Shown piece after piece: positions 1-64,000 of a stretch of DNA of 64,000 nucleotides. Under the pieces are notes generated by a model. That model saw nothing but the letters and a program-made list of their open reading frames with translations, did no database searches and was not told the origin of the DNA. The translations under genes were made by a program, and so were the position numbers. This stretch comes from Candidatus Schekmanbacteria bacterium (lineage in GTDB: Bacteria > Schekmanbacteria > GWA2-38-11 > J061), in contig JACRJM010000002.1 of the NCBI GenBank assembly GCA_016219965.1, positions 174,233-238,232 of the forward strand, in the 5' to 3' direction. How positions within the stretch are numbered: the stretch's first letter is position 1; each line of letters opens with the position of its first letter.

Positions 1-2063
1 GCCATCGCAATACCTGCAGAAGGGCCGTCTTTCGGGATGGCTCCTTCCGGAACATGTATATGGATGTCTATTTTTGAGAAGAATGCTCTATTAAGTCCTA
101 ACATCTTTGAACGAGACCTTAAATAGCTGAAGGCAGCTTGAGCAGATTCCTGCATTACATCTCCAAGTTTCCCTGTAAGGGTTAAACTCCCTTTCCCAGC
201 CATTATGGTAGCTTCGGTAATCAGAAGCTCTCCGCCAAACTCTGTCCATGCAAGCCCCGTTGTTTGTCCTACAAGAAACTCTTTTTCTTTTACACCATAA
301 CGGTATTTCTTGATGCCGAGATATTCCTCTAGATTTTCATCATTAATAGAGAGTTTGACATCTTTTCCCTCTTTGACTATCTTCTTTGCTGTCTTTCTGC
401 ATATCGAGCTTATCTCTCTTTCAAGATTTCTTACCCCGGCTTCTTTTGTATAATGTCTGATTACCCCAAGAATTGCTTCATCTGTGAACTCAAGGTTCTT
501 CCCGGTAAAACCATGCTGATCTAACTGCTTGGTCAAAAGGTATTTCTTGGCAATATTGAGCTTTTCATCTTCTGTATAGCCTGGGATTCTTATAATCTCC
601 ATTCTGTCCTGAAGAGGCTGAGGAATAGCTGTAAGAACATTGGCAGTTGTAATGAACAGTACCTGTGACAGGTCAAAATCAACATCCAGATAGTGATCGT
701 TAAATGTGTCATTCTGCTCCGGATCAAGCACTTCAAGTAATGCTGCTGATGGGTCTCCTCTGAAATCCATAGACATCTTATCTATTTCGTCCATAAGGAA
801 TACGGGATTTTTCGTTCCAGCCTTTTTCATGGACTGGATTATCTTTCCCGGAAGTGCTCCTATGTATGTTCTCCTGTGTCCCCTGATTTCAGCCTCATCA
901 CGCACTCCGCCAAGAGAAATCCTTACGAACTTCCTGTTAAGTGAACGTGCGATTGATTTGGCAAGAGATGTTTTACCAACACCCGGAGGACCTACGAAGC
1001 AGAGAATCGGGCCTTTAAGCTTTTTTACAAGCTTTCTTACGGCTAAAAACTCTATTATTCTTTCTTTTGCCTTTTCAAGGCCATAGTGGTCTTCGTCAAG
1101 AATTATTTCGGCTTTTTCAAGGTCTAAGCGGTCAGGAGTTTTTTTGCTCCAGGGCAGGGATACCAGCCAGTCGAGATAGTTTCTTACTACAGTTCCTTCA
1201 GCCGACATGGGCGGCATCATCTCAAGTTTTTTGAGCTCTCTTGCGGCCTTAGTTTCAACTTCCTGCGGCATCTTCGCTTTTTTGATTTTTTCCCTGAATT
1301 CATCTATCTCAGACTTTCCATCTTCCTGCTGTCCAAGTTCATTTTTTATCGCTCTCATCTGTTCGTTTAACAGATATTCGCGGTTTTTCTTCTGGTCTTT
1401 CGGTTTACTGTGTGCTTTCTTTTCAGAGATCAGTATCTCCATCTCCCGTTCAATAAAATAACAAAGCTTCTGGAGGCGGATAGTCACATCATTGGTCTCA
1501 AGCAGTGTCTGTTTGTCTTTAACTTTAAGAATGGTATGAGCAGCAATTGTGTCAGATAACCTGCCAGCATCCTCTATATTTACTATTGAGGCAAGTGCAT
1601 CAGTAGAAATATGCTTTCTTAATTTTACATATTCTTCAAAAAGCGGGATTACTTTTCTTATCAGGTTTTCCTGTTCGTATGAATAAGTCCCTTCATCAGG
1701 TATGTCGTCTGCAAGTACCTGAAAATAATCTTCACTAGGAATAAATTCTTTTATTCTTACCCTTTTTATTCCTTCAACCAGGATCTTAATGGTTCCATCG
1801 TGAAGTTTTAAGAGCTGGAGGATTTCCCCCTTTGTTCCTATAAGAGAGATGTCAGTTTCTTTTGGTTCATTGACGCTTGCCTGTTTTTGCGTTGAAAGGA
1901 TAATCTGTTTGTTCCTGTTCATCGCTTCATCCAGTGCCTTTACCGATTTTTTTCTCCCCACAAACAGCGGTATTATCATGTGGGGGATGAGCACAACATC
2001 TCTCAAAGGCACCAGCGGATAAATTACATTATCTTCATTCTTTTTGTCTTTTTTAAATATCAT
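1..2063 (-). CDS. lon: Lon ATP-dependent protease (C-terminus beyond window)
   Basis: Cytoplasmic AAA+ serine protease that unfolds and degrades damaged or regulatory proteins. Reading back from the ATG at 2063 gives about 687 residues. An N-terminal substrate-binding domain ([14 protein letters not shown] near the start) and a coiled-coil middle region come first. A Walker A GPPGVGKT follows near residue 358 and a Walker [10 protein letters not shown] near 420. The proteolytic motif GPSAGIAMA lies against the window edge, with the nucleophile Ser near residue 681. The catalytic Lys and last ~100 residues lie outside the window. No strong Shine-Dalgarno precedes the ATG. It is the last gene of the tig-clpP-clpX-lon cluster, all on the minus strand. 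Family identity is essentially certain. Confidence 0.97.
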
Positions 2064-2099
2064 TTTTTTTAGTCTTTCTGTCTTACTGAATGATTAGTA

Positions 2100-3323
2100 T
2101 TAACTTGCTTTTTTGTAAAGGATTATCGGGCTGGTATTATTGTTGATGACATCTTCGTTGATTACACATTCCTCGATAGTTTTTTGAGAAGGAAGTTCAT
2201 ACATGATATCAAGCATTACTGATTCAAGTATTGCTCTTAATCCTCTTGCACCGGTCTTCCGTTTTATAGCTTCTTTAGCAATAGCTTTCAAAGATTCTTC
2301 AGTGAAATGAAGCTTTACACTTTCGAATTCAAAGAACTTCTGGTACTGCTTCAATATGGCGTTCTTGGGTTCAGTAAGGACTTTTATTAATGCGCGTTCA
2401 TCAAGTTCATCAAGAGTTGCCAGCACAGGCAGTCTTCCTACAAATTCCGGTATAAGCCCGTACTTTATAAGATCTTCAGGTTGGCTCTGTGCCAGAAGAT
2501 GACCAATGCTCTTCTTCTCGTTCTTTGTTATTTCACCGGTAAATCCCATAGTCTTTTTGCCGGTTTTTTGTTCTATTATTTTGTCAAGCCCCACAAAAGC
2601 ACCACCGCAGATAAAAAGAATATCAGTAGTGTCCACCTGAATAAACTCCTGGTGGGGATGTTTTCTCCCGCCCTGAGGTGGTACGCTCGCCAGTGTGCCT
2701 TCTATTATTTTAAGAAGTGCCTGTTGCACTCCCTCTCCTGAAACATCTCTTGTTATTGAAGGACTTTCTGTTTTCCTGCTTATCTTATCAATTTCATCTA
2801 TATATACGATTCCTTTTTCAGCTTTGCTCACATCATAATCTGCTGATTGGAGAAGCTTAAGAATGATGTTTTCTACATCCTCGCCTACATATCCGGCCTC
2901 AGTGAGAGTGGTTGCGTCAACTATTGTGAAAGGAACGTCGAGAATCTTTGCCAGAGTCTGGGCAAGGAGAGTCTTACCTGAGCCAGTTGGGCCAATGAGA
3001 AGAATATTGCTTTTTGTAAGCTCTATGTCATCATGCTTACCCTTGGCATTTATTCTCTTATAATGATTATAAACAGCAACTGAGAGAATCTTCTTTGATC
3101 TTTCCTGGCCTACGACATATCTGTTCAGGATATCATTTATCTCTTTTGGTTTGAGAAGCTTGTAGCTTTGTTTTATCTCTTCTTCGCCAAGGTCTTTTTC
3201 AATTATTTCACTGCAAAGCTCAATACATTCATCGCAGATGAAAGCTGATGGGCCGGCAATTAATTTTTTTACTTCACCCTGGCTTTTATTACAGAACGAA
3301 CAAAAATGACCATGTGTCGACAT
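2100..3323 (-). CDS. clpX: ClpX, ATPase subunit of ClpXP protease
   Basis: AAA+ unfoldase that recognises tagged substrates and feeds them to ClpP. The 407-residue length is typical. The N-terminal C4 zinc finger is intact (Cys8, Cys11, Cys30, Cys33). Walker A GPTGSGKT is at about 111-118, Walker [10 protein letters not shown] near 172-180, and the sensor-2 region GARGLR lies near the C-terminus. It sits 17 nt downstream of clpP and 36 nt upstream of lon, so the three are probably co-transcribed. Nothing unusual was seen in the key residues. Confidence 0.98.
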
Positions 3324-3340
3324 GAATCGCTCCTGAAAAG

Positions 3341-3925
3341 TTACTTACGTTTGTGGATAATGTCGTCAATGATTCCGTATTCTAAAGCTTCTTTTCCACC
3401 CATGAAAAAATCCCTGTCAGTATCATTCTGGATTTTTTCAGGAGACTGTCCTGTGTGCTTGACTAATATGTTATTAATAGTGTCACGGATACGAAGAATT
3501 TCCTTGGTTTGAATTTCAATATCTGTTGCCTGCCCCTGAGAACCTCCTAAGGGCTGATGTATCATTATTCTAGCATTGGGAAGGGCAAACCTTTTCCCCT
3601 TTTCCCCTGCGGCAAGAAGTACAGCGGCCATACTTGCAGCCTGCCCCATGCATATGGTTGATACAGGACATTTGATATACTGCATTGTATCATAAATCGC
3701 CAGCCCTGAAGTTACCACTCCTCCCGGGCAATTTAAATAAAGGTGTATCTCTTTAGTTGGATCTTCACTTTCGAGAAAAAGGAATTGGGCAATTACAATA
3801 TTTGCGAGCTGATCATTGATCCCTGTGCCTATAAAAATGATTCTGTCTTTGAGCAGCCTTGAATAAATGTCGTATGATCTTTCCCCGCGGCTCGTCTGTT
3901 CGACAACGATAGGAATAAGCGTCAT
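3341..3925 (-). CDS. clpP: ClpP, proteolytic subunit of Clp protease
   Basis: Serine peptidase that forms the tetradecameric chamber working with ClpX. I chose the ATG at 3925 rather than an upstream ATG at 3976. It gives the family-typical start [16 protein letters not shown] and has a good ribosome site (GGAGAA, 6 nt before the ATG). That makes 194 residues. The catalytic triad is visible: Ser98 in GQAASMAA, His123 in MIHQPLGG and Asp172. It lies between tig and clpX in the same orientation. Confidence 0.98.
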
Positions 3926-3995
3926 GTTATCTTCTCCATCATCTTGAGAGAGTGTTTTCATATAATGAGGCAACAACCATTTTGGTTAGAGTCTG

Positions 3996-5267
3996 CTAGA
4001 TATTAGAATAGCCCAGTAAAAAGTTCAAGACCTTTTCTTCCAGAAGCCTATCCTTTAAATATTCAAGCACTCCGTTCTTTTCGTATATGCCCCTTATTTG
4101 CTGAGGATCTTTTTTATAAAGGTCAGCATGTTTTTTAATTTCTTGATCAACATCAGCGTCTTCTATTTTTATAACTTCTAATGATGATAATTTTTCAATT
4201 ATGAATCTTGTTTTGACTGCTCTTTCAGCTTCACTCCTTATTTCGTTTATAAACTTTATCACTTCTTCTTTGTTGAGGTGAGAGATGCTTTCACCTCTCT
4301 GCTTTAGATTTTCTTCCCAGTTATGAACCATCATTTCTGTTTCCTGTTCAACAAGTGATTTTGGAGGTGTGAAAGGATTCTGTTCTATAAGCTTTGTAAT
4401 AAGTTCCTGCTTGCTGTCTCTTAGCGCTATTTCTTCTTTTGCTTTTAGCAGCCTTTTCCTTATATCGTCTTTGAGCTCAGCCATAGTGTTGCCGTTTCCC
4501 ACGTCCTTTGCAAACTCATCATCTATGGCAGGCAGGATTTTTTCTTTCAGTTCTTTAACACTAATTCTAAAAAGAGCTTTTTTCCCAGCAAAATCCTTCT
4601 GCCCGTGTGTTTCCGGATAAGTGATGGTTATATCCTTGTTCTCGCCGGGTTTCATTCCAAGCATTTCTTTTTCGAGTTCCGGCAAAAGCTCTCCTTTTCC
4701 AAGCGTTGCCTTTGCCTCCTTTACCGGTTCAGGAAGGTCTTTCCCTTCCATTTCCCATTTGAAATCGAATATGATTTCATCACCTTCACGTGCCTCTCTG
4801 TCTCCGGCAGATTTTAACTCAGCGTGATCGATTCTCAGTTTTTCGATTGTCTCGTCAACTTCGCTTTCCTCTATTTTAACTTCTTTTTTTTCTACTTTTA
4901 TATCTTTATAGTTTTGCAGATTGAGTTCTGGTTTGACCTCAGCTGTTATTATAATATTTAAAGGCTCTCCTTCTGTGAGAGCGCATTCTTCAACTGCATA
5001 CTGTCCTATAATTTCAAGTTTTTTTTCTGATATTGCCTCTTCGCAGGCCTTTGGCACGATGTTTTTTAAAACCTCAGACTCAATGGCCTCCTTGTAGTGC
5101 AGTTCAACGAGCTTGCGAGGAGCTTTTCCCTGTCTGAATCCTTTAATTCTGGCTGCGGCGCTCACTTTTTTTATTGCGCTGTTAAATTCGGTTGATACCC
5201 TTTCTGCGGGTATCCCGATTTTAAGTTTCCGTTTACAATCTTCAACCTCAGTAAGTTCTATTTGCAT
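3996..5267 (-). CDS. tig: Trigger factor, ribosome-associated chaperone
   Basis: Peptidyl-prolyl isomerase and chaperone that binds the ribosome exit tunnel. The ATG at 5267 is preferred over an in-frame TTG at 5282, because an AAAGGGA site lies just before it; this gives 423 residues. The N-terminal ribosome-binding domain carries the signature region GFRQGKAPRKL. A PPIase/FKBP domain follows (around 160-245, with EGDEIIFDF), then a long alpha-helical C-terminal chaperone domain. tRNA-Leu is immediately upstream. The order tig-clpP-clpX-lon is the classical one and links folding with degradation. Confidence 0.97.
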   Translation of the reverse strand: MQIELTEVEDCKRKLKIGIPAERVSTEFNSAIKKVSAAARIKGFRQGKAPRKLVELHYKEAIESEVLKNIVPKACEEAISEKKLEIIGQYAVEECALTEGEPLNIIITAEVKPELNLQNYKDIKVEKKEVKIEESEVDETIEKLRIDHAELKSAGDREAREGDEIIFDFKWEMEGKDLPEPVKEAKATLGKGELLPELEKEMLGMKPGENKDITITYPETHGQKDFAGKKALFRISVKELKEKILPAIDDEFAKDVGNGNTMAELKDDIRKRLLKAKEEIALRDSKQELITKLIEQNPFTPPKSLVEQETEMMVHNWEENLKQRGESISHLNKEEVIKFINEIRSEAERAVKTRFIIEKLSSLEVIKIEDADVDQEIKKHADLYKKDPQQIRGIYEKNGVLEYLKDRLLEEKVLNFLLGYSNI

Positions 5268-5298
5268 TTTTTTCCCTTTCAAAAAAGATAGTCATCAT

Positions 5299-5378
5299 TG
5301 CGAAAGGGGGGAGTCGAACCCCCATGGTTGCCCACTGGATCCTAAGTCCAGCGCGTCTGCCAGTTCCGCCACTTTCGC
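5299..5378 (-). tRNA. tRNA-Leu (anticodon TAG)
   Basis: The minus strand folds as a cloverleaf: acceptor GCGAAAG pairs with CTTTCGC, discriminator A is at 5299, and the T arm is GGGGG-TTCGACT-CCCCC. The anticodon stem CTGGA/TCCAG encloses loop CTTAGGA, giving anticodon TAG (reads CUA). CCA is not encoded. It sits 32 nt upstream of tig. Confidence 0.95.
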
Positions 5379-5455
5379 ATTCCGTGCATATTAAAGGTTT
5401 TTCATGCGATTTGTCAAATTTTACAAACTAATAACTGTTTAGGCCTGTAATCCAT

Positions 5456-5483
5456 TTGATAATATTTTCTTATAAACTATACA
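5456..5483 (+). promoter_or_regulatory. Possible sigma-70 promoter for the msrAB gene
   Basis: TTGATA (5456-5461), a 16-nt spacer, then TATACA (5478-5483), about 67 bp upstream of the methionine sulfoxide reductase start. The hexamers are close to consensus but AT-rich background makes chance matches easy. Confidence 0.4.
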
Positions 5484-5550
5484 TAAATATTAAGAGGATG
5501 TGAGTTGATGATTTTTTTGACGCTTTGCAGGATTTGAGGAGGAGAGGACT

Positions 5551-6630
5551 ATGAAAAACTTTTTTCTGATAATGGCTATGGTTTTATTGATTGTAGGCGG
5601 TTGTTCTAATAGTGAAAGCATAGATAAAAAGGAGGTGACTGAAGTGAACGGTCAGACAAATTTAGAAAAAGCAACCTTTGCGGGAGGTTGTTTTTGGTGT
5701 ATGGAGCCCCCATTTGAAAAACTAAACGGCGTAGTTCAGGTTTTAGCAGGTTATACAGGCGGGCGCGTGGGAAATCCAACCTATGAACAGGTTTCTTCAG
5801 GCACTACAGGACACTATGAGGCTATTCAGATTGTTTATAATCCAGTTAAAATATCGTACCAGCAGATTCTGGATGTCTACTGGAAACAGATTGATCCTAC
5901 AGATGGAGGAGGCGCTTTCGTTGACAGAGGTTCGCAATATATGTCTGCAATATTTTACCATAACGATGGGCAGAAACGTCTTGCAGAACTTTCTAAGGCT
6001 AAGCTTGAATCGTCCAGGATTTTTGACAAACCTATTGTCACAAAGATAATAAAATTCGAAGCTTTTTACAAAGCGGAAGATTATCACCAGGACTATTACA
6101 AGAAAAGTCCATTGCGATATCAGGTATATAAGGCAGGTTCTGGACGTGAAGAAACTCTAAAGAAAATATGGGAAAAAGCAGGAACTAAGATGGATTATAA
6201 GAGGCCTTCTGATGATCAACTTAAAAAAGAGCTTTCACCTCTTCAATACAAGGTAACACAAGAGTGTGCGACTGAACATGCTTTTGACAACGAATACTGG
6301 AATAACCACAGGGAAGGGATATATGTTGATGTTGTTTCCGGTGAACCTCTCTTCAGCTCAAAAGATAAATTCGATTCGGGAACAGGCTGGCCGAGTTTCA
6401 CCAAGCCTCTTGAACCAGATAATGTTGTAAAGAAAGATGACAGAAGCATGTTTATGGTGAGAACTGAGGTGCGTAGCAAAAATGCAGATTCGCATTTAGG
6501 CCATGTGTTTCCCGATGGGCCTGCGCCAACCGGACAGCGCTATTGTATAAATTCCGCTTCCATAAGGTTTATCCCAAAGGAGGATCTTGAGAAGGAGGGT
6601 TACGGACAATACAAGAAACTTTTCGAGTAG
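5551..6630 (+). CDS. msrAB: Fused MsrA-MsrB peptide methionine sulfoxide reductase, lipoprotein
   Basis: Repairs both S- and R-methionine sulfoxide in oxidised proteins. At 359 residues it has an N-terminal lipoprotein signal with lipobox VGGC (lipidated Cys18), so the enzyme should be membrane-anchored and periplasmic. The MsrA domain (about 40-200) has the nucleophile motif GGCFWC (Cys47). The MsrB domain (about 222-355) has GTGWPSF and the catalytic Cys in [11 protein letters not shown]. The paired CxxC zinc motifs of many MsrB proteins are absent, as in the zinc-free class. A strong GGAGGAGAGG site precedes the ATG. A perfect hairpin terminator follows the stop codon, so it is probably monocistronic. 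Confidence 0.95.
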
Positions 6631-6653
6631 ATGTAAAGTAACCCAGAAAATTG

Positions 6654-6697
6654 AAAAATCAGGCCTAGTGACAGTTACATCACTAGGCCTGATTTTT
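6654..6697 (+). terminator. Strong bidirectional rho-independent terminator
   Basis: An 18-bp perfect inverted repeat (AAAAATCAGGCCTAGTGA with its complement) around an 8-nt loop, flanked by A- and T-runs. It lies between msrAB (plus) and the minus-strand tRNA-Lys, and can stop transcription from both. Confidence 0.93.
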
Positions 6698-6705
6698 TAT
6701 ATTAT

Positions 6706-6778
6706 TGAGCCGCACTGGAATCGAACCAGTAACCTAAGGATTAAGAGTCCTTTGCTCTACCAATTGAGCTAGCGGCCC
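6706..6778 (-). tRNA. tRNA-Lys (anticodon CTT)
   Basis: Acceptor GGGCCGC pairs with GCGGCTC (one G-U pair) with discriminator A. The D arm is AGCTCAATTGGTAGAGC and the T arm is CTGG-TTCGATT-CCAG. Anticodon stem AAGGA/TCCTT encloses loop CTCTTAA, so the anticodon is CTT. The gene is 73 nt without CCA. Confidence 0.95.
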
Positions 6779-6852
6779 GAAGCTTAAAAAAAGTTGCTCT
6801 CTTATCTAACCGACTCAGCTCATTTGTCAATAGAATTTGTCCTGAGTGTGCT

Positions 6853-7245
6853 TTAAGGAACTCTCTCTCCTGCAACAGTGTTTGAATATGGAGAATATAG
6901 GACTCCCGCTACAGCTCTTACTTTATAATAAAAAATATTTTCTGTTTGAGCTGTTCTATCTACATATTGGGTTATCCCGCTGCTGACTGTGCCTACAGTT
7001 ATATATGGTCCGGTGAATATGTCGGCGCGCACTATTTCATAACCAGTTACTATCCCTGGGTCCTGAGGAGATTGTATCCAGTTAAGCTGAAAGCCATTGC
7101 TTACAATTTTAAGCCTTAATCCTGCAGGCGCATCTGGTGCAATTTTTATTTTTTCCTCAACTGCTGTTTTGTTTAATCCTTCTGCGCATGCATAAAAACT
7201 TAGCAAAATAAAAATTATAGTCACAGTAAATGGAATACGTTTCAT
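6853..7245 (-). CDS. Small secreted fibronectin type III domain protein
   Basis: A 130-residue protein with an N-terminal export signal ending ILLSFYAC, where Cys20 could be a lipidation site although the -3 residue (Phe) is not ideal. The rest is a single fibronectin type III-like fold (about 38-128), with PDAPAGLRL at the start, GYEIVRADIFTGPY in the middle and FYYKVRAV near the end. A GGGAG site precedes the ATG. It is downstream of the multicopper oxidase on the same strand but separated from it by a terminator. Such single-domain proteins usually mediate surface or partner contacts; its partner is unknown. Confidence 0.75.
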   Translation of the reverse strand: MKRIPFTVTIIFILLSFYACAEGLNKTAVEEKIKIAPDAPAGLRLKIVSNGFQLNWIQSPQDPGIVTGYEIVRADIFTGPYITVGTVSSGITQYVDRTAQTENIFYYKVRAVAGVLYSPYSNTVAGERVP

Positions 7246-7274
7246 GATATATCTCCCACAGCATATTTTTAATG

Positions 7275-7312
7275 ACCAAAAAAAAGAGGGCTGCTCTGGG
7301 AAACAGCCCTCT
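7275..7312 (-). terminator. Terminator after the multicopper oxidase
   Basis: On the minus strand AGAGGGCTG and CAGCCCTCT form a 9-bp stem with a 10-nt loop, followed by a run of T residues, just beyond the oxidase stop codon. Confidence 0.9.
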
Positions 7313-7330
7313 CTACTTTGTATCGGTTAC

Positions 7331-9787
7331 TTAGAAATCAATTCCTCCGTCAAAGAGTCCTATATAGCTTCTGTTGCCAACGGCAGATGGATTTATAGTT
7401 ACATAGTCAGGCCTCATCATCTCATCATCCTCGTGATCTATGATGTGGCAGTGAAATACGTAACCATAACCGTTGTTAGGATCGAAGGGGTAATACAAAG
7501 ATGTAATATCTGCAGGTGCTGCCGGTATTGACATATCAGTGGGTGACCATCTTACCACTATGCGCGTTACCTCTCCCGGATACATTATAACCGTATCTTT
7601 CCATCCCTCTTCGTGAGCCTGCGGCGGAGTTGGCGTGCCCTTCATATATACAGGCCTTGCGTTGCTCTTCATTACAGCCCTGACATCAGGATTACCACCT
7701 AAGTACTTGGTAACGGAAGGCTTCCCGAATGTATCCAGAGCACTCCACGGCATTCCTGTGTTATAGTCTGCCGGTGGACCAAAGCCTCCAATGAATGTGC
7801 CCGGAGCGAAAGGTAGACCGGTCATAGGATCGATAGCGCTGCTTCCCGGGAACAGGGAATTGTATAGTTTATTGTAACTGATGACATTGAATTTCTGACG
7901 GCTTACAAGCTGGAACTGAACGAGGTGAAGATGAAGGGGATGGGCGTCTGCTGTTAAATTGATGACGTCCCATACCTCGGTCTCCCCCTCCTGGGGCATT
8001 TCAGATAAGTAGCTTGTTCCGGATATATTGGGTGTGAAATCAGGTCTCACCCCATTGGTAAATCTATCTATGGCTCTTGAAAGACCTGACAATTCAGTAT
8101 TGTTTACCAGTATGTCAAGCGGACCACCGGGCCCCATGACCTCGTTGAGTGTAAGCTGGCGTACCTTATGTACGTTTTGACCAATGCCGGTTTCAACAAT
8201 AGCAGGACCTTTGGGAGTGCCGGGCAGACGTACTATAGGAGGAATCGGGTTAGTCACACTTGGATCACCGCGAAGCTTTATACCGGAAGCAGGATCATAG
8301 CTTGTATCAGCAACAGGTGCTCCAATGAAGAATTTCACTATCTGACCAATAGTCGTGGTAGTTGGGTACACGCCATTTGGATAAGGAGTCTTAGCTGTGT
8401 TTCGCAAAACAAGCTGGCCGGAGAAAGCGGGATTCGCTGCCCGCCATGCCGGGTCGTTAAAGTCAATTATTACATCATACCGCTCACCTGGCATAATCAG
8501 GAGTTTCTTCAGACCGGGTCCATTAGGATCGATTTTAACCGGTGCATCGAGGTAACCGCCGTCAGTTCCAATAATCCACATAGGAGGTCCCATTTTACCG
8601 GTAACCATGTCAACCAGAAAAAGGTCGTAGGTACGGGCATTGGAACCGTTGAGGAAAAGGAAACGGTATCGCTTTGAAGGTATAGGCGCTGCAGCGGTTC
8701 CGATTGTAGGCCATACTTTACCGTTTACTACGATGGTATCTCCGGTGAACTCAGGGACCCAAAAAGGATGATCGGGGTTAATGGGTATATTCGGAAAATA
8801 AAGTTGTCCATTAGTATCGAACATCCTGTCCTGAAGTACCAACGGTATTATTGTTTCACCACCAAGGTCATGCCAGCCCAAGCCTGCAGGAAGATTATAA
8901 CCCTTCCCTGATAGAGTATCAAAAGCATCGGAGATAAGATAACCGCCTGCCAGACCAGCGTAAACATTAAGGCGTGTGACACCCATTGTATGGTCGTGGA
9001 ACCAGATGTTTGAAGCTTCCTGTGTGTTTGGGTACCGATATATTGAACCGGGGAAAGTTGCCCATGTATTGGCAGCAGTGTATTCATAAATCTTCCCGTC
9101 TGTTGTATTAAAGTAGCGGTCACCTAAAATACCTGACGCAGGGTGTGAAGCAGCCTGCATAAGAGAGCCGGCACCTGTGTAATATGACATCCCAAAATAG
9201 TTCCCGTCGCTTGTAAACCAGTTGTCCGGACCTCCGTCAAGCTGTGGTGGTACCTCGCCGCCGTGCAGATGTGCCACTGCCGGAATTGGGCCGGCATAGT
9301 TAGTCATCTGAAGTCCCTGTCCCAATGGGTCAGCCCAATGCAGTGTCAGGTCAGTGGAGCTTTTCCATGCTTCTACCATGCTTGTGGCTGTATCACCAAG
9401 TTTGTTGACATAAGTTACCTCTGTCGGTGTTCCCCTCTTGGCAAGTATTACAGGGCCAATGTATGATGGGATAGGAATTGTCTGAGATGGTCCGGGTACC
9501 TGCTCGGGGAGAAGATATCCCCAAACCCATGTACCATTGTAAGCCCCCGTTGCAGGTATGAACCCTGTAGGCATTACAGAAGATTGAAATTCAGTCATCT
9601 GTAGTTCCAGTGAATTTGCCCCGGTAATATAAGGGGTAGGCAGAGGATCAACCCACTTTTTTATGGAGCTTCCGGGCAATGGTGTTCCTTGCAGAGCGAA
9701 TGAAAAATTTATACTAAATGTAGATAAAGTGAAAAAGCATAGTGCAAAAAGTATTACTAAATAAGTTAGAATCTTATTTTTTTGCAT
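7331..9787 (-). CDS. Multicopper oxidase, CotA/bilirubin-oxidase type, secreted
   Basis: Copper enzyme that couples one-electron oxidation of a substrate (phenols, bilirubin-like compounds, or metals such as Mn or Fe) to reduction of O2 to water. The ATG at 9787 is chosen because a GGGGGAGGT site precedes it; an in-frame ATG lies at 9805. That gives 818 residues with a clear N-terminal signal peptide. All four copper-binding blocks are present: HLHGGEVPPQLDGG, WFHDHTMG, HPLHLHLVQF and the C-terminal HCHIIDHEDDEMM, whose Met is the type 1 axial ligand. It is longer than CotA (about 510 residues), with extra loops between domains. A terminator follows it. The natural substrate cannot be read from sequence. 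Confidence 0.93.
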   Translation of the reverse strand: MQKNKILTYLVILFALCFFTLSTFSINFSFALQGTPLPGSSIKKWVDPLPTPYITGANSLELQMTEFQSSVMPTGFIPATGAYNGTWVWGYLLPEQVPGPSQTIPIPSYIGPVILAKRGTPTEVTYVNKLGDTATSMVEAWKSSTDLTLHWADPLGQGLQMTNYAGPIPAVAHLHGGEVPPQLDGGPDNWFTSDGNYFGMSYYTGAGSLMQAASHPASGILGDRYFNTTDGKIYEYTAANTWATFPGSIYRYPNTQEASNIWFHDHTMGVTRLNVYAGLAGGYLISDAFDTLSGKGYNLPAGLGWHDLGGETIIPLVLQDRMFDTNGQLYFPNIPINPDHPFWVPEFTGDTIVVNGKVWPTIGTAAAPIPSKRYRFLFLNGSNARTYDLFLVDMVTGKMGPPMWIIGTDGGYLDAPVKIDPNGPGLKKLLIMPGERYDVIIDFNDPAWRAANPAFSGQLVLRNTAKTPYPNGVYPTTTTIGQIVKFFIGAPVADTSYDPASGIKLRGDPSVTNPIPPIVRLPGTPKGPAIVETGIGQNVHKVRQLTLNEVMGPGGPLDILVNNTELSGLSRAIDRFTNGVRPDFTPNISGTSYLSEMPQEGETEVWDVINLTADAHPLHLHLVQFQLVSRQKFNVISYNKLYNSLFPGSSAIDPMTGLPFAPGTFIGGFGPPADYNTGMPWSALDTFGKPSVTKYLGGNPDVRAVMKSNARPVYMKGTPTPPQAHEEGWKDTVIMYPGEVTRIVVRWSPTDMSIPAAPADITSLYYPFDPNNGYGYVFHCHIIDHEDDEMMRPDYVTINPSAVGNRSYIGLFDGGIDF

Positions 9788-9805
9788 GAGACCTCCCCCA
9801 ACCAT

Positions 9806-10265
9806 TTTTTTGTTTATTTTTTTTAATTAATTACCAAACAACCTAAAAAATAGTTTTAGCCTCACCTCCTTTCATTATTCATTCTTGTTTTTTAAATATA
9901 GCATCACTAACGCACAAATTACTTTGCAATAGACATTACTAATATCTAAAGTATTAAACTTTACTATTATGGTCATCTAGCAAATGATATGCCAATAGAT
10001 CATAGTTAATAAAATTAATGGATTAATATATTGAATATTATAGATATTTTTGTTGCGCCGCAGGCAGATTATCTGGTTTGCTGGCATTGATTATAATTAG
10101 AAAAATGTTCAGAATTAAGAACATTTTTTTTGGCTGTTTCATTATATTATTGAAAGAAAAGGGAATAACTGCATTGGTGCTGTTCAGTAATCCGACACTC
10201 TTGGACATTTTTTACACTGATTAAGTATGCTATAATTATTATCAATGCATATCAGCTTCAATCAT
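9806..10265. other. Gene-free AT-rich gap between oxidase and tRNA array
   Basis: A 460-bp stretch without a supportable gene. It should hold the oxidase promoter on its left side; a GGAGGTGAGG ribosome-site-like string occurs near 9870 on the minus strand but no start codon follows at proper distance. The only clear structure is the hairpin at 10102-10128. Confidence 0.6.
10102..10128 (-). terminator. Probable terminator of the tRNA array
   Basis: AAAAATGTTC and GAACATTTTT form a 10-bp stem with an 8-nt loop. On the minus strand it lies about 140 bp beyond the last tRNA and ends in a T-rich tract. The stem is AT-rich, so its strength is uncertain. Confidence 0.6.
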
Positions 10266-10339
10266 CGCGCCCGGCAGGATTCGAACCTGCGACCTGCGGC
10301 TTCGAAGGCCGACGCTCTATCCAGTTGAGCTACGGGCGC
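10266..10339 (-). tRNA. tRNA-Arg (anticodon TCG)
   Basis: Acceptor GCGCCCG/CGGGCGC with discriminator G, T arm GCAGG-TTCGAAT-CCTGC, anticodon loop CTTCGAA giving TCG. The outermost anticodon-stem pair (27-43) is a T-C mismatch; the other four pairs are intact. Confidence 0.93.
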
Positions 10340-10415
10340 ACTAACAAGGTCATGCTGGTTTTGGCTATTCTTTAGGATAATAAATGATATTGAAGGATGT
10401 ATTTATAAATAAAAG

Positions 10416-10489
10416 GGTGGGCGAAGGGGCTCGAACCCTCGACGACTGGAGCCACAGTCCAGTGCTCTGCCAACTGAGCTACGCCCACC
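10416..10489 (-). tRNA. tRNA-His (anticodon GTG)
   Basis: Acceptor GTGGGCG/CGCCCAC with discriminator C at 10416 and a genome-encoded G at position -1 (10489), both hallmarks of tRNA-His. Anticodon stem CTGGA/TCCAG with loop CTGTGGC gives GTG. Confidence 0.96.
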
Positions 10490-10602
10490 ATGAGTCATAA
10501 CAAATTCAGGGGGATTATTTAAATTAAACAATCCCTGATGTCAAGTTTCTTTGGCGTAGTGATATCAAAATTAGGATAGCTCTTGTAAAAAACTATATCA
10601 AA

Positions 10603-10675
10603 TGCGCCTGGCAGGAGTCGAACCTGCGGCCTACGGATTAGAAGTCCGTTGCTCTATCCTCTGAGCTACAGGCGC
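10603..10675 (-). tRNA. tRNA-Arg (anticodon TCT)
   Basis: Acceptor GCGCCTG/CAGGCGC, discriminator A, T arm GCAGG-TTCGACT-CCTGC, anticodon stem ACGGA/TCCGT around loop CTTCTAA giving TCT (reads AGA). Third gene of the minus-strand array. Confidence 0.95.
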
Positions 10676-10735
10676 AAACAACGATTGCTGTTACAGCCAG
10701 TATGACGTACAAGTGGCTTGTAATATATAAGAAAA

Positions 10736-10809
10736 TCGGGGCGAGAGGATTTGAACCTCCGGCCCCCTGCTCCCAAGGCAGGTGCGCTACCAAACTGCGC
10801 TACGCCCCG
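10736..10809 (-). tRNA. tRNA-Pro (anticodon TGG)
   Basis: Acceptor CGGGGCG/CGCCCCG, discriminator A, anticodon stem CCTGC/GCAGG around CTTGGGA giving TGG, T arm GGAGG-TTCAAAT-CCTCT. It is first in the array. A weak TTGCCA with a T/A-rich -10 lies upstream at about 10822-10851. Confidence 0.95.
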
Positions 10810-10948
10810 ATAAAATGTGTCTTTTTATCTCAATTATTGTTAAAATGGCAAGCACAAAAAAAATAGAGAGAAAGAGTATCATGTTTTTTTAAATTCTGTA
10901 TAATGTCGCACATTTTTAAATATTGCCTTTAAACTGGTGTTTTAAAGA

Positions 10949-12943
10949 ATGCAGACAAATGATAAAATGTCGCTGCTTCAGCGAATTAAAACTCTACTGA
11001 TCGGTAGTGCCAGAAGCCCTTATGACACTTCAGTCTTTCACAAACTTTCACTGATTGCTTTTTTTGCATGGGTTGGTTTAGGTGCAGATGGTCTATCGTC
11101 GTCAGCTTACGGCCCTGAAGAAGCTTTCCTTGCTTTAAAGGGACACACATATCTTGCATTTTTCATAGCACTTGGGACAGCAGTTACCATTTTCATTATA
11201 AGTGCAAGCTATTCACAGATAATTGAGCTTTTCCCAACCGGAGGTGGAGGATATCTTGTGGCAAGCAAACTCCTATCTCCGACCTTCGGCATGATTTCAG
11301 GGTGCGCATTGCTTGTCGATTATGTCCTAACAATTACTATTTCCATTGCCAGCGGTGCAGATGCCATCTTCAGTTTCCTGCCTCCTGAATGGGCTTCGAG
11401 GAAGATAATTCTTGCTGTTATAGGTGTAATAATACTTATACTTCTCAACCTGCGCGGTGTTAAAGAGTCTGTACTTCCGATGGTCCCGATTTTCATGCTT
11501 TTTGTCGTTACTCACTTGTTTGGGATAATATACGGTATTGTTATTCATCTCATGGATTTCCCTCATGTCTTTAATGAAACAATGCAAGAGGTCCAGAGGT
11601 CTCACTCTGAACTGGGGCTTCTAGGGATGATTATACTCTTGCTTCGGGCTTACAGTATGGGAGCAGGAACATATACCGGAATAGAAGCAGTCAGCAACGG
11701 GCTTCCAATATTGCGGGAACCAAGGGTGCAAACTGCAAAACGAACAATGCATTATATGGCTGCCTCGCTTGCTTTCACTGTTTTCGGGCTAATGACCTGT
11801 TATGTACTTTTCAAAGTTGATTTCCAGCAGGGCAAAACATTGAATGCTGTCCTTTTTCAAAATATGACTGCAGGATGGAATGGCTCATCAGCACAGATTT
11901 TTATTTTCTTAACTCTCTTTTCCGAAGCTGCGATTCTTTTTATAGCTGCACAGACTGGTTTTCTGGATGGTCCGAGAGTGCTTTCAAATATGGCGCTCGA
12001 CAGGTGGCTGCCAACCAGATTTGCCATGCTCAGCGACCGCTTTGTAACACAAAACGGGATACTGATCATGGGAGGAGCAGCAGGCATAATGATGCTCCTT
12101 ACCGGCGGTTCAGTGAGGTTCCTTATAGTCCTTTACAGTATCAATGTGTTCCTCACTTTTTTTCTTTCGCAGTTGGGTATGGTGCGGCACTGGTGGGCTT
12201 CGCGCTTAACGGTTGAGAAGTGGAAGAAAAAGCTTCTGGTAAATGGTGTAGGGCTCATTCTCACTACATTTATACTTGTATCTGTTACTGCCATTAAATT
12301 CGATGAAGGTGGTTGGATAACAATTATCGTAACAGGATCACTGGTTTTACTGGCAGTTGTAATAAAACGACATTACAATAGCACGGGGGTTCTTCTCCGC
12401 AGACTTGAAAACCTTGTAGAAATCGTTGAAAGTACGACTGCTGAATCATTTGAAGATGGAAAGATCCAGGAGCACCCTGACCCTGAAGGGAAGACAGCGG
12501 TACTGCTTGTGAATGGTTTTGGAGGGCTTGGACTTCACACTCTTTTTGCCATAATCCGTTTATTTGGGAAATCATTTAAAAACTTTATTTTCCTTCAGGT
12601 AGGAGTCATTGATGCTGGAAACTTTAAAGGTTCAACCGAGATTGAGCATCTCCAGCAGGCAGCAAAAAATGAAGTGGACCGCTATGTAGATTACATGAAA
12701 AAGCATGGTTATTATGCTGAAGGATTTTCCTCTATAGGTATAGATATAGTTGATGAAGTAGAAAAAATAACACCTGGAATCCTCGAACGTTTTCCTAACT
12801 CTGTATTCTTTGGCGGGCAACTTGTATTTCCCGAAGAGTCATTCATTACGCGTTTCCTTCATAACTATACAGTTTTTACCATACAGAGGAAATTTTATCA
12901 TGACGGCATTCCTTTTATAATACTTCCAATCAAGGTTATCTGA
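10949..12943 (+). CDS. APC-superfamily permease, possibly KimA-like potassium transporter
   Basis: A 664-residue integral membrane protein with about 12 hydrophobic segments (residues ~30-490) and a soluble C-terminal domain of some 170 residues. The opening GLGADGLSSSAYGPEEAFLAL matches the APC family subgroup that includes KimA-type K+/H+ symporters, where an SSxAYG motif is conserved; the next block PTGGGGYLVASKLLSP fits too. Other members carry amino acids, so the substrate stays open. No good ribosome site precedes the ATG, although TATAAT lies at 10899-10904. An RCK potassium channel 4 kb downstream is weak contextual support for a role in K+ homeostasis. Confidence 0.8.
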   Translation: MQTNDKMSLLQRIKTLLIGSARSPYDTSVFHKLSLIAFFAWVGLGADGLSSSAYGPEEAFLALKGHTYLAFFIALGTAVTIFIISASYSQIIELFPTGGGGYLVASKLLSPTFGMISGCALLVDYVLTITISIASGADAIFSFLPPEWASRKIILAVIGVIILILLNLRGVKESVLPMVPIFMLFVVTHLFGIIYGIVIHLMDFPHVFNETMQEVQRSHSELGLLGMIILLLRAYSMGAGTYTGIEAVSNGLPILREPRVQTAKRTMHYMAASLAFTVFGLMTCYVLFKVDFQQGKTLNAVLFQNMTAGWNGSSAQIFIFLTLFSEAAILFIAAQTGFLDGPRVLSNMALDRWLPTRFAMLSDRFVTQNGILIMGGAAGIMMLLTGGSVRFLIVLYSINVFLTFFLSQLGMVRHWWASRLTVEKWKKKLLVNGVGLILTTFILVSVTAIKFDEGGWITIIVTGSLVLLAVVIKRHYNSTGVLLRRLENLVEIVESTTAESFEDGKIQEHPDPEGKTAVLLVNGFGGLGLHTLFAIIRLFGKSFKNFIFLQVGVIDAGNFKGSTEIEHLQQAAKNEVDRYVDYMKKHGYYAEGFSSIGIDIVDEVEKITPGILERFPNSVFFGGQLVFPEESFITRFLHNYTVFTIQRKFYHDGIPFIILPIKVI

Positions 12944-13103
12944 GGGTTCTCTCTGATATATCCCAGGGAAACATATTTTCCTCATCTTGCTATATAGAAA
13001 TTCTAAAGATAAACTTTAATGTAAGACTATTAGAGTCCGATTTTCAATATTAGTTATAACAGGTTGAATTATTTCTCTTTAAACATAGGGTTTAATATCT
13101 AAT

Positions 13104-15680
13104 ATGTACAAGAAAAACTTGAAAAATATAGTTGAAGAAATAAATGACACTCAAGATAACCCTGAACTATTGAAAAATGGCATAGAAGATATGGAAAATA
13201 ATCTGTTGGGAACTGAAGATAGCTATCGCAAATTGTTGGAAGTTGCCAGCGATGCTATTTTTGTCGCTGATGCTGAGACCGGGATAATAATTTACGTTAA
13301 TAAAAAAGGTGAAGAGCTTCTTGGGAGGAGTGCCACTGAGATAATAGGTCTGCACCAGACAAAGCTTCATCCAGACGGCAGTGATGAGATATATAAGAAT
13401 TTTTTTGCCGAAGCTGTTAACAAGGGGGAAACTTCTCCTCATCTATTATATATATGCCATAGAGACGGAAGAAATATCCCTGTTGAGTCTACGTCACGCC
13501 TTACTGATATTAATGGAAAGAAGGTTATAATAGGAATTTTTCGTGATATCACTGAACGCAAGAGCGCTGAGGAAATTCTTATACGCTCCCGCCGGGAATT
13601 AGGGATAGAAACTGAGGAAAGAACGCTTGAGCTTGCGAAAGCAATAAAATTTCTCCAGACTGAAGTAGAGTTGCATAGGCATGCTAAGAATGTTATTGAA
13701 CAGTTGAGACACAGAAATGAACTGATATTGAATTCTGCCGGTGAAGGAATTTGCGGTTTGGATAGTGAACAAAAGGTGATATTCATTAATCCTGCCGGAG
13801 CAAAGATGCTGGGGTGGCAGGTTGAAGAGATAATAGGTCAAAGTTTGCATACGCTTATCCATAACACAAAAAGTGATGGGACAGATTGCGAGGCAGATGA
13901 GTGCCCAAATCTCAAAACATTAAAAGACGGAATACCCTATTGCAGATCTGATGAAGTTTTCTGGAGAAAGGATGGAAGCTCATTTCCTGTTGCTTACATA
14001 AGCACACCGATTATAGAAAGTGAAAAAATAACAGGTGTGGTTATAACCTTCAGGGATATTACTGAGCAAAAAAGGGCTGAAGATGAAGTTCTCCGCCAGT
14101 CTGCACGTACAGCGGTTCTGGCACGTGTTGCATCCCGTCTTAACTCACAGCTTGATCTTAATGAGGTTCTTCAGATGGTATGTAAGGAAACTACGAGTGC
14201 TCTTAATGTGGACGCTGCGGTAGTGCTCCTTTATGATGAAAACCATAAAGTTCTTTCCTATGCCGCTGATTTTGGATTATCATCTGATTTTGGCAAAGTT
14301 ATGAAACCTGTTCCCCGGGCCCTTTTCGATAACTTTGCGGAAGAAAAATCAATTATAGTTATTCCCGATATCCAGGTTGTTTCAGGTTTAGTAAATGAGG
14401 AATTATATAAATCTATGAATTGTCGTACCATTATTACAGCGAGAATGGAAAATGAAAATAAACTTATTGGCCTTCTATACACTACTACGATTGGAGAGAA
14501 AAAATATTTTGATGAATATGAACAAGCTTTGCTTAAAGGGCTGGCAGATGAGGCTGCTCTGGCCATTACGAATGCGATTCTTTTTAAGAATGCAAATGAC
14601 CGCCTTGAACAGTTAAGGGCTCTTCATGAAATTGACAAAGCCATTACATCAAGTCTTGATATAGAAGTTATGTTAAATATTCTGCTTGAGCAAGCTACAT
14701 TACAGCTTCATGTTGATGCTGCATCTATATGGCTTCTTGATGAGAATTCACAAAGCCTGGAATGTGCGGCTGTAAAAGGATTTCGTTTAACATCTATACC
14801 CAAAATGAAGTTAAAGCTTGGCATGGGTGTAGCTGGACAATGTGCGCTTGAACGGAAGATTGTTAGCATCAGCGATCTCGGCAGCAGCAAATCTTCAGTG
14901 ATGCCAATGCTCCAAAAAGAACAATTTGTCTCTTCCTATGCTGTTCCTCTTATTAGCAAGGGAAGTGTCAAAGGCGTACTTGAAGTATTCCACCGTTCTA
15001 ACATTGATGATACACCAGAATGGCTCGCTTTTTTTGAAACACTGGCAGAGCAGGCTGCTATCGTTATTGATAACGCATCCATGATAGAGGAATTGCAGGT
15101 TTCCAACGCAGAGCTATCCCTTGCTTATGATACCACTCTTGTTGGCTGGTCCCATGCACTTGATTTGCGTGACAGGGAAACAGAAGGACATTCAAGGCGT
15201 GTTACTGAGATTACAGTCCGGTTAGCAGAAATTATGGGAATAAGCATGGAGAAAATGGTCCATATCCGCCGTGGCGCGCTTCTTCATGATATAGGGAAGA
15301 TGGGAGTTCCTGATAGTATTCTTCTCAAGCCTGACAAGCTGACTGATGAAGAATGGAAAATAATGCGCAAGCATCCAATCTATGCCTATGAAATTCTTTC
15401 ACCGATTGCATTTCTTCGTCCGGCTCTGGACATACCGTACTGCCATCATGAAAAATGGGATGGGACCGGTTATCCGCGGGGGCTTAGAGGTGAGCAGATT
15501 CCGTTGCCTGCAAGGATATTTGCAGTTGTAGATATATGGGATGCACTAAGATCTGACCGTCCATATCGTTCTGCCTGGGAAGAAGACAAAGTCCGTGAGT
15601 ATTTACATTCCATTGCCGGTACACATTTAGACTCGGTAGTAGTTGAGAAGTTCCTTCAGATGGATTTCAAAGTAAAATAA
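13104..15680 (+). CDS. PAS-PAS-GAF-GAF-HD-GYP signalling protein
   Basis: Probable cyclic-di-GMP phosphodiesterase with four sensory domains in 858 residues. PAS 1 is at about 35-150 and PAS 2 at about 205-330, each ending in a PAC-like TFRDITE/GIFRDITE segment. GAF domains cover about 350-495 and 515-665. The C-terminal HD-GYP domain (about 690-855) has HSRRVTE, the metal motif LLHDIGKMGVPD and the signature HHEKWDGTGYP, so the active site looks complete. There is no transmembrane segment, so it should sense cytoplasmic signals. No Shine-Dalgarno precedes the ATG. It is followed closely by the IMPase-family gene. Confidence 0.92.
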   Translation: MYKKNLKNIVEEINDTQDNPELLKNGIEDMENNLLGTEDSYRKLLEVASDAIFVADAETGIIIYVNKKGEELLGRSATEIIGLHQTKLHPDGSDEIYKNFFAEAVNKGETSPHLLYICHRDGRNIPVESTSRLTDINGKKVIIGIFRDITERKSAEEILIRSRRELGIETEERTLELAKAIKFLQTEVELHRHAKNVIEQLRHRNELILNSAGEGICGLDSEQKVIFINPAGAKMLGWQVEEIIGQSLHTLIHNTKSDGTDCEADECPNLKTLKDGIPYCRSDEVFWRKDGSSFPVAYISTPIIESEKITGVVITFRDITEQKRAEDEVLRQSARTAVLARVASRLNSQLDLNEVLQMVCKETTSALNVDAAVVLLYDENHKVLSYAADFGLSSDFGKVMKPVPRALFDNFAEEKSIIVIPDIQVVSGLVNEELYKSMNCRTIITARMENENKLIGLLYTTTIGEKKYFDEYEQALLKGLADEAALAITNAILFKNANDRLEQLRALHEIDKAITSSLDIEVMLNILLEQATLQLHVDAASIWLLDENSQSLECAAVKGFRLTSIPKMKLKLGMGVAGQCALERKIVSISDLGSSKSSVMPMLQKEQFVSSYAVPLISKGSVKGVLEVFHRSNIDDTPEWLAFFETLAEQAAIVIDNASMIEELQVSNAELSLAYDTTLVGWSHALDLRDRETEGHSRRVTEITVRLAEIMGISMEKMVHIRRGALLHDIGKMGVPDSILLKPDKLTDEEWKIMRKHPIYAYEILSPIAFLRPALDIPYCHHEKWDGTGYPRGLRGEQIPLPARIFAVVDIWDALRSDRPYRSAWEEDKVREYLHSIAGTHLDSVVVEKFLQMDFKVK

Positions 15681-15776
15681 CCTATCTTGACATTCCAGGC
15701 AAATATAAAGTAGAGATTGATTCAAGAATATATTGATGTGTTATATTTTTCGCCCGGACAGAAAAATAATTTACTG

Positions 15777-16607
15777 ATGGATTCCATGGATAAAAATTTT
15801 ACAGACAGCCTGCTTAACCTCGCTGTAGATGCCGCAAAAGAAGCTGGAGCCGTACTGAGAGAACAGTTTGGAAAAACCCATGATATTAAATTCAAGAGAG
15901 AGATTGATGTTGTAACAGAGTCTGACCTTTTGGCAGAAAAGATAATAATTGAGAAAATCAAATCTAAATTTCCCTCTCACTCTATTCTTACAGAAGAAGC
16001 AGGCAGTATTGATGGTTCGAATGATGTGTGCTGGGTTATAGATCCTCTCGACGGGACAACTAATTTTTCTCATGATTTTCCGGTTTTTTCTGTTTCCATA
16101 GGTATTGAGGTTGAAGGTGTTGTTATAGCGGGTGCTGTTTATCATCCCATGCTTCACGAGCTTTTTACGGCAAAAAAGGGAGAAGGGGCATATTTGAACG
16201 GCAAAAAAATAAAGGTCTCAAATATTAGCAGCATAGGTAAAGCCCTTCTTTCAACCGGGTTTCCCTATGATGTTCACTATTCTGCTGAAAATAATCTGAA
16301 TTACTTTAGTGCATTTACTCTTAAAGCCCAGGCAATAAGACGTGCCGGTTCAGCCGCACTTGATCTCTGCTATGTGGCTTGTGGAAGATTCGATGGATTC
16401 TGGGAGATGAAACTCAGCCCCTGGGATACTGCCGCCGGAGGGCTTATTGTGCTTGAAAGCGGCGGCAAGATGACTGATTTTAAGAACAACTCATTTAATA
16501 TCCGCGAAAAGGAAGTCCTTGCGACTAACGGTTTAATTCACAACGAAATGCTTGAGACTATTGCTAAGGCAGGGGAGCAGTGTCAAACTCCTCGTAAAAT
16601 CTCCTGA
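15777..16607 (+). CDS. Inositol monophosphatase family enzyme
   Basis: Metal-dependent sugar-phosphate phosphatase of the SuhB/IMPase/FBPase-IV/CysQ superfamily, about 276 residues. Metal-site motifs are intact: the Glu of LTEEAGS, WVIDPLDGTTNF and the C-terminal WDTAAGGLIVLESGG. The start is uncertain. An ATG at 15777 gives a family-like N-terminus, an alternative ATG is at 15786, and an in-frame TTG occurs at 15717; none has a strong ribosome site. Its 3' end overlaps the convergent potassium-channel gene by 44 bp. Possible substrates include inositol-1-phosphate, fructose-1,6-bisphosphate and adenosine bisphosphate. Confidence 0.9.
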   Translation: MDSMDKNFTDSLLNLAVDAAKEAGAVLREQFGKTHDIKFKREIDVVTESDLLAEKIIIEKIKSKFPSHSILTEEAGSIDGSNDVCWVIDPLDGTTNFSHDFPVFSVSIGIEVEGVVIAGAVYHPMLHELFTAKKGEGAYLNGKKIKVSNISSIGKALLSTGFPYDVHYSAENNLNYFSAFTLKAQAIRRAGSAALDLCYVACGRFDGFWEMKLSPWDTAAGGLIVLESGGKMTDFKNNSFNIREKEVLATNGLIHNEMLETIAKAGEQCQTPRKIS

Positions 16608-18246
16608 GAGCTCTTTCAGTCCCAACAGTTACAAGAACATCAGTATAACACAGTTCTAAATCCGGAATAAGATCAAGGAGTATTGTTCCGCTGTGTTCTA
16701 TCCCTATTATTGTGCATCTGGTTTTTTCCCTGATTCCTGTGTCGCGAAGTGCATGACCAGCAAGCTTAGAGGATTTTACAACGAATCTTGCGACATTCAG
16801 TTTTTCGAATTCGAGTTTCCCCTTTCCTGTCACAAGACTTGCAAGCATTATTCCAGATATCATTGGAAGAGCTACTACATAGTTTGCACCAGCCTTGTAG
16901 AACTTATCAATGTTGGTAAGGATATTGCACCTGGTTATTATATATGCGTCAGGGTTAAGATTCCTGGCTACAAGCGTTGTGTATAGCGAATTGGCGTCAT
17001 CATTGAGACAAATCAGGACTACCGATGCATTTTCTATCCCTGCTTTTTTGAGAATCCCGTCATCAGAAGCATTACCGACAAATAAATTTCCTATTTCAAA
17101 TTCCTGTCTGTCAACAATCGCGACATTCTCGGGTATATGGGAAAGATATTTATAGATCTCCTGTCCCACATTGCCAAACCCCACTATTATAACTTTTCCA
17201 GATTTGTTGTCAGAATATCCTTGAGCAGAAAGTGAAAGATGTCTTAGTTCTTCAATTTCTTTTTCTGTTCCGATTGCAAGTAAGATGGAAGATGGCTCTA
17301 TCATAGTGTCCGAATGAAGTTCGGTTGCAAATTTCCCATTGGCCCAGATTCCTATTATCTTTGCCCCGCTTACATTGCCTATTGCTGCCTCTGAAAGAGA
17401 TTTCCGGGCTATGGAGGAGTCTTTATGTACCAGTATTTCCGTAATATGGAGGTTTGCAGGAATATGCAGAGCCTTTGACAGATCCAGTGCAATGGGGAAC
17501 GCGGTTTTGTATGCCATTCTTGCGCCTAGCTCATGTTTTGGGCAGGCAATCTTTGCTGCTCCGGCATATTCGAGGTATCTTGAATTTTCAGGATTCTCTA
17601 CAGTTGCTATAATCGGAAGATCGCACAACTGCCTTGCAGTCAGTATAATGCTTGCATTTTCCTCATCTTTTGACATTACAAGAATGCACCGTGCAGATGA
17701 GATTCCTGCATTTTTCAATGCCTGAGAAGAGTTTGGATCTCCCTGAATGCTTGTTATTCCCTGCTCTAAAAGATTGAAACACGTTTCCCGATCCTTTTCG
17801 ATTACTATGTATGGGAAGCCGTTAATTTCAAGTTCCTCAATCAGAAAATTTACCGCCTCAGAATATCTGCAAATGATTACATGATCCTTTATGTCTTCAG
17901 AGGCTTTATGCGGCGGTTCAGTGCTCATCTTTCTTTGAAGCCATGGCACAAAAAAAATAGGGATCGTCATGAATATCATAAGCACCCCGGAAACCTGAAG
18001 AATAATGGCAAAAATGTTCATCACCGGATGATAAAATGGCAGAAGACCGCCGTATCCGGTTGTTGTCATGCTTTCTATTATGAATTCAAAGGATCTGAAA
18101 AAATCTATTTCTTTATGCTCCAGATTGCTGTAGAGATACTCAAAAAGTAGAGAGTAAAAAAGAATCAGCCCTGCGAGAGAGAAAAAATATTTTCTCCCCC
18201 TTGACTTGAATGCATTTTTTATTATGTCAAATTTCTTTATATCCAT
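16564..18246 (-). CDS. Potassium channel with two RCK (TrkA) units
   Basis: A 560-residue K+ channel subunit. Two membrane helices (about 20-40 and 70-100) flank a pore loop with TTTGYGG, a variant of the TVGYG selectivity filter. The cytoplasmic part holds two tandem TrkA-N/TrkA-C units (about 118-330 and 350-555). The first opens HVIICRYSE, lacking a clear GxGxxG nucleotide motif. The second opens VIIVGFGNVGQE, with a full Rossmann glycine motif. Nucleotide (NAD(H) or ATP/ADP) or cyclic-di-AMP gating would be typical. Convergent overlap with the IMPase gene. Confidence 0.9.
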   Translation of the reverse strand: MDIKKFDIIKNAFKSRGRKYFFSLAGLILFYSLLFEYLYSNLEHKEIDFFRSFEFIIESMTTTGYGGLLPFYHPVMNIFAIILQVSGVLMIFMTIPIFFVPWLQRKMSTEPPHKASEDIKDHVIICRYSEAVNFLIEELEINGFPYIVIEKDRETCFNLLEQGITSIQGDPNSSQALKNAGISSARCILVMSKDEENASIILTARQLCDLPIIATVENPENSRYLEYAGAAKIACPKHELGARMAYKTAFPIALDLSKALHIPANLHITEILVHKDSSIARKSLSEAAIGNVSGAKIIGIWANGKFATELHSDTMIEPSSILLAIGTEKEIEELRHLSLSAQGYSDNKSGKVIIVGFGNVGQEIYKYLSHIPENVAIVDRQEFEIGNLFVGNASDDGILKKAGIENASVVLICLNDDANSLYTTLVARNLNPDAYIITRCNILTNIDKFYKAGANYVVALPMISGIMLASLVTGKGKLEFEKLNVARFVVKSSKLAGHALRDTGIREKTRCTIIGIEHSGTILLDLIPDLELCYTDVLVTVGTERALRRFYEEFDTAPLP

Positions 18247-18377
18247 TATTTTTTTATTTTATTAGAAGAGGAGTAATAATTACAACTTAATATGCCATTG
18301 AATTTGCATACAGATGTTGGAGGAGAAGACGCTGCGCATAGAATATAGAAACTTTAAAAAAGCAAAAAACCTATTTT

Positions 18378-19691
18378 ATGGATATAGATAAAGAAAAAGA
18401 AACAGGAAAAACAGTACTGAATGTCTCATCAGAAGCAGTAGGAGATGAAATAACAACTGGCAACTTTAAAGAAGATGTTAAGTTTAGCGGAGCATTCTCT
18501 GCGCTTAAGCACAGAAACTACCGTCTCTTCTTTACAGGGCAGACAATTTCCATTACCGGGACCTGGATGCAGAATGTTGCCCAGTCGTGGCTTGTATATG
18601 CATTAACGAGTTCTCCTCTTTATCTGGGTATTGTGAATTTTGCAGCTTCCATTCCAACATTATTATTGTCTCCTTCAGCAGGAGTAATTGCAGACCGTGT
18701 ACCAAAACGGATGATGTTGGTTATGACGCAGATTTCATCAATGCTTCTTGCATTTGTCCTTGCCACTGATGTTTTTATCGGAACTGTACGTCCCTGGCAC
18801 ATAGTGGTGCTTTCATTTTTCTTTGGAGCTGTAAATTCCTTTGATGCACCTACGCGGCAGGCCTTTGTAGTTGAAATGGTAGAACGTGAAGACATGGCAA
18901 ATGCAATTGCGCTTAATGCTGTTATATTCAATACCGGACGCGTTATAGGGCCGACGTTAGCAGGAATAGGCCTTGCACTTCTCGGGCCGGGATGGTGTTT
19001 TTCCATTAACGGACTGAGTTTCATACCTGTAATTATTGGACTTATGATGATGAAGGTCAGGCCTTATGTCGGAGCGGCAACAAAGGACTCTCCACTCAAG
19101 CAGTTAAAGGAAGGGTTATCCTATATACGTCATAACAAAACAATTTTAACACTCCTCATGCTTGTTGCGGTTTCTAATCTGTTTGCTTTCAGCTATGCAA
19201 CACTTTTGCCTGCTTTTGCAAAAGATGTATTGCATAAAGGTCCATCAGGACTTGGGATAATGAGCGCATCTTCCGGTTTTGGAGCACTTATGGGTGCATT
19301 GATGATCGCATGGTTTGGGCATTCAAAGCGGAGAGGGATGATCCTCACATTCGGGAATCTTTTCTTTCCTCTTATGATAATCCTTTTTGCGGTGTCGAGG
19401 ATTTTTTATATTTCCTGTCTGCTTTTAGTTGCTGTGGGGTGGGGTTTCATGCTCCAGAATACGACTATTAATACATTGATTCAAACCATAGTGCCTGATG
19501 AATTGCGCGGCAGGGTTATGAGTATTTATACTCTTTTTTTCCTCGGCCTCTTTCCTCTCGGATCATTGATGGCAGGAGCTGTTGCAGAACATGTCAGTAT
19601 TCCTGCCGGTGCAGAGTTTGGTGCAGTTATAGCACTTGCCTTCGGATTATTTCTTTTCTGGCGAGCGCCCTATTTGCGGAAACTTGCCTGA
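18378..19691 (+). CDS. MFS transporter, EntS/DHA3-like
   Basis: A 437-residue major facilitator with about 12 transmembrane helices after a 40-residue soluble N-terminus. FSALKHRNYRLFFTGQTIS and the loop motif GVIADRVPKRMM are typical of the MFS_3 (enterobactin exporter-like) group, usually drug or small-molecule efflux. It is divergent from the potassium channel. A long nested inverted repeat follows its stop codon. The substrate cannot be assigned. Confidence 0.88.
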   Translation: MDIDKEKETGKTVLNVSSEAVGDEITTGNFKEDVKFSGAFSALKHRNYRLFFTGQTISITGTWMQNVAQSWLVYALTSSPLYLGIVNFAASIPTLLLSPSAGVIADRVPKRMMLVMTQISSMLLAFVLATDVFIGTVRPWHIVVLSFFFGAVNSFDAPTRQAFVVEMVEREDMANAIALNAVIFNTGRVIGPTLAGIGLALLGPGWCFSINGLSFIPVIIGLMMMKVRPYVGAATKDSPLKQLKEGLSYIRHNKTILTLLMLVAVSNLFAFSYATLLPAFAKDVLHKGPSGLGIMSASSGFGALMGALMIAWFGHSKRRGMILTFGNLFFPLMIILFAVSRIFYISCLLLVAVGWGFMLQNTTINTLIQTIVPDELRGRVMSIYTLFFLGLFPLGSLMAGAVAEHVSIPAGAEFGAVIALAFGLFLFWRAPYLRKLA

Positions 19692-19720
19692 TTATTTCTG
19701 GTAATTAAAAAGGTGTTTGA

Positions 19721-19806
19721 GGGAACTCCTCTCTATTTTATTTGGGTGTAGCAGTTGCAGCATTATTTTTTTTGGATGTATGCTGCGTAAATAAAAAGGA
19801 GTTCCC
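19721..19806. repeat. Nested inverted repeats between convergent genes
   Basis: GGGAACTCCT at 19721-19730 is perfectly inverted at 19797-19806. Inside, GCAGCAT (19757-19763) is inverted at 19780-19786. The MFS gene and the porin converge here, so this may be a two-way transcription barrier or a decayed small element. Confidence 0.6.
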
Positions 19807-19825
19807 CTTTGCACTTTTATTTAAT

Positions 19826-21172
19826 CTAAAATTTAACTACAGTTTCAAGAAATAGAGTTTTAACTCTAAGGTCGCTTTGATTTGCAGCAGCCTTAGTAAC
19901 AGCTTTAGTATCGAAATATACTATTCCCAGAGTCGTATTCTTCAGGACCGCATAGGTTGCCGAGAACTTGCTCCCTTTTGCGTTTGTGCCCCCAGCGTGA
20001 AAATCTGAATCTGCTATCGGTGCATAGACAGCATCTTTCTCAAGCTTTCTATAATCATATGCGACCTGAAAATCTCCGGCGTTCTTTATTGCACCTATCT
20101 TTATGCCACCAAGGTAACCGGTATCAAAGTCCACATCGCTGACTAAATTTTTGACAAAATCTCCATACAATGTGACCGGAATTATTGTCCCAAAGGCATC
20201 AAATTCAATGGGTGTAAACTCTCCTCCTAATGTGAATAGCCTGTAATCATAGGCGAAGAGATTTTTGTCATCATCACCTTCAATGAATGTGTTTGACTTC
20301 CTGATGTTCGCTGGACTTACATCTTCAATTGCAGCTCCTTTTATATTGTGAAAATCATAATATCCTGCTGCAAACTTAAGTTTTGTCCCAAACAGCGCAG
20401 CAGACGCTCCACCTTGCAGACCGTAAAGAGATTGGTCGTTTGAATCCGTTGATGACTCATCAATGGGGAAGAATCCAAAGGTCATAAATGGCTCTATATT
20501 TAGTTCTTTTTCACCAAAGGATTTTTTTGCCTGTACCACTATTCCTTCAGGTTTAACATCGGGGTCCCATACTAGATCAGTTGTGTAGAATGGATTTTCT
20601 ATTTTACCACCTATTAATCTGAGTTCAGGAATGGGCTTAATCTCAATAAATGCCTGGTCAAGCCAGATGTTTTTGGCTGAAAACGTATCCTGCATGGTCT
20701 GGTTTGTTGATGTCTGGTCTCCTGTTCCTGTTGCAAACCTTAATCCGACCTTTACCTTGTCATTTACCACAGTTTCAAAGCCATAGCGAAGCCTGAACCT
20801 CAGCCTCTGTCTGTCTGCAAAATTGGTATCTTCTCCGGCAATATCATCTTTCATACGGTCATAGGCATACCTTAACCTTACGTCACCTGAGAAGGTTGTG
20901 TTTTTTACCCATGTCGGAAGTATGGTGTTTTTCAGGACTTCCTGTGTCTTGGCCATTTCGGTTTTAACTTCTTCTTTTACTGTTTCTTTTTGTGCCTCCT
21001 TTTGTTTACTTTCTTCTGCTTTGGTTTCAGAGAGCATCTCCTTAGCTTCCTCTTCCGTGAGAATTCCTTTCTGGACGAGTTTCTTTACAAGAATTTCGAC
21101 TTCGCTTGCAAAGGAAAGGGTAGTGAAGAAAAGAAATGCAAAAAACAGGGTAAATAATCTAAACCTCTTCAA
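19826..21172 (-). CDS. Putative outer-membrane porin
   Basis: A 448-residue protein with a signal peptide (MKRFRLFTLFFAFLFFTTLS), a Lys/Glu-rich coiled segment (about 25-80) and a long beta-rich barrel domain with alternating aromatic strands ending in Phe, typical of Porin_5-type outer-membrane proteins. The start codon is TTG at 21172: AAAGGAG lies six nucleotides upstream and the signal peptide begins there. Opening residues 27-47 contain a helix-like VQKGILTEEEAKEML, common in this porin group. It is followed (upstream on the DNA) by the sulfate uptake operon on the same strand but 195 bp apart. Confidence 0.85.
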   Translation of the reverse strand: MKRFRLFTLFFAFLFFTTLSFASEVEILVKKLVQKGILTEEEAKEMLSETKAEESKQKEAQKETVKEEVKTEMAKTQEVLKNTILPTWVKNTTFSGDVRLRYAYDRMKDDIAGEDTNFADRQRLRFRLRYGFETVVNDKVKVGLRFATGTGDQTSTNQTMQDTFSAKNIWLDQAFIEIKPIPELRLIGGKIENPFYTTDLVWDPDVKPEGIVVQAKKSFGEKELNIEPFMTFGFFPIDESSTDSNDQSLYGLQGGASAALFGTKLKFAAGYYDFHNIKGAAIEDVSPANIRKSNTFIEGDDDKNLFAYDYRLFTLGGEFTPIEFDAFGTIIPVTLYGDFVKNLVSDVDFDTGYLGGIKIGAIKNAGDFQVAYDYRKLEKDAVYAPIADSDFHAGGTNAKGSKFSATYAVLKNTTLGIVYFDTKAVTKAAANQSDLRVKTLFLETVVKF

Positions 21173-21367
21173 TTTTTTCTCCTTTCATCAATGTAGTTGT
21201 TAATATTAATGTTACCTGTGTTAGTTAATAAGTACAGCTTGCGTCGTTAATTGTTTATTCGTGATAATCTCCTCCTCTTTCAGATGGTTAACGTCTGTCC
21301 TCTTTTCAAAAACAATTCAAACGCGATAATGCTGTTCGGCGCAGTGTATTGTTATTTTAGAAAACAG

Positions 21368-22429
21368 TCAGTCTCTGAGAAATACCCTTATATTGCGCGG
21401 CCTGATAAAAATATTTTCTCCCTCGCTGAGAGCAAGCTCACGCGAGCGGTCCCGGGTAAGCTCTGCCTCTACCAGTTCGTTGGTGCCGGGCAGAATAAGC
21501 TCGAGGCGCGTTGTTGCCCCGGTGAGCTGAATCCTGAGCACTATTGCTTCCATTTCATCAATATGGTTTCTTATGCGGTTGACCTCAATGTCATAGGGAC
21601 GGACGTAGGCAACTGCCGGTATGTTAATAGCTTCACCGTATTCAGGAAGATCTATGCTGATATTCCCTATTTTTGCCTGTCCTTCATGTACCCTGCTATG
21701 GAAAAGATTTACATTGCCAAGAAAATTATAAACGAAAGGGGTTGAGGGTTTTTCATAAACATCTTCAGGCGTTCCTGCCTGTTCGATCTGTCCTTCGTTC
21801 ATCACGACTACCCTGTCTGCTACTTCTAGAGCTTCTTCCTGATCATGGGTTACAAAAACCGATGTTACATGTATCTCGTCATGAAGCCGGCGCAGCCAGC
21901 GGCGCAATTCCTCTCTTACCCTTGCATCAAGGGCGCCAAAAGGTTCATCAAGGAGAAGAACTTTTGGCTCAACAGCAAGAGCCCTTGCAAGGGCTACACG
22001 CTGGCGCTGTCCTCCTGAAAGCTGTGAGGGATAACGTGAAGCAAGCTGATCAAGCTGGATAAGTTTTAGCAGCTTGTGGACTTTATCTTTTATTTCCTCC
22101 TTTGATGGACGGAATTTCTTTGGCTTCACTTCAAGCCCGAAGGCAATATTTTTAAATACTGTCATATGTCTGAATAGTGCGTAATGCTGGAATACAAAAC
22201 CAACTTGCCTTTCACGGACGCGCTGTCCGGTTGTTTCAACGCCGTCAAAGAGGATTGTCCCCTGGTCAGGCCGGTCAAGACCTGCGATAATTCTTAACAG
22301 CGTTGTCTTTCCTGAGCCTGATGGCCCCAAAAGCGCAACAAGTTCTCCGGATGGAACGTCTAAAGTTACATTCTTAAGCGCAGTGAATCCACCGAATGTT
22401 TTTGTTACATTGGAGACTTCAATGCCCAT
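21368..22429 (-). CDS. cysA: CysA, sulfate/thiosulfate ABC transporter ATPase
   Basis: Energising subunit of sulfate/thiosulfate import, 353 residues. Walker [10 protein letters not shown] (about 35-43), signature [15 protein letters not shown] (about 136-150), Walker B VLLLDEP and the switch His in [10 protein letters not shown] are all present. A C-terminal TOBE-like domain (about 240-350) follows. Last gene of sbp-cysT-cysW-cysA, 13 nt after cysW. Confidence 0.96.
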
Positions 22430-22442
22430 TTTATTTCCCCTT

Positions 22443-23318
22443 TCATTGACTCACTGTTTCTTCTTTAACCTTCCATTCCACGATGCTCTTGACTACAAGG
22501 GTTAACAGAGCCAGAAGGGCAAGAAGCGATGCCACTGCAAATGCAGCCGAGTAGTTGTATTCGTTGTAAAGTATTTCTACATGGAGAGGGATCGTGTTTG
22601 TTGCTCCCCTGATATGACCTGACACAACTGAGACTGCCCCGAACTCTCCCATCGCCCTTGCATTGCAGAGGATTGCTCCATAGAGAATTCCCCATTTTAC
22701 ATTCGGAAGGGTTACTCGGAAAAAAGTTTTAATGCCTGAGGCTCCTAGTACAAGGGCTGCCTCTTCCTCTTCCTTTCCCTGAGCCTGCATGAGAGGTATA
22801 AGCTCTCTTGCCACAAAAGGGAATGTCACAAAGATTGTTGCAAGGAGGATGCCCGGGACAGCAAATATTATCTTTATTCCATTTTCGCTGAGCCATGGCC
22901 CAAACCATCCCTGTAAACCGAAAATCAAAACATATACCAGCCCGGAGATGACAGGCGATACAGAAAAGGGAAGGTCAATCAGCGTTATAAGAAGGCTCTT
23001 GCCGCGAAAATCAAATTTGGTGATCCCCCATGCTGCAACAACTCCGAATATCATATTCAGCGGGACGCTCACCAGTGCTATAATAATAGTAAGCTTTATA
23101 GCTGAAACTGCATCCGGCTCTGTTATTGCTTTAAAATAAGCATCAACTCCTTTTTCAAAAGCCTGAGAAAAAACTGCGGCAAGTGGAACAAGAAGAAATA
23201 TCCCAAGAAATAAAAAAGCAGTTCCTGTTAATATCCAGCGGATGAGAGGAGGTTCATTTAATGCACCAGTCGCTGTATCAGCAGATTTGCTGTTTCTATT
23301 TTTTCCACTTTTGGACAT
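22443..23318 (-). CDS. cysW: CysW, sulfate ABC transporter permease
   Basis: Inner-membrane permease of 291 residues with about six helices. The ABC permease coupling loop is recognisable near [40 protein letters not shown] fits the CysW subgroup. It is packed between cysT (13 nt) and cysA (13 nt). A hydrophilic N-terminal extension of about 25 residues precedes the first helix. Confidence 0.95.
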
Positions 23319-23331
23319 GCTTTATTCCCTT

Positions 23332-24165
23332 TTATTTTTGCGTATATTTCGAGCACCACCATTGCAATATGTTTATGGCAAAAAGGATGATAAATGAAGC
23401 CATAAGCATTACTGAGGCTATTGCGGTTGCACCCATATAATCATACTGTTCAAGTTTTGTAATGATGAGAAGAGATGTTATCTCTGATACCATTGGCATG
23501 TTTCCGGCGATAAAGATTACGGAACCGTATTCCCCGACCGCCCTTGCAAAGGCAAGGGCAAATCCTGTAAGCAGGGATGGCAAAAGTGTGGGGAATATAA
23601 CACGTGTGAATGTCTGCCAGCGGTTAGCTCCAAGACAAACAGCAGCCTCTTCAACATCTGCCTCAAGGTCTTCAAGCACCGGCTGTACTGTACGGACAAC
23701 AAAAGGAAGCCCTATAAAAGTGAGAGCGATAAAAATCCCTGTCGGAGTATATGCAACCTTGATTCCATATGCCTCAAGATATTTTCCTATCCATCCGTTC
23801 GGAGCATAAACAGCAGCAAGTGTTATCCCGGCCACTGCTGTGGGAAGGGCAAAAGGAAGATCAACGATCGCATCAATGAGCTTTTTAAAAGGGATAGGAT
23901 ATCTTACAAGCACCCATGCGACAAGGATACCAAAAAAACCATTAGTCAGCGCCGCAAGAAGCGAAACTCCGAAAGTGAGCTTGTAAGAGGCAATGACACG
24001 GGGTGTTGTAACAGTTTCCAAAAAACTTCCCGCTGTCATCTGAGCTGATTTAAAGATTACGGCTGAAAGCGGAATAAGAACTATGAGACACAGATAAAAA
24101 ATCGTGTATCCAAGCGAAAGGCCAAGGCCCGGGATAACGCTGTTTTGTCTAATTGAAAGTTTCAT
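23332..24165 (-). CDS. cysT: CysT (CysU), sulfate ABC transporter permease
   Basis: Second permease of the importer, 277 residues with about six membrane segments. The motif DLPFALPTAVAGITLAAVY is typical of CysT, and the coupling loop EEAAVCLGANRWQTFTRV matches the ABC-permease EAA region. It follows sbp by 15 nt. Confidence 0.95.
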   Translation of the reverse strand: MKLSIRQNSVIPGLGLSLGYTIFYLCLIVLIPLSAVIFKSAQMTAGSFLETVTTPRVIASYKLTFGVSLLAALTNGFFGILVAWVLVRYPIPFKKLIDAIVDLPFALPTAVAGITLAAVYAPNGWIGKYLEAYGIKVAYTPTGIFIALTFIGLPFVVRTVQPVLEDLEADVEEAAVCLGANRWQTFTRVIFPTLLPSLLTGFALAFARAVGEYGSVIFIAGNMPMVSEITSLLIITKLEQYDYMGATAIASVMLMASFIILFAINILQWWCSKYTQK

Positions 24166-24180
24166 TATAATATTGTGCTA

Positions 24181-25200
24181 TTATTTCCCTGCTCCGTAAA
24201 TCTGGTCAAATATGCCGCCATCCTCGAAATGCTTTTTCTGAGCGGATTTCCAACCGCCAAATAGTGTATCAATCGTAAAAAGATTTATTTTAGGGAACTG
24301 TTTCTCATATTTTTTTTCTATTGATGCGAGACGCGGACGGTAATAATTCTTCGCCGCGATTTCCTGTCCTTCCGGAGAGTAAAGGTATTGAAGATAAGCC
24401 TCTGCAGCCTTGCGGGTCCTGTGCCTGTCAACAACCTTGTCAACTACAGTTACCGGCGGCTCTGCAAGTATGCTAAGTGATGGGACAATGATTTCAAAGT
24501 TGTCTTTACCCAGTTCATTCACGGCAAGGAATGCTTCATTCTCCCAGGCGAGAAGAACATCACCTACGCCCCTTTGAACGAATGTAGTAGTTGAGCCTCT
24601 TGCCCCTGAGTCAAGGACAGGTACATTTTTATAGAGTTTGCCGACAAAATCTTTTGCCTTTGATTCACTATTCCCTTCGTTTTTCAGGGAATAGCCCCAG
24701 GCTGCAAGATAGTTCCAGCGAGCTCCTCCTGAGGTTTTTGGATTAGGTGTTATTACTGAGACACCGGGCTTTATGAGGTCAGCCCAATCTTTAATTTTCT
24801 TAGGATTTCCTTTTCTTACAAGGAAAACAATAGTTGATGTGTAGGGGGCGCTGTTGTTTGGGAGCCTTGACTGCCAGTTCTCAGGAATAAGTTTTCCCCT
24901 TACAGCTATCTCATCTATGTCATAGGCAAGGGCAAGGGTTACGATATCAGCTTCAAGACCGTCGATAACAGCACGAGCCTGTTTGCCTGAACCGCCGTGC
25001 GATTGTTTTACAATTACATCTTCACCTGTTTTACCCTTCCAGTATTTTGCAAAAGCAGCATTATACTCCTGATATAGTTCCCGAGTTGGGTCGTAAGAGA
25101 CATTTAATAAACTTACTTCGGCAATTGATAAAGTAGAGAATCCCACTATCACGGTTAGAATGATTCCTGTTGCCAGCAGACTAAATATTTTTCTATGCAC
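24181..25200 (-). CDS. sbp: Sulfate/thiosulfate-binding periplasmic protein
   Basis: Periplasmic binding protein that captures sulfate or thiosulfate for CysTWA, 339 residues. A Sec signal peptide (about 1-27) is followed by [20 protein letters not shown], the usual mature start of Sbp/CysP proteins. Ligand-contact regions [14 protein letters not shown] and [12 protein letters not shown] are intact. The start is GTG, supported by GGAGGA seven nucleotides upstream. First gene of the transport operon, preceded by a palindrome matching one in front of the Rrf2 gene. Confidence 0.96.
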
Positions 25201-25246
25201 TATCTTTCCTCCTCCTTTTTTTACTTTTTAGGTTTAAAGCCTTTAA

Positions 25247-25277
25247 AGTCTATCATCTAAATAGACTATTGAGTCAA
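25247..25277 (-). promoter_or_regulatory. Operator-like palindrome and -35 element ahead of sbp
   Basis: AGTCTAT-N7-ATAGACT (25247-25267) is a perfect 7-bp inverted repeat. TTGACT, read on the minus strand at 25272-25277, is a plausible -35 element, so a bound repressor would cover the promoter. The same half-sites occur before the Rrf2 gene. Confidence 0.6.
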
Positions 25278-25285
25278 AAAAAATT

Positions 25286-25747
25286 TTAGATGTTATATTC
25301 CAAAGAGGGCTCCTCTTTTGGTTCAAGCTTTTTGATTTTTTCCAACATATCGGCTATAGAAGTGCTATCCAGTATATGTGCAATTGAATCGCGTACATCC
25401 TTCATTACTAATCGAATGCCGCAGGTTCTTTCGTCTATACATTCATCGCATTTTGCATAGGCAGTTTCACTCACACAGGGAACCAGTGCAAGAGGCCCAT
25501 CAAGGATTCTTACCACTCTGCCAACAGTTATAGACTCCGGAGGTCTTCCAAGGTAATATCCTCCCCCTTTCCCTTTCTTGCTTTGAAGTATGCCATTATT
25601 TTTTAGGGTAAGCAGAATTAATTCCAGAAATTTCTTGGGAATTTTCTCTTCAGTCGCAACTTTAGATATCAAAATTGGTCCTTTCTGATATTCCTTTGCC
25701 ATATATACCAGGGCTTTTAACGCATATTTTGCTTTTTTAGAAATCAT
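25286..25747 (-). CDS. Rrf2-family transcriptional regulator of sulfur uptake
   Basis: A 153-residue DNA-binding protein. The winged helix-turn-helix covers about 1-80 (MISKKAKYALKALVYMAKEY, a standard Rrf2 opening). Four cysteines follow in the dimerisation region (spacing C-x8-C-x2-C-x6-C, about residues 93-112), where IscR-type members bind an iron-sulfur cluster and CymR-type members do not. It sits 85 bp upstream of sbp on the same strand, so a role in sulfate or cysteine control is likely. An operator-like palindrome overlaps its own promoter, suggesting autoregulation. There is no Shine-Dalgarno before its ATG. Confidence 0.9.
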   Translation of the reverse strand: MISKKAKYALKALVYMAKEYQKGPILISKVATEEKIPKKFLELILLTLKNNGILQSKKGKGGGYYLGRPPESITVGRVVRILDGPLALVPCVSETAYAKCDECIDERTCGIRLVMKDVRDSIAHILDSTSIADMLEKIKKLEPKEEPSLEYNI

Positions 25748-25753
25748 AGTAGT

Positions 25754-25806
25754 AGTCTATTAAATCAATAGAGAATATATATTATAAGTCTTTCTATTTT
25801 TGTCAA
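25754..25806 (-). promoter_or_regulatory. Rrf2 gene promoter with overlapping operator
   Basis: On the minus strand: TTGACA (25801-25806), 16-nt spacer, TAATAT (25779-25784). Just downstream, AGTCTAT-N7-ATAGAGA (25754-25774) repeats the half-sites and 7-nt spacing of the palindrome before sbp, with two mismatches in one arm. Confidence 0.65.
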
Positions 25807-25922
25807 GAAAAAATATTTAGACATTACAGACAGAAAATTAGGGGATTCTTCACTGGTAATGTTTTTTTCTAAGGAAAATATGTTGATATTGCAGAAAAGT
25901 TCAATGTTCATAATCGAAAGCT

Positions 25923-25930
25923 ACGACTTC
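25923..25930. repeat. Target-site duplication, left copy
   Basis: ACGACTTC abuts the left end of the IS1-family element; an identical copy abuts the right end at 29476-29483. Eight-to-nine-bp duplications are usual for IS1. Confidence 0.9.
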
Positions 25931-25950
25931 GGTAGTGGGTCAGTTTGAAA
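25931..25950 (+). repeat. Left terminal inverted repeat of IS1-family element
   Basis: 20 bp, perfect complement of 29456-29475; begins GGTAGTGGGTC. Confidence 0.95.
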
Positions 25951-25955
25951 AATAA

Positions 25956-26900
25956 TTAAAGAGAAACTTCTGTTGAATTTTCTTTTAGTTTATCAAATAA
26001 ATTATTAAAAGAATCATATAAAGATAAATTATCTTTATTATCTTCTGTAACCTTATCTATTTTGTAAACAGGTGATTCATGTCCATGCCTATCAATTTCA
26101 TAGGTACTCATAAATAAACATTTATCCAATATAATTAATCTAAAAATAGGATGAAATTTACAATAATATAATTGAACAGTTCTATCAGAACGTATTTTAT
26201 TTAATGTTTTAAATTTATCTATAGTATTACAAATTTCTTTTTTAAGATCCTCTTTAGTATAAGGTGGTAGTATTTTTCTAAGTTGATGTATTCTTTCATT
26301 AATCACTTCATCATTGTCTGGATTCAAAATAACACTCTCAACTTTTATCCAATTTCGCTCTCTTAAAACATCATAGAAAAGCGATTCTCCTTCTCCTTTC
26401 CCTATATATTCATAACCAGCAATTGATAAAAGTTTAATTGTTTCAGAATGAGATAATTCTTCCATTACATCTCTTGAATACTGCTGATTGATGGCAGCAA
26501 CTCTTAATCTATCTTCATAGATTTTTTTAATTCCCGATTGTTTATTTAACAATTTAACCAACTGTATAATTTTATCAGCTTCTGATGTTTTTAATATACC
26601 AAGATAAGATTGTATATAAAAGTGTAGGCTAAGATTAGAAGCGAATGAAAACAAAAAAGCTATTATAAATTTTACAACAAATGAAAACGTTAGTGAACTT
26701 ACAGAAATTGAAAACCTAAAAGGAACAGAGAGAGTTATTGTTCTTAATAAAGTTTCTCTCTCTGACTCTACAAGGAGACAGAGCCATATTATTATTGTCC
26801 ATATAAAAATATCAAATCTTCGTGGTGATTTTAAAAATTTGGATGGTAAATTATAGAATGTCTCTATTAATCCTTGTGTGCGGGAGGGGTTTGATTCCAA
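25956..26900 (-). CDS. Passenger membrane protein, possible DUF5919/PLD-like domain
   Basis: A 314-residue protein with two hydrophobic segments (about 30-46 and 72-98), then a cytoplasmic region of about 200 residues. The stretch VESVILNPDNDEV, the later VQLYYCKFHPIFRLIILD and STYEIDRHGHESPV resemble the DUF5919 / catalytically reduced phospholipase-D-like fold found in some regulatory and conflict proteins. I see no HKD catalytic motif. The start is unclear: TTG at 26900 follows an in-frame stop by two codons and has no ribosome site. It lies 27 nt after a 55-residue membrane peptide gene, so the two form an operon. Base composition is more AT-rich than the host genes. Function unknown. Confidence 0.6.
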   Translation of the reverse strand: MESNPSRTQGLIETFYNLPSKFLKSPRRFDIFIWTIIIWLCLLVESERETLLRTITLSVPFRFSISVSSLTFSFVVKFIIAFLFSFASNLSLHFYIQSYLGILKTSEADKIIQLVKLLNKQSGIKKIYEDRLRVAAINQQYSRDVMEELSHSETIKLLSIAGYEYIGKGEGESLFYDVLRERNWIKVESVILNPDNDEVINERIHQLRKILPPYTKEDLKKEICNTIDKFKTLNKIRSDRTVQLYYCKFHPIFRLIILDKCLFMSTYEIDRHGHESPVYKIDKVTEDNKDNLSLYDSFNNLFDKLKENSTEVSL

Positions 26901-26927
26901 GATTCAGATTGAATTATTTATCTTGAA

Positions 26928-27095
26928 TTATTCAAGAGATTTGTTTATTTTTTCAATATCAATTACTTCTGATGGAGAATTTTTTGCAAAAATTTTAGAA
27001 GATATTTTTTGCTCTAATTTATTTATAGCAGATGATGGAAAAGTAAAAATTCCAATTATTATCGCTAATATTGAAATAATAGATACCAAGTCCAT
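26928..27095 (-). CDS. Small single-pass membrane protein (55 aa)
   Basis: MDLVSIISILAIIIGIFTF forms one transmembrane helix, followed by a charged tail of about 30 residues. The ATG at 27095 is supported by AAGGGGAG five nucleotides upstream, and a promoter lies at 27125-27153. It is the first gene of the passenger operon ahead of the 314-residue membrane protein. Not recognised; a partner subunit or antitoxin-like regulator of the larger protein is possible. Confidence 0.6.
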   Translation of the reverse strand: MDLVSIISILAIIIGIFTFPSSAINKLEQKISSKIFAKNSPSEVIDIEKINKSLE

Positions 27096-27124
27096 AGTTC
27101 TCCCCTTTGTTATTATTTGAGTAA

Positions 27125-27153
27125 ATGATACAAACATGAACCTGCTTCGTCAA
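27125..27153 (-). promoter_or_regulatory. Promoter of the passenger membrane-protein operon
   Basis: TTGACG (27148-27153), 17-nt spacer, TATCAT (27125-27130), read on the minus strand, 29 bp before the 55-residue gene. It lacks the ATGCTTG motif found in the element's three other promoters. Confidence 0.55.
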
Positions 27154-27215
27154 GAATTATTTAATTCTATATACTATTTTCACATATTAGAGGGATTAAC
27201 TATGTTATTTATTGA

Positions 27216-28043
27216 TTATTGTAAATTTAATATTTCTTCTATTTCCCATACATGGTCTGTTATTCCTGCTTCCATTGCTGGAGTTACTCTTAACGTCTGA
27301 TGAATCCTACAGAAATTATAATACATGAAATGAAGCGATACTGCATGAATAAGGTTCTCTGCCTTTTTTGAAAAGGCATTTGTAAGCCTTGTAAATCTTC
27401 TCATACTCATACGCATTGTTAAATTTTGGCGTTCAACGAAGCTTGTCGAGGTGTGGTTCAGGTCTGGATTGCCTTGTATCTTCATTTTAATACTTCCGGT
27501 GCATTGAGCAGGACTATATTTCCTCTCTCCTTCTCTGTCGCCTTCATTGCCATATAGTTTTATAAGCTGGCTATAATCTATCTGATAGCCGAAGGCACTT
27601 TCTACAGCTTCAAGATATGCTCTGTGTCCGTCTGTTGTTAGCTGAACTCTATTCTTTAGCCTACCTGCCAAATCTTCCATGAACTCGGTTGCTGTTTCTA
27701 TGTCACGCCTTCCTATTCTCCAACTTGGAACAAGCTTTGTATCAGCGCAAATAGCTGTAAATGTCCACATATTGCCATAGCCGAATTGATCCTTTTTATC
27801 TTCCGGCACGTTCTTTTCTTTCGCATAACAGAAAGACCAGATTTCATCACATTGAATTTTCTTACAGGTAAGATTTACAAATGCCTTGTCTTGATATTCA
27901 GAGCAAGCTTTCCCAACATCAGCCAAGAGCTTCAATACTGTTCCTTTAGCCGCTCCTGTCATTCTGCAAGTGGCTCTGATTGAGTTACCTTCAACCAGTG
28001 CGCTTATTATCTGAACTTGTTTTTGAAGAGTTAATTTATTCAT
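27216..28043 (-). CDS. IS1-family transposase (single ORF)
   Basis: DDE transposase of 275 residues. An N-terminal helix-turn-helix (about 5-45) is followed by the catalytic core: Asp66 in IQCDEIWSF, Asp138 in TTDGHRAY and Glu204 in SFVERQNLTMRM. The C-terminal HFMYYNFCRIHQTLRVTPA block is diagnostic of this IS1 branch. Classical IS1 makes its transposase by frameshifting between InsA and InsB; here one continuous frame encodes it and the zinc finger of InsA is missing. The ATG lies six nucleotides after the predicted -10 box, implying a leaderless mRNA. No damage is seen, so the enzyme may be active. Confidence 0.94.
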   Translation of the reverse strand: MNKLTLQKQVQIISALVEGNSIRATCRMTGAAKGTVLKLLADVGKACSEYQDKAFVNLTCKKIQCDEIWSFCYAKEKNVPEDKKDQFGYGNMWTFTAICADTKLVPSWRIGRRDIETATEFMEDLAGRLKNRVQLTTDGHRAYLEAVESAFGYQIDYSQLIKLYGNEGDREGERKYSPAQCTGSIKMKIQGNPDLNHTSTSFVERQNLTMRMSMRRFTRLTNAFSKKAENLIHAVSLHFMYYNFCRIHQTLRVTPAMEAGITDHVWEIEEILNLQ

Positions 28044-28049
28044 ATATAC

Positions 28050-28078
28050 AATATACTTGACCGCTCAAGCATTGTCAA
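28050..28078 (-). promoter_or_regulatory. Transposase promoter carrying ATGCTTG motif
   Basis: TTGACA (28073-28078), 17-nt spacer starting ATGCTTG, TATATT (28050-28055) on the minus strand. The start codon follows after six nucleotides. Confidence 0.7.
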
Positions 28079-28088
28079 GTGTTTTTCT

Positions 28089-28170
28089 GCAAGCATTAAA
28101 ATAATAATTGACAATATATGCTTGCAAATATTATAATGCAAGCATAATCTTAACTTTGAGGTGCAAGCAT
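28089..28170 (+). promoter_or_regulatory. P63C gene promoter with four GCAAGCAT boxes
   Basis: TTGACA (28108-28113), 18-nt spacer, TATAAT (28132-28137). The octamer GCAAGCAT occurs at 28089-28096, inverted at 28118-28125 inside the spacer, at 28138-28145 touching the -10 box and at 28163-28170 over the start codon. A fifth, weaker copy is at 28065-28072. This layout fits repression of both divergent promoters by one protein. Confidence 0.7.
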
Positions 28171-29161
28171 GAATGACAAAGATAGTGGAAAAGCAAAAGG
28201 TGGATATGCACGGGCAGCAACCTTAACTCCTGAAGCACGCAAAGAAATTGCAAAGAGAGCTGCTGCTACTCGGTGGGATATTGGAGATAAAGAAAATCCA
28301 ATAGCTATTAATGAAGGTGAACTACCATTTGGAGATATTACTCTTGACTGCTATGTCTTAAAAGATAGGCGACGACTATTTCATAAAAAAGCATTAGCAA
28401 AAGGCTTAGGCATGAAATCTGAAGGTGGCAATGTTTTTCTTAGAACTTTCAATAGTAAAGGACTGGGATCAGTAATCCCACAAGAAACACGCCAAAAACT
28501 TGATAATCCTATTGTTTTCAAGACGTTACGTGGTGATCTCGCACATGGATATGAAGCTTTAACACTTATCGAGGTATGTGATGCAATTTTTGAAGCAAAA
28601 AAACTTGGTATATTAAAACCAAATCAATATTTTTTAGCTATGCAAGCTGAAATAATAATAAGATCGTCTGCTAAAATTGGCATTATTGCCCTTGTCGATG
28701 AAGCAACAGGTTATATAAAAGATAAGAAAAAAGAAGAATACAGAGAGCTTTTCAAAGAATTTATACGGCAAGAATGTAGAGAATGGGAAAAAGAATTTCC
28801 AGATCAATTTTTTGATGTTCTTTATATGTTATATAATTTGCGGCGACTCTATAAAAATAAACATCCGCAGTTTTTTTCTAAATTTATAAGGAAATACGTT
28901 TATACGCCTCTTGCCAATAGTAATGGTGCTATCCTTGAAATGTTAGACGAAAAAAATCCTGTTATTTATAAAAGTGGAGGAAGAAAATACAAATTATTTC
29001 AATTTTTAACTGATCAGGTTGGGATTCCTGCATTCAGGGCACATCTTTGGCAAATTATTGGTATAGCAAATGCAACAAAAACAAAAAAAGCATTCGATAA
29101 AGGATTTTCGCAAGCATTTCCGCAGTCAGGAGAACAATTACCTTTATTTGATTTAGATTAA
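28169..29161 (+). CDS. P63C-domain protein, passenger of IS1-family element
   Basis: A 330-residue cytoplasmic protein. The N-terminal segment GGYARAATLTPEARKEIAKR resembles the motif of the small convergent gene at 29158-29409. The central part (about 65-240), with RRLFHKKALAKGLGM, IALVDEATGYI and EFPDQFFDVLYML, matches the P63C domain (Pfam), known from phage and chromosomal proteins of undefined role. GAGGTG lies six nucleotides before the ATG. Its stop codon overlaps that of the convergent small gene. The operator boxes over its promoter suggest it is kept off or self-controlled. Confidence 0.8.
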   Translation: MNDKDSGKAKGGYARAATLTPEARKEIAKRAAATRWDIGDKENPIAINEGELPFGDITLDCYVLKDRRRLFHKKALAKGLGMKSEGGNVFLRTFNSKGLGSVIPQETRQKLDNPIVFKTLRGDLAHGYEALTLIEVCDAIFEAKKLGILKPNQYFLAMQAEIIIRSSAKIGIIALVDEATGYIKDKKKEEYRELFKEFIRQECREWEKEFPDQFFDVLYMLYNLRRLYKNKHPQFFSKFIRKYVYTPLANSNGAILEMLDEKNPVIYKSGGRKYKLFQFLTDQVGIPAFRAHLWQIIGIANATKTKKAFDKGFSQAFPQSGEQLPLFDLD

Positions 29162-29409
29162 GGATTCTTATTTTTTAGATTTGTCCATCGTGCTTTAGCC
29201 GCTTTTTGTGCTATCTCTTTTCTTTTTTTTGCAGATAGTTTCTCAGCACGTGCTTTGCCGCCTTTTAATCCACCAAGACGACCGAGAGCGACAGCAGCAG
29301 GATTTTTTGCAGGAATTACCGGAGCGGATTCTTTCTTTTCTTCTGTTGTTTGATCAACTATATTCTTTGCCAGAGCATTTATATCTTGAGGTTGTTTTTG
29401 TTTCTTCAT
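29158..29409 (-). CDS. Small basic protein with KGG...EIA..AA.ARW motif
   Basis: An 83-residue Lys/Ala-rich protein. ATG at 29409 is chosen over a TTG at 29445 because the predicted promoter would overlap the longer form. The C-terminal block LGRLGGLKGGKARAEKLSAK plus EIAQKAAKARW is shared, in pattern, with the first 30 residues of the P63C protein. Such helix-rich basic motifs probably bind nucleic acid; that is inference. The ATG is seven nucleotides after the -10 box, so translation should be leaderless. It may be the regulator that binds the GCAAGCAT boxes. Confidence 0.7.
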   Translation of the reverse strand: MKKQKQPQDINALAKNIVDQTTEEKKESAPVIPAKNPAAVALGRLGGLKGGKARAEKLSAKKRKEIAQKAAKARWTNLKNKNP

Positions 29410-29416
29410 GCTTATC

Positions 29417-29445
29417 AATATAGCATGAGCGGACAAGCATTTCAA
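29417..29445 (-). promoter_or_regulatory. Promoter of the small KGG/RW gene with ATGCTTG motif
   Basis: TTGAAA (29440-29445), 17-nt spacer beginning TGCTTG, TATATT (29417-29422) on the minus strand. A second box-like AAGCAT overlaps the start codon. Confidence 0.65.
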
Positions 29446-29455
29446 GGGGAGAGAA

Positions 29456-29475
29456 TTTCAAACTGACCCACTACC
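29456..29475 (-). repeat. Right terminal inverted repeat of IS1-family element
   Basis: Perfect 20-bp complement of the left end at 25931-25950. Confidence 0.95.
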
Positions 29476-29483
29476 ACGACTTC
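29476..29483. repeat. Target-site duplication, right copy
   Basis: ACGACTTC, identical to 25923-25930. Confidence 0.9.
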
Positions 29484-29599
29484 AAATTGCTTGCTATTTT
29501 AGGATGAAGAGAGTAAAAAATAAATCCGTTTTCTGGGAGGAAATACCAGCAACTTGCTGTAATGAAGCAGATTTTTTTTAAAGAAAATTGGAGAAATAA

Positions 29600-30457
29600 A
29601 TGTCAGGGAGACTGCCCCGCTGGCTTGTGAAAAGAGGGGTTGATATGAAGGAACTTCATGGAGTTAAAAAAATACTCCGTGAAAAAGGATTATCTACGGT
29701 CTGTGAAGAAGCACGCTGTCCTAATATTGGGGAGTGTTTTAAAAGACCTACTGCAACATTCATGATAATGGGCGATGTCTGCTCAAGACAGTGCTCTTTC
29801 TGCTCAGTAAACAAAGGCATTCCCTCCTCGCTTGACGCTGATGAGCCGGCAAAGGTTGCAATGGCTGTGGCAGAGCTGGAATTGAAATATGTAGTCATAA
29901 CTTCTGTTACGCGCGATGATCTTGCTGACGGCGGAGCGGAGCATTTTGCTAAAACGGTTTTAGAAATAAGAAAATTACGCCCCGAGACAAAAGTAGAGAT
30001 ATTAATTCCGGATTTTAAAGGAAGCAGGGAAGCAATTAAAACGGTTTGCGATGCAAAGCCCTATGTTATAAACCACAACATTGAAACAGTGCCCCGTCTT
30101 TATTCTTCAGTAAGGCCCCAGGCTGATTACAGAGCTTCTCTTTCGGTTTTAAAAACTGTAAGGGAAAATTCTAGCGAGATAATAACTAAATCAGGGATAA
30201 TGGTAGGCTTTGGAGAGGAATATGCTGAGGTTGTTGAAGTCATGAAAGACTTAAGGCAGGCAGGCTGCGAAATGCTGACCATCGGGCAGTATCTTACGCC
30301 AACGAAAGAGAGCATTCCTGTCAGCGAATTCATCCATCCCGAAGTTTTCAGGATGTACGAAGCGGAAGGGAAGAAGCTTGGATTCAGGTCAGTTGCATCC
30401 GGTCCTTTTGTCAGAAGTTCCTACATGGCTGACGAGCAATTCGGAAAGGAAAGCTGA
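29600..30457 (+). CDS. lipA: Lipoyl synthase
   Basis: Radical SAM enzyme that inserts two sulfur atoms into octanoyl groups on lipoyl-dependent enzymes (pyruvate dehydrogenase, glycine cleavage). 285 residues. The auxiliary cluster cysteines are Cys35, Cys40 and Cys46 ([12 protein letters not shown]); the radical SAM cysteines are Cys61, Cys65 and Cys68 (CSRQCSFC). The ATG is preceded by GGAG at a good distance. The IS1-family element ends 125 bp upstream. It is two nucleotides from the aminotransferase gene and probably co-transcribed. Confidence 0.97.
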
Positions 30458-30459
30458 AA

Positions 30460-31641
30460 ATGGCAGAAGAGTTTCACAGGATAAAGAGACTTCCACCATA
30501 TGCCTTTGCAATCATAGATGAGATAAAACTCAAATCAAGGCGAAGCGGTGAGGATATAATAGACCTTGGCATGGGTAATCCTGATCTGCCGACGCCTGCG
30601 CCTATTATTGAGAAGCTTAAGGAAGCAGTTGATAATCCAAAGAACCACAGATACTCTGTTTCAAGAGGAATATATAAACTCAGGCTTGCCATCGTTGACT
30701 GGTATAGACGCAAGTATGGAGTCACCATAGATGCCGACGCAGAAGCTATCGTCACAATCGGCGCAAAAGAAGGCTTGTCCCATCTTGCCCTTGCCGTGAT
30801 TGAACCCGGCGACGTTGCCCTTGTGCCAAGCCCCACATACCCGATACATTCATTCTGCATTGTCATAGCCGGGGGAAACCTTAAGAGCGTAAAGCTTTCA
30901 AGGGATTCTGATTTTTTTGAAAATCTGCTTCAGGCTTATGAAGAAAGCTGGCCGCGTCCAAAGATAATAATAATAAGTTTTCCTCACAACCCTACAACAG
31001 TCACGGTTGATATTAGCTTCTTTGAGAAGGTCGTAGCATTTGCCAAGCAGCGGGACATTATTGTCATACACGATTTTGCATATGCAGACCTTACTTTTGG
31101 AGATTATAAGGCGCCAAGCTTTCTTCAGGTGCCGGGTGCAAAGGACGTCGGTGTCGAGATTTATACAATGTCAAAAAGCTACAGCATGCCCGGTTGGAGA
31201 GTTGGATTTTGCGTAGGCAACCACAGGATTATACAGGCGCTTGGAAGGCTCAAAAGCTATTTTGACTACGGCATGTTCCAGCCCATTCAGATCGCTGCAA
31301 CAGTTGCCTTAAACGAGCTTCAGCATGTTTCTGAGGAAATAAGAGACATATACGAATCAAGATGCGATGCTTTGATTTCCGGTCTTAACAGAGCTGGATG
31401 GAAAGTAGAGAAACCTAAAGGGACTATGTTTGTATGGGCTGAGATACCTGAAGAATTCAGGAAACTTGGCTCAATGGAATTTTCAAAAAGATTGCTCACT
31501 GAAGGAAAAGTGGCAGTTTCTCCGGGTATTGGTTTTGGCCCTTACGGGGAAGGTAATGTGCGGTTTGCTCTTGTTGAGAATGAACATAGGATACGTCAGG
31601 CCGTAAGAGGTATAAAAAAGGTATTGAGCAAAGGAGCATAA
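30460..31641 (+). CDS. PLP-dependent aminotransferase, AlaC-like
   Basis: Class I/II aminotransferase, 393 residues, closest by eye to glutamate-pyruvate (AlaC) and aspartate/LL-DAP-type enzymes. The PLP lysine is Lys239 in [24 protein letters not shown] near the N-terminus and SFPHNPTT in the middle are typical. It precedes hom, apgM-like and lysC, so a role in aspartate-family amino acid metabolism is plausible, but alanine synthesis remains the simplest reading. Confidence 0.9.
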
Positions 31642-31662
31642 TCCAAAATTGCGGAGCTTCAA

Positions 31663-32967
31663 ATGAGAAAGATTTATGCAGGATTGATTGGGTTTGGAAC
31701 TGTAGGGAAGGGTGTTGTAAAGATCCTTAAACAGAACCATGACATTATTGAGAAAAAGCTTGGCGCTGAACTCGTGCTTAAAAGAATCGCAGACCTTGAC
31801 ATTAAATCTTCGCGCGGGATTGACATAGACAAATCAATGTTAACTGCCAATGCAAAGGAATTGATAGAAGACCCTGAAATTGAAATTATTGTTGAACTTA
31901 TAGGAGGGATAAATCCTGCAAAAGAATTTATCCTCGGGGCACTCGGAAATGGCAAACATGTTGCAACTGCCAATAAGTCACTTCTTGCAAAGCACGGCGT
32001 TGAGATATTCGGGGCTGCTGTAAAAGCCGGGAAAAATATAGGATTTGAAGCAAGCGTTGGCGGAGTCATTCCTGTCATCAGGTCGCTGAAAGAGGGGTTT
32101 GCCGCCGATGAGGTGCAGTCCATTTACGGTATCATAAATGGAACATCGAATTATATACTGACCAAGATGACAGAAGAGGGGAAGGATTTCCCTTCAGCAT
32201 TAAAAGAAGCGCAGGATAAAGGTTTTGCCGAGGCTGATCCGACTCTTGATATAGGCGGCGGCGATTCTGCCCATAAAATCGCTGTGCTTGGAGCTCTTGC
32301 ATTCGGGACAAACATCCCTCTTGAAGAGATACACACTGAAGGGATTACCGACATTTCACCGCTTGATATAAAATACGCCTATGACCTAGGTTACAAAGTG
32401 AAGCTTCTTGCCATAGCCAAGAATATAGACGGCGAGATAGATATAAGGGTGAATCCGACAATGATCCCCTTTGATAATCCCCTTTCCAATGTGAATAATG
32501 AATATAATGCGATTTATATCGTAGGCAAGAATTCAGGAAGGACGATCCTTTTCGGCAAGGGCGCCGGGGAACTGCCCACCGCAGTGGCGGTTGTAGGCGA
32601 CATGATAGAGATTGCAAGAGATATACTCTCCGGAGCTCAAAGCAGGATATCTCCGCTCTCATTCAAGCTTAACAATATAAGCAGAAAAAAGATAAAACCT
32701 GTAGATGAAATAACTTCAAGGTTTTACTTCCGCTTCAGTGTTGTTGACATGCCGGGAGTGCTTTCCAAGATATCAGGCATACTCGGAGATAATGGAATAA
32801 GCATTTCAACAGTAATCCAGAAGAACAAGGCGACAGACGGAAAGGTTTCGGTCGTGATAATGACTCATGATGCCATTGAGAAAGCAGTGAGAAAATCGCT
32901 TCAGGAGATTGACCGGCTTCCCATTGTCCTTGATTCAACTGTTTCTATCAGAGTTGAGGCTGAGTGA
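31663..32967 (+). CDS. hom: Homoserine dehydrogenase with ACT domain
   Basis: Reduces aspartate semialdehyde to homoserine on the way to threonine and methionine. 434 residues. The N-terminal NAD(P) motif GFGTVGKG is at residues 10-17. The catalytic region includes GIINGTSNYILTKM and FAEADPTLDIGGGDSAHK. A C-terminal ACT domain (about 355-430) implies feedback control, normally by threonine. It lies 21 nt after the aminotransferase and 10 nt before the COG3635 gene. Confidence 0.97.
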   Translation: MRKIYAGLIGFGTVGKGVVKILKQNHDIIEKKLGAELVLKRIADLDIKSSRGIDIDKSMLTANAKELIEDPEIEIIVELIGGINPAKEFILGALGNGKHVATANKSLLAKHGVEIFGAAVKAGKNIGFEASVGGVIPVIRSLKEGFAADEVQSIYGIINGTSNYILTKMTEEGKDFPSALKEAQDKGFAEADPTLDIGGGDSAHKIAVLGALAFGTNIPLEEIHTEGITDISPLDIKYAYDLGYKVKLLAIAKNIDGEIDIRVNPTMIPFDNPLSNVNNEYNAIYIVGKNSGRTILFGKGAGELPTAVAVVGDMIEIARDILSGAQSRISPLSFKLNNISRKKIKPVDEITSRFYFRFSVVDMPGVLSKISGILGDNGISISTVIQKNKATDGKVSVVIMTHDAIEKAVRKSLQEIDRLPIVLDSTVSIRVEAE

Positions 32968-32977
32968 GGTTAGAGAA

Positions 32978-34168
32978 ATGAAATATCTGATTGTATTAGG
33001 CGACGGGATGGCTGATGTTGCACTTCCTGAACTTGGCGGGAAAACCCCGCTTGAAGCAGCCAATATTCCCAATATGGATTTTATCGCAAAGAACGGGACA
33101 AGCGGAATGGCAAGGACGATTCCAGATGGGATGAACCCTGGAAGCGATGTGGCAAGCCTTTCCGTGCTCGGCTATAATCCCGCTGAAGTCTACACAGGGA
33201 GGGCTCCTCTTGAGGCTGCGAGCATAGGAGTTAATCTTTCTCCTAATGACACAGCATTAAGATGCAATCTCGTTACAATAGCTGACGGTAAAATGGACGA
33301 CTACAGCGCCGGGCATATCGGGACCGATGAAGCATCCATTTTGATAAATGATATAAACAGCAAGCTTTCCGACTCAACCACTTCATTCTATCCTGGGAAA
33401 AGCTACCGCCACCTGATGGTCAGCAAAAGAAAGTTTAATGGGGTTAAGCTTGTTCCTCCCCATGATATATCGGGGCAGGCTGTTTCCGGCTACATGCCTG
33501 GCGGAGATGGCTCGGATGAGCTTAAGGTGATAATGGAGAAAGCATCTAAGATTTTAAAAGACCATGATGTGAACAGGAAAAGGATAGCAAGGGGAGATAA
33601 GCCTGCAACTGATATCTGGCTCTGGGGTGAAGGGACAAGGCCGGCAGTTTCTCCTTTTCGTGATAAGTATGGATTGGATGGCGCTGTGATAAGCGCTGTT
33701 GACCTTGTTAACGGCATAGGTATATATCTTGGATTTGAAGTGGTAAATGTTCCCGGTGCAACAGGATACATTGATACAAATTATGAAGGCAAAGCAGAGA
33801 ATGCACTTAAGGCTTTAAAAAAAGTTGATATCGTTTATCTTCACATTGAGGCGCCTGATGAGACAGGCCATAATGGTGATTTGAAAAACAAGATCAAGTC
33901 CATGGAGGATATTGACTTAAAGGTCTTGAAAAGAATTATAGCTGAGATGCCGCAGTTTGGCGAGTACAGGATACTGGTTATGTCTGACCATCCGACACCT
34001 GTCAAACTCCGCACACATACGTCTGACCCTGTGAATTTCTCTCTTTATGGCACAGGTGTTAAAGCCAATGGAGCAAGTGCATTTTCTGAAAAAGAAGCTT
34101 TGAGTACGAAATTCTTTTTTAGCGATGGATACAAATTGATGGGATATTTTCTGGGCAAGAATGGGTGA
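32978..34168 (+). CDS. apgM: Phosphoglycerate-mutase-like enzyme, possible homoserine kinase
   Basis: Member of the alkaline phosphatase superfamily, archaeal-type cofactor-independent phosphoglycerate mutase group (COG3635), 396 residues. The ATG at 32978 is chosen over one at 32909, which would overlap hom; GAGG and GAGA lie before it. Metal-binding VLGDGMAD opens the protein, GSDVASLSVLGY carries the expected catalytic serine, and MSDHPTP supplies late metal ligands. Wedged between hom and lysC with no thrB in sight, it fits the earlier proposal that some COG3635 proteins replace homoserine kinase. Both activities remain possible. Confidence 0.85.
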   Translation: MKYLIVLGDGMADVALPELGGKTPLEAANIPNMDFIAKNGTSGMARTIPDGMNPGSDVASLSVLGYNPAEVYTGRAPLEAASIGVNLSPNDTALRCNLVTIADGKMDDYSAGHIGTDEASILINDINSKLSDSTTSFYPGKSYRHLMVSKRKFNGVKLVPPHDISGQAVSGYMPGGDGSDELKVIMEKASKILKDHDVNRKRIARGDKPATDIWLWGEGTRPAVSPFRDKYGLDGAVISAVDLVNGIGIYLGFEVVNVPGATGYIDTNYEGKAENALKALKKVDIVYLHIEAPDETGHNGDLKNKIKSMEDIDLKVLKRIIAEMPQFGEYRILVMSDHPTPVKLRTHTSDPVNFSLYGTGVKANGASAFSEKEALSTKFFFSDGYKLMGYFLGKNG

Positions 34169-34252
34169 GAAGAAATTAACTTGCAGAGAACAAAGAGAAA
34201 TGCTCTGGAACTCTCTGTGATGACTATGATGATCTATCTGGAGGGATGATGA

Positions 34253-35476
34253 ATGGCACTGATAGTTCAAAAGTACGGTGGAACGTCTGTAGGCGACACC
34301 GAAAGAATTAAGAATGTTGCAAAGAAGATTATAGAGTCGAAGAAGAAGGGAAATCAGGTTGTTGTTGTTGTATCAGCGATGTCAGGTGATACAGACCGTC
34401 TTATAGGTCTTGCTCACAAGATAACTGACCTTCCTAATGAAAGAGAGATGGATGTTCTCATGTCTTCCGGCGAAAGAGTATCTATTGCACTTGTGGCAAT
34501 AGCAATCAGGAGTATGGGAGAAAAAGCAGTCTCCTTTACCGGCCGCCAGGTAGGAATGCTCACTGACAAAGTTCACACCAAGGCGCGTATAGAAAAGATA
34601 AATGCCGGGCGGATAAGGGCAGCGCTTGACAGCGGACACATAGCCATTGTTGCAGGCTTTCAGGGAATTACGGAAGAAGGGGATGTCACAACGCTTGGAC
34701 GCGGCGGCTCAGACACATCGGCTGTTGCCATTGCCGCAGCGCTAAACGCAGATGTCTGCGAGATATATACTGATGTTGACGGAGTTTACACCGCTGACCC
34801 CAGGATAGTCCCGGGAGCAAGAAGGCTTGACAAGATATCCCATGAGGAAATGCTTGAGATGGCAAGCCTTGGAGCAAAGGTTTTGCAAATCAGGTCTGTT
34901 GAATTCGCAATGAAATATAATGTTCCTCTTTATGTATTATCGAGTTTTGCTGAAGGAGGAGGCACACTTGTCACTATGGAGGATGAAACGATGGAACAGG
35001 TTTTGGTCACTGGAGTTACACTTGCCCGCGATGATGCAAAAGTATCTATAAGAAGAGTTCCGGACCGGCCGGGTATAGCAGCATCAATATTTAAACCGCT
35101 CGCTGATGCAAGCATCGTGGTTGACATGATAATCCAGAACGTAAGCAAAGACGGTTTTACGGATATAACTTTTACGGTCAACAAGGCTGACTGCAAGAAG
35201 GCGTTGAAGATCATGGAGCCGATAGTAAAATCTATTGGAGCTGCTGAACTCAATACAGATGAGAATATATCGAAAGTATCTATCATAGGCGCCGGGATGA
35301 GGAACCACGCAGGCGTTGCATCGAAGATGTTCGAATCGCTTTCAAAAGACGGTATCAATATCCAGATGATAAGCACCTCGGAAATCAAGATATCCTGTAT
35401 CGTGGAGGCAAAGTACGGTGAGCTTGCAGTAAGGATTCTCCATGATGCCTTTGCTCTTGATAAGATAAACAGATAA
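34253..35476 (+). CDS. lysC: Aspartate kinase
   Basis: Phosphorylates aspartate, the first step toward lysine, threonine and methionine. 407 residues. The kinase domain opens [10 protein letters not shown] and contains [16 protein letters not shown]. Two ACT domains (about 265-405) give feedback control by lysine and/or threonine. GGAGGG precedes the ATG. It follows the apgM-like gene by 84 bp in the same direction. Confidence 0.97.
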
Positions 35477-35547
35477 CAGGCAGCATTAAATAGAAAATTC
35501 GAAAACGCATGTTTTAAGGTGCGCAATTAATATGTGAGGAATATGCC

Positions 35548-37113
35548 GTGATCAAAGTTAAAAGAGCACTGATAAGTGTTTCTGATAAAAAAGGGATAGT
35601 GGATTTTGCAAAGGGATTAAATGAACTCGGCGTTGAAATAATATCAACCGGCGGCACTGCGCGCTCAATGAGCGAGAGCGGGATAAAAGTGCAGGAGATA
35701 TCTGATTTTACAGGGTTCCCGGAGATGCTCTCGGGGAGGGTGAAGACTTTACATCCTCTTGTACATGGAGGCATCCTTGCCATAAGAGATGACGAGACCC
35801 ACATAAAACAGGTTGAAGAGCACGGCATAAAATACATAGACATGGTTGTTGTAAACCTCTACCCTTTTGAGGCTACAACAGCAGATGAGAACTGCCCGCT
35901 TCCACATGCCATTGAGAACATAGATATAGGCGGACCGGGGATGATCAGGTCTGCCGGGAAAAACCACAGGTTCGTGGCCGTAGTGGTAAACCCTGATGAC
36001 TATGCGAGCATCCTTGCAGAATTAAAGGGAAATAACGGCGCCCTTAAAGAAGAAACCTGCTTTGATCTTGCAGCCAAGGCTTTCTCACACACAGCAAGAT
36101 ATGACTCTGTGATTTCAGCTTACTTCAATGCAAGGAGGTCTTACAAAGAAGGAGAATTCCTTGCCGGCGAGTTTGCAGTAGGAGTGAGGAAGGTGCAGGA
36201 GCTGCGTTACGGGGAAAATCCCCATCAGCGGGGAGCATTCTTCAGGGTCGGAGGCGAAGACGGCGGAGTTGCCGACATGAAGCAGCTTCACGGGAAGGAG
36301 CTTTCATTTAACAACATCATAGATGCTGACGGCGCATTAAATGTTGCACTTGATTTTGATGGGATAGGCTGTGCGATAATAAAACACACGAATCCGTGCG
36401 GTGCAGCTCTTTCAAAGATATCTGTAAAAGATGCATATCTCAAGGCTTATGCCACTGATCCGGTATCTGCCTTTGGTGGGATAATCGCCATAAACAGACA
36501 GATTGACTCTGATGCAGCGCAGGAGATATCAAAGCTTTTTGTCGAAGCCATCATTGCTCCTGCTTTTTCTGATGAGGCATTGAAGATACTCACTGCAAAG
36601 AAGAATATCAGGCTTCTTACTCTTGATTTTGACAGGGCAAGAACAAAGAGAGCTGGCATGCTCGATATAAAGAGGGTATTAGGCGGGCTTGTCATGCAGG
36701 AACGCGATGTTGCTGACCTTGACAAAAACACGATTAAGATCCCGACAAAGAGAAAACCCACAAATGATGAGCTTGATGCGCTCCTCTTCGGATGGAAGAT
36801 CGCAAAGCATGTAAAATCAAATGCCATAATATTTGCAAATAAAGACCAGCTCGTAGGTGTCGGCGCCGGACAGATGAGCCGTGTTGATTCCGTGAAGATC
36901 GCAAGGATGAAGGCACAGCTTCCAACCAAGGGAACAGCGCTCGCATCAGATGCATTCTTTCCTTTCAGGGACGGGATTGATGCGGCGGCTGAAGCCGGTA
37001 TAACATCCGTAATCCAGCCCGGCGGTTCGGTAAAAGACGAGGAAGTCATTGCTGCATGCGATGAGCATGGGATTGCCATGGTGTTTACAGGAATCAGGCA
37101 TTTTAAGCACTGA
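35548..37113 (+). CDS. purH: PurH, bifunctional AICAR formyltransferase/IMP cyclohydrolase
   Basis: Catalyses the last two steps of IMP synthesis. 521 residues, the usual length. The N-terminal MGS-like cyclohydrolase domain (about 1-130) opens ALISVSDKKGIVDFAKGL. The C-terminal formyltransferase domain has HGKELSFNNIIDADGAL and KHTNPCGAA. The start is GTG with GAGGA eight nucleotides upstream. It follows lysC by 71 bp. Confidence 0.98.
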   Translation: MIKVKRALISVSDKKGIVDFAKGLNELGVEIISTGGTARSMSESGIKVQEISDFTGFPEMLSGRVKTLHPLVHGGILAIRDDETHIKQVEEHGIKYIDMVVVNLYPFEATTADENCPLPHAIENIDIGGPGMIRSAGKNHRFVAVVVNPDDYASILAELKGNNGALKEETCFDLAAKAFSHTARYDSVISAYFNARRSYKEGEFLAGEFAVGVRKVQELRYGENPHQRGAFFRVGGEDGGVADMKQLHGKELSFNNIIDADGALNVALDFDGIGCAIIKHTNPCGAALSKISVKDAYLKAYATDPVSAFGGIIAINRQIDSDAAQEISKLFVEAIIAPAFSDEALKILTAKKNIRLLTLDFDRARTKRAGMLDIKRVLGGLVMQERDVADLDKNTIKIPTKRKPTNDELDALLFGWKIAKHVKSNAIIFANKDQLVGVGAGQMSRVDSVKIARMKAQLPTKGTALASDAFFPFRDGIDAAAEAGITSVIQPGGSVKDEEVIAACDEHGIAMVFTGIRHFKH

Positions 37114-37133
37114 TTTATAAAACCAACATTTGG

Positions 37134-37139
37134 TATAAT
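37134..37139 (+). promoter_or_regulatory. Possible -10 box upstream of the GDT1-family gene
   Basis: A perfect TATAAT in the purH-GDT1 gap, about 100 bp before the ATG; no clear -35 hexamer is seen. Confidence 0.3.
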
Positions 37140-37241
37140 ACTCTGCTATTGGAGCATCTGCTCCGCATGATGTTCTTTTTTGCGTCTGCTGGCAAAATCT
37201 TGTGTTTTCTGAACTGAATAAAATTAATCGAGGGGAAATAA

Positions 37242-37514
37242 ATGGATTTGAAAGTCTTCTTCACAGTCTTTTCCACCATATTCATAGCTGAGATAGCTGA
37301 TAAAACGCAGATTGCGACTATGCTCTATGCCTCTGAAAATGAGCACAGCAAACTGACAATATTTATCGGTGCAGCCTGTGCCCTTGCTGTTACTTCTGCG
37401 ATCGGTGTATTTGCAGGGAGTGTCCTTTCAAGCTTTATAAATGAAAAGGTAATGTCAAAAGTAGCAGGCATTGCATTTGTCATTATAGGGGCTTGGTCGT
37501 TCTTCCGGGGATAA
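37242..37514 (+). CDS. GDT1/TMEM165 (UPF0016) family membrane protein
   Basis: A 90-residue half-size member of a family of Mn2+/Ca2+ exporters (MntX-like). Three hydrophobic segments are visible. The signature EIADKTQIATML matches the family's E-x-G-D-K-T motif with Ala in place of Gly. Half-size proteins act as dimers, and usually two copies are encoded; only one is seen here. GAGGGG precedes the ATG. It converges on the RND pump gene, 26 bp away. Confidence 0.85.
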   Translation: MDLKVFFTVFSTIFIAEIADKTQIATMLYASENEHSKLTIFIGAACALAVTSAIGVFAGSVLSSFINEKVMSKVAGIAFVIIGAWSFFRG

Positions 37515-37540
37515 ATCGCAGAGATTATTTTGAAGAAGTT

Positions 37541-40500
37541 TTACTTTTCCCCGGCTCCCCTGAAAACATAGAACCTGCTGCCCAGCTTTTTCTGGAAGTT
37601 GTCAAGGTAGATGTAGATTACAGGAGTGATGTAAAGAGTTATTATCTGGGAAAAGAGCAACCCTCCAACTACGGCAAGACCTAATGGGCGGCGGGTTTCC
37701 GCCCCGGCGCCAAAGCCAAGAGCTATGGGAAGTGTTGCCATTAAAGCTGCCATGGTTGTCATCATTATTGGACGGAACCTTATGAGGCATCCCTGATAAA
37801 TGGCTTCTTCCGCGCTTTTCCCCTCTTTTCTTTCCGCTTCAAGTGCAAAGTCTATCATCATGATGGCATTTTTCTTAACGATTCCTATGAGCATTATTAT
37901 TCCTACAAAAGCGTAAAGATTTAGTTCAACGCCGAAAAGCATGAGTGTAAGAAGTGCGCCAAGTCCTGCTGACGGAAGCCCCGAGAGAATAGTCAGAGGA
38001 TGTATGAAGCTTTCATAGAGTATACCGAGCACGATGTAGATCACGATTATAGCCATAAGAAGGAGAAACCAGAACCCCCGCATTGATGATTCAAATGCCT
38101 GCGCTGTTCCCTGAAAACTTCTGCTTATTGTCGGTGGAAGCGTGACATCAGCTAATTTATGTACCTCGTCAACGGCATAGCCAAGAGGTATTCCCGGTTT
38201 AAGGTTAAAAGAGATTGTGACAGATGGAAGTTGTCCCAGGTGGTTTACGGAAAGCGGGCCAACATTTTTTGTTATTTTTGCAACAGCGCTTAATGGAATA
38301 AGCTCTCCTGATGATGAACGTATGTATAGGAGAGACAAAACTGAAGGATTAGTCTGATACTTAGGTTCAAGCTCAGTTATTACTCTGTACTGGTTTGAGG
38401 ATGCAAGTATGGTTGATACCTGGCGGGCGCCGTATGAATAGTAAAGGGCATCTTCTATCTGCTCTGCTGTGACACCAAGGGTTGATGCCTTGTCCCTGTT
38501 GATCTCGACATTTACCTGCGGGTTTTTGATCTGTAAATCGCTTGTTACATCCTGAAGCCCCGGGATCAAACGAATTTTGTCTTCGAGGATCGGAGTATAG
38601 GAATAAAGCTCTTCGATGTTTGGTCCCTGCAAAGTAAATTGGTACTGGCTTTTTGTAAGCTGTCCTCCAAAGCGGACTGTGGGAAGATTCTGCATGAAAA
38701 TCCTGAGCCCCGGGACATCTGCTGTTTTTATCCGAAGGTCCTGTATGATATCATCCACTGTGCGCTTGCGCTGGGAGCGGTCTTTGAGATAAATAAAGAT
38801 ACGCCCTGAGTTTCCGGCAAGGTTAGGCCCTCCGGAACCAACGCTTGACATGAATGAGCGGACATCTTTGTCTGTTTTTACTATATCAGCCATCTGCTTC
38901 TGGTGTTGTGCTATGGATTCAAAGGATATTCCCTGCGCACCTTCGGTAAAACAAAAGATCATCCCCGTGTCTTCGCTCGGGAAAAATCCCTTTGGAATGG
39001 CACCGAAAAGGTAGATTGTTAAAATAAGAATAATAAGTGATACTGCCAGTGTTGTTCTCCGGTGTTTTATAGCTGTTTTCAAAGTATTGTCATAGAGACT
39101 GAACAAGGCATTAAAAAACCGTTCGGAGAGTTCGTAAATGCCGCTGTGTTTTTCCTCTTTCTTTTCTTTTAGAAACCTGCTGCAAAGCATCGGGGTGAGG
39201 CTTAATGAAACAAAACCTGATACAAGAATCGACAATCCGATGGTAACAGCGAACTCGTGCAAAAGCTTTCCTATAAGCCCTCCCATAAAGAGTACAGGGA
39301 TGAAAACTGCTACAAGGGAAAGAGTCATTGAAAGTATTGTGAAGCTTATCTCCCTGGAACCGTTAAGGGCGGCTTCATACACGCTTTCTCCCTGTTCCAT
39401 GTGGCGGACTATGTTTTCAAGCATGACTATGGCATCATCCACTACAAATCCGACCGAAAGGGTAAGCGCCATCAGCGAGAGGTTGTCTAAAGAATAATTA
39501 AAAAGATACATGAAGGAAAATGTTCCCACAACAGACATCGGGAGCGCCATGCTGGGAATAAAAGTTGAAGAAAGATTTCTGAGAAAAAGGAATATAACGA
39601 GCACGACAAGGCAGAGCGCGATAAAAAGGGTGTTCTTCACATCGTTTACTGAGTCCCGTATTGAGACAGAACGGTCATATATTACATTCATATCTATTGA
39701 GGCCGGCATCTGCTCGCGGAATGAGGGGAAGAGCTTTTTTATGGAATCCACGATTTCAACGGTGTTTGTTCCGGGCTGACGCAACACGGCAAGGATGATA
39801 GCCCTGTCATCAACGTACCAGCTCGCAATTTTATCGTTTTCAGTGCTGTCTATTACCCGTCCTACATCTTTTAGCCTTACCGGTGCGCCGTTGCGGTAAG
39901 CTACTATCAAAGGCTCGTAAGCCTTGGCGTTATTTAACTGCCCGGTCGCCTTTATGGTGAATGCCTGCTTGGAACCCCAGAGAGTTCCTGTGGGCAGATT
40001 TACATTGCCGCGTCGTATCGCATTTGCGACCTCATCGATTCCTATTCCCTTCGTGGCAAGGGCAGAAGGGTTAATCTGTGCCCTTACCGCATATTTTTGG
40101 GCTCCGTATATCTGTACCTGCGCAACTCCGCTTACCATTGAAATGCGCTGTCCTATAAATGTATCAGCATATTCATTTACAACGTAAAGGGGCTGTGTTG
40201 CTGAACTAAGGGCAAGAAAAAGGACCGGCTGATCTGCAGGGTTTACTTTTGAATATGATGGCGGACTTGGCATGTCCTGCGGGAGCTGCGATGCTGCTTT
40301 TGTAATTGCAGCCTGCACATCCTGTGCGGCTGCATCTATGTTGCGGTCGAGATCGAACTGAAGGGTCACCTGTGTGGAGCCCAGCGAGTTAGTGGAATTC
40401 ATTGTACTTAAACCGGCAATCGTTGAAAACTGACGCTCAAGCGGAGTGGCGACTGCGGCTGCCATTGTGTCGGGGTTTGCGCCGGGAAGACTTGCTGATA

Positions 40501-40639
40501 CTAATATTGTCGGGAAATCGACGTTGGGCAGATCGCTTACCGGAAGACGCTGATAAGAGATGAAGCCAAAGAAAAGTATAGCGAGCATGACAAGCGTTGT
40601 CATGACAGGACGCTTTATAAAAATTTCTGCAATGTTCAT
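37541..40639 (-). CDS. RND efflux pump, HAE1 (MdtB/MdtC/AcrB-like)
   Basis: Inner-membrane proton-driven exporter, 1032 residues with 12 expected helices and two large periplasmic loops. MNIAEIFIKRPVMTTLVMLA is the classic start. The proton-relay residues are retained: the Asp pair in GFVVDDAIVMLENI and the Lys in VKKNAIMMIDFALEAER. It overlaps the adaptor gene by four bases (ATGA), so the two are translationally coupled. No outer-membrane TolC gene is nearby. The substrate is unknown; MdtABC-type pumps export drugs and bile-like compounds. Confidence 0.95.
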   Translation of the reverse strand: MNIAEIFIKRPVMTTLVMLAILFFGFISYQRLPVSDLPNVDFPTILVSASLPGANPDTMAAAVATPLERQFSTIAGLSTMNSTNSLGSTQVTLQFDLDRNIDAAAQDVQAAITKAASQLPQDMPSPPSYSKVNPADQPVLFLALSSATQPLYVVNEYADTFIGQRISMVSGVAQVQIYGAQKYAVRAQINPSALATKGIGIDEVANAIRRGNVNLPTGTLWGSKQAFTIKATGQLNNAKAYEPLIVAYRNGAPVRLKDVGRVIDSTENDKIASWYVDDRAIILAVLRQPGTNTVEIVDSIKKLFPSFREQMPASIDMNVIYDRSVSIRDSVNDVKNTLFIALCLVVLVIFLFLRNLSSTFIPSMALPMSVVGTFSFMYLFNYSLDNLSLMALTLSVGFVVDDAIVMLENIVRHMEQGESVYEAALNGSREISFTILSMTLSLVAVFIPVLFMGGLIGKLLHEFAVTIGLSILVSGFVSLSLTPMLCSRFLKEKKEEKHSGIYELSERFFNALFSLYDNTLKTAIKHRRTTLAVSLIILILTIYLFGAIPKGFFPSEDTGMIFCFTEGAQGISFESIAQHQKQMADIVKTDKDVRSFMSSVGSGGPNLAGNSGRIFIYLKDRSQRKRTVDDIIQDLRIKTADVPGLRIFMQNLPTVRFGGQLTKSQYQFTLQGPNIEELYSYTPILEDKIRLIPGLQDVTSDLQIKNPQVNVEINRDKASTLGVTAEQIEDALYYSYGARQVSTILASSNQYRVITELEPKYQTNPSVLSLLYIRSSSGELIPLSAVAKITKNVGPLSVNHLGQLPSVTISFNLKPGIPLGYAVDEVHKLADVTLPPTISRSFQGTAQAFESSMRGFWFLLLMAIIVIYIVLGILYESFIHPLTILSGLPSAGLGALLTLMLFGVELNLYAFVGIIMLIGIVKKNAIMMIDFALEAERKEGKSAEEAIYQGCLIRFRPIMMTTMAALMATLPIALGFGAGAETRRPLGLAVVGGLLFSQIITLYITPVIYIYLDNFQKKLGSRFYVFRGAGEK

Positions 40640-41814
40640 GGCTGGTTTTGCGGCGTTGCGGAGGAGCTTTTTATTTGGACTTTTGTACCGGGAAGAAGCT
40701 GAAGCTGTCCGTCTGTTACAACCGTTTCTCCTGCAGAAATGCCGTTTCCGATTAGAGACTCATTACCGGTCGTACGAATTACTTTTACAGGACGCGAGTC
40801 AACCGTCATGTCCGGTTTGACTACAAAAACATATTCTCCCTTCTGGCCTGATTGGACTGATTCTGACGGAATGACTATGGCGTTTTTCTCTGTTGAAAGG
40901 ACAAGTGTTGTGTTGACGAACTGTCCGGGCCAGAGACTCTTTGCAGGATTCTCAAATGTTCCCTTAAGACGTATAGTTCCCGTAGCAGTATCAACGGCAT
41001 TATCTATAAATGTAAGTTCACCTTCCTCAGGTGTTTGCCCATCATTAGGAATTAAAGCCTCAACCTTTAACGTTCCTGAAGATATGTTTTTCTTTATCGC
41101 GGACAGATTCTGTTCAGGTACCGAAAAAGTAACAAGTATCGGGGAAATCTTGTTAATGGTGACAAGCGAGGTATCATTGACCTTGACTATGTTTCCTGCC
41201 TTGACGTCAAGGTTGCCTGTCCGGCCTTCAATCGGGGAATAAATCGAGCAGTAACCTAGCAGTATTTTTGCATTGTCGATTGTTGCCCTGTCGGATTGAA
41301 CTGATGCTTCCAGCATTTCCCTGTTTGTACGTGAACTGTCGTAGTTTTCCCTGGCTATGAACCCTTTTTCGAATAATGATTTATAGCGCTCTTCTTCTGT
41401 TGCTGAATTTTGAAGCTGTGCCTTGTCTTTTGCAAGATTGGCTTCAGCCTGATTAAGGGCTGCTTTAAAAGGACGAGGGTCTATTGAGAAAAGAAGAGCA
41501 CCTTTTTTTACATCATCCCCTTCTTTAAAGTGGACAGTCATCAGCTCTCCGCTGACCAGTGTTTTTATTGTTACGGATGAGATTGTTTCTACTGTTCCTA
41601 TGGCATTTATTGTGACCGGGACATCTTTTGAAACTGCCTTTGCGACTGTCACAGCGACTATTCTCTGTCTGTTTGTTTCATCTTTTGTTTTTGATGAACA
41701 GCCCGTGAAAAATAATACTGACAGAACCCCAAAACATGCAATTAATAATAAAAAGGCAGAATGATGTTTTCTGAGATTATTGATGTATATAAAATGACCA
41801 GATCTTGATTGCAT
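40636..41814 (-). CDS. RND efflux periplasmic adaptor (membrane fusion protein)
   Basis: Connects the RND pump to an outer-membrane channel. The ATG at 41814 is selected, with GAGGAGG nine nucleotides upstream; an ATG at 41841 would overlap the preceding gene. This gives 392 residues. A membrane/lipoprotein segment has Cys38 in VLFFTGCSS as a likely lipidation site. The barrel-sandwich hybrid domain follows (MTVHFKEGDDVKKGALLFSI), then a helical hairpin (about 105-180) and beta-barrel regions. It overlaps the pump gene by four bases. Confidence 0.94.
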   Translation of the reverse strand: MQSRSGHFIYINNLRKHHSAFLLLIACFGVLSVLFFTGCSSKTKDETNRQRIVAVTVAKAVSKDVPVTINAIGTVETISSVTIKTLVSGELMTVHFKEGDDVKKGALLFSIDPRPFKAALNQAEANLAKDKAQLQNSATEEERYKSLFEKGFIARENYDSSRTNREMLEASVQSDRATIDNAKILLGYCSIYSPIEGRTGNLDVKAGNIVKVNDTSLVTINKISPILVTFSVPEQNLSAIKKNISSGTLKVEALIPNDGQTPEEGELTFIDNAVDTATGTIRLKGTFENPAKSLWPGQFVNTTLVLSTEKNAIVIPSESVQSGQKGEYVFVVKPDMTVDSRPVKVIRTTGNESLIGNGISAGETVVTDGQLQLLPGTKVQIKSSSATPQNQP

Positions 41815-41827
41815 GGTTTTAACCTCC

Positions 41828-42484
41828 TCACCAGAATTCATAACGTCCGGAAGCTATCACAAAAACGCCTAAAAGAAAATTAGTAATCGCATGGGCAGCT
41901 ATACAATCTGAAAGTTCGCGTCTGTGGTATAATACGACATTGTATATTGCTCCTGCTATTATGCCTACAAGCCATTGGCTGTGCTCGGAGCCAAAAAGCA
42001 AAGAACTTATTATAAATGAAGTCCATGTGAAAGTTCCGAACTTTACCTTCAGAAAATCAACATTTATGATAAAGCGAAGGACAAAAGAACGCCAGAAAAG
42101 CTCTTCCATTACGGGTACTACTATAACGCTCCCTATCATCCGGTTGAAAATAAGCCATGCGCGAAACATACGGCTTTCAAATATGCCCGGATCATAGGAT
42201 GCAGCATCGAGCTTTGGGTAGAAATCATCAAAGCCAACCCATATTATGAATACAGCTATCCCGGCAAAGAGTGCGAAAAAAGTCCACCCCATACTGAGCT
42301 CTTTATAACTTTTCCAGTAATATATGATGAGGAGTGCGGCAACCAGTGTTTTAATAGGGTAAACGTAATATACTGACCCTTCTATCAGTCTGCTTATTTC
42401 TGTTAAAATCATAAAGGCAGTAAAGGGTATTATGTATGGATAGTATGGACGCCAGTCCGTTTTTTTCTTATCTTTTCCCTCCAC
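41828..42484 (-). CDS. CAAX protease-related membrane protein, exosortase-associated type
   Basis: Intramembrane metalloprotease of the CPBP/Abi family, 218 residues with six or so helices. Catalytic motifs are present: EELFWRSFVLR, the His in SEHSQWL and the His in AHAITNFLLG. The overall pattern, including VPVMEELFWRSF and a C-terminus ending SGRYEFW, matches the CAAX-protease-like group that accompanies exosortase/PEP-CTERM systems. Start is GTG with GGAG seven nucleotides upstream. It lies 13 nt before the efflux adaptor and 26 nt after dtd, so all may share a transcript. No exosortase gene is in this window. Confidence 0.82.
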   Translation of the reverse strand: MEGKDKKKTDWRPYYPYIIPFTAFMILTEISRLIEGSVYYVYPIKTLVAALLIIYYWKSYKELSMGWTFFALFAGIAVFIIWVGFDDFYPKLDAASYDPGIFESRMFRAWLIFNRMIGSVIVVPVMEELFWRSFVLRFIINVDFLKVKFGTFTWTSFIISSLLFGSEHSQWLVGIIAGAIYNVVLYHRRELSDCIAAHAITNFLLGVFVIASGRYEFW

Positions 42485-42510
42485 ACTCTTTCTCCAGATT
42501 AATTGCCAGA

Positions 42511-42969
42511 TTAATTGACCGGATATTTCTCCGAGCTGTCTATTATTATTGTCACAGGGCCTGCGTTAATAAGCTCTACGTCCATCATTGCTCCGAAGAT
42601 ACCTGTTTTTACCGGGATACCGTAAGTCGAGATTTTTTTTACGAACATCTCATAAAGAGGGATTGCCTTTTCCGGTTTTGCGGCTTTTACGAAACTAGGT
42701 CTTCTTCCTTTCCTTGTATCTCCAAGGAGTGTGAACTGGCTTACTACAAGAACCTCTCCGGAAATGTCAATGCATGAAAGATTCATTTTGCCATCGCTGT
42801 CTTCGAATATTCGCAAATTCGCAGTTTTTTCTGCAACGTAGTCCGCATTGTCTTCATTGTCATCTTCGCTTACACCGAGCAGTACGAGCAAACCTTGTCC
42901 TATTGATGAACAGAGTTTCCCGTCCACTTCCACCTTTGCATTGCTTACACGCTGGATGACAGCTTTCAT
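42511..42969 (-). CDS. dtd: D-aminoacyl-tRNA deacylase
   Basis: Removes D-amino acids (and mischarged glycine) from tRNA, a proofreading function. 152 residues, usual size. [17 protein letters not shown] starts the fold; [17 protein letters not shown] and [11 protein letters not shown] hold the conserved substrate-binding motifs. No good ribosome site is seen before the ATG. First gene of the minus-strand group ending with the RND pump. Confidence 0.96.
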
Positions 42970-43134
42970 AAATTATTAAATAATTATTAAATATTGATTG
43001 TTAGAAAATTTTGATATTATGAAATAATTCTAAAAGCAAGGCAGATTAACAGCAATCTTTTTGGTATTGCCTTGCTCCTCCGCGCTGTGTTAATAAACGC
43101 CGGATGCAGTGAGAAACCATTTCATAAAGGTGTT

Positions 43135-43596
43135 ATGGGGAATGAGGAGAAAATAGTCTGCCAGAACAAGAAAGCCTATTATGAGTATACGATTCTTGAA
43201 AAATATGAGGCTGGCATGGTGCTTCTTGGAACTGAGGTAAAATCTTTAAGGGAAGGAAAAGGGAATTTAAAAGACAGCTATGCGACTATCAGGGATGGAG
43301 AAGTCTTTCTTTATAATTGCCATATAAGCCCCTATTCACATACCGGGCAGGAAGGGCATGAACCCTTAAGGACTAGAAAGCTTCTTCTCACGTCAAGAGA
43401 GATAAACAAGCTCTCCGGCAAAGTAGAGGAAAAAGGGCTTACCCTGGTGGCGACTAAGATTTATTTTAAAAATGGACTGGCAAAGATTGAGATCGCCCTT
43501 GCCAAAGGGAAAAAGCTCCATGACAAGAGAAAAGCGATACAGGAAAAGGAAGTAAAGAGAGAGCTTGACAGACAGGTAAGACAGAGACGGGATTAG
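43135..43596 (+). CDS. smpB: SmpB, tmRNA-binding protein
   Basis: Binds tmRNA and rescues stalled ribosomes. The ATG at 43135 is preferred (AAAGG upstream, family-like opening with [17 protein letters not shown]); a longer frame opens at 43072. 153 residues. The OB core contains [18 protein letters not shown], and the basic tail [18 protein letters not shown] matches the functional C-terminus. It abuts the amidase-like gene, which starts at the very next base. Confidence 0.97.
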
Positions 43597-44454
43597 ATGA
43601 TGATAGAGAAAAAAATGAGAAGATTTAAAATAAGAATATTGGCAGTCGTAATGTTCCTGTTTTCATTTTTGCTGTTTGCAGGAATGGCAAATATTCTGTC
43701 AGCAGAGGGGAAACCGGCACAGTCAGGGAAAATTGTTGTCATAAATCCTGCACAGGGGGGGAAAGATAATGGGATCTCTGTTGACGGAAAGGTCTTTGAA
43801 AAAGATATAGTTTTGGGTCTTGCCCTGTCGCTTAAAGATAAAGCGCCCAATTGCGGTTTTGCAGTCTCACTTACAAGGGATAAGGATGCGGATCTTACTC
43901 TGTCCGACAGGATAACCATGGCGAATATGCGCTCCCCAATGGCTTTTATAAGCTTCCATGTAGGGGCATCTTTTGATTCTGCTGTACGGGGGATAAAGAT
44001 ATATACCTGGTCGAAAAATCTGGGGATGCTTTCTCTTGGAACGGAGAAAAAATTTAAAAGCTGGACTGACAATACTCCAGGCAGTCAGGATGCGGGTGGA
44101 GGTGAAGCATCAAATGAAACTCCCTCCGCCGCTCCAGGTACAGCACCGAAATTAAAGATAAAGCCATTAAGCGAAGTGCAGGAAGGTTCCAGTGAAGAAA
44201 GCCAGAAACTTGCATCAGCAATAAAAGATGAGATAAGCAAGCTCCCGGATATCCCATGCACCCTCGAGCATGCACCTTTGGCTGACCTAGGAGGGATTGC
44301 GGCACCGGCGGTTGTTATAGAAGTTTTTCAGGCATCTAATCCGAAAGACAAATCAGCGCTTCTCGATGAGAACATAAAAGACAGTATTGCCTCTGCAATA
44401 TGTAAAGGAGTGGGTAATTATTTATCAGGGAAAAAGATTCAAAATGAAGAATAG
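43597..44454 (+). CDS. Amidase_3-like protein lacking a zinc-binding His
   Basis: A 285-residue exported protein with an N-terminal membrane/signal segment (about 11-36) and the fold of N-acetylmuramoyl-L-alanine amidases that cut peptidoglycan. The usual metal motif DPGHGG is here NPAQGG, so the first zinc ligand His is replaced by Gln53. The second ligand (Glu68 in FEKD), the His of SFHVGA and the final catalytic-type Glu in VVIEVFQASN remain. A low-complexity insert (about 155-190) splits the domain. It may be an inactive regulator or bind metal differently. It overlaps the GerMN gene by 11 bp, and both lie ahead of murI. Confidence 0.8.
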   Translation: MMIEKKMRRFKIRILAVVMFLFSFLLFAGMANILSAEGKPAQSGKIVVINPAQGGKDNGISVDGKVFEKDIVLGLALSLKDKAPNCGFAVSLTRDKDADLTLSDRITMANMRSPMAFISFHVGASFDSAVRGIKIYTWSKNLGMLSLGTEKKFKSWTDNTPGSQDAGGGEASNETPSAAPGTAPKLKIKPLSEVQEGSSEESQKLASAIKDEISKLPDIPCTLEHAPLADLGGIAAPAVVIEVFQASNPKDKSALLDENIKDSIASAICKGVGNYLSGKKIQNEE

Positions 44455-45025
44455 AGTAATTATATTTGTTGCCATAATCATTTGTGCCGGGCTTTTAAGC
44501 TGTGTAAAGGAAGAGAAGAAAAAGCCTGTCAAAACTGAAGAGGCTGTTGCAGAGAAATTGCTTGTTGATGAAGAGTTATCTATTTTTATCCCTTCAGGAG
44601 GAGCTATTGTTCCCCATAAATCGCTATTCCAGTTTCTCCCTGAAGACGGCAGTGAAGAAAAAATAAAAGCAGTTTTAGCCCGTCTGTTAAAAGGAGATGT
44701 GAATTTTTCTACGGTCTTTCAATCTGCAGGGCAATCATCCGGGCCCGGAGCCGCCGGAATTGATGTGCTTGATGTCATAATAAGCCGCGAGAACATTGCG
44801 TACGTAGATCTAAGCAGATCTTTTATGACGAGGAACCCGACAGGCATTACATCAGAGATTGAGGCTGTCAACTCTGTTGCACTCACTGTCTTGAAAAATT
44901 TTCCGGAAATCACGGGAGTAATGATCCTGATTGACGGCAAGGAGCAGAAGACACTTGCAGGTCATGTCGATATCTCAATGCCATTTCGGCTGTCAGATTC
45001 TGATAACTCCCAGGGGGTGCAGTAA
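44444..45025 (+). CDS. GerMN-domain lipoprotein
   Basis: A 193-residue exported lipoprotein; the ATG at 44444 gives a signal peptide with lipobox LLSC (Cys18). The mature part is one GerMN (sporulation/germination-type) domain, with IFIPSGGAIVPH and AYVDLSRSF typical of the fold. In Bacillus, gerM lies between murI and rph genes; the same neighbourhood occurs here in a diderm, pointing to a general cell-envelope role and not sporulation. It overlaps the amidase-like gene and lies 2 nt before murI. Confidence 0.85.
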   Translation: MKNRVIIFVAIIICAGLLSCVKEEKKKPVKTEEAVAEKLLVDEELSIFIPSGGAIVPHKSLFQFLPEDGSEEKIKAVLARLLKGDVNFSTVFQSAGQSSGPGAAGIDVLDVIISRENIAYVDLSRSFMTRNPTGITSEIEAVNSVALTVLKNFPEITGVMILIDGKEQKTLAGHVDISMPFRLSDSDNSQGVQ

Positions 45026-45027
45026 CA

Positions 45028-45843
45028 GTGCCCGAAAGAGCAATAGGCGTCTTTGATTCAGGCATCGGGGGCCTTACGGTATTAAGGGAGATATCAAAGC
45101 TTCTGCCTCAGGAAAATCTTGTTTATCTCGGAGACACGGCACGCGTACCTTACGGCTCAAAATCTGCCGAGACAGTCCGCAGGTATGCAATACAGAATAT
45201 AGACTTCCTTCTTACCAAGTATGTGAAATTCCTTGTCGTTGCCTGTAACACCGCATCTGCCTATGCGCTTGAACTCATAAGGGAGCACTATGATGTCCCG
45301 GTAATCGGGGTTATTGATCCGGGGGCAAAGGCGGCTGTGAGAGCAAGCGCGAATAAGAAAATCGGAGTGATAGGGACAAGGGCTACCATAGGAAGCGGAG
45401 CTTATGAGAAAATCATACATTCTCTGGACAGCACCGCCGAGATTTTTGCAAAGCCCTGCCCCCTCTTTGTCTCTCTTGCAGAAGAAGCGATGTTCGAAGG
45501 GGGGATAACGGACAAGGTTGTGGAATTTTATCTCAAGGAGATTAAAGAGTGCGAAGTTGACACCCTGATTCTGGGCTGTACCCATTATCCGCTCCTTAAA
45601 AAATCCATTGCGAATTACATGGGAAAAAATGTGACACTTCTTGATTCAAGCATTGAGACAGCTTCTGAAGTGAAGAGGATTCTTATTGAAAGAAATCTTC
45701 TCAAAAAATCTTTTGAAGGACCTGGGACCTGCGACCTTTTTGTCACAGATGATTCCGAACATTTCAGAGGGGCGGCACATCTTTTTACAGGAAATGGTAT
45801 AGTGAAGCTTCAGAAAATAGATCTTTATAAGGAAGAAAAATAG
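45028..45843 (+). CDS. murI: Glutamate racemase
   Basis: Makes D-glutamate for peptidoglycan. 271 residues. Active-site motifs are intact: GVFDSGIGGLTVL near the N-terminus, the first catalytic Cys in VACNTAS and the second in GCTHYPLL. The start is GTG with AGGGGG upstream inside the preceding gene. It precedes rph by 9 bp. Confidence 0.97.
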   Translation: MPERAIGVFDSGIGGLTVLREISKLLPQENLVYLGDTARVPYGSKSAETVRRYAIQNIDFLLTKYVKFLVVACNTASAYALELIREHYDVPVIGVIDPGAKAAVRASANKKIGVIGTRATIGSGAYEKIIHSLDSTAEIFAKPCPLFVSLAEEAMFEGGITDKVVEFYLKEIKECEVDTLILGCTHYPLLKKSIANYMGKNVTLLDSSIETASEVKRILIERNLLKKSFEGPGTCDLFVTDDSEHFRGAAHLFTGNGIVKLQKIDLYKEEK

Positions 45844-45852
45844 GGGAGAAAA

Positions 45853-46575
45853 GTGAGAAAAGGAAAAAGAAAACCTAATGAGTTAAGGCCGGTAAAGATA
45901 ACAGTAAGACCGGTAAAATATCCAGCCGGTTCGGCGCTGATCGAGGTTGGCGACACAAAGGTGCTCTGTGCTGCAAGCATACAGGAAGATGTCCCGAAGT
46001 TCCTTGCAGGAAAGGGAACGGGATGGGTGACTGCCGAATACTCTATGCTTCCTGCATCGACTAATACAAGAAATCAGCGTGAGCGCGGTGGAAAGATAAG
46101 CGGCAGGACGCAGGAGATACAAAGATTGATCGGGAGGAGCCTGAGGGCTGTAGTTGACTTTTCCCTGCTCGGCGAAAGGACAATAATGATTGACTGCGAT
46201 GTTTTGCAGGCTGACGGCGGCACAAGGACCGCCTCCATCACTGGAGCCTATGTCGCACTTAAAATGGCGGCGGAAAATCTGGTCAGGAAAAAGCTTGTTG
46301 AGAAAAACCCGGTTACAGGGCAGGTTGCGGCAGTAAGCGCAGGCATTATAGGAAAGACGATTTTTCTTGATCTTGATTATGATGAGGATTCAACGGCAGA
46401 TGTTGATATGAACCTTGTAATGACAGGAGACGGAAAGATTGTGGAGGTACAGGCTACCGGAGAAAGGGAGAATTTTTCCCAGTCCGAGCTTTCAAAGTTA
46501 ATTGGAACAGCAGAGAAGGGGATCAATAGACTTTTTGAGTTCCAGTCGAAGGTGCTAAAGACTGCTAAAAGATGA
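45853..46575 (+). CDS. rph: RNase PH
   Basis: Phosphorolytic 3' exoribonuclease that trims tRNA precursors; 240 residues. RGGKISGRTQEIQRLIGRSL and DCDVLQADGGTRTASITGAY carry conserved RNA- and phosphate-binding residues. Start is GTG with GGGGAGAAAA just before it. The rdgB/HAM1 gene that often follows rph is absent; leuS comes next. Confidence 0.97.
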   Translation: MRKGKRKPNELRPVKITVRPVKYPAGSALIEVGDTKVLCAASIQEDVPKFLAGKGTGWVTAEYSMLPASTNTRNQRERGGKISGRTQEIQRLIGRSLRAVVDFSLLGERTIMIDCDVLQADGGTRTASITGAYVALKMAAENLVRKKLVEKNPVTGQVAAVSAGIIGKTIFLDLDYDEDSTADVDMNLVMTGDGKIVEVQATGERENFSQSELSKLIGTAEKGINRLFEFQSKVLKTAKR

Positions 46576-46647
46576 AAATCAATGAGTCACTTGAGGTCAT
46601 GGGAATTTGATGATATAAAGAATTTTTTTAATTGAGAGAAAGTTCAT

Positions 46648-49161
46648 ATGCCGGTTTATGATCCAAAAACGATAGAAGAAAAATGGCAGAAGAGATGGAA
46701 AGAGACTGGAGAGTTTAAAACTGAAACTGACTCTTCCAAAAAAAAATACTATGTCCTTGAGATGTTCCCCTATCCTTCGGGAAGAATCCATATGGGGCAT
46801 GTCCGCAATTATGTGATCGGAGATGTCATTGCCAGAGGCCGTAAGCGGCAGGGATACAATGTCCTTCATCCTATGGGGTGGGATGCCTTCGGACTGCCGG
46901 CTGAGAATGCAGCCATAAAGAACAGGGTACAGCCTGCGGACTGGACATACGACAATATCAGGTACATGCAGGAGCAGTTGAAAAGCCTTGGACTTAGCTA
47001 TGACTGGGAGAGGGAAGTTGCCACATGTTCTCCTGAATATTACCGGTGGTGCCAGTGGTTCTTCCTTAAATTCTACGAAAGAGGGCTTGCATACAGGAAA
47101 GTGTCTTCAGTCAACTGGTGCGGCTCCTGCAACACAGTGCTTGCCAATGAGCAGGTAGAGGGAGGCAAGTGCTGGCGCTGTGAAAACGATGTGATTCAGA
47201 AGCAGATGATGCAGTGGTTTTTCAGGATCACCGACTATGCAGATGAATTGCTAAAAGACCTGAAAAATTTGAAAGGCTGGCCTGAGCGTGTTCTCACTAT
47301 GCAGGAGAACTGGATAGGAAAGAGCTTTGGTACGGAAGTGGATTTCCCAATAAAAGGAGATGTAAAGAGCGGAGAAAAGGCCATCAAGGTTTTTACTACT
47401 AGACAGGACACACTCTTTGGGGCAACATTCATATCCCTTGCGCCTGAACATCCTATGGTTGAAGCTTTAATTGCCGGCCTTCCGGAAGCAGAAGAGGTAA
47501 GGAAATTTGTTGCCCGTATTGTGGCTGCTAAAAAAATCTCAAGGGATATTATTGATAAGGAAAAGGAAGGGGTTTTTACAGGCAGATATTGCATCAATCC
47601 ATTGACAGGCTGGGAGATGCCGGTATATGTGGCGAACTTTGTCCTCACCGAATACGGCACTGGAGCAATCATGGCAGTGCCGGCCCATGACCAGCGTGAT
47701 TTTGAATTTGCAAAAAAATATGACATCCCGGTCAAAATTGTCATAACTCCGGCAGACAAGGATTTAAAGCCCGAAGAATTAAAAGAAGCTTATGTTGAAG
47801 AAGGTGTTCTTGTCAATTCAGGTGAGTTCAGCGGTATGAAGAGCAGCAGCGCTCTTGAGGCGATAGCAGATTTTCTTGAAAAAAAATCCATTGGCAGGAA
47901 GACTGTAAACTACAAGCTTCGGGACTGGGGAATTTCAAGACAGCGCTACTGGGGCGCTCCAATCCCGATAATTTATTGCGACAAATGCGGTGCAGTGCCG
48001 GTCGCTGAAAAGGACCTTCCCGTTGTACTTCCTCTTGACCTTGAGCTTAAGTTTATAGGTGATTCGCCTCTAAAGGACTCTGATAAATTCATTAACACGA
48101 CCTGCCCCAAATGCGGTTTGCCTGCACGGAGAGAGACTGACACAATGGATACATTCGTTGACTCATCATGGTATTTTGCCAGATACTGTTCCCCGCGCGA
48201 GGATAAAGAAGCGCTAAAGAAGAGTGACATTGACTACTGGATGCCTGTTGATCAGTATATCGGCGGAATTGAACATGCCATCCTCCATCTTCTCTATTCG
48301 AGGTTTTTCACTAAAGTAATGCGCGACCTCGGTCTTATGGATGTTTCGGAGCCCTTTACAAGCCTGCTTACACAGGGGATGGTAATTAAAGACGGTGCAA
48401 AGATGTCGAAATCCAAGGGAAATGTTGTTGACCCTGATGACCTTCTTAAAAAATACGGTGCTGACACTGTGAGGACTTTCTGCCTTTTTGCCGCACCACC
48501 AGAAAGGGATCTTGACTGGAGCGATGAAGGGATTGAGGGTGCTAACAGGTTTATCGGAAGGCTCTGGAGGCTTGTGGAAAGGGATATCGAAATTAAAAAA
48601 ACGGTTTCTGTCGCTGGCCAGAATAATTCTAATAACAAAGAATTATCGGAGGGAGCGCTTAAACTTCTCCGGATCACCAATAGGACAATAAAAAGGGTGA
48701 CTGACGACATCTTGTTAAGATATCATTTCAATACCGCTATCGCTTCGATCATGGAGGCGGTAAATGAAATCAATTTGATAAAGGATGAAGAAATTAAAAA
48801 TGATCCTTCGATGCAGCAGGCTTATGATTTTTCGGTAAAAACTCTTCTCACTCTTTTTTGGCCCGTTGCTCCCCATGTTTCAGAGGAACTTTGGGAAATG
48901 ACAGGTGAACAGACACCCATATCTAAGACTGCCTGGCCATCTTATGATCCTTCAATGCTTCAAGAAGATGAGATAACTATAGTGATCCAGATTAACGGAA
49001 AAATGAGGAGCAGGGTTCAGGTGCCGCGCGAAAGCGGAGAGGAAACCATAAAATCTGTTGTGTTAAGCGACAGCAGGGTAAAAGAATATATTGGCGACAA
49101 CAATGTGAAAAAATTCATACTTGTCCCGGGAAAACTTGTAAACATAGTGATAGGAAAATGA
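46648..49161 (+). CDS. leuS: Leucyl-tRNA synthetase
   Basis: Charges tRNA-Leu. 837 residues, bacterial type. The HIGH motif appears as HMGH in PYPSGRIHMGHVRNY and the KMSKS loop as KMSKSKGNVVDPDD. An editing CP1 domain (about 225-415) with TRQDTLFGATF is present, followed by the anticodon-binding domain. It overlaps lptE by four bases (ATGA). Confidence 0.98.
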   Translation: MPVYDPKTIEEKWQKRWKETGEFKTETDSSKKKYYVLEMFPYPSGRIHMGHVRNYVIGDVIARGRKRQGYNVLHPMGWDAFGLPAENAAIKNRVQPADWTYDNIRYMQEQLKSLGLSYDWEREVATCSPEYYRWCQWFFLKFYERGLAYRKVSSVNWCGSCNTVLANEQVEGGKCWRCENDVIQKQMMQWFFRITDYADELLKDLKNLKGWPERVLTMQENWIGKSFGTEVDFPIKGDVKSGEKAIKVFTTRQDTLFGATFISLAPEHPMVEALIAGLPEAEEVRKFVARIVAAKKISRDIIDKEKEGVFTGRYCINPLTGWEMPVYVANFVLTEYGTGAIMAVPAHDQRDFEFAKKYDIPVKIVITPADKDLKPEELKEAYVEEGVLVNSGEFSGMKSSSALEAIADFLEKKSIGRKTVNYKLRDWGISRQRYWGAPIPIIYCDKCGAVPVAEKDLPVVLPLDLELKFIGDSPLKDSDKFINTTCPKCGLPARRETDTMDTFVDSSWYFARYCSPREDKEALKKSDIDYWMPVDQYIGGIEHAILHLLYSRFFTKVMRDLGLMDVSEPFTSLLTQGMVIKDGAKMSKSKGNVVDPDDLLKKYGADTVRTFCLFAAPPERDLDWSDEGIEGANRFIGRLWRLVERDIEIKKTVSVAGQNNSNNKELSEGALKLLRITNRTIKRVTDDILLRYHFNTAIASIMEAVNEINLIKDEEIKNDPSMQQAYDFSVKTLLTLFWPVAPHVSEELWEMTGEQTPISKTAWPSYDPSMLQEDEITIVIQINGKMRSRVQVPRESGEETIKSVVLSDSRVKEYIGDNNVKKFILVPGKLVNIVIGK

Positions 49162-49667
49162 AAAAAAATCTAATACTTCTGTTTATTATACTTCTGCTTC
49201 CAGCATGCTATCACATTTCACAGGGAGGAAGCTCTTCGATAAAAGACAACATGGCTCCAGTTGCTGTTCCGATTTTCAAGAATACAACAGATCTCGAAGG
49301 GATCGAAGTCCCGGTGACTGAAGCAGTTATCAGAAAAGTAAGCCGTTACGGTGCTGACAAGGTGGTTAGTGTAGAAAAAGCAAGAACCATTATAGATGGA
49401 ACTGTTATAGGTTATAACCTTTCTTCAGCAGCAATAGACAGCAGGCACAAAGTTGTGGAGTACAAGCTGAGCATCACTCTTAAAGTGAGCGTAACGGATG
49501 CACGGGATAATGAGGTATTGTATAAGAATGATTCATTTGTCGGCTCTTACGACTTTAAAGTGCCCCGCGATTCTGTTGACCGCAAGAGAGAAGAAGGCAG
49601 GGCATTGGAATATCTGAGCGAAAAAATGGCGTCAGAGCTTGTAACAGAAGTATATGAGGGATTTTGA
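49158..49667 (+). CDS. lptE: LptE, LPS-assembly lipoprotein
   Basis: Outer-membrane lipoprotein that plugs the LptD channel and helps insert lipopolysaccharide. 169 residues. Signal peptide with lipobox LPAC (Cys17). VAVPIFKNTTD and the later IIDGTVIGYNL are family-like. Start overlaps leuS. The final 21 bases of coding sequence recur at 53041-53061, so a nearby insertion may have regenerated this gene's end. Confidence 0.9.
   Translation: MKKNLILLFIILLLPACYHISQGGSSSIKDNMAPVAVPIFKNTTDLEGIEVPVTEAVIRKVSRYGADKVVSVEKARTIIDGTVIGYNLSSAAIDSRHKVVEYKLSITLKVSVTDARDNEVLYKNDSFVGSYDFKVPRDSVDRKREEGRALEYLSEKMASELVTEVYEGF
49645..49665 (+). repeat. 21-bp direct repeat, copy A (3' end of lptE)
   Basis: Identical to 53041-53061. 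It encodes the last residues of LptE (TEVYEGF region); after it the stop codon is TGA. Confidence 0.95.
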
Positions 49668-49681
49668 TAGAATTTCTGCAA

Positions 49682-52600
49682 TCATCTATTCTTTTTTCTC
49701 GTTGTCTTAACTTTTACTTCATATGGTCCATGGAATGTGCTTCCGGCTTTATTATCAATGTCTTCAATTTTGTACCAATAAGTTCTTCCAGACTCTATAT
49801 CAATATCTTTAAACGTGTATTTTGCTCCCATTGTTGCATTGCCTTTTGAGGGGATTACTTTTCTATTTAATTTTATGTAATCTCCGTCTTGTGTCTTGCT
49901 GCGGTAAATATTAAATCCAATATTATCTATCTCAGATGCTGTAATCCATTTAATAAGTACCTTTTTCCCTCTCTGCTTTAAAGTTACAGATGCCATATCT
50001 ATAACAGTAGGTAATTGATTGGGAATATATGCTTCTGGATACTGCAAGTATTCTATGCCAGAGCTGCCATTGTTAGCGAGACGAAAGCAGTAACTACAGT
50101 CACTATTTGCATTAGGTGTGCTCTTTATGGAAAATTCAACTTCTGTAAATTCGTATCGGCTCAAAGATATGTTACCAGTTTCATTGCCGGCATCCATTGC
50201 TTGCCCGGGATTAAAATTGATATTAGTATCAGTAATACCGTCAGGAATATTAGTAGTTAGTTCATAGTTTGTAAGAAAACTCGAATTAGCTATTTGCCAG
50301 TGTTCATCAAGGGGTTCTGAAGGTAAAGAAAACCAATTAGTAATTTCTGAACAAGTGGTAATTTTTCCCCCGTATTCCAAACTAAATTTAAAATGAGGAC
50401 TGATGCTCATTTTTACAATTTTTGCAGGCCGAGTGTTAAAACCTACATAGGCGTAACCATTCCTCACATCAATAATACTTGAACGGGATCTTTCTTCTCC
50501 GTTTTCCAAATTTAGAGTTTCCACAATAGTAAAATCTGGTAAATTTACTTTAATTATTTTAGTAGGGGAATGGTAATTGTAATTAGAAAAATACGCATAC
50601 TCATTAATCGGGTCAATAAATGCTGTCCGAAAATTTGTTCCCAAGTCTGTTGAGACAATAATTGAATTGACTCGCTCAAAATTTTCCAAATCTATTTTTA
50701 CGATTCGTGCATTATTTGTGTTGTTTCTGTTAGCAAAATAGGCATATTTATTATTTCTATCAATAACAGCTGAACGAAGAAAATTTTCTCCAACAGGTAA
50801 AGTTATTGATCCGATACGCGCAAATGACCTTGAAGGGTTAACATCAATTTTTATTATCTTTCCCAAATTTGTATTTGAATTATCTGGCCCTATATCTGTG
50901 CTAAAATAAGCATATCCATTATTAGTATCCATAACTGCAGCGCCAAAATAACTTTCATCCGGATAACCTGTAAAATCAATTGCGTCAACTCTTGCAAAAG
51001 ATCTATTTGGGTCTATATCAATTTTGATAATTTTCCCTGGTTTACTGGGGTCAGGGTCAAAGTCGGAAATATGTGCTCCAAAATATGCATACCCATTAGC
51101 TGTGTCAATTACTGCACAATCTAAGTAATTTTCTCCTGTGTTCAAAGTAACTGCAGCGATACGCTGAAAATTAGATAAATCAATTTTAACGATTCTACCG
51201 GGAGAGGTATGAGTTCCGAAATAAGCAAATTTATTACCCGGGTCAAGAACAACCGTATTAGGAGCATCTTCTCCGGTATTCAAAAGTATAACACCTTCTT
51301 TTTGAAGAGTAGCAAGATTTACTCTGACAATTCTTGTAGGAGAATCTTGGCTTCCAAAGTAAGCGTACGTACCAGTTGAATCCATTATAGATGATGAGAA
51401 ATATCCTGCTCCTAAAGGCAATTCAAGTGTACCTTCGCGTATAAAACTTGCTAAATTTATTTTTGCTATTTTACCTGGAACTGTGTGCATTCCAAGATAA
51501 AGATAGCCGGCAGAGGTATCAATGACAGATGATTGCGCAGAATCTTCGTCAGGAGTTAAATCAATTACCGCAGCACGTGTAAAGGAATTAAGATTGAACT
51601 TAACTATTCTTGTTCCTCCGGTAGTTCTGTCGCCAACAAAATAAGCATAGTGAACTAATCCGCTGGTATCAATCGCTGCTGTTGTCATTTTTCCGTCAAT
51701 ATTAGATGCGGATGAGCTTGCACTTACGGTAAAATCAGAGAGCCTTACTTTTACAATTTTAGACCAGGTCTGACCTTCCCCAAAATAGGCATATCCGTCG
51801 ATTGTATCTATTGCAGATGACAGGAATCCGAGAGTTGAAGAAACACTTATGGTCGATATTTTTTGGAAGGTGTTGACAGGATTTATATCTACTTTTATGA
51901 CCTTAGCCGGATTTGTGTTGAGACCGAAATAGGCAAACCCGTTTCCAGCATCAATAACACTCGTTGAAACCTGATTTTCCCCGGTCGCGAAAGTTATGGC
52001 GCTTTCTTTTGAAAAAGTAGAAAGATTGACTTTAATTACTTTTCCGGGAGTAGTGTTGGTTCCGAAATAAGCGTAATGAGTGCTTCCGCTCGTATCAATT
52101 ACAGCGGTCTTCAGAGCGTTCTCACCGCTCCCCAGGGTTAAGGTTGCGACATGTCTAAATGTGTGTGAAGGGTTGATATCTATCTTGAATATAAGCCCGC
52201 TGCTTCCGTAGTTATTTGCGAAATAAGCATACCCTTCTATTGGGTCAATAACTGCTGACGTAAGAAAGTATTCACCGGGATTTGAATAATCAGCCAGTGA
52301 AATGGCATCCACTTTTGAAAAATCGCTGAGACGAATCTTGATTATTTCGCCAGGCGCCGTGTTAGTACCGAAATATGCGAACCCGTTTGCATTGTCAATT
52401 ACACCGCAGTCGATGTAATCCTCAGGGAAATTCATTGTTAAAAGAGCTTCCCTCTTGAATGCAGAGCTTGCGGAAGTCATTCCGAACCTGAGGCGCTTGG
52501 TTTCGTCTTTGTTTATTTTAGGAAGGGGTGTATCTTCAGGTGCAGCGAATGTTGCGCTTATTTCACTTCCGTTATCGTTTCGCCATCGGTAATGCGATTG

Positions 52601-52702
52601 GGAGGTGTATTCAGAAAAAGCTGAACTACAGGTAAAAATAATTAAAACAAATAAAAAAAAACAAAATATCTTTTTAAGATTTTTTTCCATTTTTTTAATC
52701 AT
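49682..52702 (-). CDS. Secreted 14-repeat beta-propeller protein with fibronectin-like C-terminus
   Basis: A 1006-residue protein with a signal peptide (about 5-30). From about residue 85 to 780 it contains 14 repeats of roughly 45-55 residues, each with a core like AVID..GYAYFGT.T.PGKIIKI, separated by LSDF.R...I.L..GE. Fourteen repeats would make two seven-bladed propellers. A linker domain (about 780-895) follows, then a fibronectin type III-like domain (about 900-1000; VLIKWITASEIDNIGFNIYR). No enzymatic motif is visible; a surface adhesin or binding role is inferred. Neither ATG (52702, 52690) has a ribosome site. It is the only gene in a segment bracketed by 21-bp repeats. Confidence 0.85.
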   Translation of the reverse strand: MIKKMEKNLKKIFCFFLFVLIIFTCSSAFSEYTSQSHYRWRNDNGSEISATFAAPEDTPLPKINKDETKRLRFGMTSASSAFKREALLTMNFPEDYIDCGVIDNANGFAYFGTNTAPGEIIKIRLSDFSKVDAISLADYSNPGEYFLTSAVIDPIEGYAYFANNYGSSGLIFKIDINPSHTFRHVATLTLGSGENALKTAVIDTSGSTHYAYFGTNTTPGKVIKVNLSTFSKESAITFATGENQVSTSVIDAGNGFAYFGLNTNPAKVIKVDINPVNTFQKISTISVSSTLGFLSSAIDTIDGYAYFGEGQTWSKIVKVRLSDFTVSASSSASNIDGKMTTAAIDTSGLVHYAYFVGDRTTGGTRIVKFNLNSFTRAAVIDLTPDEDSAQSSVIDTSAGYLYLGMHTVPGKIAKINLASFIREGTLELPLGAGYFSSSIMDSTGTYAYFGSQDSPTRIVRVNLATLQKEGVILLNTGEDAPNTVVLDPGNKFAYFGTHTSPGRIVKIDLSNFQRIAAVTLNTGENYLDCAVIDTANGYAYFGAHISDFDPDPSKPGKIIKIDIDPNRSFARVDAIDFTGYPDESYFGAAVMDTNNGYAYFSTDIGPDNSNTNLGKIIKIDVNPSRSFARIGSITLPVGENFLRSAVIDRNNKYAYFANRNNTNNARIVKIDLENFERVNSIIVSTDLGTNFRTAFIDPINEYAYFSNYNYHSPTKIIKVNLPDFTIVETLNLENGEERSRSSIIDVRNGYAYVGFNTRPAKIVKMSISPHFKFSLEYGGKITTCSEITNWFSLPSEPLDEHWQIANSSFLTNYELTTNIPDGITDTNINFNPGQAMDAGNETGNISLSRYEFTEVEFSIKSTPNANSDCSYCFRLANNGSSGIEYLQYPEAYIPNQLPTVIDMASVTLKQRGKKVLIKWITASEIDNIGFNIYRSKTQDGDYIKLNRKVIPSKGNATMGAKYTFKDIDIESGRTYWYKIEDIDNKAGSTFHGPYEVKVKTTRKKNR

Positions 52703-53040
52703 AAATATTATTAATGTTATTTTCTTAAATTAGCTTGATAGTTGTTTTAATTATTTATCCTTCTGAAAAATGTTATAAGGCTTAATAATCGCAATCTTCA
52801 TGCCAAAACTATTTCTTTTTAAAAAGGTTTTGTTTTTCAATTAGATAGATGTGCATATTATTTTAATAAATAGTTATTTTTAAAAAAAATGTCAAAAAAT
52901 CCGACAGATTTTTTTGTATTTATTGCCAATAGCAAATAAATTCAGTGTGTTAGCTTGTTCAAAAACCCGACGTATTTTTCATGAAAAAAATCCGGGTTCT
53001 TGATATACCGAAGTTGTTAAAGTATGCCTCTTGTCTTTAG
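52703..53040. other. AT-rich gap upstream of the propeller gene
   Basis: No gene is supported here. It holds the likely propeller promoter region, a small AT hairpin with T-run (52894-52915), the rpsT terminator candidate (about 52963-53000) and borders the second 21-bp repeat. Confidence 0.6.
52960..53000 (-). terminator. Probable rpsT terminator
   Basis: On the minus strand AACCCG and CGGGTT pair around an inner T-run/A-run stem closing on CATG, followed by TTTTTG. It lies about 65 bp past the rpsT stop codon. Confidence 0.6.
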
Positions 53041-53061
53041 CAGAAGTATATGAGGGATTTT
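53041..53061 (+). repeat. 21-bp direct repeat, copy B (beside rpsT)
   Basis: Identical to the 3' end of lptE at 49645-49665. Here the reading frame would end EGF-TAA five bases before the rpsT stop codon, as if lptE once ended at this point. Confidence 0.95.
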
Positions 53062-53066
53062 AAACT

Positions 53067-53339
53067 TTACTTTGCTGCAGAAAGCTGTGCAACTTTTTTT
53101 GAAAGCCTCGAAATCTTCCGTGAGCCTGTATTCCTGTGGATAATCCCTTTGCTTATAGCTTTGTCGATTACAGGGATAGCTGTAGAAAGTGCTTTTTTAG
53201 CTTTTTCCTGATCCTTCCCTTCCACAGCTGCAATAACTTTCTTCACCTCTGTTCTGAGATGGCTTTTAACTGTCTGATTTCTTAATCTGTTTTTCTCGCT
53301 TTGCCTGATTCTCTTTGCTGTTGACTTATCTTTTGGCAC
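53067..53339 (-). CDS. rpsT: 30S ribosomal protein S20
   Basis: Binds 16S rRNA in the small subunit. 90 residues, very basic, with KSTAKRIRQSEKNRLRNQT and the C-terminal IHRNTGSRKISRLSKKVA block typical of S20. The start is GTG with AAGGGAG six nucleotides upstream. It is divergent from the RlmI-type gene and convergent with the lptE side. Confidence 0.97.
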   Translation of the reverse strand: MPKDKSTAKRIRQSEKNRLRNQTVKSHLRTEVKKVIAAVEGKDQEKAKKALSTAIPVIDKAISKGIIHRNTGSRKISRLSKKVAQLSAAK

Positions 53340-53459
53340 AATTGTCTCCCTTTGTTAATTAGGGTTGAGTAATTATCATAATAGTTGTATTTGTCAAGCA
53401 TCAAAAAGAGATAAAGGTGATATTGGGATGATAATGGGAAAAATTAATGGAGTAATGAG

Positions 53460-54662
53460 ATGGATTCAACGGCAAGTATCAAAGTAGACTCTCGCTGCTC
53501 TAAACGTTTACTGGGCGGACATCTGTGGGTTTATGAAAGCGATATAAAAAGCACTGAAGGGGGCTATTCCGGCGGGGACATTATTTCGGTTTTGGACAGC
53601 AGGGGAAAGTTTATAGGAAAGGGATTCATTAATGACCGTTCAAAGATAAGAGCGAGGATTCTTTCTTTCACTGATGAGAAAATTGATGCCGGATTTTTTA
53701 AAAAACGAATTCAAAACGCTTTAGCGCACCGCATTTTTCTTGGGTTTCCTCCTCACAGTTCCTTCAGAGTTGTTTTCAGCGAAGGGGATCTGCTTCCCGG
53801 GTTGATTGTTGATAAATATGAAGATGTGCTTTCAGTGCAGTTTACAACTCTGGGGATGGAGCAATGGAAGGGGGAAATCATCGAGATATTGAAAGATCTT
53901 CTTTTCCCTTCAGCTATAATTGAAAGAAGTGATATAGGTGTGAGGGAAAAAGAGGGGCTTAAACAGGAAAAGGGAATCATTTATGGAAAAAAGAATGGAA
54001 AAATGGAACCTCAAAAAACCATAAAGCAGGACGGACTTCTTTTTAAAGTTGATCTCCTTGAAGGACATAAAACCGGGTTTTATCTTGACCAGCAGGACAA
54101 CAGACGCGTGATCAAGCCCTTTGTGGCAGGGAAAAAAGTGCTCGATTGTTTTTCATATAGCGGCGCTTTTTCCATATATGCGGCAGCATTCGGAGCAACA
54201 GAGGTTGTGGCAGTCGAGGACTCAGGAAAAGTGATGGATATATTGCGTGAGAATATAATGATAAACGGTTTTGAAAAAAAAATCAGGACAGAGAAAGGCG
54301 ATGCATTCCAGTGGATGCGGGAAGCTTATAAAAAAGATGAACGTTTTGATTGCGTTATGCTCGACCCCCCATCTTTTGTCAGAGGAAAAGATGCAAGAGG
54401 AGGCGCATTGCGGGGGTACAAGGATATAAACATTCTTGGACTTAAACTCTTAAACGATGGCGGATACCTTGTTACTTCATCCTGTTCCCAGAGTATTTCT
54501 GCTCATAACCTTATAGAAATAGTGAAAGATTCTGCCTCTGATGCAGCGTGTTTGGTACAGTTGCTTGAAATCCGTCAGCAGGCAAAGGATCATCCAATAC
54601 TTGCATCAATGCCGGAAACTCATTACCTGAATTTCATAATTGGTAAAAAAATCTCACATTAA
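53460..54662 (+). CDS. Class I SAM-dependent rRNA methyltransferase, RlmI-like
   Basis: 23S rRNA cytosine-5 methyltransferase family (RlmI/RlmK C-terminal type), 400 residues. An N-terminal PUA-like domain (about 1-80) with GGHLWVYESDI is followed by a middle EEHEE-type region and the Rossmann methyltransferase domain (about 190-395). That domain includes KTGFYLDQQDNR, the SAM motif VLDCFSYSGAFSIYAA, MLDPPSF and SSCSQSI with a conserved Cys. GGAG lies upstream of the ATG. Confident in family; exact rRNA target not readable. Confidence 0.92.
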   Translation: MDSTASIKVDSRCSKRLLGGHLWVYESDIKSTEGGYSGGDIISVLDSRGKFIGKGFINDRSKIRARILSFTDEKIDAGFFKKRIQNALAHRIFLGFPPHSSFRVVFSEGDLLPGLIVDKYEDVLSVQFTTLGMEQWKGEIIEILKDLLFPSAIIERSDIGVREKEGLKQEKGIIYGKKNGKMEPQKTIKQDGLLFKVDLLEGHKTGFYLDQQDNRRVIKPFVAGKKVLDCFSYSGAFSIYAAAFGATEVVAVEDSGKVMDILRENIMINGFEKKIRTEKGDAFQWMREAYKKDERFDCVMLDPPSFVRGKDARGGALRGYKDINILGLKLLNDGGYLVTSSCSQSISAHNLIEIVKDSASDAACLVQLLEIRQQAKDHPILASMPETHYLNFIIGKKISH

Positions 54663-54896
54663 TTTTATCAAAAAACAATCCAGATTATTCCCGAGTTAAC
54701 CTTTGCCATCTTTATAGTTATTGTCAACTAAGCTATTAAGTGTCGGATTCCTGAACATTGTTAGAATCACTATTTATTATTTTTTCAATAAGATAGTTAA
54801 ATAAATGAAAAAAAGTGTTTCAAGTTCTGAACAGATTTTCAATGATAACTATTGATAGAAACATTATGAATCGCTTTGTTGATAAATAATATGTTT

Positions 54897-54911
54897 CATA
54901 TTTTCAATATG
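54897..54911. promoter_or_regulatory. Palindrome CATATT-N3-AATATG
   Basis: A perfect 6-bp inverted repeat 32 bp upstream of the sigma-54-like element; a possible activator site. Related CAATATG strings occur around 54973. Confidence 0.35.
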
Positions 54912-54942
54912 TTAATTAACCAATATACAAAACATAATATAT

Positions 54943-54958
54943 TGGCATATCTTTTGCT
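54943..54958 (+). promoter_or_regulatory. Sigma-54-type -24/-12 promoter
   Basis: TGGCATA-N4-TTGCT keeps the invariant GG and GC ten bases apart and matches the TGGCACG-N4-TTGCW consensus at all but two positions. It points to the cytochrome genes 125 bp downstream. Confidence 0.5.
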
Positions 54959-54995
54959 AGATGATTAAAACAATATGTTTAAAAAATGGGTTCAT

Positions 54996-55014
54996 TCCAC
55001 TACCATATAGTGGA
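54996..55014. promoter_or_regulatory. Inverted repeat TCCACTA-N5-TAGTGGA
   Basis: Perfect 7-bp arms, just downstream of the predicted promoter; either an operator or a hairpin in the 5' leader of the cytochrome mRNA. Confidence 0.4.
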
Positions 55015-55082
55015 CTTATTTGACGGAAAGAGCTAAATATGTGATTGGGGTGTAGTTGATCTTATATGAATGGAGGATGTGT

Positions 55083-55334
55083 ATGAAGAAATTATTGAGT
55101 ATGTTTGCGGCTGTTTTTTTTACATTAACAACATTAGCGCTGTTCCAGTTTTCTGAAAGGAATGCTTTTGCAAGCGGGCAATCTATTTTTAACAGTAAAT
55201 GTTCGTCATGTCATTCTGCTTCACAATTTAAGGGAATATCAAAAAGTAAATTCTTAAGGAAGGCAAAAAAGATGAGTGCAGCAAAGAAACTTACATCAAA
55301 ACAGCTCACATCAATCTGGAAATATGTGAAGTAG
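55083..55334 (+). CDS. Small monohaem c-type cytochrome
   Basis: An 83-residue exported protein. The ATG at 55083 is supported by GGAGG six nucleotides upstream (a TTG opens the frame at 55056). A signal peptide (about 1-32) ends near FAS. The haem site is CSSCH. No clear Met-Pro axial ligand region is seen, though Met occurs at KKMSAAK. Likely a periplasmic electron carrier. A paralogue with the same layout follows 62 bp later. Confidence 0.85.
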   Translation: MKKLLSMFAAVFFTLTTLALFQFSERNAFASGQSIFNSKCSSCHSASQFKGISKSKFLRKAKKMSAAKKLTSKQLTSIWKYVK

Positions 55335-55396
55335 AAGATCAGGCAGAAGGTTTATAAATCAACAGTATTTAAACTTTTATATTTGAGGATAGAAAA

Positions 55397-55687
55397 ATGA
55401 AAAAGATGTTTACAACCGCAATGGTTGTGATGTTGATTGCTGCAGTTGGAGTGCTTCAGGTGGTGACAGAACAAAATGCTTTTGCGGCAAGCGGGAAAAG
55501 CCTCTACAAATCAAAGTGCCAAAGTTGTCATGGTACTAAAGGTGGAGGTGCAAGCGGCCCTGATATCCGCAGTGAATCATTTAACAGTTTCAAAAAAGCA
55601 GTGAAAAGCGGTAAAGAAGGAATGCCGGCATTCAAGAGCCTCTCAAGCACAACCATTAAAAAAATATGGAAGTTTGTCCATATTTAA
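55397..55687 (+). CDS. Small monohaem c-type cytochrome
   Basis: A 96-residue periplasmic electron carrier. Signal peptide (about 1-31, ending AFA-A), haem motif CQSCH and the axial Met in GMPAF are all present, as in cytochrome c class I (c5/c553-type). GAGGA precedes the ATG. Its N-terminus (ends NAFA) resembles that of the preceding cytochrome, indicating duplication. Its stop overlaps that of the convergent U32 gene. Confidence 0.9.
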   Translation: MKKMFTTAMVVMLIAAVGVLQVVTEQNAFAASGKSLYKSKCQSCHGTKGGGASGPDIRSESFNSFKKAVKSGKEGMPAFKSLSSTTIKKIWKFVHI

Positions 55688-56928
55688 GTAAGAAGCTCTT
55701 TTTTTCTCAGGAAATCTCCTGCTGATATCTTTGACGGGATGGCGATTAAAATCTCCATCCCGTTGTTTGCTTTTAAAACCTCGCTTCCGTTTTCAAGATA
55801 TAGGTTATTAACCGTGAATGTCACAGATTTCATTCCCGGAGAAATACACTCAAGCTCGTCTCCTTTTTCAATCTTATTTCGCACCTCTAATTTTGCGAAT
55901 TTTTCCTGAGAGCTGTCTTTAAATCCATTTTTAGTGATTCCGGTTATTTTCCCCACAGGCAGGAACTTTCTTACATAGCGGTCATCGTAGAAAATGTAGT
56001 CGCTCTCGTCCCCTGAAATAAATCCTTCTGTGTAATTCCTGTGGCTTACTTTTAACAGTTCCTCCATCCATTCATCCCTGAAGCTGAAGTTTTCCCCCTC
56101 TTCGAAAGACCTGTCTATTATGTCCCTGTAAACCCTCACCACATTGGCAAGGTAATAAGATGTCTTGTTCCGTCCCTCTATTTTGAATGCATTCACTCCC
56201 GCCTTTATCAGGTCAGGTATCTTCCTTGCCAGACAAAGGTCTTTGGAGTTCATTATGAATGTTCCTTTTTCATCTTCTCCCACAGGGAAGTACATTCCCT
56301 GCCGTGTTTCCTCCATGAGATTGTATTTCCATCTGCAAGGCTGCGTGCAGTCACCGCGATTTGCGCTCCTGTTGTTCAGATACTGGCTAAGATAACAGCG
56401 CCCCGAATATGAAAGACACAGAGCTCCGTGCACAAAAACTTCAATCTCTATCCCCTCTACAGAGGCTCTTATCTCTTTAATCTGCAAAAGTGATAATTCG
56501 CGTGCAAGACCTGTCCTGCTTAACCCTCTTCCTTTCCAGAATCTCACTGATGAGGCATTGGTAGTGTTGGCCTGCGTGCTCAGGTGGATCGGGATTTTTA
56601 TCCCTGCCACGGAAATGGCATCTATTATTCCCGGATCTGAGACAATGAGTGCATCCGGTCCTATTGCATTTATTTCCGGAAGGATTTCGTTTAAATGTTT
56701 TATGTCATCATCAAAGGCAAAGATATTTATGGCAAGATACAATTTCTTCTTTTTGCTTTGCACGTATTTTACCGCTTGCTTCAAATCTTCTATGCTGAAT
56801 TCTGATATGCTCCTTAAGCTTGCGCCTGAAAGCCCGGCATAAACTGCATCAGCTCCGAAACGTATGGCTGTCTCAAGTTTCTCGATATTTCCGGCAGGGG
56901 CTAAAAGTTCAGGTTTAGTTAGTTGCAT
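55684..56928 (-). CDS. U32 family peptidase/tRNA-hydroxylation-type protein
   Basis: 414 residues with the U32 signature: KPELLAPAGNIEKLETAIRFGADAVY at the start (quoted in pattern only) and VFVHGALCLSYSGRCYLS followed by GDCTQPCRWKY. These cysteines bind an iron-sulfur cluster in relatives. YegQ/TrhP members help hydroxylate uridine 34 of tRNA with prephenate; others were named collagenase-like proteases. The tRNA role is the more likely one. It overlaps mltG by 14 bp. Confidence 0.88.
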   Translation of the reverse strand: MQLTKPELLAPAGNIEKLETAIRFGADAVYAGLSGASLRSISEFSIEDLKQAVKYVQSKKKKLYLAINIFAFDDDIKHLNEILPEINAIGPDALIVSDPGIIDAISVAGIKIPIHLSTQANTTNASSVRFWKGRGLSRTGLARELSLLQIKEIRASVEGIEIEVFVHGALCLSYSGRCYLSQYLNNRSANRGDCTQPCRWKYNLMEETRQGMYFPVGEDEKGTFIMNSKDLCLARKIPDLIKAGVNAFKIEGRNKTSYYLANVVRVYRDIIDRSFEEGENFSFRDEWMEELLKVSHRNYTEGFISGDESDYIFYDDRYVRKFLPVGKITGITKNGFKDSSQEKFAKLEVRNKIEKGDELECISPGMKSVTFTVNNLYLENGSEVLKANNGMEILIAIPSKISAGDFLRKKELLT

Positions 56929-57934
56929 TCTCGCTTGCCTTTTTCATCATCCTGTAATTGTTCACCGCAACAAGATGCTCTGCGTATGTGTTTGAGAATT
57001 TGTGAGCGCCGTTGCCGGAAACTACAAAAAAGAGATAACCGACCTTTGCAGGGCTCAATGCAGCCTTGATGCAATCCTCTCCGGGGTTGCCTATCGGCCC
57101 CGGAGGAAGCCCGGTGTATTTGTATGTATTATAAGGTGAGTTATAATTCAGGTCTGCTCTTGTAATGGAAGGTGAAGATTTTTTTAGCGCATACATCACG
57201 GTAGGGTCGCATTGTAAAAGCATCCCTTTATGGAGACGGTTATGAAAAACTGCGGATACCATTTCCCTTTCCTGTTTTAAATGAGCCTCCTCTTCAATCA
57301 TTGAGGCAAGGGTCAGTGTTTGATGAAGTGTGAAATTATTTTCCTTAATCATAGTTTGGAGCGCGGGAGTTATGACTTTCTTGAGCCTGCCTGTCATTGT
57401 TGTTAAAATAAATCTTTCGCCGCTCCGTTTGGTAAAGGCATAAGTGTCGGGGAATAGATAACCTTCAAGTGACGGTGCATCAAAGCCAAGCGATTTAATG
57501 AATTTTCTGTCCCTTGTGAGAGTCAGGAACACTTTCCTGTTTATGAGCCCCTTGCTTTCAAGGCGGTCAGCAACATCATCGTTTGTGATCCCTTCAGGGA
57601 AAGTTATGTAATACCTGCGGGCTTCTCCTTTTACGAGAAGTTCCATTATCTCGTAGGGTGAAAGGTTGTAGCGTATCTCATATTCCCCTGCTTTCAGTAT
57701 GGTTGCCTTTTTTTCAATAGTTACCATTACCTTGAAAAGGAATGCATTTGATATTACTCCTTGGGTTTTTAATATTGCTGCGATCTTCCGGCACGAAGTT
57801 CCCTCAGGAACCTCTATTATCGCAGTTTTGGGGTTTGATGAAATGGGGGTTTTTGTGAAGATGTCGTATATCCGGTATGACCATAAAACAGCGGCAATAA
57901 TAAGTATGAGAAAAACAAGGAAAACCTTTTTCAT
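56915..57934 (-). CDS. mltG: MltG, endolytic peptidoglycan transglycosylase
   Basis: Cuts nascent glycan strands to end their elongation. 339 residues with one N-terminal membrane helix (about 2-20), a LysM-like region (EVPEGTSCRKIAAIL) and the YceG-like catalytic domain. The catalytic Glu is in ASMIEEEAHL, with SPYNTYKYTGLPPGPIGNPG near the end. It is 2 nt after ruvX, its usual neighbour. Confidence 0.95.
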   Translation of the reverse strand: MKKVFLVFLILIIAAVLWSYRIYDIFTKTPISSNPKTAIIEVPEGTSCRKIAAILKTQGVISNAFLFKVMVTIEKKATILKAGEYEIRYNLSPYEIMELLVKGEARRYYITFPEGITNDDVADRLESKGLINRKVFLTLTRDRKFIKSLGFDAPSLEGYLFPDTYAFTKRSGERFILTTMTGRLKKVITPALQTMIKENNFTLHQTLTLASMIEEEAHLKQEREMVSAVFHNRLHKGMLLQCDPTVMYALKKSSPSITRADLNYNSPYNTYKYTGLPPGPIGNPGEDCIKAALSPAKVGYLFFVVSGNGAHKFSNTYAEHLVAVNNYRMMKKASENATN

Positions 57935-57936
57935 TC

Positions 57937-58362
57937 CTATTCCCTGTCTGCAGGCCCCAGCGAATCAAGATATCCCTGAAGTATGAGTATGGCTGAGACC
58001 TTGTCCTTAAGCATTTTTCTTTTTTCTCTTCTTATGTTTGCATCAATGAGGCTTCTCTCTGCCTCCTGCGTTGAGAATCTTTCATCCCACTGGACAAAGG
58101 GGATGTCAGTATTTTTTTTGATTGAGTCTACAAATGCGAGGGTCTTTTCAGCCTGCGGGCCTGCATTTCCGTGGAAGTCGGAGGGCAAACCGAATACAAC
58201 CCTTTTTACCTCGAATTTTTCCATTACCGCGAGAAGTTCTTTTTCTTCTCTCCTGTCCATGTTCCTTTGAATCGTATCGAGTCCGCGCGCAATAAGCATC
58301 CCCTCGTCGCTTACGGCAACGCCGATGCGTCTGTCCCCTATGTCAAGTCCGAGTATTCTCAT
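57937..58362 (-). CDS. ruvX: RuvX/YqgF, pre-16S rRNA nuclease or Holliday junction resolvase-like
   Basis: RNase H-fold nuclease of 141 residues. ILGLDIGDRRIGVAVSD holds the catalytic Asp; VFGLPSDFHGNAG and WDERFSTQEAE are conserved. Members process the 5' end of 16S rRNA and were earlier proposed as junction resolvases. First gene of the ruvX-mltG-U32 operon. Confidence 0.95.
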   Translation of the reverse strand: MRILGLDIGDRRIGVAVSDEGMLIARGLDTIQRNMDRREEKELLAVMEKFEVKRVVFGLPSDFHGNAGPQAEKTLAFVDSIKKNTDIPFVQWDERFSTQEAERSLIDANIRREKRKMLKDKVSAILILQGYLDSLGPADRE

Positions 58363-58456
58363 AAATATCCTATTGTAAATAATTTTATTATTTTGATATT
58401 CTACATAGTTATAAATATTAATAATATCAAATTTTTAACAAATAAATATTGTTATT

Positions 58457-58945
58457 ATGAAATTAGGAGTTATTTCAGATTCTCACGACAACCTCGATGC
58501 CATAGCGCTGGCACTAAAAGTGTTTGAAAAGGAGGATGTCGAAGCCATCCTTCATGCCGGAGATATCACGTCTCCTTTTACAGCAAGGGCTTTGGGAAAT
58601 GGAGGCAAAAAGGTTTACGCAGTTTTCGGAAACTGCGATGGAGAAAAGCTCGGGTTGAAACAGGCTTTTTCAGAGATTGGCGGTGAGATCTGCGAAGACC
58701 TTATAGATTACGAATTTGATGGCAGAAGCGTTTTCATGACCCATAAGGACAGCATCGCCATCCCTGTTTCTGCTTCAGGGCACTTTGATATTGTAATCTA
58801 CGGGCACACGCACAGGCATGTCGTAAAAAAAACAAAAGGTAAGCTCCTCTTAAATCCCGGCGAGCTTAGCGGATGGGTAACACATCAGAAGACACTTGCT
58901 ATTTTGGATTTGGATAAACTGGACGCAAAGATAGTGAAGCTCTGA
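58457..58945 (+). CDS. YfcE/MJ0936-type metallophosphoesterase
   Basis: A 162-residue calcineurin-fold phosphodiesterase. Metal ligands are visible: SDSHDN, HAGDI, GNCD and the C-terminal YGHTHRHV. The natural substrate is unclear. No ribosome site precedes the ATG. It is divergent from ruvX, with an AT-rich 94-bp gap, and convergent with trpF. Confidence 0.93.
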   Translation: MKLGVISDSHDNLDAIALALKVFEKEDVEAILHAGDITSPFTARALGNGGKKVYAVFGNCDGEKLGLKQAFSEIGGEICEDLIDYEFDGRSVFMTHKDSIAIPVSASGHFDIVIYGHTHRHVVKKTKGKLLLNPGELSGWVTHQKTLAILDLDKLDAKIVKL

Positions 58946-58956
58946 TTGCCGCTTTT

Positions 58957-59574
58957 TTATCCCCCGGCTTTTCTCGCTTCTTCAATGAACTGTTTTACAA
59001 GTTCCCTGTTTTTTATTCCCGGTGCTGTTTCAAGGGAGCTTGATGCATCTACAGCATAAGGCTTAACCTTCAGGATCGCCTCTTTTATATTTCCCGGATT
59101 GAGCCCGCCGGATAATATTATCTTGCCGTATTGTTTTGCCTCTTCAACCAAAGCCCAGTTGAAGGTAACTCCTGTTCCTCCCTGAACACCCTTAACATAG
59201 GAATCAAGGAGGAATGCAGAAACTTTAAAGTCTTTTATGGACTTAATGCTGTTTGCATCTTTTACTCTTATTGCCTTTATGACCTTCTGGGTTGCGAACG
59301 ACTGGACATATTCAGGAGTTTCATCGCCGTGGAACTGAAGGACATTGAGATGGCATGTGTTATGAATATTCAATATGGTGCTTCGCTCTTCATCAACAAA
59401 TACGCCGACCGAGCTTATAAATGGCGGTATACGGCTGATTATTTGCGCCGCCGCTTCAGGCTCAATGAACCTTTTACTTTTCCTGTAAAAAATAAAGCCC
59501 AGCGCATCTGCTCCGTTCTCAACGCAAAAAAGCGCATCTTCGATAGTTGTTATTCCGCAAATCTTGATTTTCAT
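58957..59574 (-). CDS. trpF: Phosphoribosylanthranilate isomerase
   Basis: Tryptophan pathway enzyme, TIM barrel of 205 residues. MKIKICGITTIEDAL carries the catalytic Cys6; LSGGLNPGNI and VDASSSLETAPGIKN form the phosphate site, with the expected catalytic Asp in YVKGVQGGTG-adjacent LLDSY. It stands alone, not in a trp operon, divergent from thpR (26 bp). Confidence 0.95.
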   Translation of the reverse strand: MKIKICGITTIEDALFCVENGADALGFIFYRKSKRFIEPEAAAQIISRIPPFISSVGVFVDEERSTILNIHNTCHLNVLQFHGDETPEYVQSFATQKVIKAIRVKDANSIKSIKDFKVSAFLLDSYVKGVQGGTGVTFNWALVEEAKQYGKIILSGGLNPGNIKEAILKVKPYAVDASSSLETAPGIKNRELVKQFIEEARKAGG

Positions 59575-59600
59575 AGTGCATTAATTATAGAATTCTTATT

Positions 59601-60185
59601 ATGAAAGAGCAATCACTTCGTCTTTTTATTGCCATAGACATCGGCGAAGACATCCGCAAGCAAATGTCTTCTTTAACTGCTGAACTTAAGAACATCGTTC
59701 CTGGAGTGAAGCCAGTAAACCCTGATATCATGCATCTTACAATAAAATTCCTTGGAGGCACGGATGAAAAGCTTGTCCCGCAGATCATTGATGAAATGAA
59801 AGCCTCTGTCTCCGGTATAAGTCCTTTCACTCTAAGGATTGCGGGTGCCGGTGCTTTTCCCAATCCGGAAAGAGCTCGTGTAGTATGGGTTGGCATTCAC
59901 ACTGACGGCAACAATGCGCTTACTCTTATAAAAGAAGAGCTCGACAAAAGGCTTTCCAGATTAGGTTTTGAGATTGAGGAACGGGACTTTAAACCCCATC
60001 TCACTCTTGCAAGAATTAAATTTCCCCAGAAGGGAGATAAAATCCAAAACTTCGTAAACAAATACACATCTCAGGAATTTGGCACTGTGAATGTCGCCAA
60101 CATCAACCTCATGCAAAGCACACTCCTCCCCTCCGGCGCAAAATATGAATGTATTGGGGAGGCGAGGCTAAAAAACAAATCATAG
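59601..60185 (+). CDS. thpR: ThpR, RNA 2',3'-cyclic phosphodiesterase
   Basis: 2H phosphoesterase of 194 residues. The two HxTx catalytic motifs are MHLTIKFLG (about 54) and PHLTLARI (about 133). LRLFIAIDI is the standard opening. Relatives open cyclic phosphates at RNA ends. Last core-type gene before the accessory segment. Confidence 0.94.
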   Translation: MKEQSLRLFIAIDIGEDIRKQMSSLTAELKNIVPGVKPVNPDIMHLTIKFLGGTDEKLVPQIIDEMKASVSGISPFTLRIAGAGAFPNPERARVVWVGIHTDGNNALTLIKEELDKRLSRLGFEIEERDFKPHLTLARIKFPQKGDKIQNFVNKYTSQEFGTVNVANINLMQSTLLPSGAKYECIGEARLKNKS

Positions 60186-60229
60186 CATATTGGAGAAAGG
60201 CATTTTGTGTGAACGACCATTGGTTGCTC

Positions 60230-60263
60230 TTGACATGCTTATTGTAATTACAATATAATTACA
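60230..60263 (+). promoter_or_regulatory. MazEF promoter and operator
   Basis: TTGACA (60230-60235), 18-nt spacer, TATAAT (60254-60259). TGTAATT-N7-AATTACA (60243-60263) overlaps the -10 box, fitting autorepression by MazE/MazEF. Confidence 0.75.
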
Positions 60264-60280
60264 TTGGAGGTGATGGAAAA

Positions 60281-60529
60281 GTGAAAGTAAATATCGTGCC
60301 AATCGGGAATTCCAAAGGGGTCAGAATTCCTAAAATATTTTTAGAGCAGTGCCGGATAAAGAATGAAGTTCTTCTGGAAATGGATGGAGAGAATATTGTC
60401 ATTAAGCCTTTAAAGAAGATAGCAAGAAAGGGATGGGATGAGCATTTTAAGAAGATGAGAGATAACAAAGAAGATAAGATGCTTATTGATGATAATATGG
60501 ATCTTAGCATGGAAGGATGGGAATGGTAG
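60281..60529 (+). CDS. mazE: MazE-type antitoxin (AbrB fold)
   Basis: An 82-residue protein. The N-terminal AbrB/MazE swapped-hairpin DNA-binding domain (about 1-45) shows VPIGNSKGVRIPKIFLEQ. The acidic C-terminal tail should wrap and inhibit the toxin. Start is GTG with GGAGGTGAT upstream. It overlaps mazF by 7 bp and is preceded by a palindromic operator. Confidence 0.9.
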   Translation: MKVNIVPIGNSKGVRIPKIFLEQCRIKNEVLLEMDGENIVIKPLKKIARKGWDEHFKKMRDNKEDKMLIDDNMDLSMEGWEW

Positions 60530-60846
60530 TTAAGCAATATGATGTTTTTCTGATTTCTCTTGATCCTGCAACAGGACATGAAATAAAAAAAGTCCGCCCC
60601 TGCATTATTATTTCCCCCGATGAAATGAACCGCAATATTTCTACGGTTATAATTGCCCCCATGACAACTCAATCACATTTATATCCTACGCGTGTTCCGG
60701 TTAATTTTAAACGGAAAAAAGGCTGGGTCGTATTGGATCAAATACGAACTGTTGATAAAAAAAGACTGATTACAAAACTAGGCGCTGTTGACGTCAATAC
60801 CATTAAGTCTATAAAATTAGTTATAAAAGAGATGCTCGTAGATTAA
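60523..60846 (+). CDS. mazF: MazF-type endoribonuclease toxin
   Basis: A 107-residue mRNA interferase of the PemK/MazF family. The start at 60523 (third in-frame Met region) is preferred; an ATG at 60517 is possible. The family opening YDVFLISLDP and GHEIKKVRPCIIIS is clear, with the active-site Thr/Ser region APMTTQS and the C-terminal VVLDQIRTVDKKRL. Coupled to mazE. Confidence 0.93.
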   Translation: MVVKQYDVFLISLDPATGHEIKKVRPCIIISPDEMNRNISTVIIAPMTTQSHLYPTRVPVNFKRKKGWVVLDQIRTVDKKRLITKLGAVDVNTIKSIKLVIKEMLVD

Positions 60847-60889
60847 GTCCGGAAAATAAAAATCAAAAGATATTTATGAGGATAAAACT

Positions 60890-61111
60890 ATGAAAAAACA
60901 TTTCATGATATGCGTAAATAATCGCGGTTATGAAGCGTCGCTGGAAATCAGAAAACTATATGAAGTATTGACAGATAGGGTAGCCGAGACTCATCACCAA
61001 AGAAGAGTTATTGATGAATCAGGAGAAGAGTATCTATACCCGGAAGGATACTTTGCACCTATACGGTTGCCTCATATCACAAAAGAAAAATTAGAATTGG
61101 CGACAGCATAA
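60890..61111 (+). CDS. Small conserved protein with VIDESGEEYLYP motif
   Basis: A 73-residue soluble protein. It resembles a widespread small hypothetical family (MKxxF...CxxN.GYE-ASLEIRKLYEVL, then RVIDESGEEYLYP and FAPIRLP), often found by toxin-antitoxin loci or in mobile regions; function unknown. It is 43 nt after mazF, so co-expression is possible. A GAGGA string lies about 8 nt before the ATG. Confidence 0.75.
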   Translation: MKKHFMICVNNRGYEASLEIRKLYEVLTDRVAETHHQRRVIDESGEEYLYPEGYFAPIRLPHITKEKLELATA

Positions 61112-61355
61112 CATTTCACTTCTGTAAACGTCTTTTACTGTTCCGCTGATTTATTCTGTTTCTTTTTTTGCCATCTTATTTTCTTATTTTGTTATCCCTT
61201 TGAAAAAGGGGATCCAGAAATAATGAGTAAAAGTGGCTTTTGAATCATGTACGAAATGACAATCTTGACATCGCCTTTAATAACCCCATATACTTTTATT
61301 AAGTATCTAATAAGTATAAAAAAGAATATTGGACCAATAATAGGAGGAGTGACTC

Positions 61356-62096
61356 ATTACTAAGAATATTCACGGATTAGGGCGAGATATTCCAGAATAC
61401 ATTCGTCGGCGAGTTCGCCAGGAATGTGGATTTGGGTGCGTCATTTGTGGTCTAGCTATCGCGCAGTACGAACATATTGATCCGCCATTTTCCGATGCCA
61501 CTGTTCACGATCCAGAGAACATAGCACTCCTGTGCGGTACGTGTCATGATCATGTAACTAGAGGTATCTGGTCAAAAGAAAAGATTCTGGAAGCGCGCAA
61601 AACCCCAAAGACGTTTGTTCAGGGCTATGCCAGGGATGCTTTTGATTTCAAAGCACCTTTCGATCTGTTCGTTGGAGATAATTGTTTTGCAGATGTCCAT
61701 TGTGTTATACGAAAAAGCACTGGGGATGAATGGTTTTCGATTGAAGCGCCGGAGGATGCAGAGGCACCTCCTCTTTTAAGTGCTAAATTTTTTGCCCTAA
61801 ATGGTCAACCAGAGCTTGAGATTTATCAGAACGAGTGGAGGTGCTCAACTGGTATTTGGGACCTGCAAGTATCTGGTCAGACAATTGAGGTCCGCACTGA
61901 ATCTCGTAAGGTTATGCTTAGGCTGAAAGCCAGACCTCCACATGGATTAGAAATACAGTATCTTAAAATGGTATTTCAGAATACGGGCATTTCGATAGAC
62001 AATGATGGAACTGTGCTTCTGTCGGTGGATGGCACTCAGATTCAAATGAAGGGTTCAAAAGTGGCTAGCGCGGATGCAGTGTTCAATTTACCGTGA
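61356..62096 (+). CDS. HNH-type nuclease-like protein, apparent ATT start
   Basis: Reading upstream of an internal ATG at 61914 gives an open frame back to a TGA at 61350. The first sensible codon is ATT at 61356, with AGGAGG eight nucleotides upstream, giving 246 residues. The N-terminal zinc-HNH motif is complete: CGFGCVICG, YEHIDPPFS (the His of HNH) and LLCGTCHDHVTRG. The C-terminal half is beta-rich with no recognised family. Related proteins that I recall begin MTKNI, matching this start. ATG-to-ATT change by mutation or sequencing error is the alternative. It overlaps no gene; the next starts 22 bp later. Confidence 0.7.
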   Translation: MTKNIHGLGRDIPEYIRRRVRQECGFGCVICGLAIAQYEHIDPPFSDATVHDPENIALLCGTCHDHVTRGIWSKEKILEARKTPKTFVQGYARDAFDFKAPFDLFVGDNCFADVHCVIRKSTGDEWFSIEAPEDAEAPPLLSAKFFALNGQPELEIYQNEWRCSTGIWDLQVSGQTIEVRTESRKVMLRLKARPPHGLEIQYLKMVFQNTGISIDNDGTVLLSVDGTQIQMKGSKVASADAVFNLP

Positions 62097-62118
62097 ATGC
62101 CTCAAGCGAGAGGACGAG

Positions 62119-62469
62119 ATGCCAGTCTACGAATATATGTGTTTCGATTGCGGTGCGATTACTGAAGTTTTGCGGTCAATCATATTGCGGGATGATGTAA
62201 CAAGTTGCGGTAGATGCGGGGCCTCAACAGAACGGATCATAAGTAGGTTCAATACGGTTGGGCCTGTTGCTCCACAAACCTTTAATCCAGATTGCCCAGG
62301 CAAATCACGAAGCACTGCCGTACGCCTGGCAGGAGGAAGTGTAAAATTTAAGAATTGTAGCTTTCGGAACTTTCAAACGGGCATAAGTGTTGCCAAAGGA
62401 TCAAAACTAAGCATGGACGGCAGCAAATTTGAAAATATTGACAAGCCCATTGAAGTTACCAATGAATAG
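62119..62469 (+). CDS. FmdB-type zinc ribbon fused to beta-helix-like segment
   Basis: A 116-residue protein. The start at 62119 is supported by GAGGACGAG; a longer frame opens at 62074. The N-terminal MPVYEYMCFDCG and CGRCGAS make an FmdB/CxxC zinc ribbon (about 1-50). The rest (about 70-116), VKFKNCSFRNFQTGISVAKG, reads like two or three coils of a right-handed beta-helix. The combination is unfamiliar. It follows the HNH protein by 22 bp. Confidence 0.7.
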   Translation: MPVYEYMCFDCGAITEVLRSIILRDDVTSCGRCGASTERIISRFNTVGPVAPQTFNPDCPGKSRSTAVRLAGGSVKFKNCSFRNFQTGISVAKGSKLSMDGSKFENIDKPIEVTNE

Positions 62470-62590
62470 AACAATAATGGGTTTGATATTTACTTTCGTG
62501 ACAACATTGACATCAGCCTCATGTAATCTCGCTGAGTAAAGAAGCACAAATAAATTATAGGGCTCTGTAGCAATATAGGGGTGAAACAGT

Positions 62591-63493
62591 ATGAAATCGT
62601 TCCGTAGCGTTGTCGGTAGTGAAGTGCGCTTTTCAGTTTCGCCTCATTTCCCGTGCCCTTGCGGTAGCAGGAAATCCACTTCTCAATGTTGTTTGACAGC
62701 AACAGGTTTAAATAAGATTCCAGCTTCGACTTTACCTCCGGCTCCGAAGACAGGAGAATCTCTCAAATCGTGTTACGCTAATTGTTTGGCTGATTGTGAT
62801 CGTGAGCTGTCGCGCGAACATTATTTTTCCAACTCGCTACTTCACTACTTGAATCGAGATAATGATCTCAGAGTAGGCGGCTTACCATGGACAAAAGGCA
62901 AGGAACAGGTTTTGCCCCCAAATGCTTTCGCCTCAAAAGTACTTTGTAAACGTCACAACTCAGCACTGTCGAACTTAGATGCAATTGCCGTCCATCTATT
63001 TCAAGTCTTTGACGAAAAAGGTGCAGCTGGTAGTGGTCAGCAGTTGATCCATTTATTCAGCGGACATGATCTCGAACGTTGGTTGCTCAAGATTCTTTGT
63101 GGAATAGCATATTCAAATAATCTATCGTTTGAGTTTGACACTGATCTTTCAATCCCGGACTATTGGTTACGTATTTTGTTTGGCGAGGCAGAGTTTCCTA
63201 ATGAACAAGGACTCTATGTGTGTAAGTCTCGTGGTTATTTATTTAAAGGACCACGTGGATTGCAACTACGGGCAATAATAGGAAGGGGCCGGTTAACCGG
63301 AATGGGATTGTGGATTTGTGGTTACGAGCTGATTCTTTCGATGTCGGGTTTTCCATCTCGCGTATTCGATGCGCGAGAGGTTGCGTATCGTCCATTAGAG
63401 CTCTACACTACTGGTTGTGACTTCGAGAAAAGTATTTTACTGAGTTGGAACGGCACTGCAGATCGAGGGACAATCTTTGTTACTATTGACTGA
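62591..63493 (+). CDS. SEC-C zinc motif protein with HNH-like His region
   Basis: A 300-residue protein. The N-terminus holds a SEC-C-like zinc knuckle (CPCGSRKSTSQCC, about 22-34). The middle has CDRELSREHYFSNSLLH and later VLCKRHNSALSNLD, resembling the degenerate zinc/His motif of HNH-like proteins in hypothetical families. The C-terminal half is beta-rich and unassigned. No strong ribosome site precedes the ATG. It is the last complete gene in the accessory segment. Confidence 0.7.
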   Translation: MKSFRSVVGSEVRFSVSPHFPCPCGSRKSTSQCCLTATGLNKIPASTLPPAPKTGESLKSCYANCLADCDRELSREHYFSNSLLHYLNRDNDLRVGGLPWTKGKEQVLPPNAFASKVLCKRHNSALSNLDAIAVHLFQVFDEKGAAGSGQQLIHLFSGHDLERWLLKILCGIAYSNNLSFEFDTDLSIPDYWLRILFGEAEFPNEQGLYVCKSRGYLFKGPRGLQLRAIIGRGRLTGMGLWICGYELILSMSGFPSRVFDAREVAYRPLELYTTGCDFEKSILLSWNGTADRGTIFVTID

Positions 63494-63719
63494 GCTTGCG
63501 TTGCAGTGAGTGGGCGATGCCATACGACAGCCTTTATTCCATTAGAATACAACTAAGGATAATCATGTTACATTTCGTAGAAATGTGAGTAAAATTATGA
63601 GTAAACTTCTTGACTGGGCGATTTTTATTATGGGAGTTGCCTAAGATCTGTTTTCCCTCGATATCAAGCCATAGCAGACGCTTAAAATGTGGCGGGGAAA
63701 ATATTGCATGTACGTTTCA
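63494..63719. other. Gap with no supportable gene
   Basis: About 226 bp between convergent genes. No convincing reading frame or structure was seen. Confidence 0.5.
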
Positions 63720-64000
63720 TCATGCTCCTAAAATCTCGTTTAGTCCGTCGACAACCTGTGCAATGATTTCAGGCGAGATATGACCAATCCTTTTTCCTAT
63801 TCTTTCTACGGAGAGAGTCCTGATTTGACTTATTTTTATCCATGATTCTTTTGGTAACAAATCAGTTTTAAGGTGTAAGGTAAGTGGGAATCCTGCACGC
63901 TGTTGCTGGCTGGTAATGGCAACTGCGATTACTGTCCCTGACCGTTCGTTGAAAATATCCTGACTTAGAATTAATACAGGACGGTAGCCTGCCTGCTCAT
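63720..64000 (-). CDS. MazF/PemK-type toxin, N-terminus beyond window
   Basis: Reading from the right edge gives EQAGYRPVLILSQDIFNER, then VIAVAITSQ and WIKISQIRTLSVERIGK, a second MazF-family mRNA interferase with about 93 residues visible. The conserved Arg-Pro pair and Thr/Ser-Gln active-site region are present. Its first ~15 residues and any antitoxin lie outside. Confidence 0.88.
   Translation of the reverse strand, partial: EQAGYRPVLILSQDIFNERSGTVIAVAITSQQQRAGFPLTLHLKTDLLPKESWIKISQIRTLSVERIGKRIGHISPEIIAQVVDGLNEILGA

Follow-up and report, generated by a model that had tools for sequence, protein, structure and literature searches.

A widespread IS1-clade transposon family with exchanged cargo and a conserved small KGG gene proposed to encode an autorepressor

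The window analysed here, a 64,000-nucleotide stretch of a Candidatus Schekmanbacteria contig (JACRJM010000002.1), contains an element bounded by 20-bp inverted repeats (GGTAGTGGGTCAGTTTGAAA) which are complementary at 20 of 20 positions, just as an earlier note on this DNA had described. The kgg-distal repeat lies at 25931–25950 on the plus strand and the kgg-proximal one at 29456–29475 on the minus strand, and they are flanked by an exact 8-bp target site duplication, ACGACTTC, with its left copy at 25923–25930 and its right copy at 29476–29483 (no strand assigned to either), which also agrees with the note. From the kgg-distal end inward, the minus strand carries genes for a predicted membrane protein of 314 aa without family assignment (25956–26900) and for a small single-TM-like protein of 69 aa (26928–27137), together a putative operon, followed by the transposase gene tnp (27216–28043, minus strand, 275 aa). 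Beyond these lie a plus-strand gene for a P63C-domain protein of 330 aa (28169–29161) and the minus-strand gene kgg (29158–29409), which encodes a small KGG/RW protein of 83 aa and whose most probable start is the ATG at 29409 rather than the mechanical TTG at 29445. Within the 3.58-Mb host genome, perfect copies of the ends occur only at this element, the next best having 2 mismatches; no second element copy, solo end or second transposase was found, and the only further KGG sequence is the N-terminus of the P63C protein. A composite transposon was ruled out, as there is a single transposase and a single pair of ends with no flanking IS copies. To judge from its sequence, this is an intact IS1-clade transposon.

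The best model for the transposase, which the earlier note had called a single-frame IS1-type enzyme, is that of IS1 (NF033558), although its 56.5 bits remain below the cutoff of 100 and PF03400 reached 23.3 bits (cutoff 24.1). Membership in IS1595 was rejected, with only 23.3 bits for NF033547 (cutoff 75); relatives of the protein are named “IS1 family transposase” by NCBI. Since the transposase is one 275-aa frame and not the classical InsA + InsB’ frameshift arrangement, we refer to the element as IS1-clade rather than classical IS1. Single-ORF subgroups exist within the IS1 family, whose members have GGnnnTG ends and 8–9-bp duplications, and the element family described below has GGTAGTG ends with duplications of that size. 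Residues D66, D138, and E204, invariant in A1, are candidate catalytic residues. With IS ends and a transposase enclosing cargo that is moved as a unit, the arrangement is that of a transporter IS (tIS).

Four relatives of the transposase on plasmids (54–62% identity) all lie inside units whose ends are of the same type, and three of these units have an exact 8-bp duplication. A search for the ends and transposase elsewhere, which the earlier note had suggested, covered genome contigs and viral contigs by transposase alignment, and viral contigs also by end sequence alone. It yielded 132 loci, corresponding to 120 distinct elements, each with both inverted repeats and a duplication (111 exact 8-bp, 5 exact 9-bp, and 4 imperfect), and with the common end consensus GGTAGTGnnTCAGTTTGAAA. 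Because the same ends and 8–9-bp duplications bound 120 elements, the repeats in the window are not there by chance, a possibility that the note had raised. By record titles, hosts include Nitrospira, Acidobacteria, Planctomycetes, Omnitrophota, Zixibacteria, Verrucomicrobia, Armatimonadetes, Bacteroidota, Patescibacteria, and several proteobacterial classes. The 113 transposase-bearing elements have a median length of 3061 bp, only one being shorter than 1.3 kb (776 bp, with a transposase remnant), and all but two or three of them carry cargo. The element is thus not an ordinary IS1 that happened to acquire genes, as carrying cargo is normal for the clade.

Evidence for movement as a unit comes from a member on a M. 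loti plasmid (L003), for which an uninterrupted homologous site exists in a Mesorhizobium huakuii plasmid, the joined flanks being covered by one 798-bp match at 97.5%. This empty site reads CGCTGGTA and the L003 duplication reads CGCTGGTG, and given that the two differ, the M. huakuii site represents a diverged relative rather than the exact parental site. Together with the ends and duplications, it supports the view that family members move as a unit, including the earlier claim that the whole unit in the window moved in one piece. Its perfect ends would also be compatible with the recent move put forward in the note, although the element is present as a single copy. Six elements (L019, L031, L040, L072, L089, and L115) have both ends and a duplication without a transposase, five of the six retaining KGG, and are probably non-autonomous relatives mobilised in trans. 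Overall, these elements form a widespread transposon family that is apparently undescribed. ISfinder lists an ISMhu11 subgroup of IS1, with elements of up to ~4.6 kb, that may include them; no paper on ISMhu11 was found in the searchable literature.

The earlier note had counted four passenger genes, including the small KGG/RW gene. A KGG profile matches 116 of the 120 elements, a few weakly or in degenerate form, and in 102 elements it begins no more than 400 bp from an end and is oriented inward; the usual location is 50–100 bp inside one end. As the profile was built from these same elements, two independent entries were tried. When starting from end DNA only, 49 of 120 ends had KGG on their inner side and none (0) had it outside. 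When starting from KGG genes in viral contigs, an inverted repeat was located within 700 bp upstream in 47 of 79 cases, compared to 0 of 63 control stretches, and 40 of these 47 repeats sit at 66–100 bp. Across 147 Mesorhizobium genomes, KGG was detected in 46, including all 21 with a full-length transposase, and 27 of 29 KGG loci have the inverted repeat. Distances between kgg genes and between tnp genes are correlated (Mantel r 0.34, the highest of 999 permutations reaching 0.17), while cargo, unlike kgg, does not follow tnp divergence, and two cargo-free members (L218, 1323 bp, and L094, 1365 bp) contain little beyond ends, kgg, and tnp. More distant IS1-family transposases on plasmids (22–30% identity) have no KGG, and no inverted repeat pair with duplication, nearby; kgg therefore marks this clade, and ends plus kgg provide a simple signature for annotating these elements.

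These patterns bear on whether the element is an ordinary transporter IS whose four extra genes, KGG included, are all unimportant to transposition. Transporter ISs with passenger genes are known (PMC3129680, PMC9330008), and the P63C and membrane genes do behave as variable cargo, yet KGG occupies a fixed place, persists where cargo is absent, and diverges together with tnp as the cargo does not, so that we find this explanation very improbable. The passenger reading is largely refuted for KGG and stands for the P63C gene and the two membrane genes, and the comparison places the small KGG gene in the transposon core.

Among the observations that count against a core repressor are that ~40% of viral-contig KGG genes have no recognisable inverted repeat nearby and that L253, L264, and L273 lack a KGG profile match. 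Near their opposite end, these three elements encode another small GGKAR protein (cluster c12) with a CPHC zinc-finger-like start, possibly a substitute regulator. Separately, the genome of L149 has a KGG-type domain (L459, a 150-bp match) inside a 426-aa frame that is not close to any transposon end. The KGG protein itself is small, basic, and helical, with three helices in an AlphaFold model (pLDDT 87, pTM 0.42). No match was found among solved structures (PDB), either by sequence or by fold, hence the fold itself is no argument for DNA binding. Small KGG/RW proteins had no match in Pfam or NCBIfam, and are sometimes labelled “histone H1”, as in CP050295.

Cargo is exchanged even between closely related elements, as L144/L152, L054/L266, and L028/L233 differ in cargo despite 84–94% identical transposases, a turnover that suggests selection for useful modules. 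We scanned 147 cargo proteins against Pfam, PADLOC, and NCBIfam. Pfam matches comprised HTH_3 (23), IrrE/M78 peptidase (18), P63C (8), SDH protease (5), NYN (5), SocA/Panacea (3), Mrr (3), and PIN (2), along with DNA methylases and AAA_21/AAA_15. PADLOC matches, at a generous E-value of 1e-3 for which HTH models cross-match, included RmrA (17), PD-Lambda-2_B (16), and capP (13) among others, and NCBIfam added HigA (15), SocA (3), and PtuA (3). Representative cases are a PD-Lambda-2_B match (E 3e-43) beside a HigB-like toxin, RmrA (8e-49), and HEC-04 (2e-52). In up to 20 elements, clusters c5-c1-c2 encode a HigB-like toxin, an Xre-type PD-Lambda-2_B match, and a third small gene, in agreement with the published three-gene order of PD-lambda-2 (PMC9519451). 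Judging by these raw family counts, the cargo of the family appears rich in toxin–antitoxin and defence-type genes. Proteins of another cluster, c9 (5 elements, ~330 aa), resemble an Ntn-hydrolase or proteasome-like protein, and at L145:2263-6109 the c9 gene adjoins one for a 943-aa protein. The cargo of the window element had no significant PADLOC match and is accordingly not called a defence system. Its 314-aa membrane protein has no relatives in viral contigs and a single weak match on plasmids (20% identity), and any role of the membrane and P63C genes for the element or its host would be putative.

Within elements, the upstream regions of kgg and tnp were found to share a palindrome, ATGCTTGASCGSTCAAGCAT. 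Allowing up to 4 mismatches, it occurs 100 times in 355 kb of elements versus once in 1106 kb of flanks, with ~1 site expected from shuffles. Its half-sites, TGCTTG/CAAGCA, reach 9.4 per kb upstream of tnp and 3.2 upstream of kgg, compared to 0.71 elsewhere in elements, and at least one is present in 76% of tnp upstream regions (8% expected). Sigma70-like pairs overlap 39 of the 100 operator sites, when 12 would be expected. Counting against the autorepressor reading, the kgg-side operator is less general: by strict half-sites, roughly one element in three has it, and it is absent from the tested Mesorhizobium kgg upstream regions, where kgg is set back from the end by a few hundred bp. In the window, a predicted operator with 19 of 20 matches (28053–28072) exactly fills the 17-bp spacer of the predicted tnp promoter (28050–28078, minus strand; TTGACA-ATGCTTGAGCGGTCAAG-TATATT) and is the only site with up to 3 mismatches in the whole genome. 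A second one, with 16 of 20 matches (29421–29440), exactly fills the 17-bp spacer of the predicted kgg promoter just inside the inverted repeat (29417–29445, minus strand; TTGAAA-TGCTTGTCCGCTCATGC-TATATT). In both predicted promoters, this −35/−10 spacer is the classical position for a repressor. The tnp start codon is only ~7 nt past the predicted −10 box (28041–28078), and tnp may be leaderless or have its true start further downstream.

A cluster of the same half-sites (28089–28170, plus strand) lies upstream of, and overlaps, the start of the P63C gene. The note's identification of this gene is borne out by a PF10546 match (63.3 bits), and the protein further matches phrog_2384 over residues 1–326 (342.7 bits), with a KGG/RW domain at its N-terminus. 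Such an N-terminal domain is frequent in P63C proteins, and half-sites also cluster upstream of P63C genes that lie outside these transposons on phage, viral, and plasmid sequences; in the phage loci L289–L368 and L497–L576, the clusters go with the domain. In a set of 119 non-redundant loci from viral contigs, P63C genes carrying the KGG domain had 2.03 half-sites per 206 bp upstream (0.15 in control windows) and at least two in 59 of 94 cases, whereas those without it had 0.11 and at least two in 0 of 19 (Fisher p 1e-7 for the two fractions, inflated by relatedness among the sequences). As this control lies within one gene family, the difference is not accounted for by the type of gene or by phage context. 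Most simply, the KGG/RW domain would recognise TGCTTG, and small KGG proteins and P63C proteins would each regulate their own promoter. A fold search with a P63C model returned no PDB match, and no described function for P63C was found in searchable papers.

The same data speak to the alternative that the operator is bound by the N-terminal helix-turn-helix of the transposase, in an autorepression with KGG doing something else. The operator is indeed most consistent at the tnp promoter, but half-sites also precede P63C genes with the KGG domain in phages that have no transposase, P63C genes lacking the domain have no such clusters, and the transposase-less elements L031 and L072 retain operator sites. 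We thus consider a transposase-bound operator very unlikely.

Instead, we think it probable that KGG is a new DNA-binding autorepressor of IS1-clade transporter ISs in which a fixed chassis, ordered IR–kgg–(cargo)–tnp–(cargo)–IR, is combined with exchanged cargo. A DDE transposase would cut at the GGTAGTG ends and insert the element with an 8-bp, sometimes 9-bp, duplication, and the ends and empty site show that it moves everything between the ends. KGG would bind ATGCTTGASCGSTCAAGCAT at the tnp promoter and, for many members, also at the kgg promoter. It would thereby repress tnp, along with its own gene in members that have the operator there, a role resembling that of InsA played by an unrelated protein. 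Cargo divergent from tnp may also be quieted by the operator. Cargo modules, largely toxin–antitoxin and anti-phage, are exchanged between chassis and presumably pay for maintenance of the element.

Small accessory proteins exist in other transposons, and KGG could likewise be a transposition co-factor, involved in end-binding, target choice, or strand exchange, and not mainly a repressor. That it is strictly conserved along with tnp and keeps a fixed position beside one of the ends would fit such a role, which nonetheless seems unlikely to us in view of a palindrome that occupies promoter spacers rather than the inverted repeats, and of the KGG domain in phage P63C proteins, whose genes have half-sites without inverted repeats. 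Alternatively, a small, basic, helical protein labelled as histone H1 in CP050295 could be a nucleoid-like silencer or an antitoxin that keeps cargo harmless, and 23 of 49 tnp-side operator sites are also near a cargo start. However, KGG is kept where there is no cargo and its putative sites are sequence-specific, making this role highly improbable in our view. Beyond the autorepressor of these transposons, a broader proposal, to which we give somewhat less than an even chance, is that KGG/RW proteins constitute a new class of sequence-specific DNA-binding regulators (half-site TGCTTG), obligate as core repressors in transposons and shared with P63C genes of phages and prophages, and that near-identical operators could let transposons and phages regulate each other.

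Taken together, these analyses describe an IS1-clade family, found in many phyla, in which cargo, often toxin–antitoxin or anti-phage, is the rule and not the exception, so that defence genes have in it a concrete means of travelling as ~3-kb units. They also provide a first directly testable function, via the operator, for small KGG/RW proteins and the N-terminus of phage P63C proteins, two sequence families to which the sources searched assigned none. Because the transporter-IS concept is already known, the novelty lies in the clade-wide core gene kgg, the operator, and the function proposed for the KGG domain.

Compared with known systems, the family shares with IS1 a transposase best matched by NF033558, the GGnnnTG ends and 8–9-bp duplications, and a small protein made near one end that could play the repressor role of InsA. 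It differs from classical IS1 in its single-frame transposase scoring below the IS1 cutoff, a kgg product that is no recognisable InsA, its cargo, a length of ~3 kb, and the operator palindrome. It was for the IS1595 family that transporter ISs were originally reported (Siguier 2009, as cited in PMC3129680), and like them these elements have one transposase, IS-type ends, and passenger genes inside. Unlike those of IS1595, they belong to the IS1 clade (56.5 vs 23.3 bits), carry cargo as a rule, and include a conserved non-transposase core gene and an operator. Tn3-family transposons are described as carrying toxin–antitoxin passengers in PMC7157771, and such modules are frequent cargo here too, although the transposase class differs and no resolvase is among the listed cargo families. 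Finally, the c5-c1-c2 clusters of up to 20 elements share the gene set of PD-lambda-2 (PMC9519451), which is absent from the window element and, in this family, mobile as transposon cargo.
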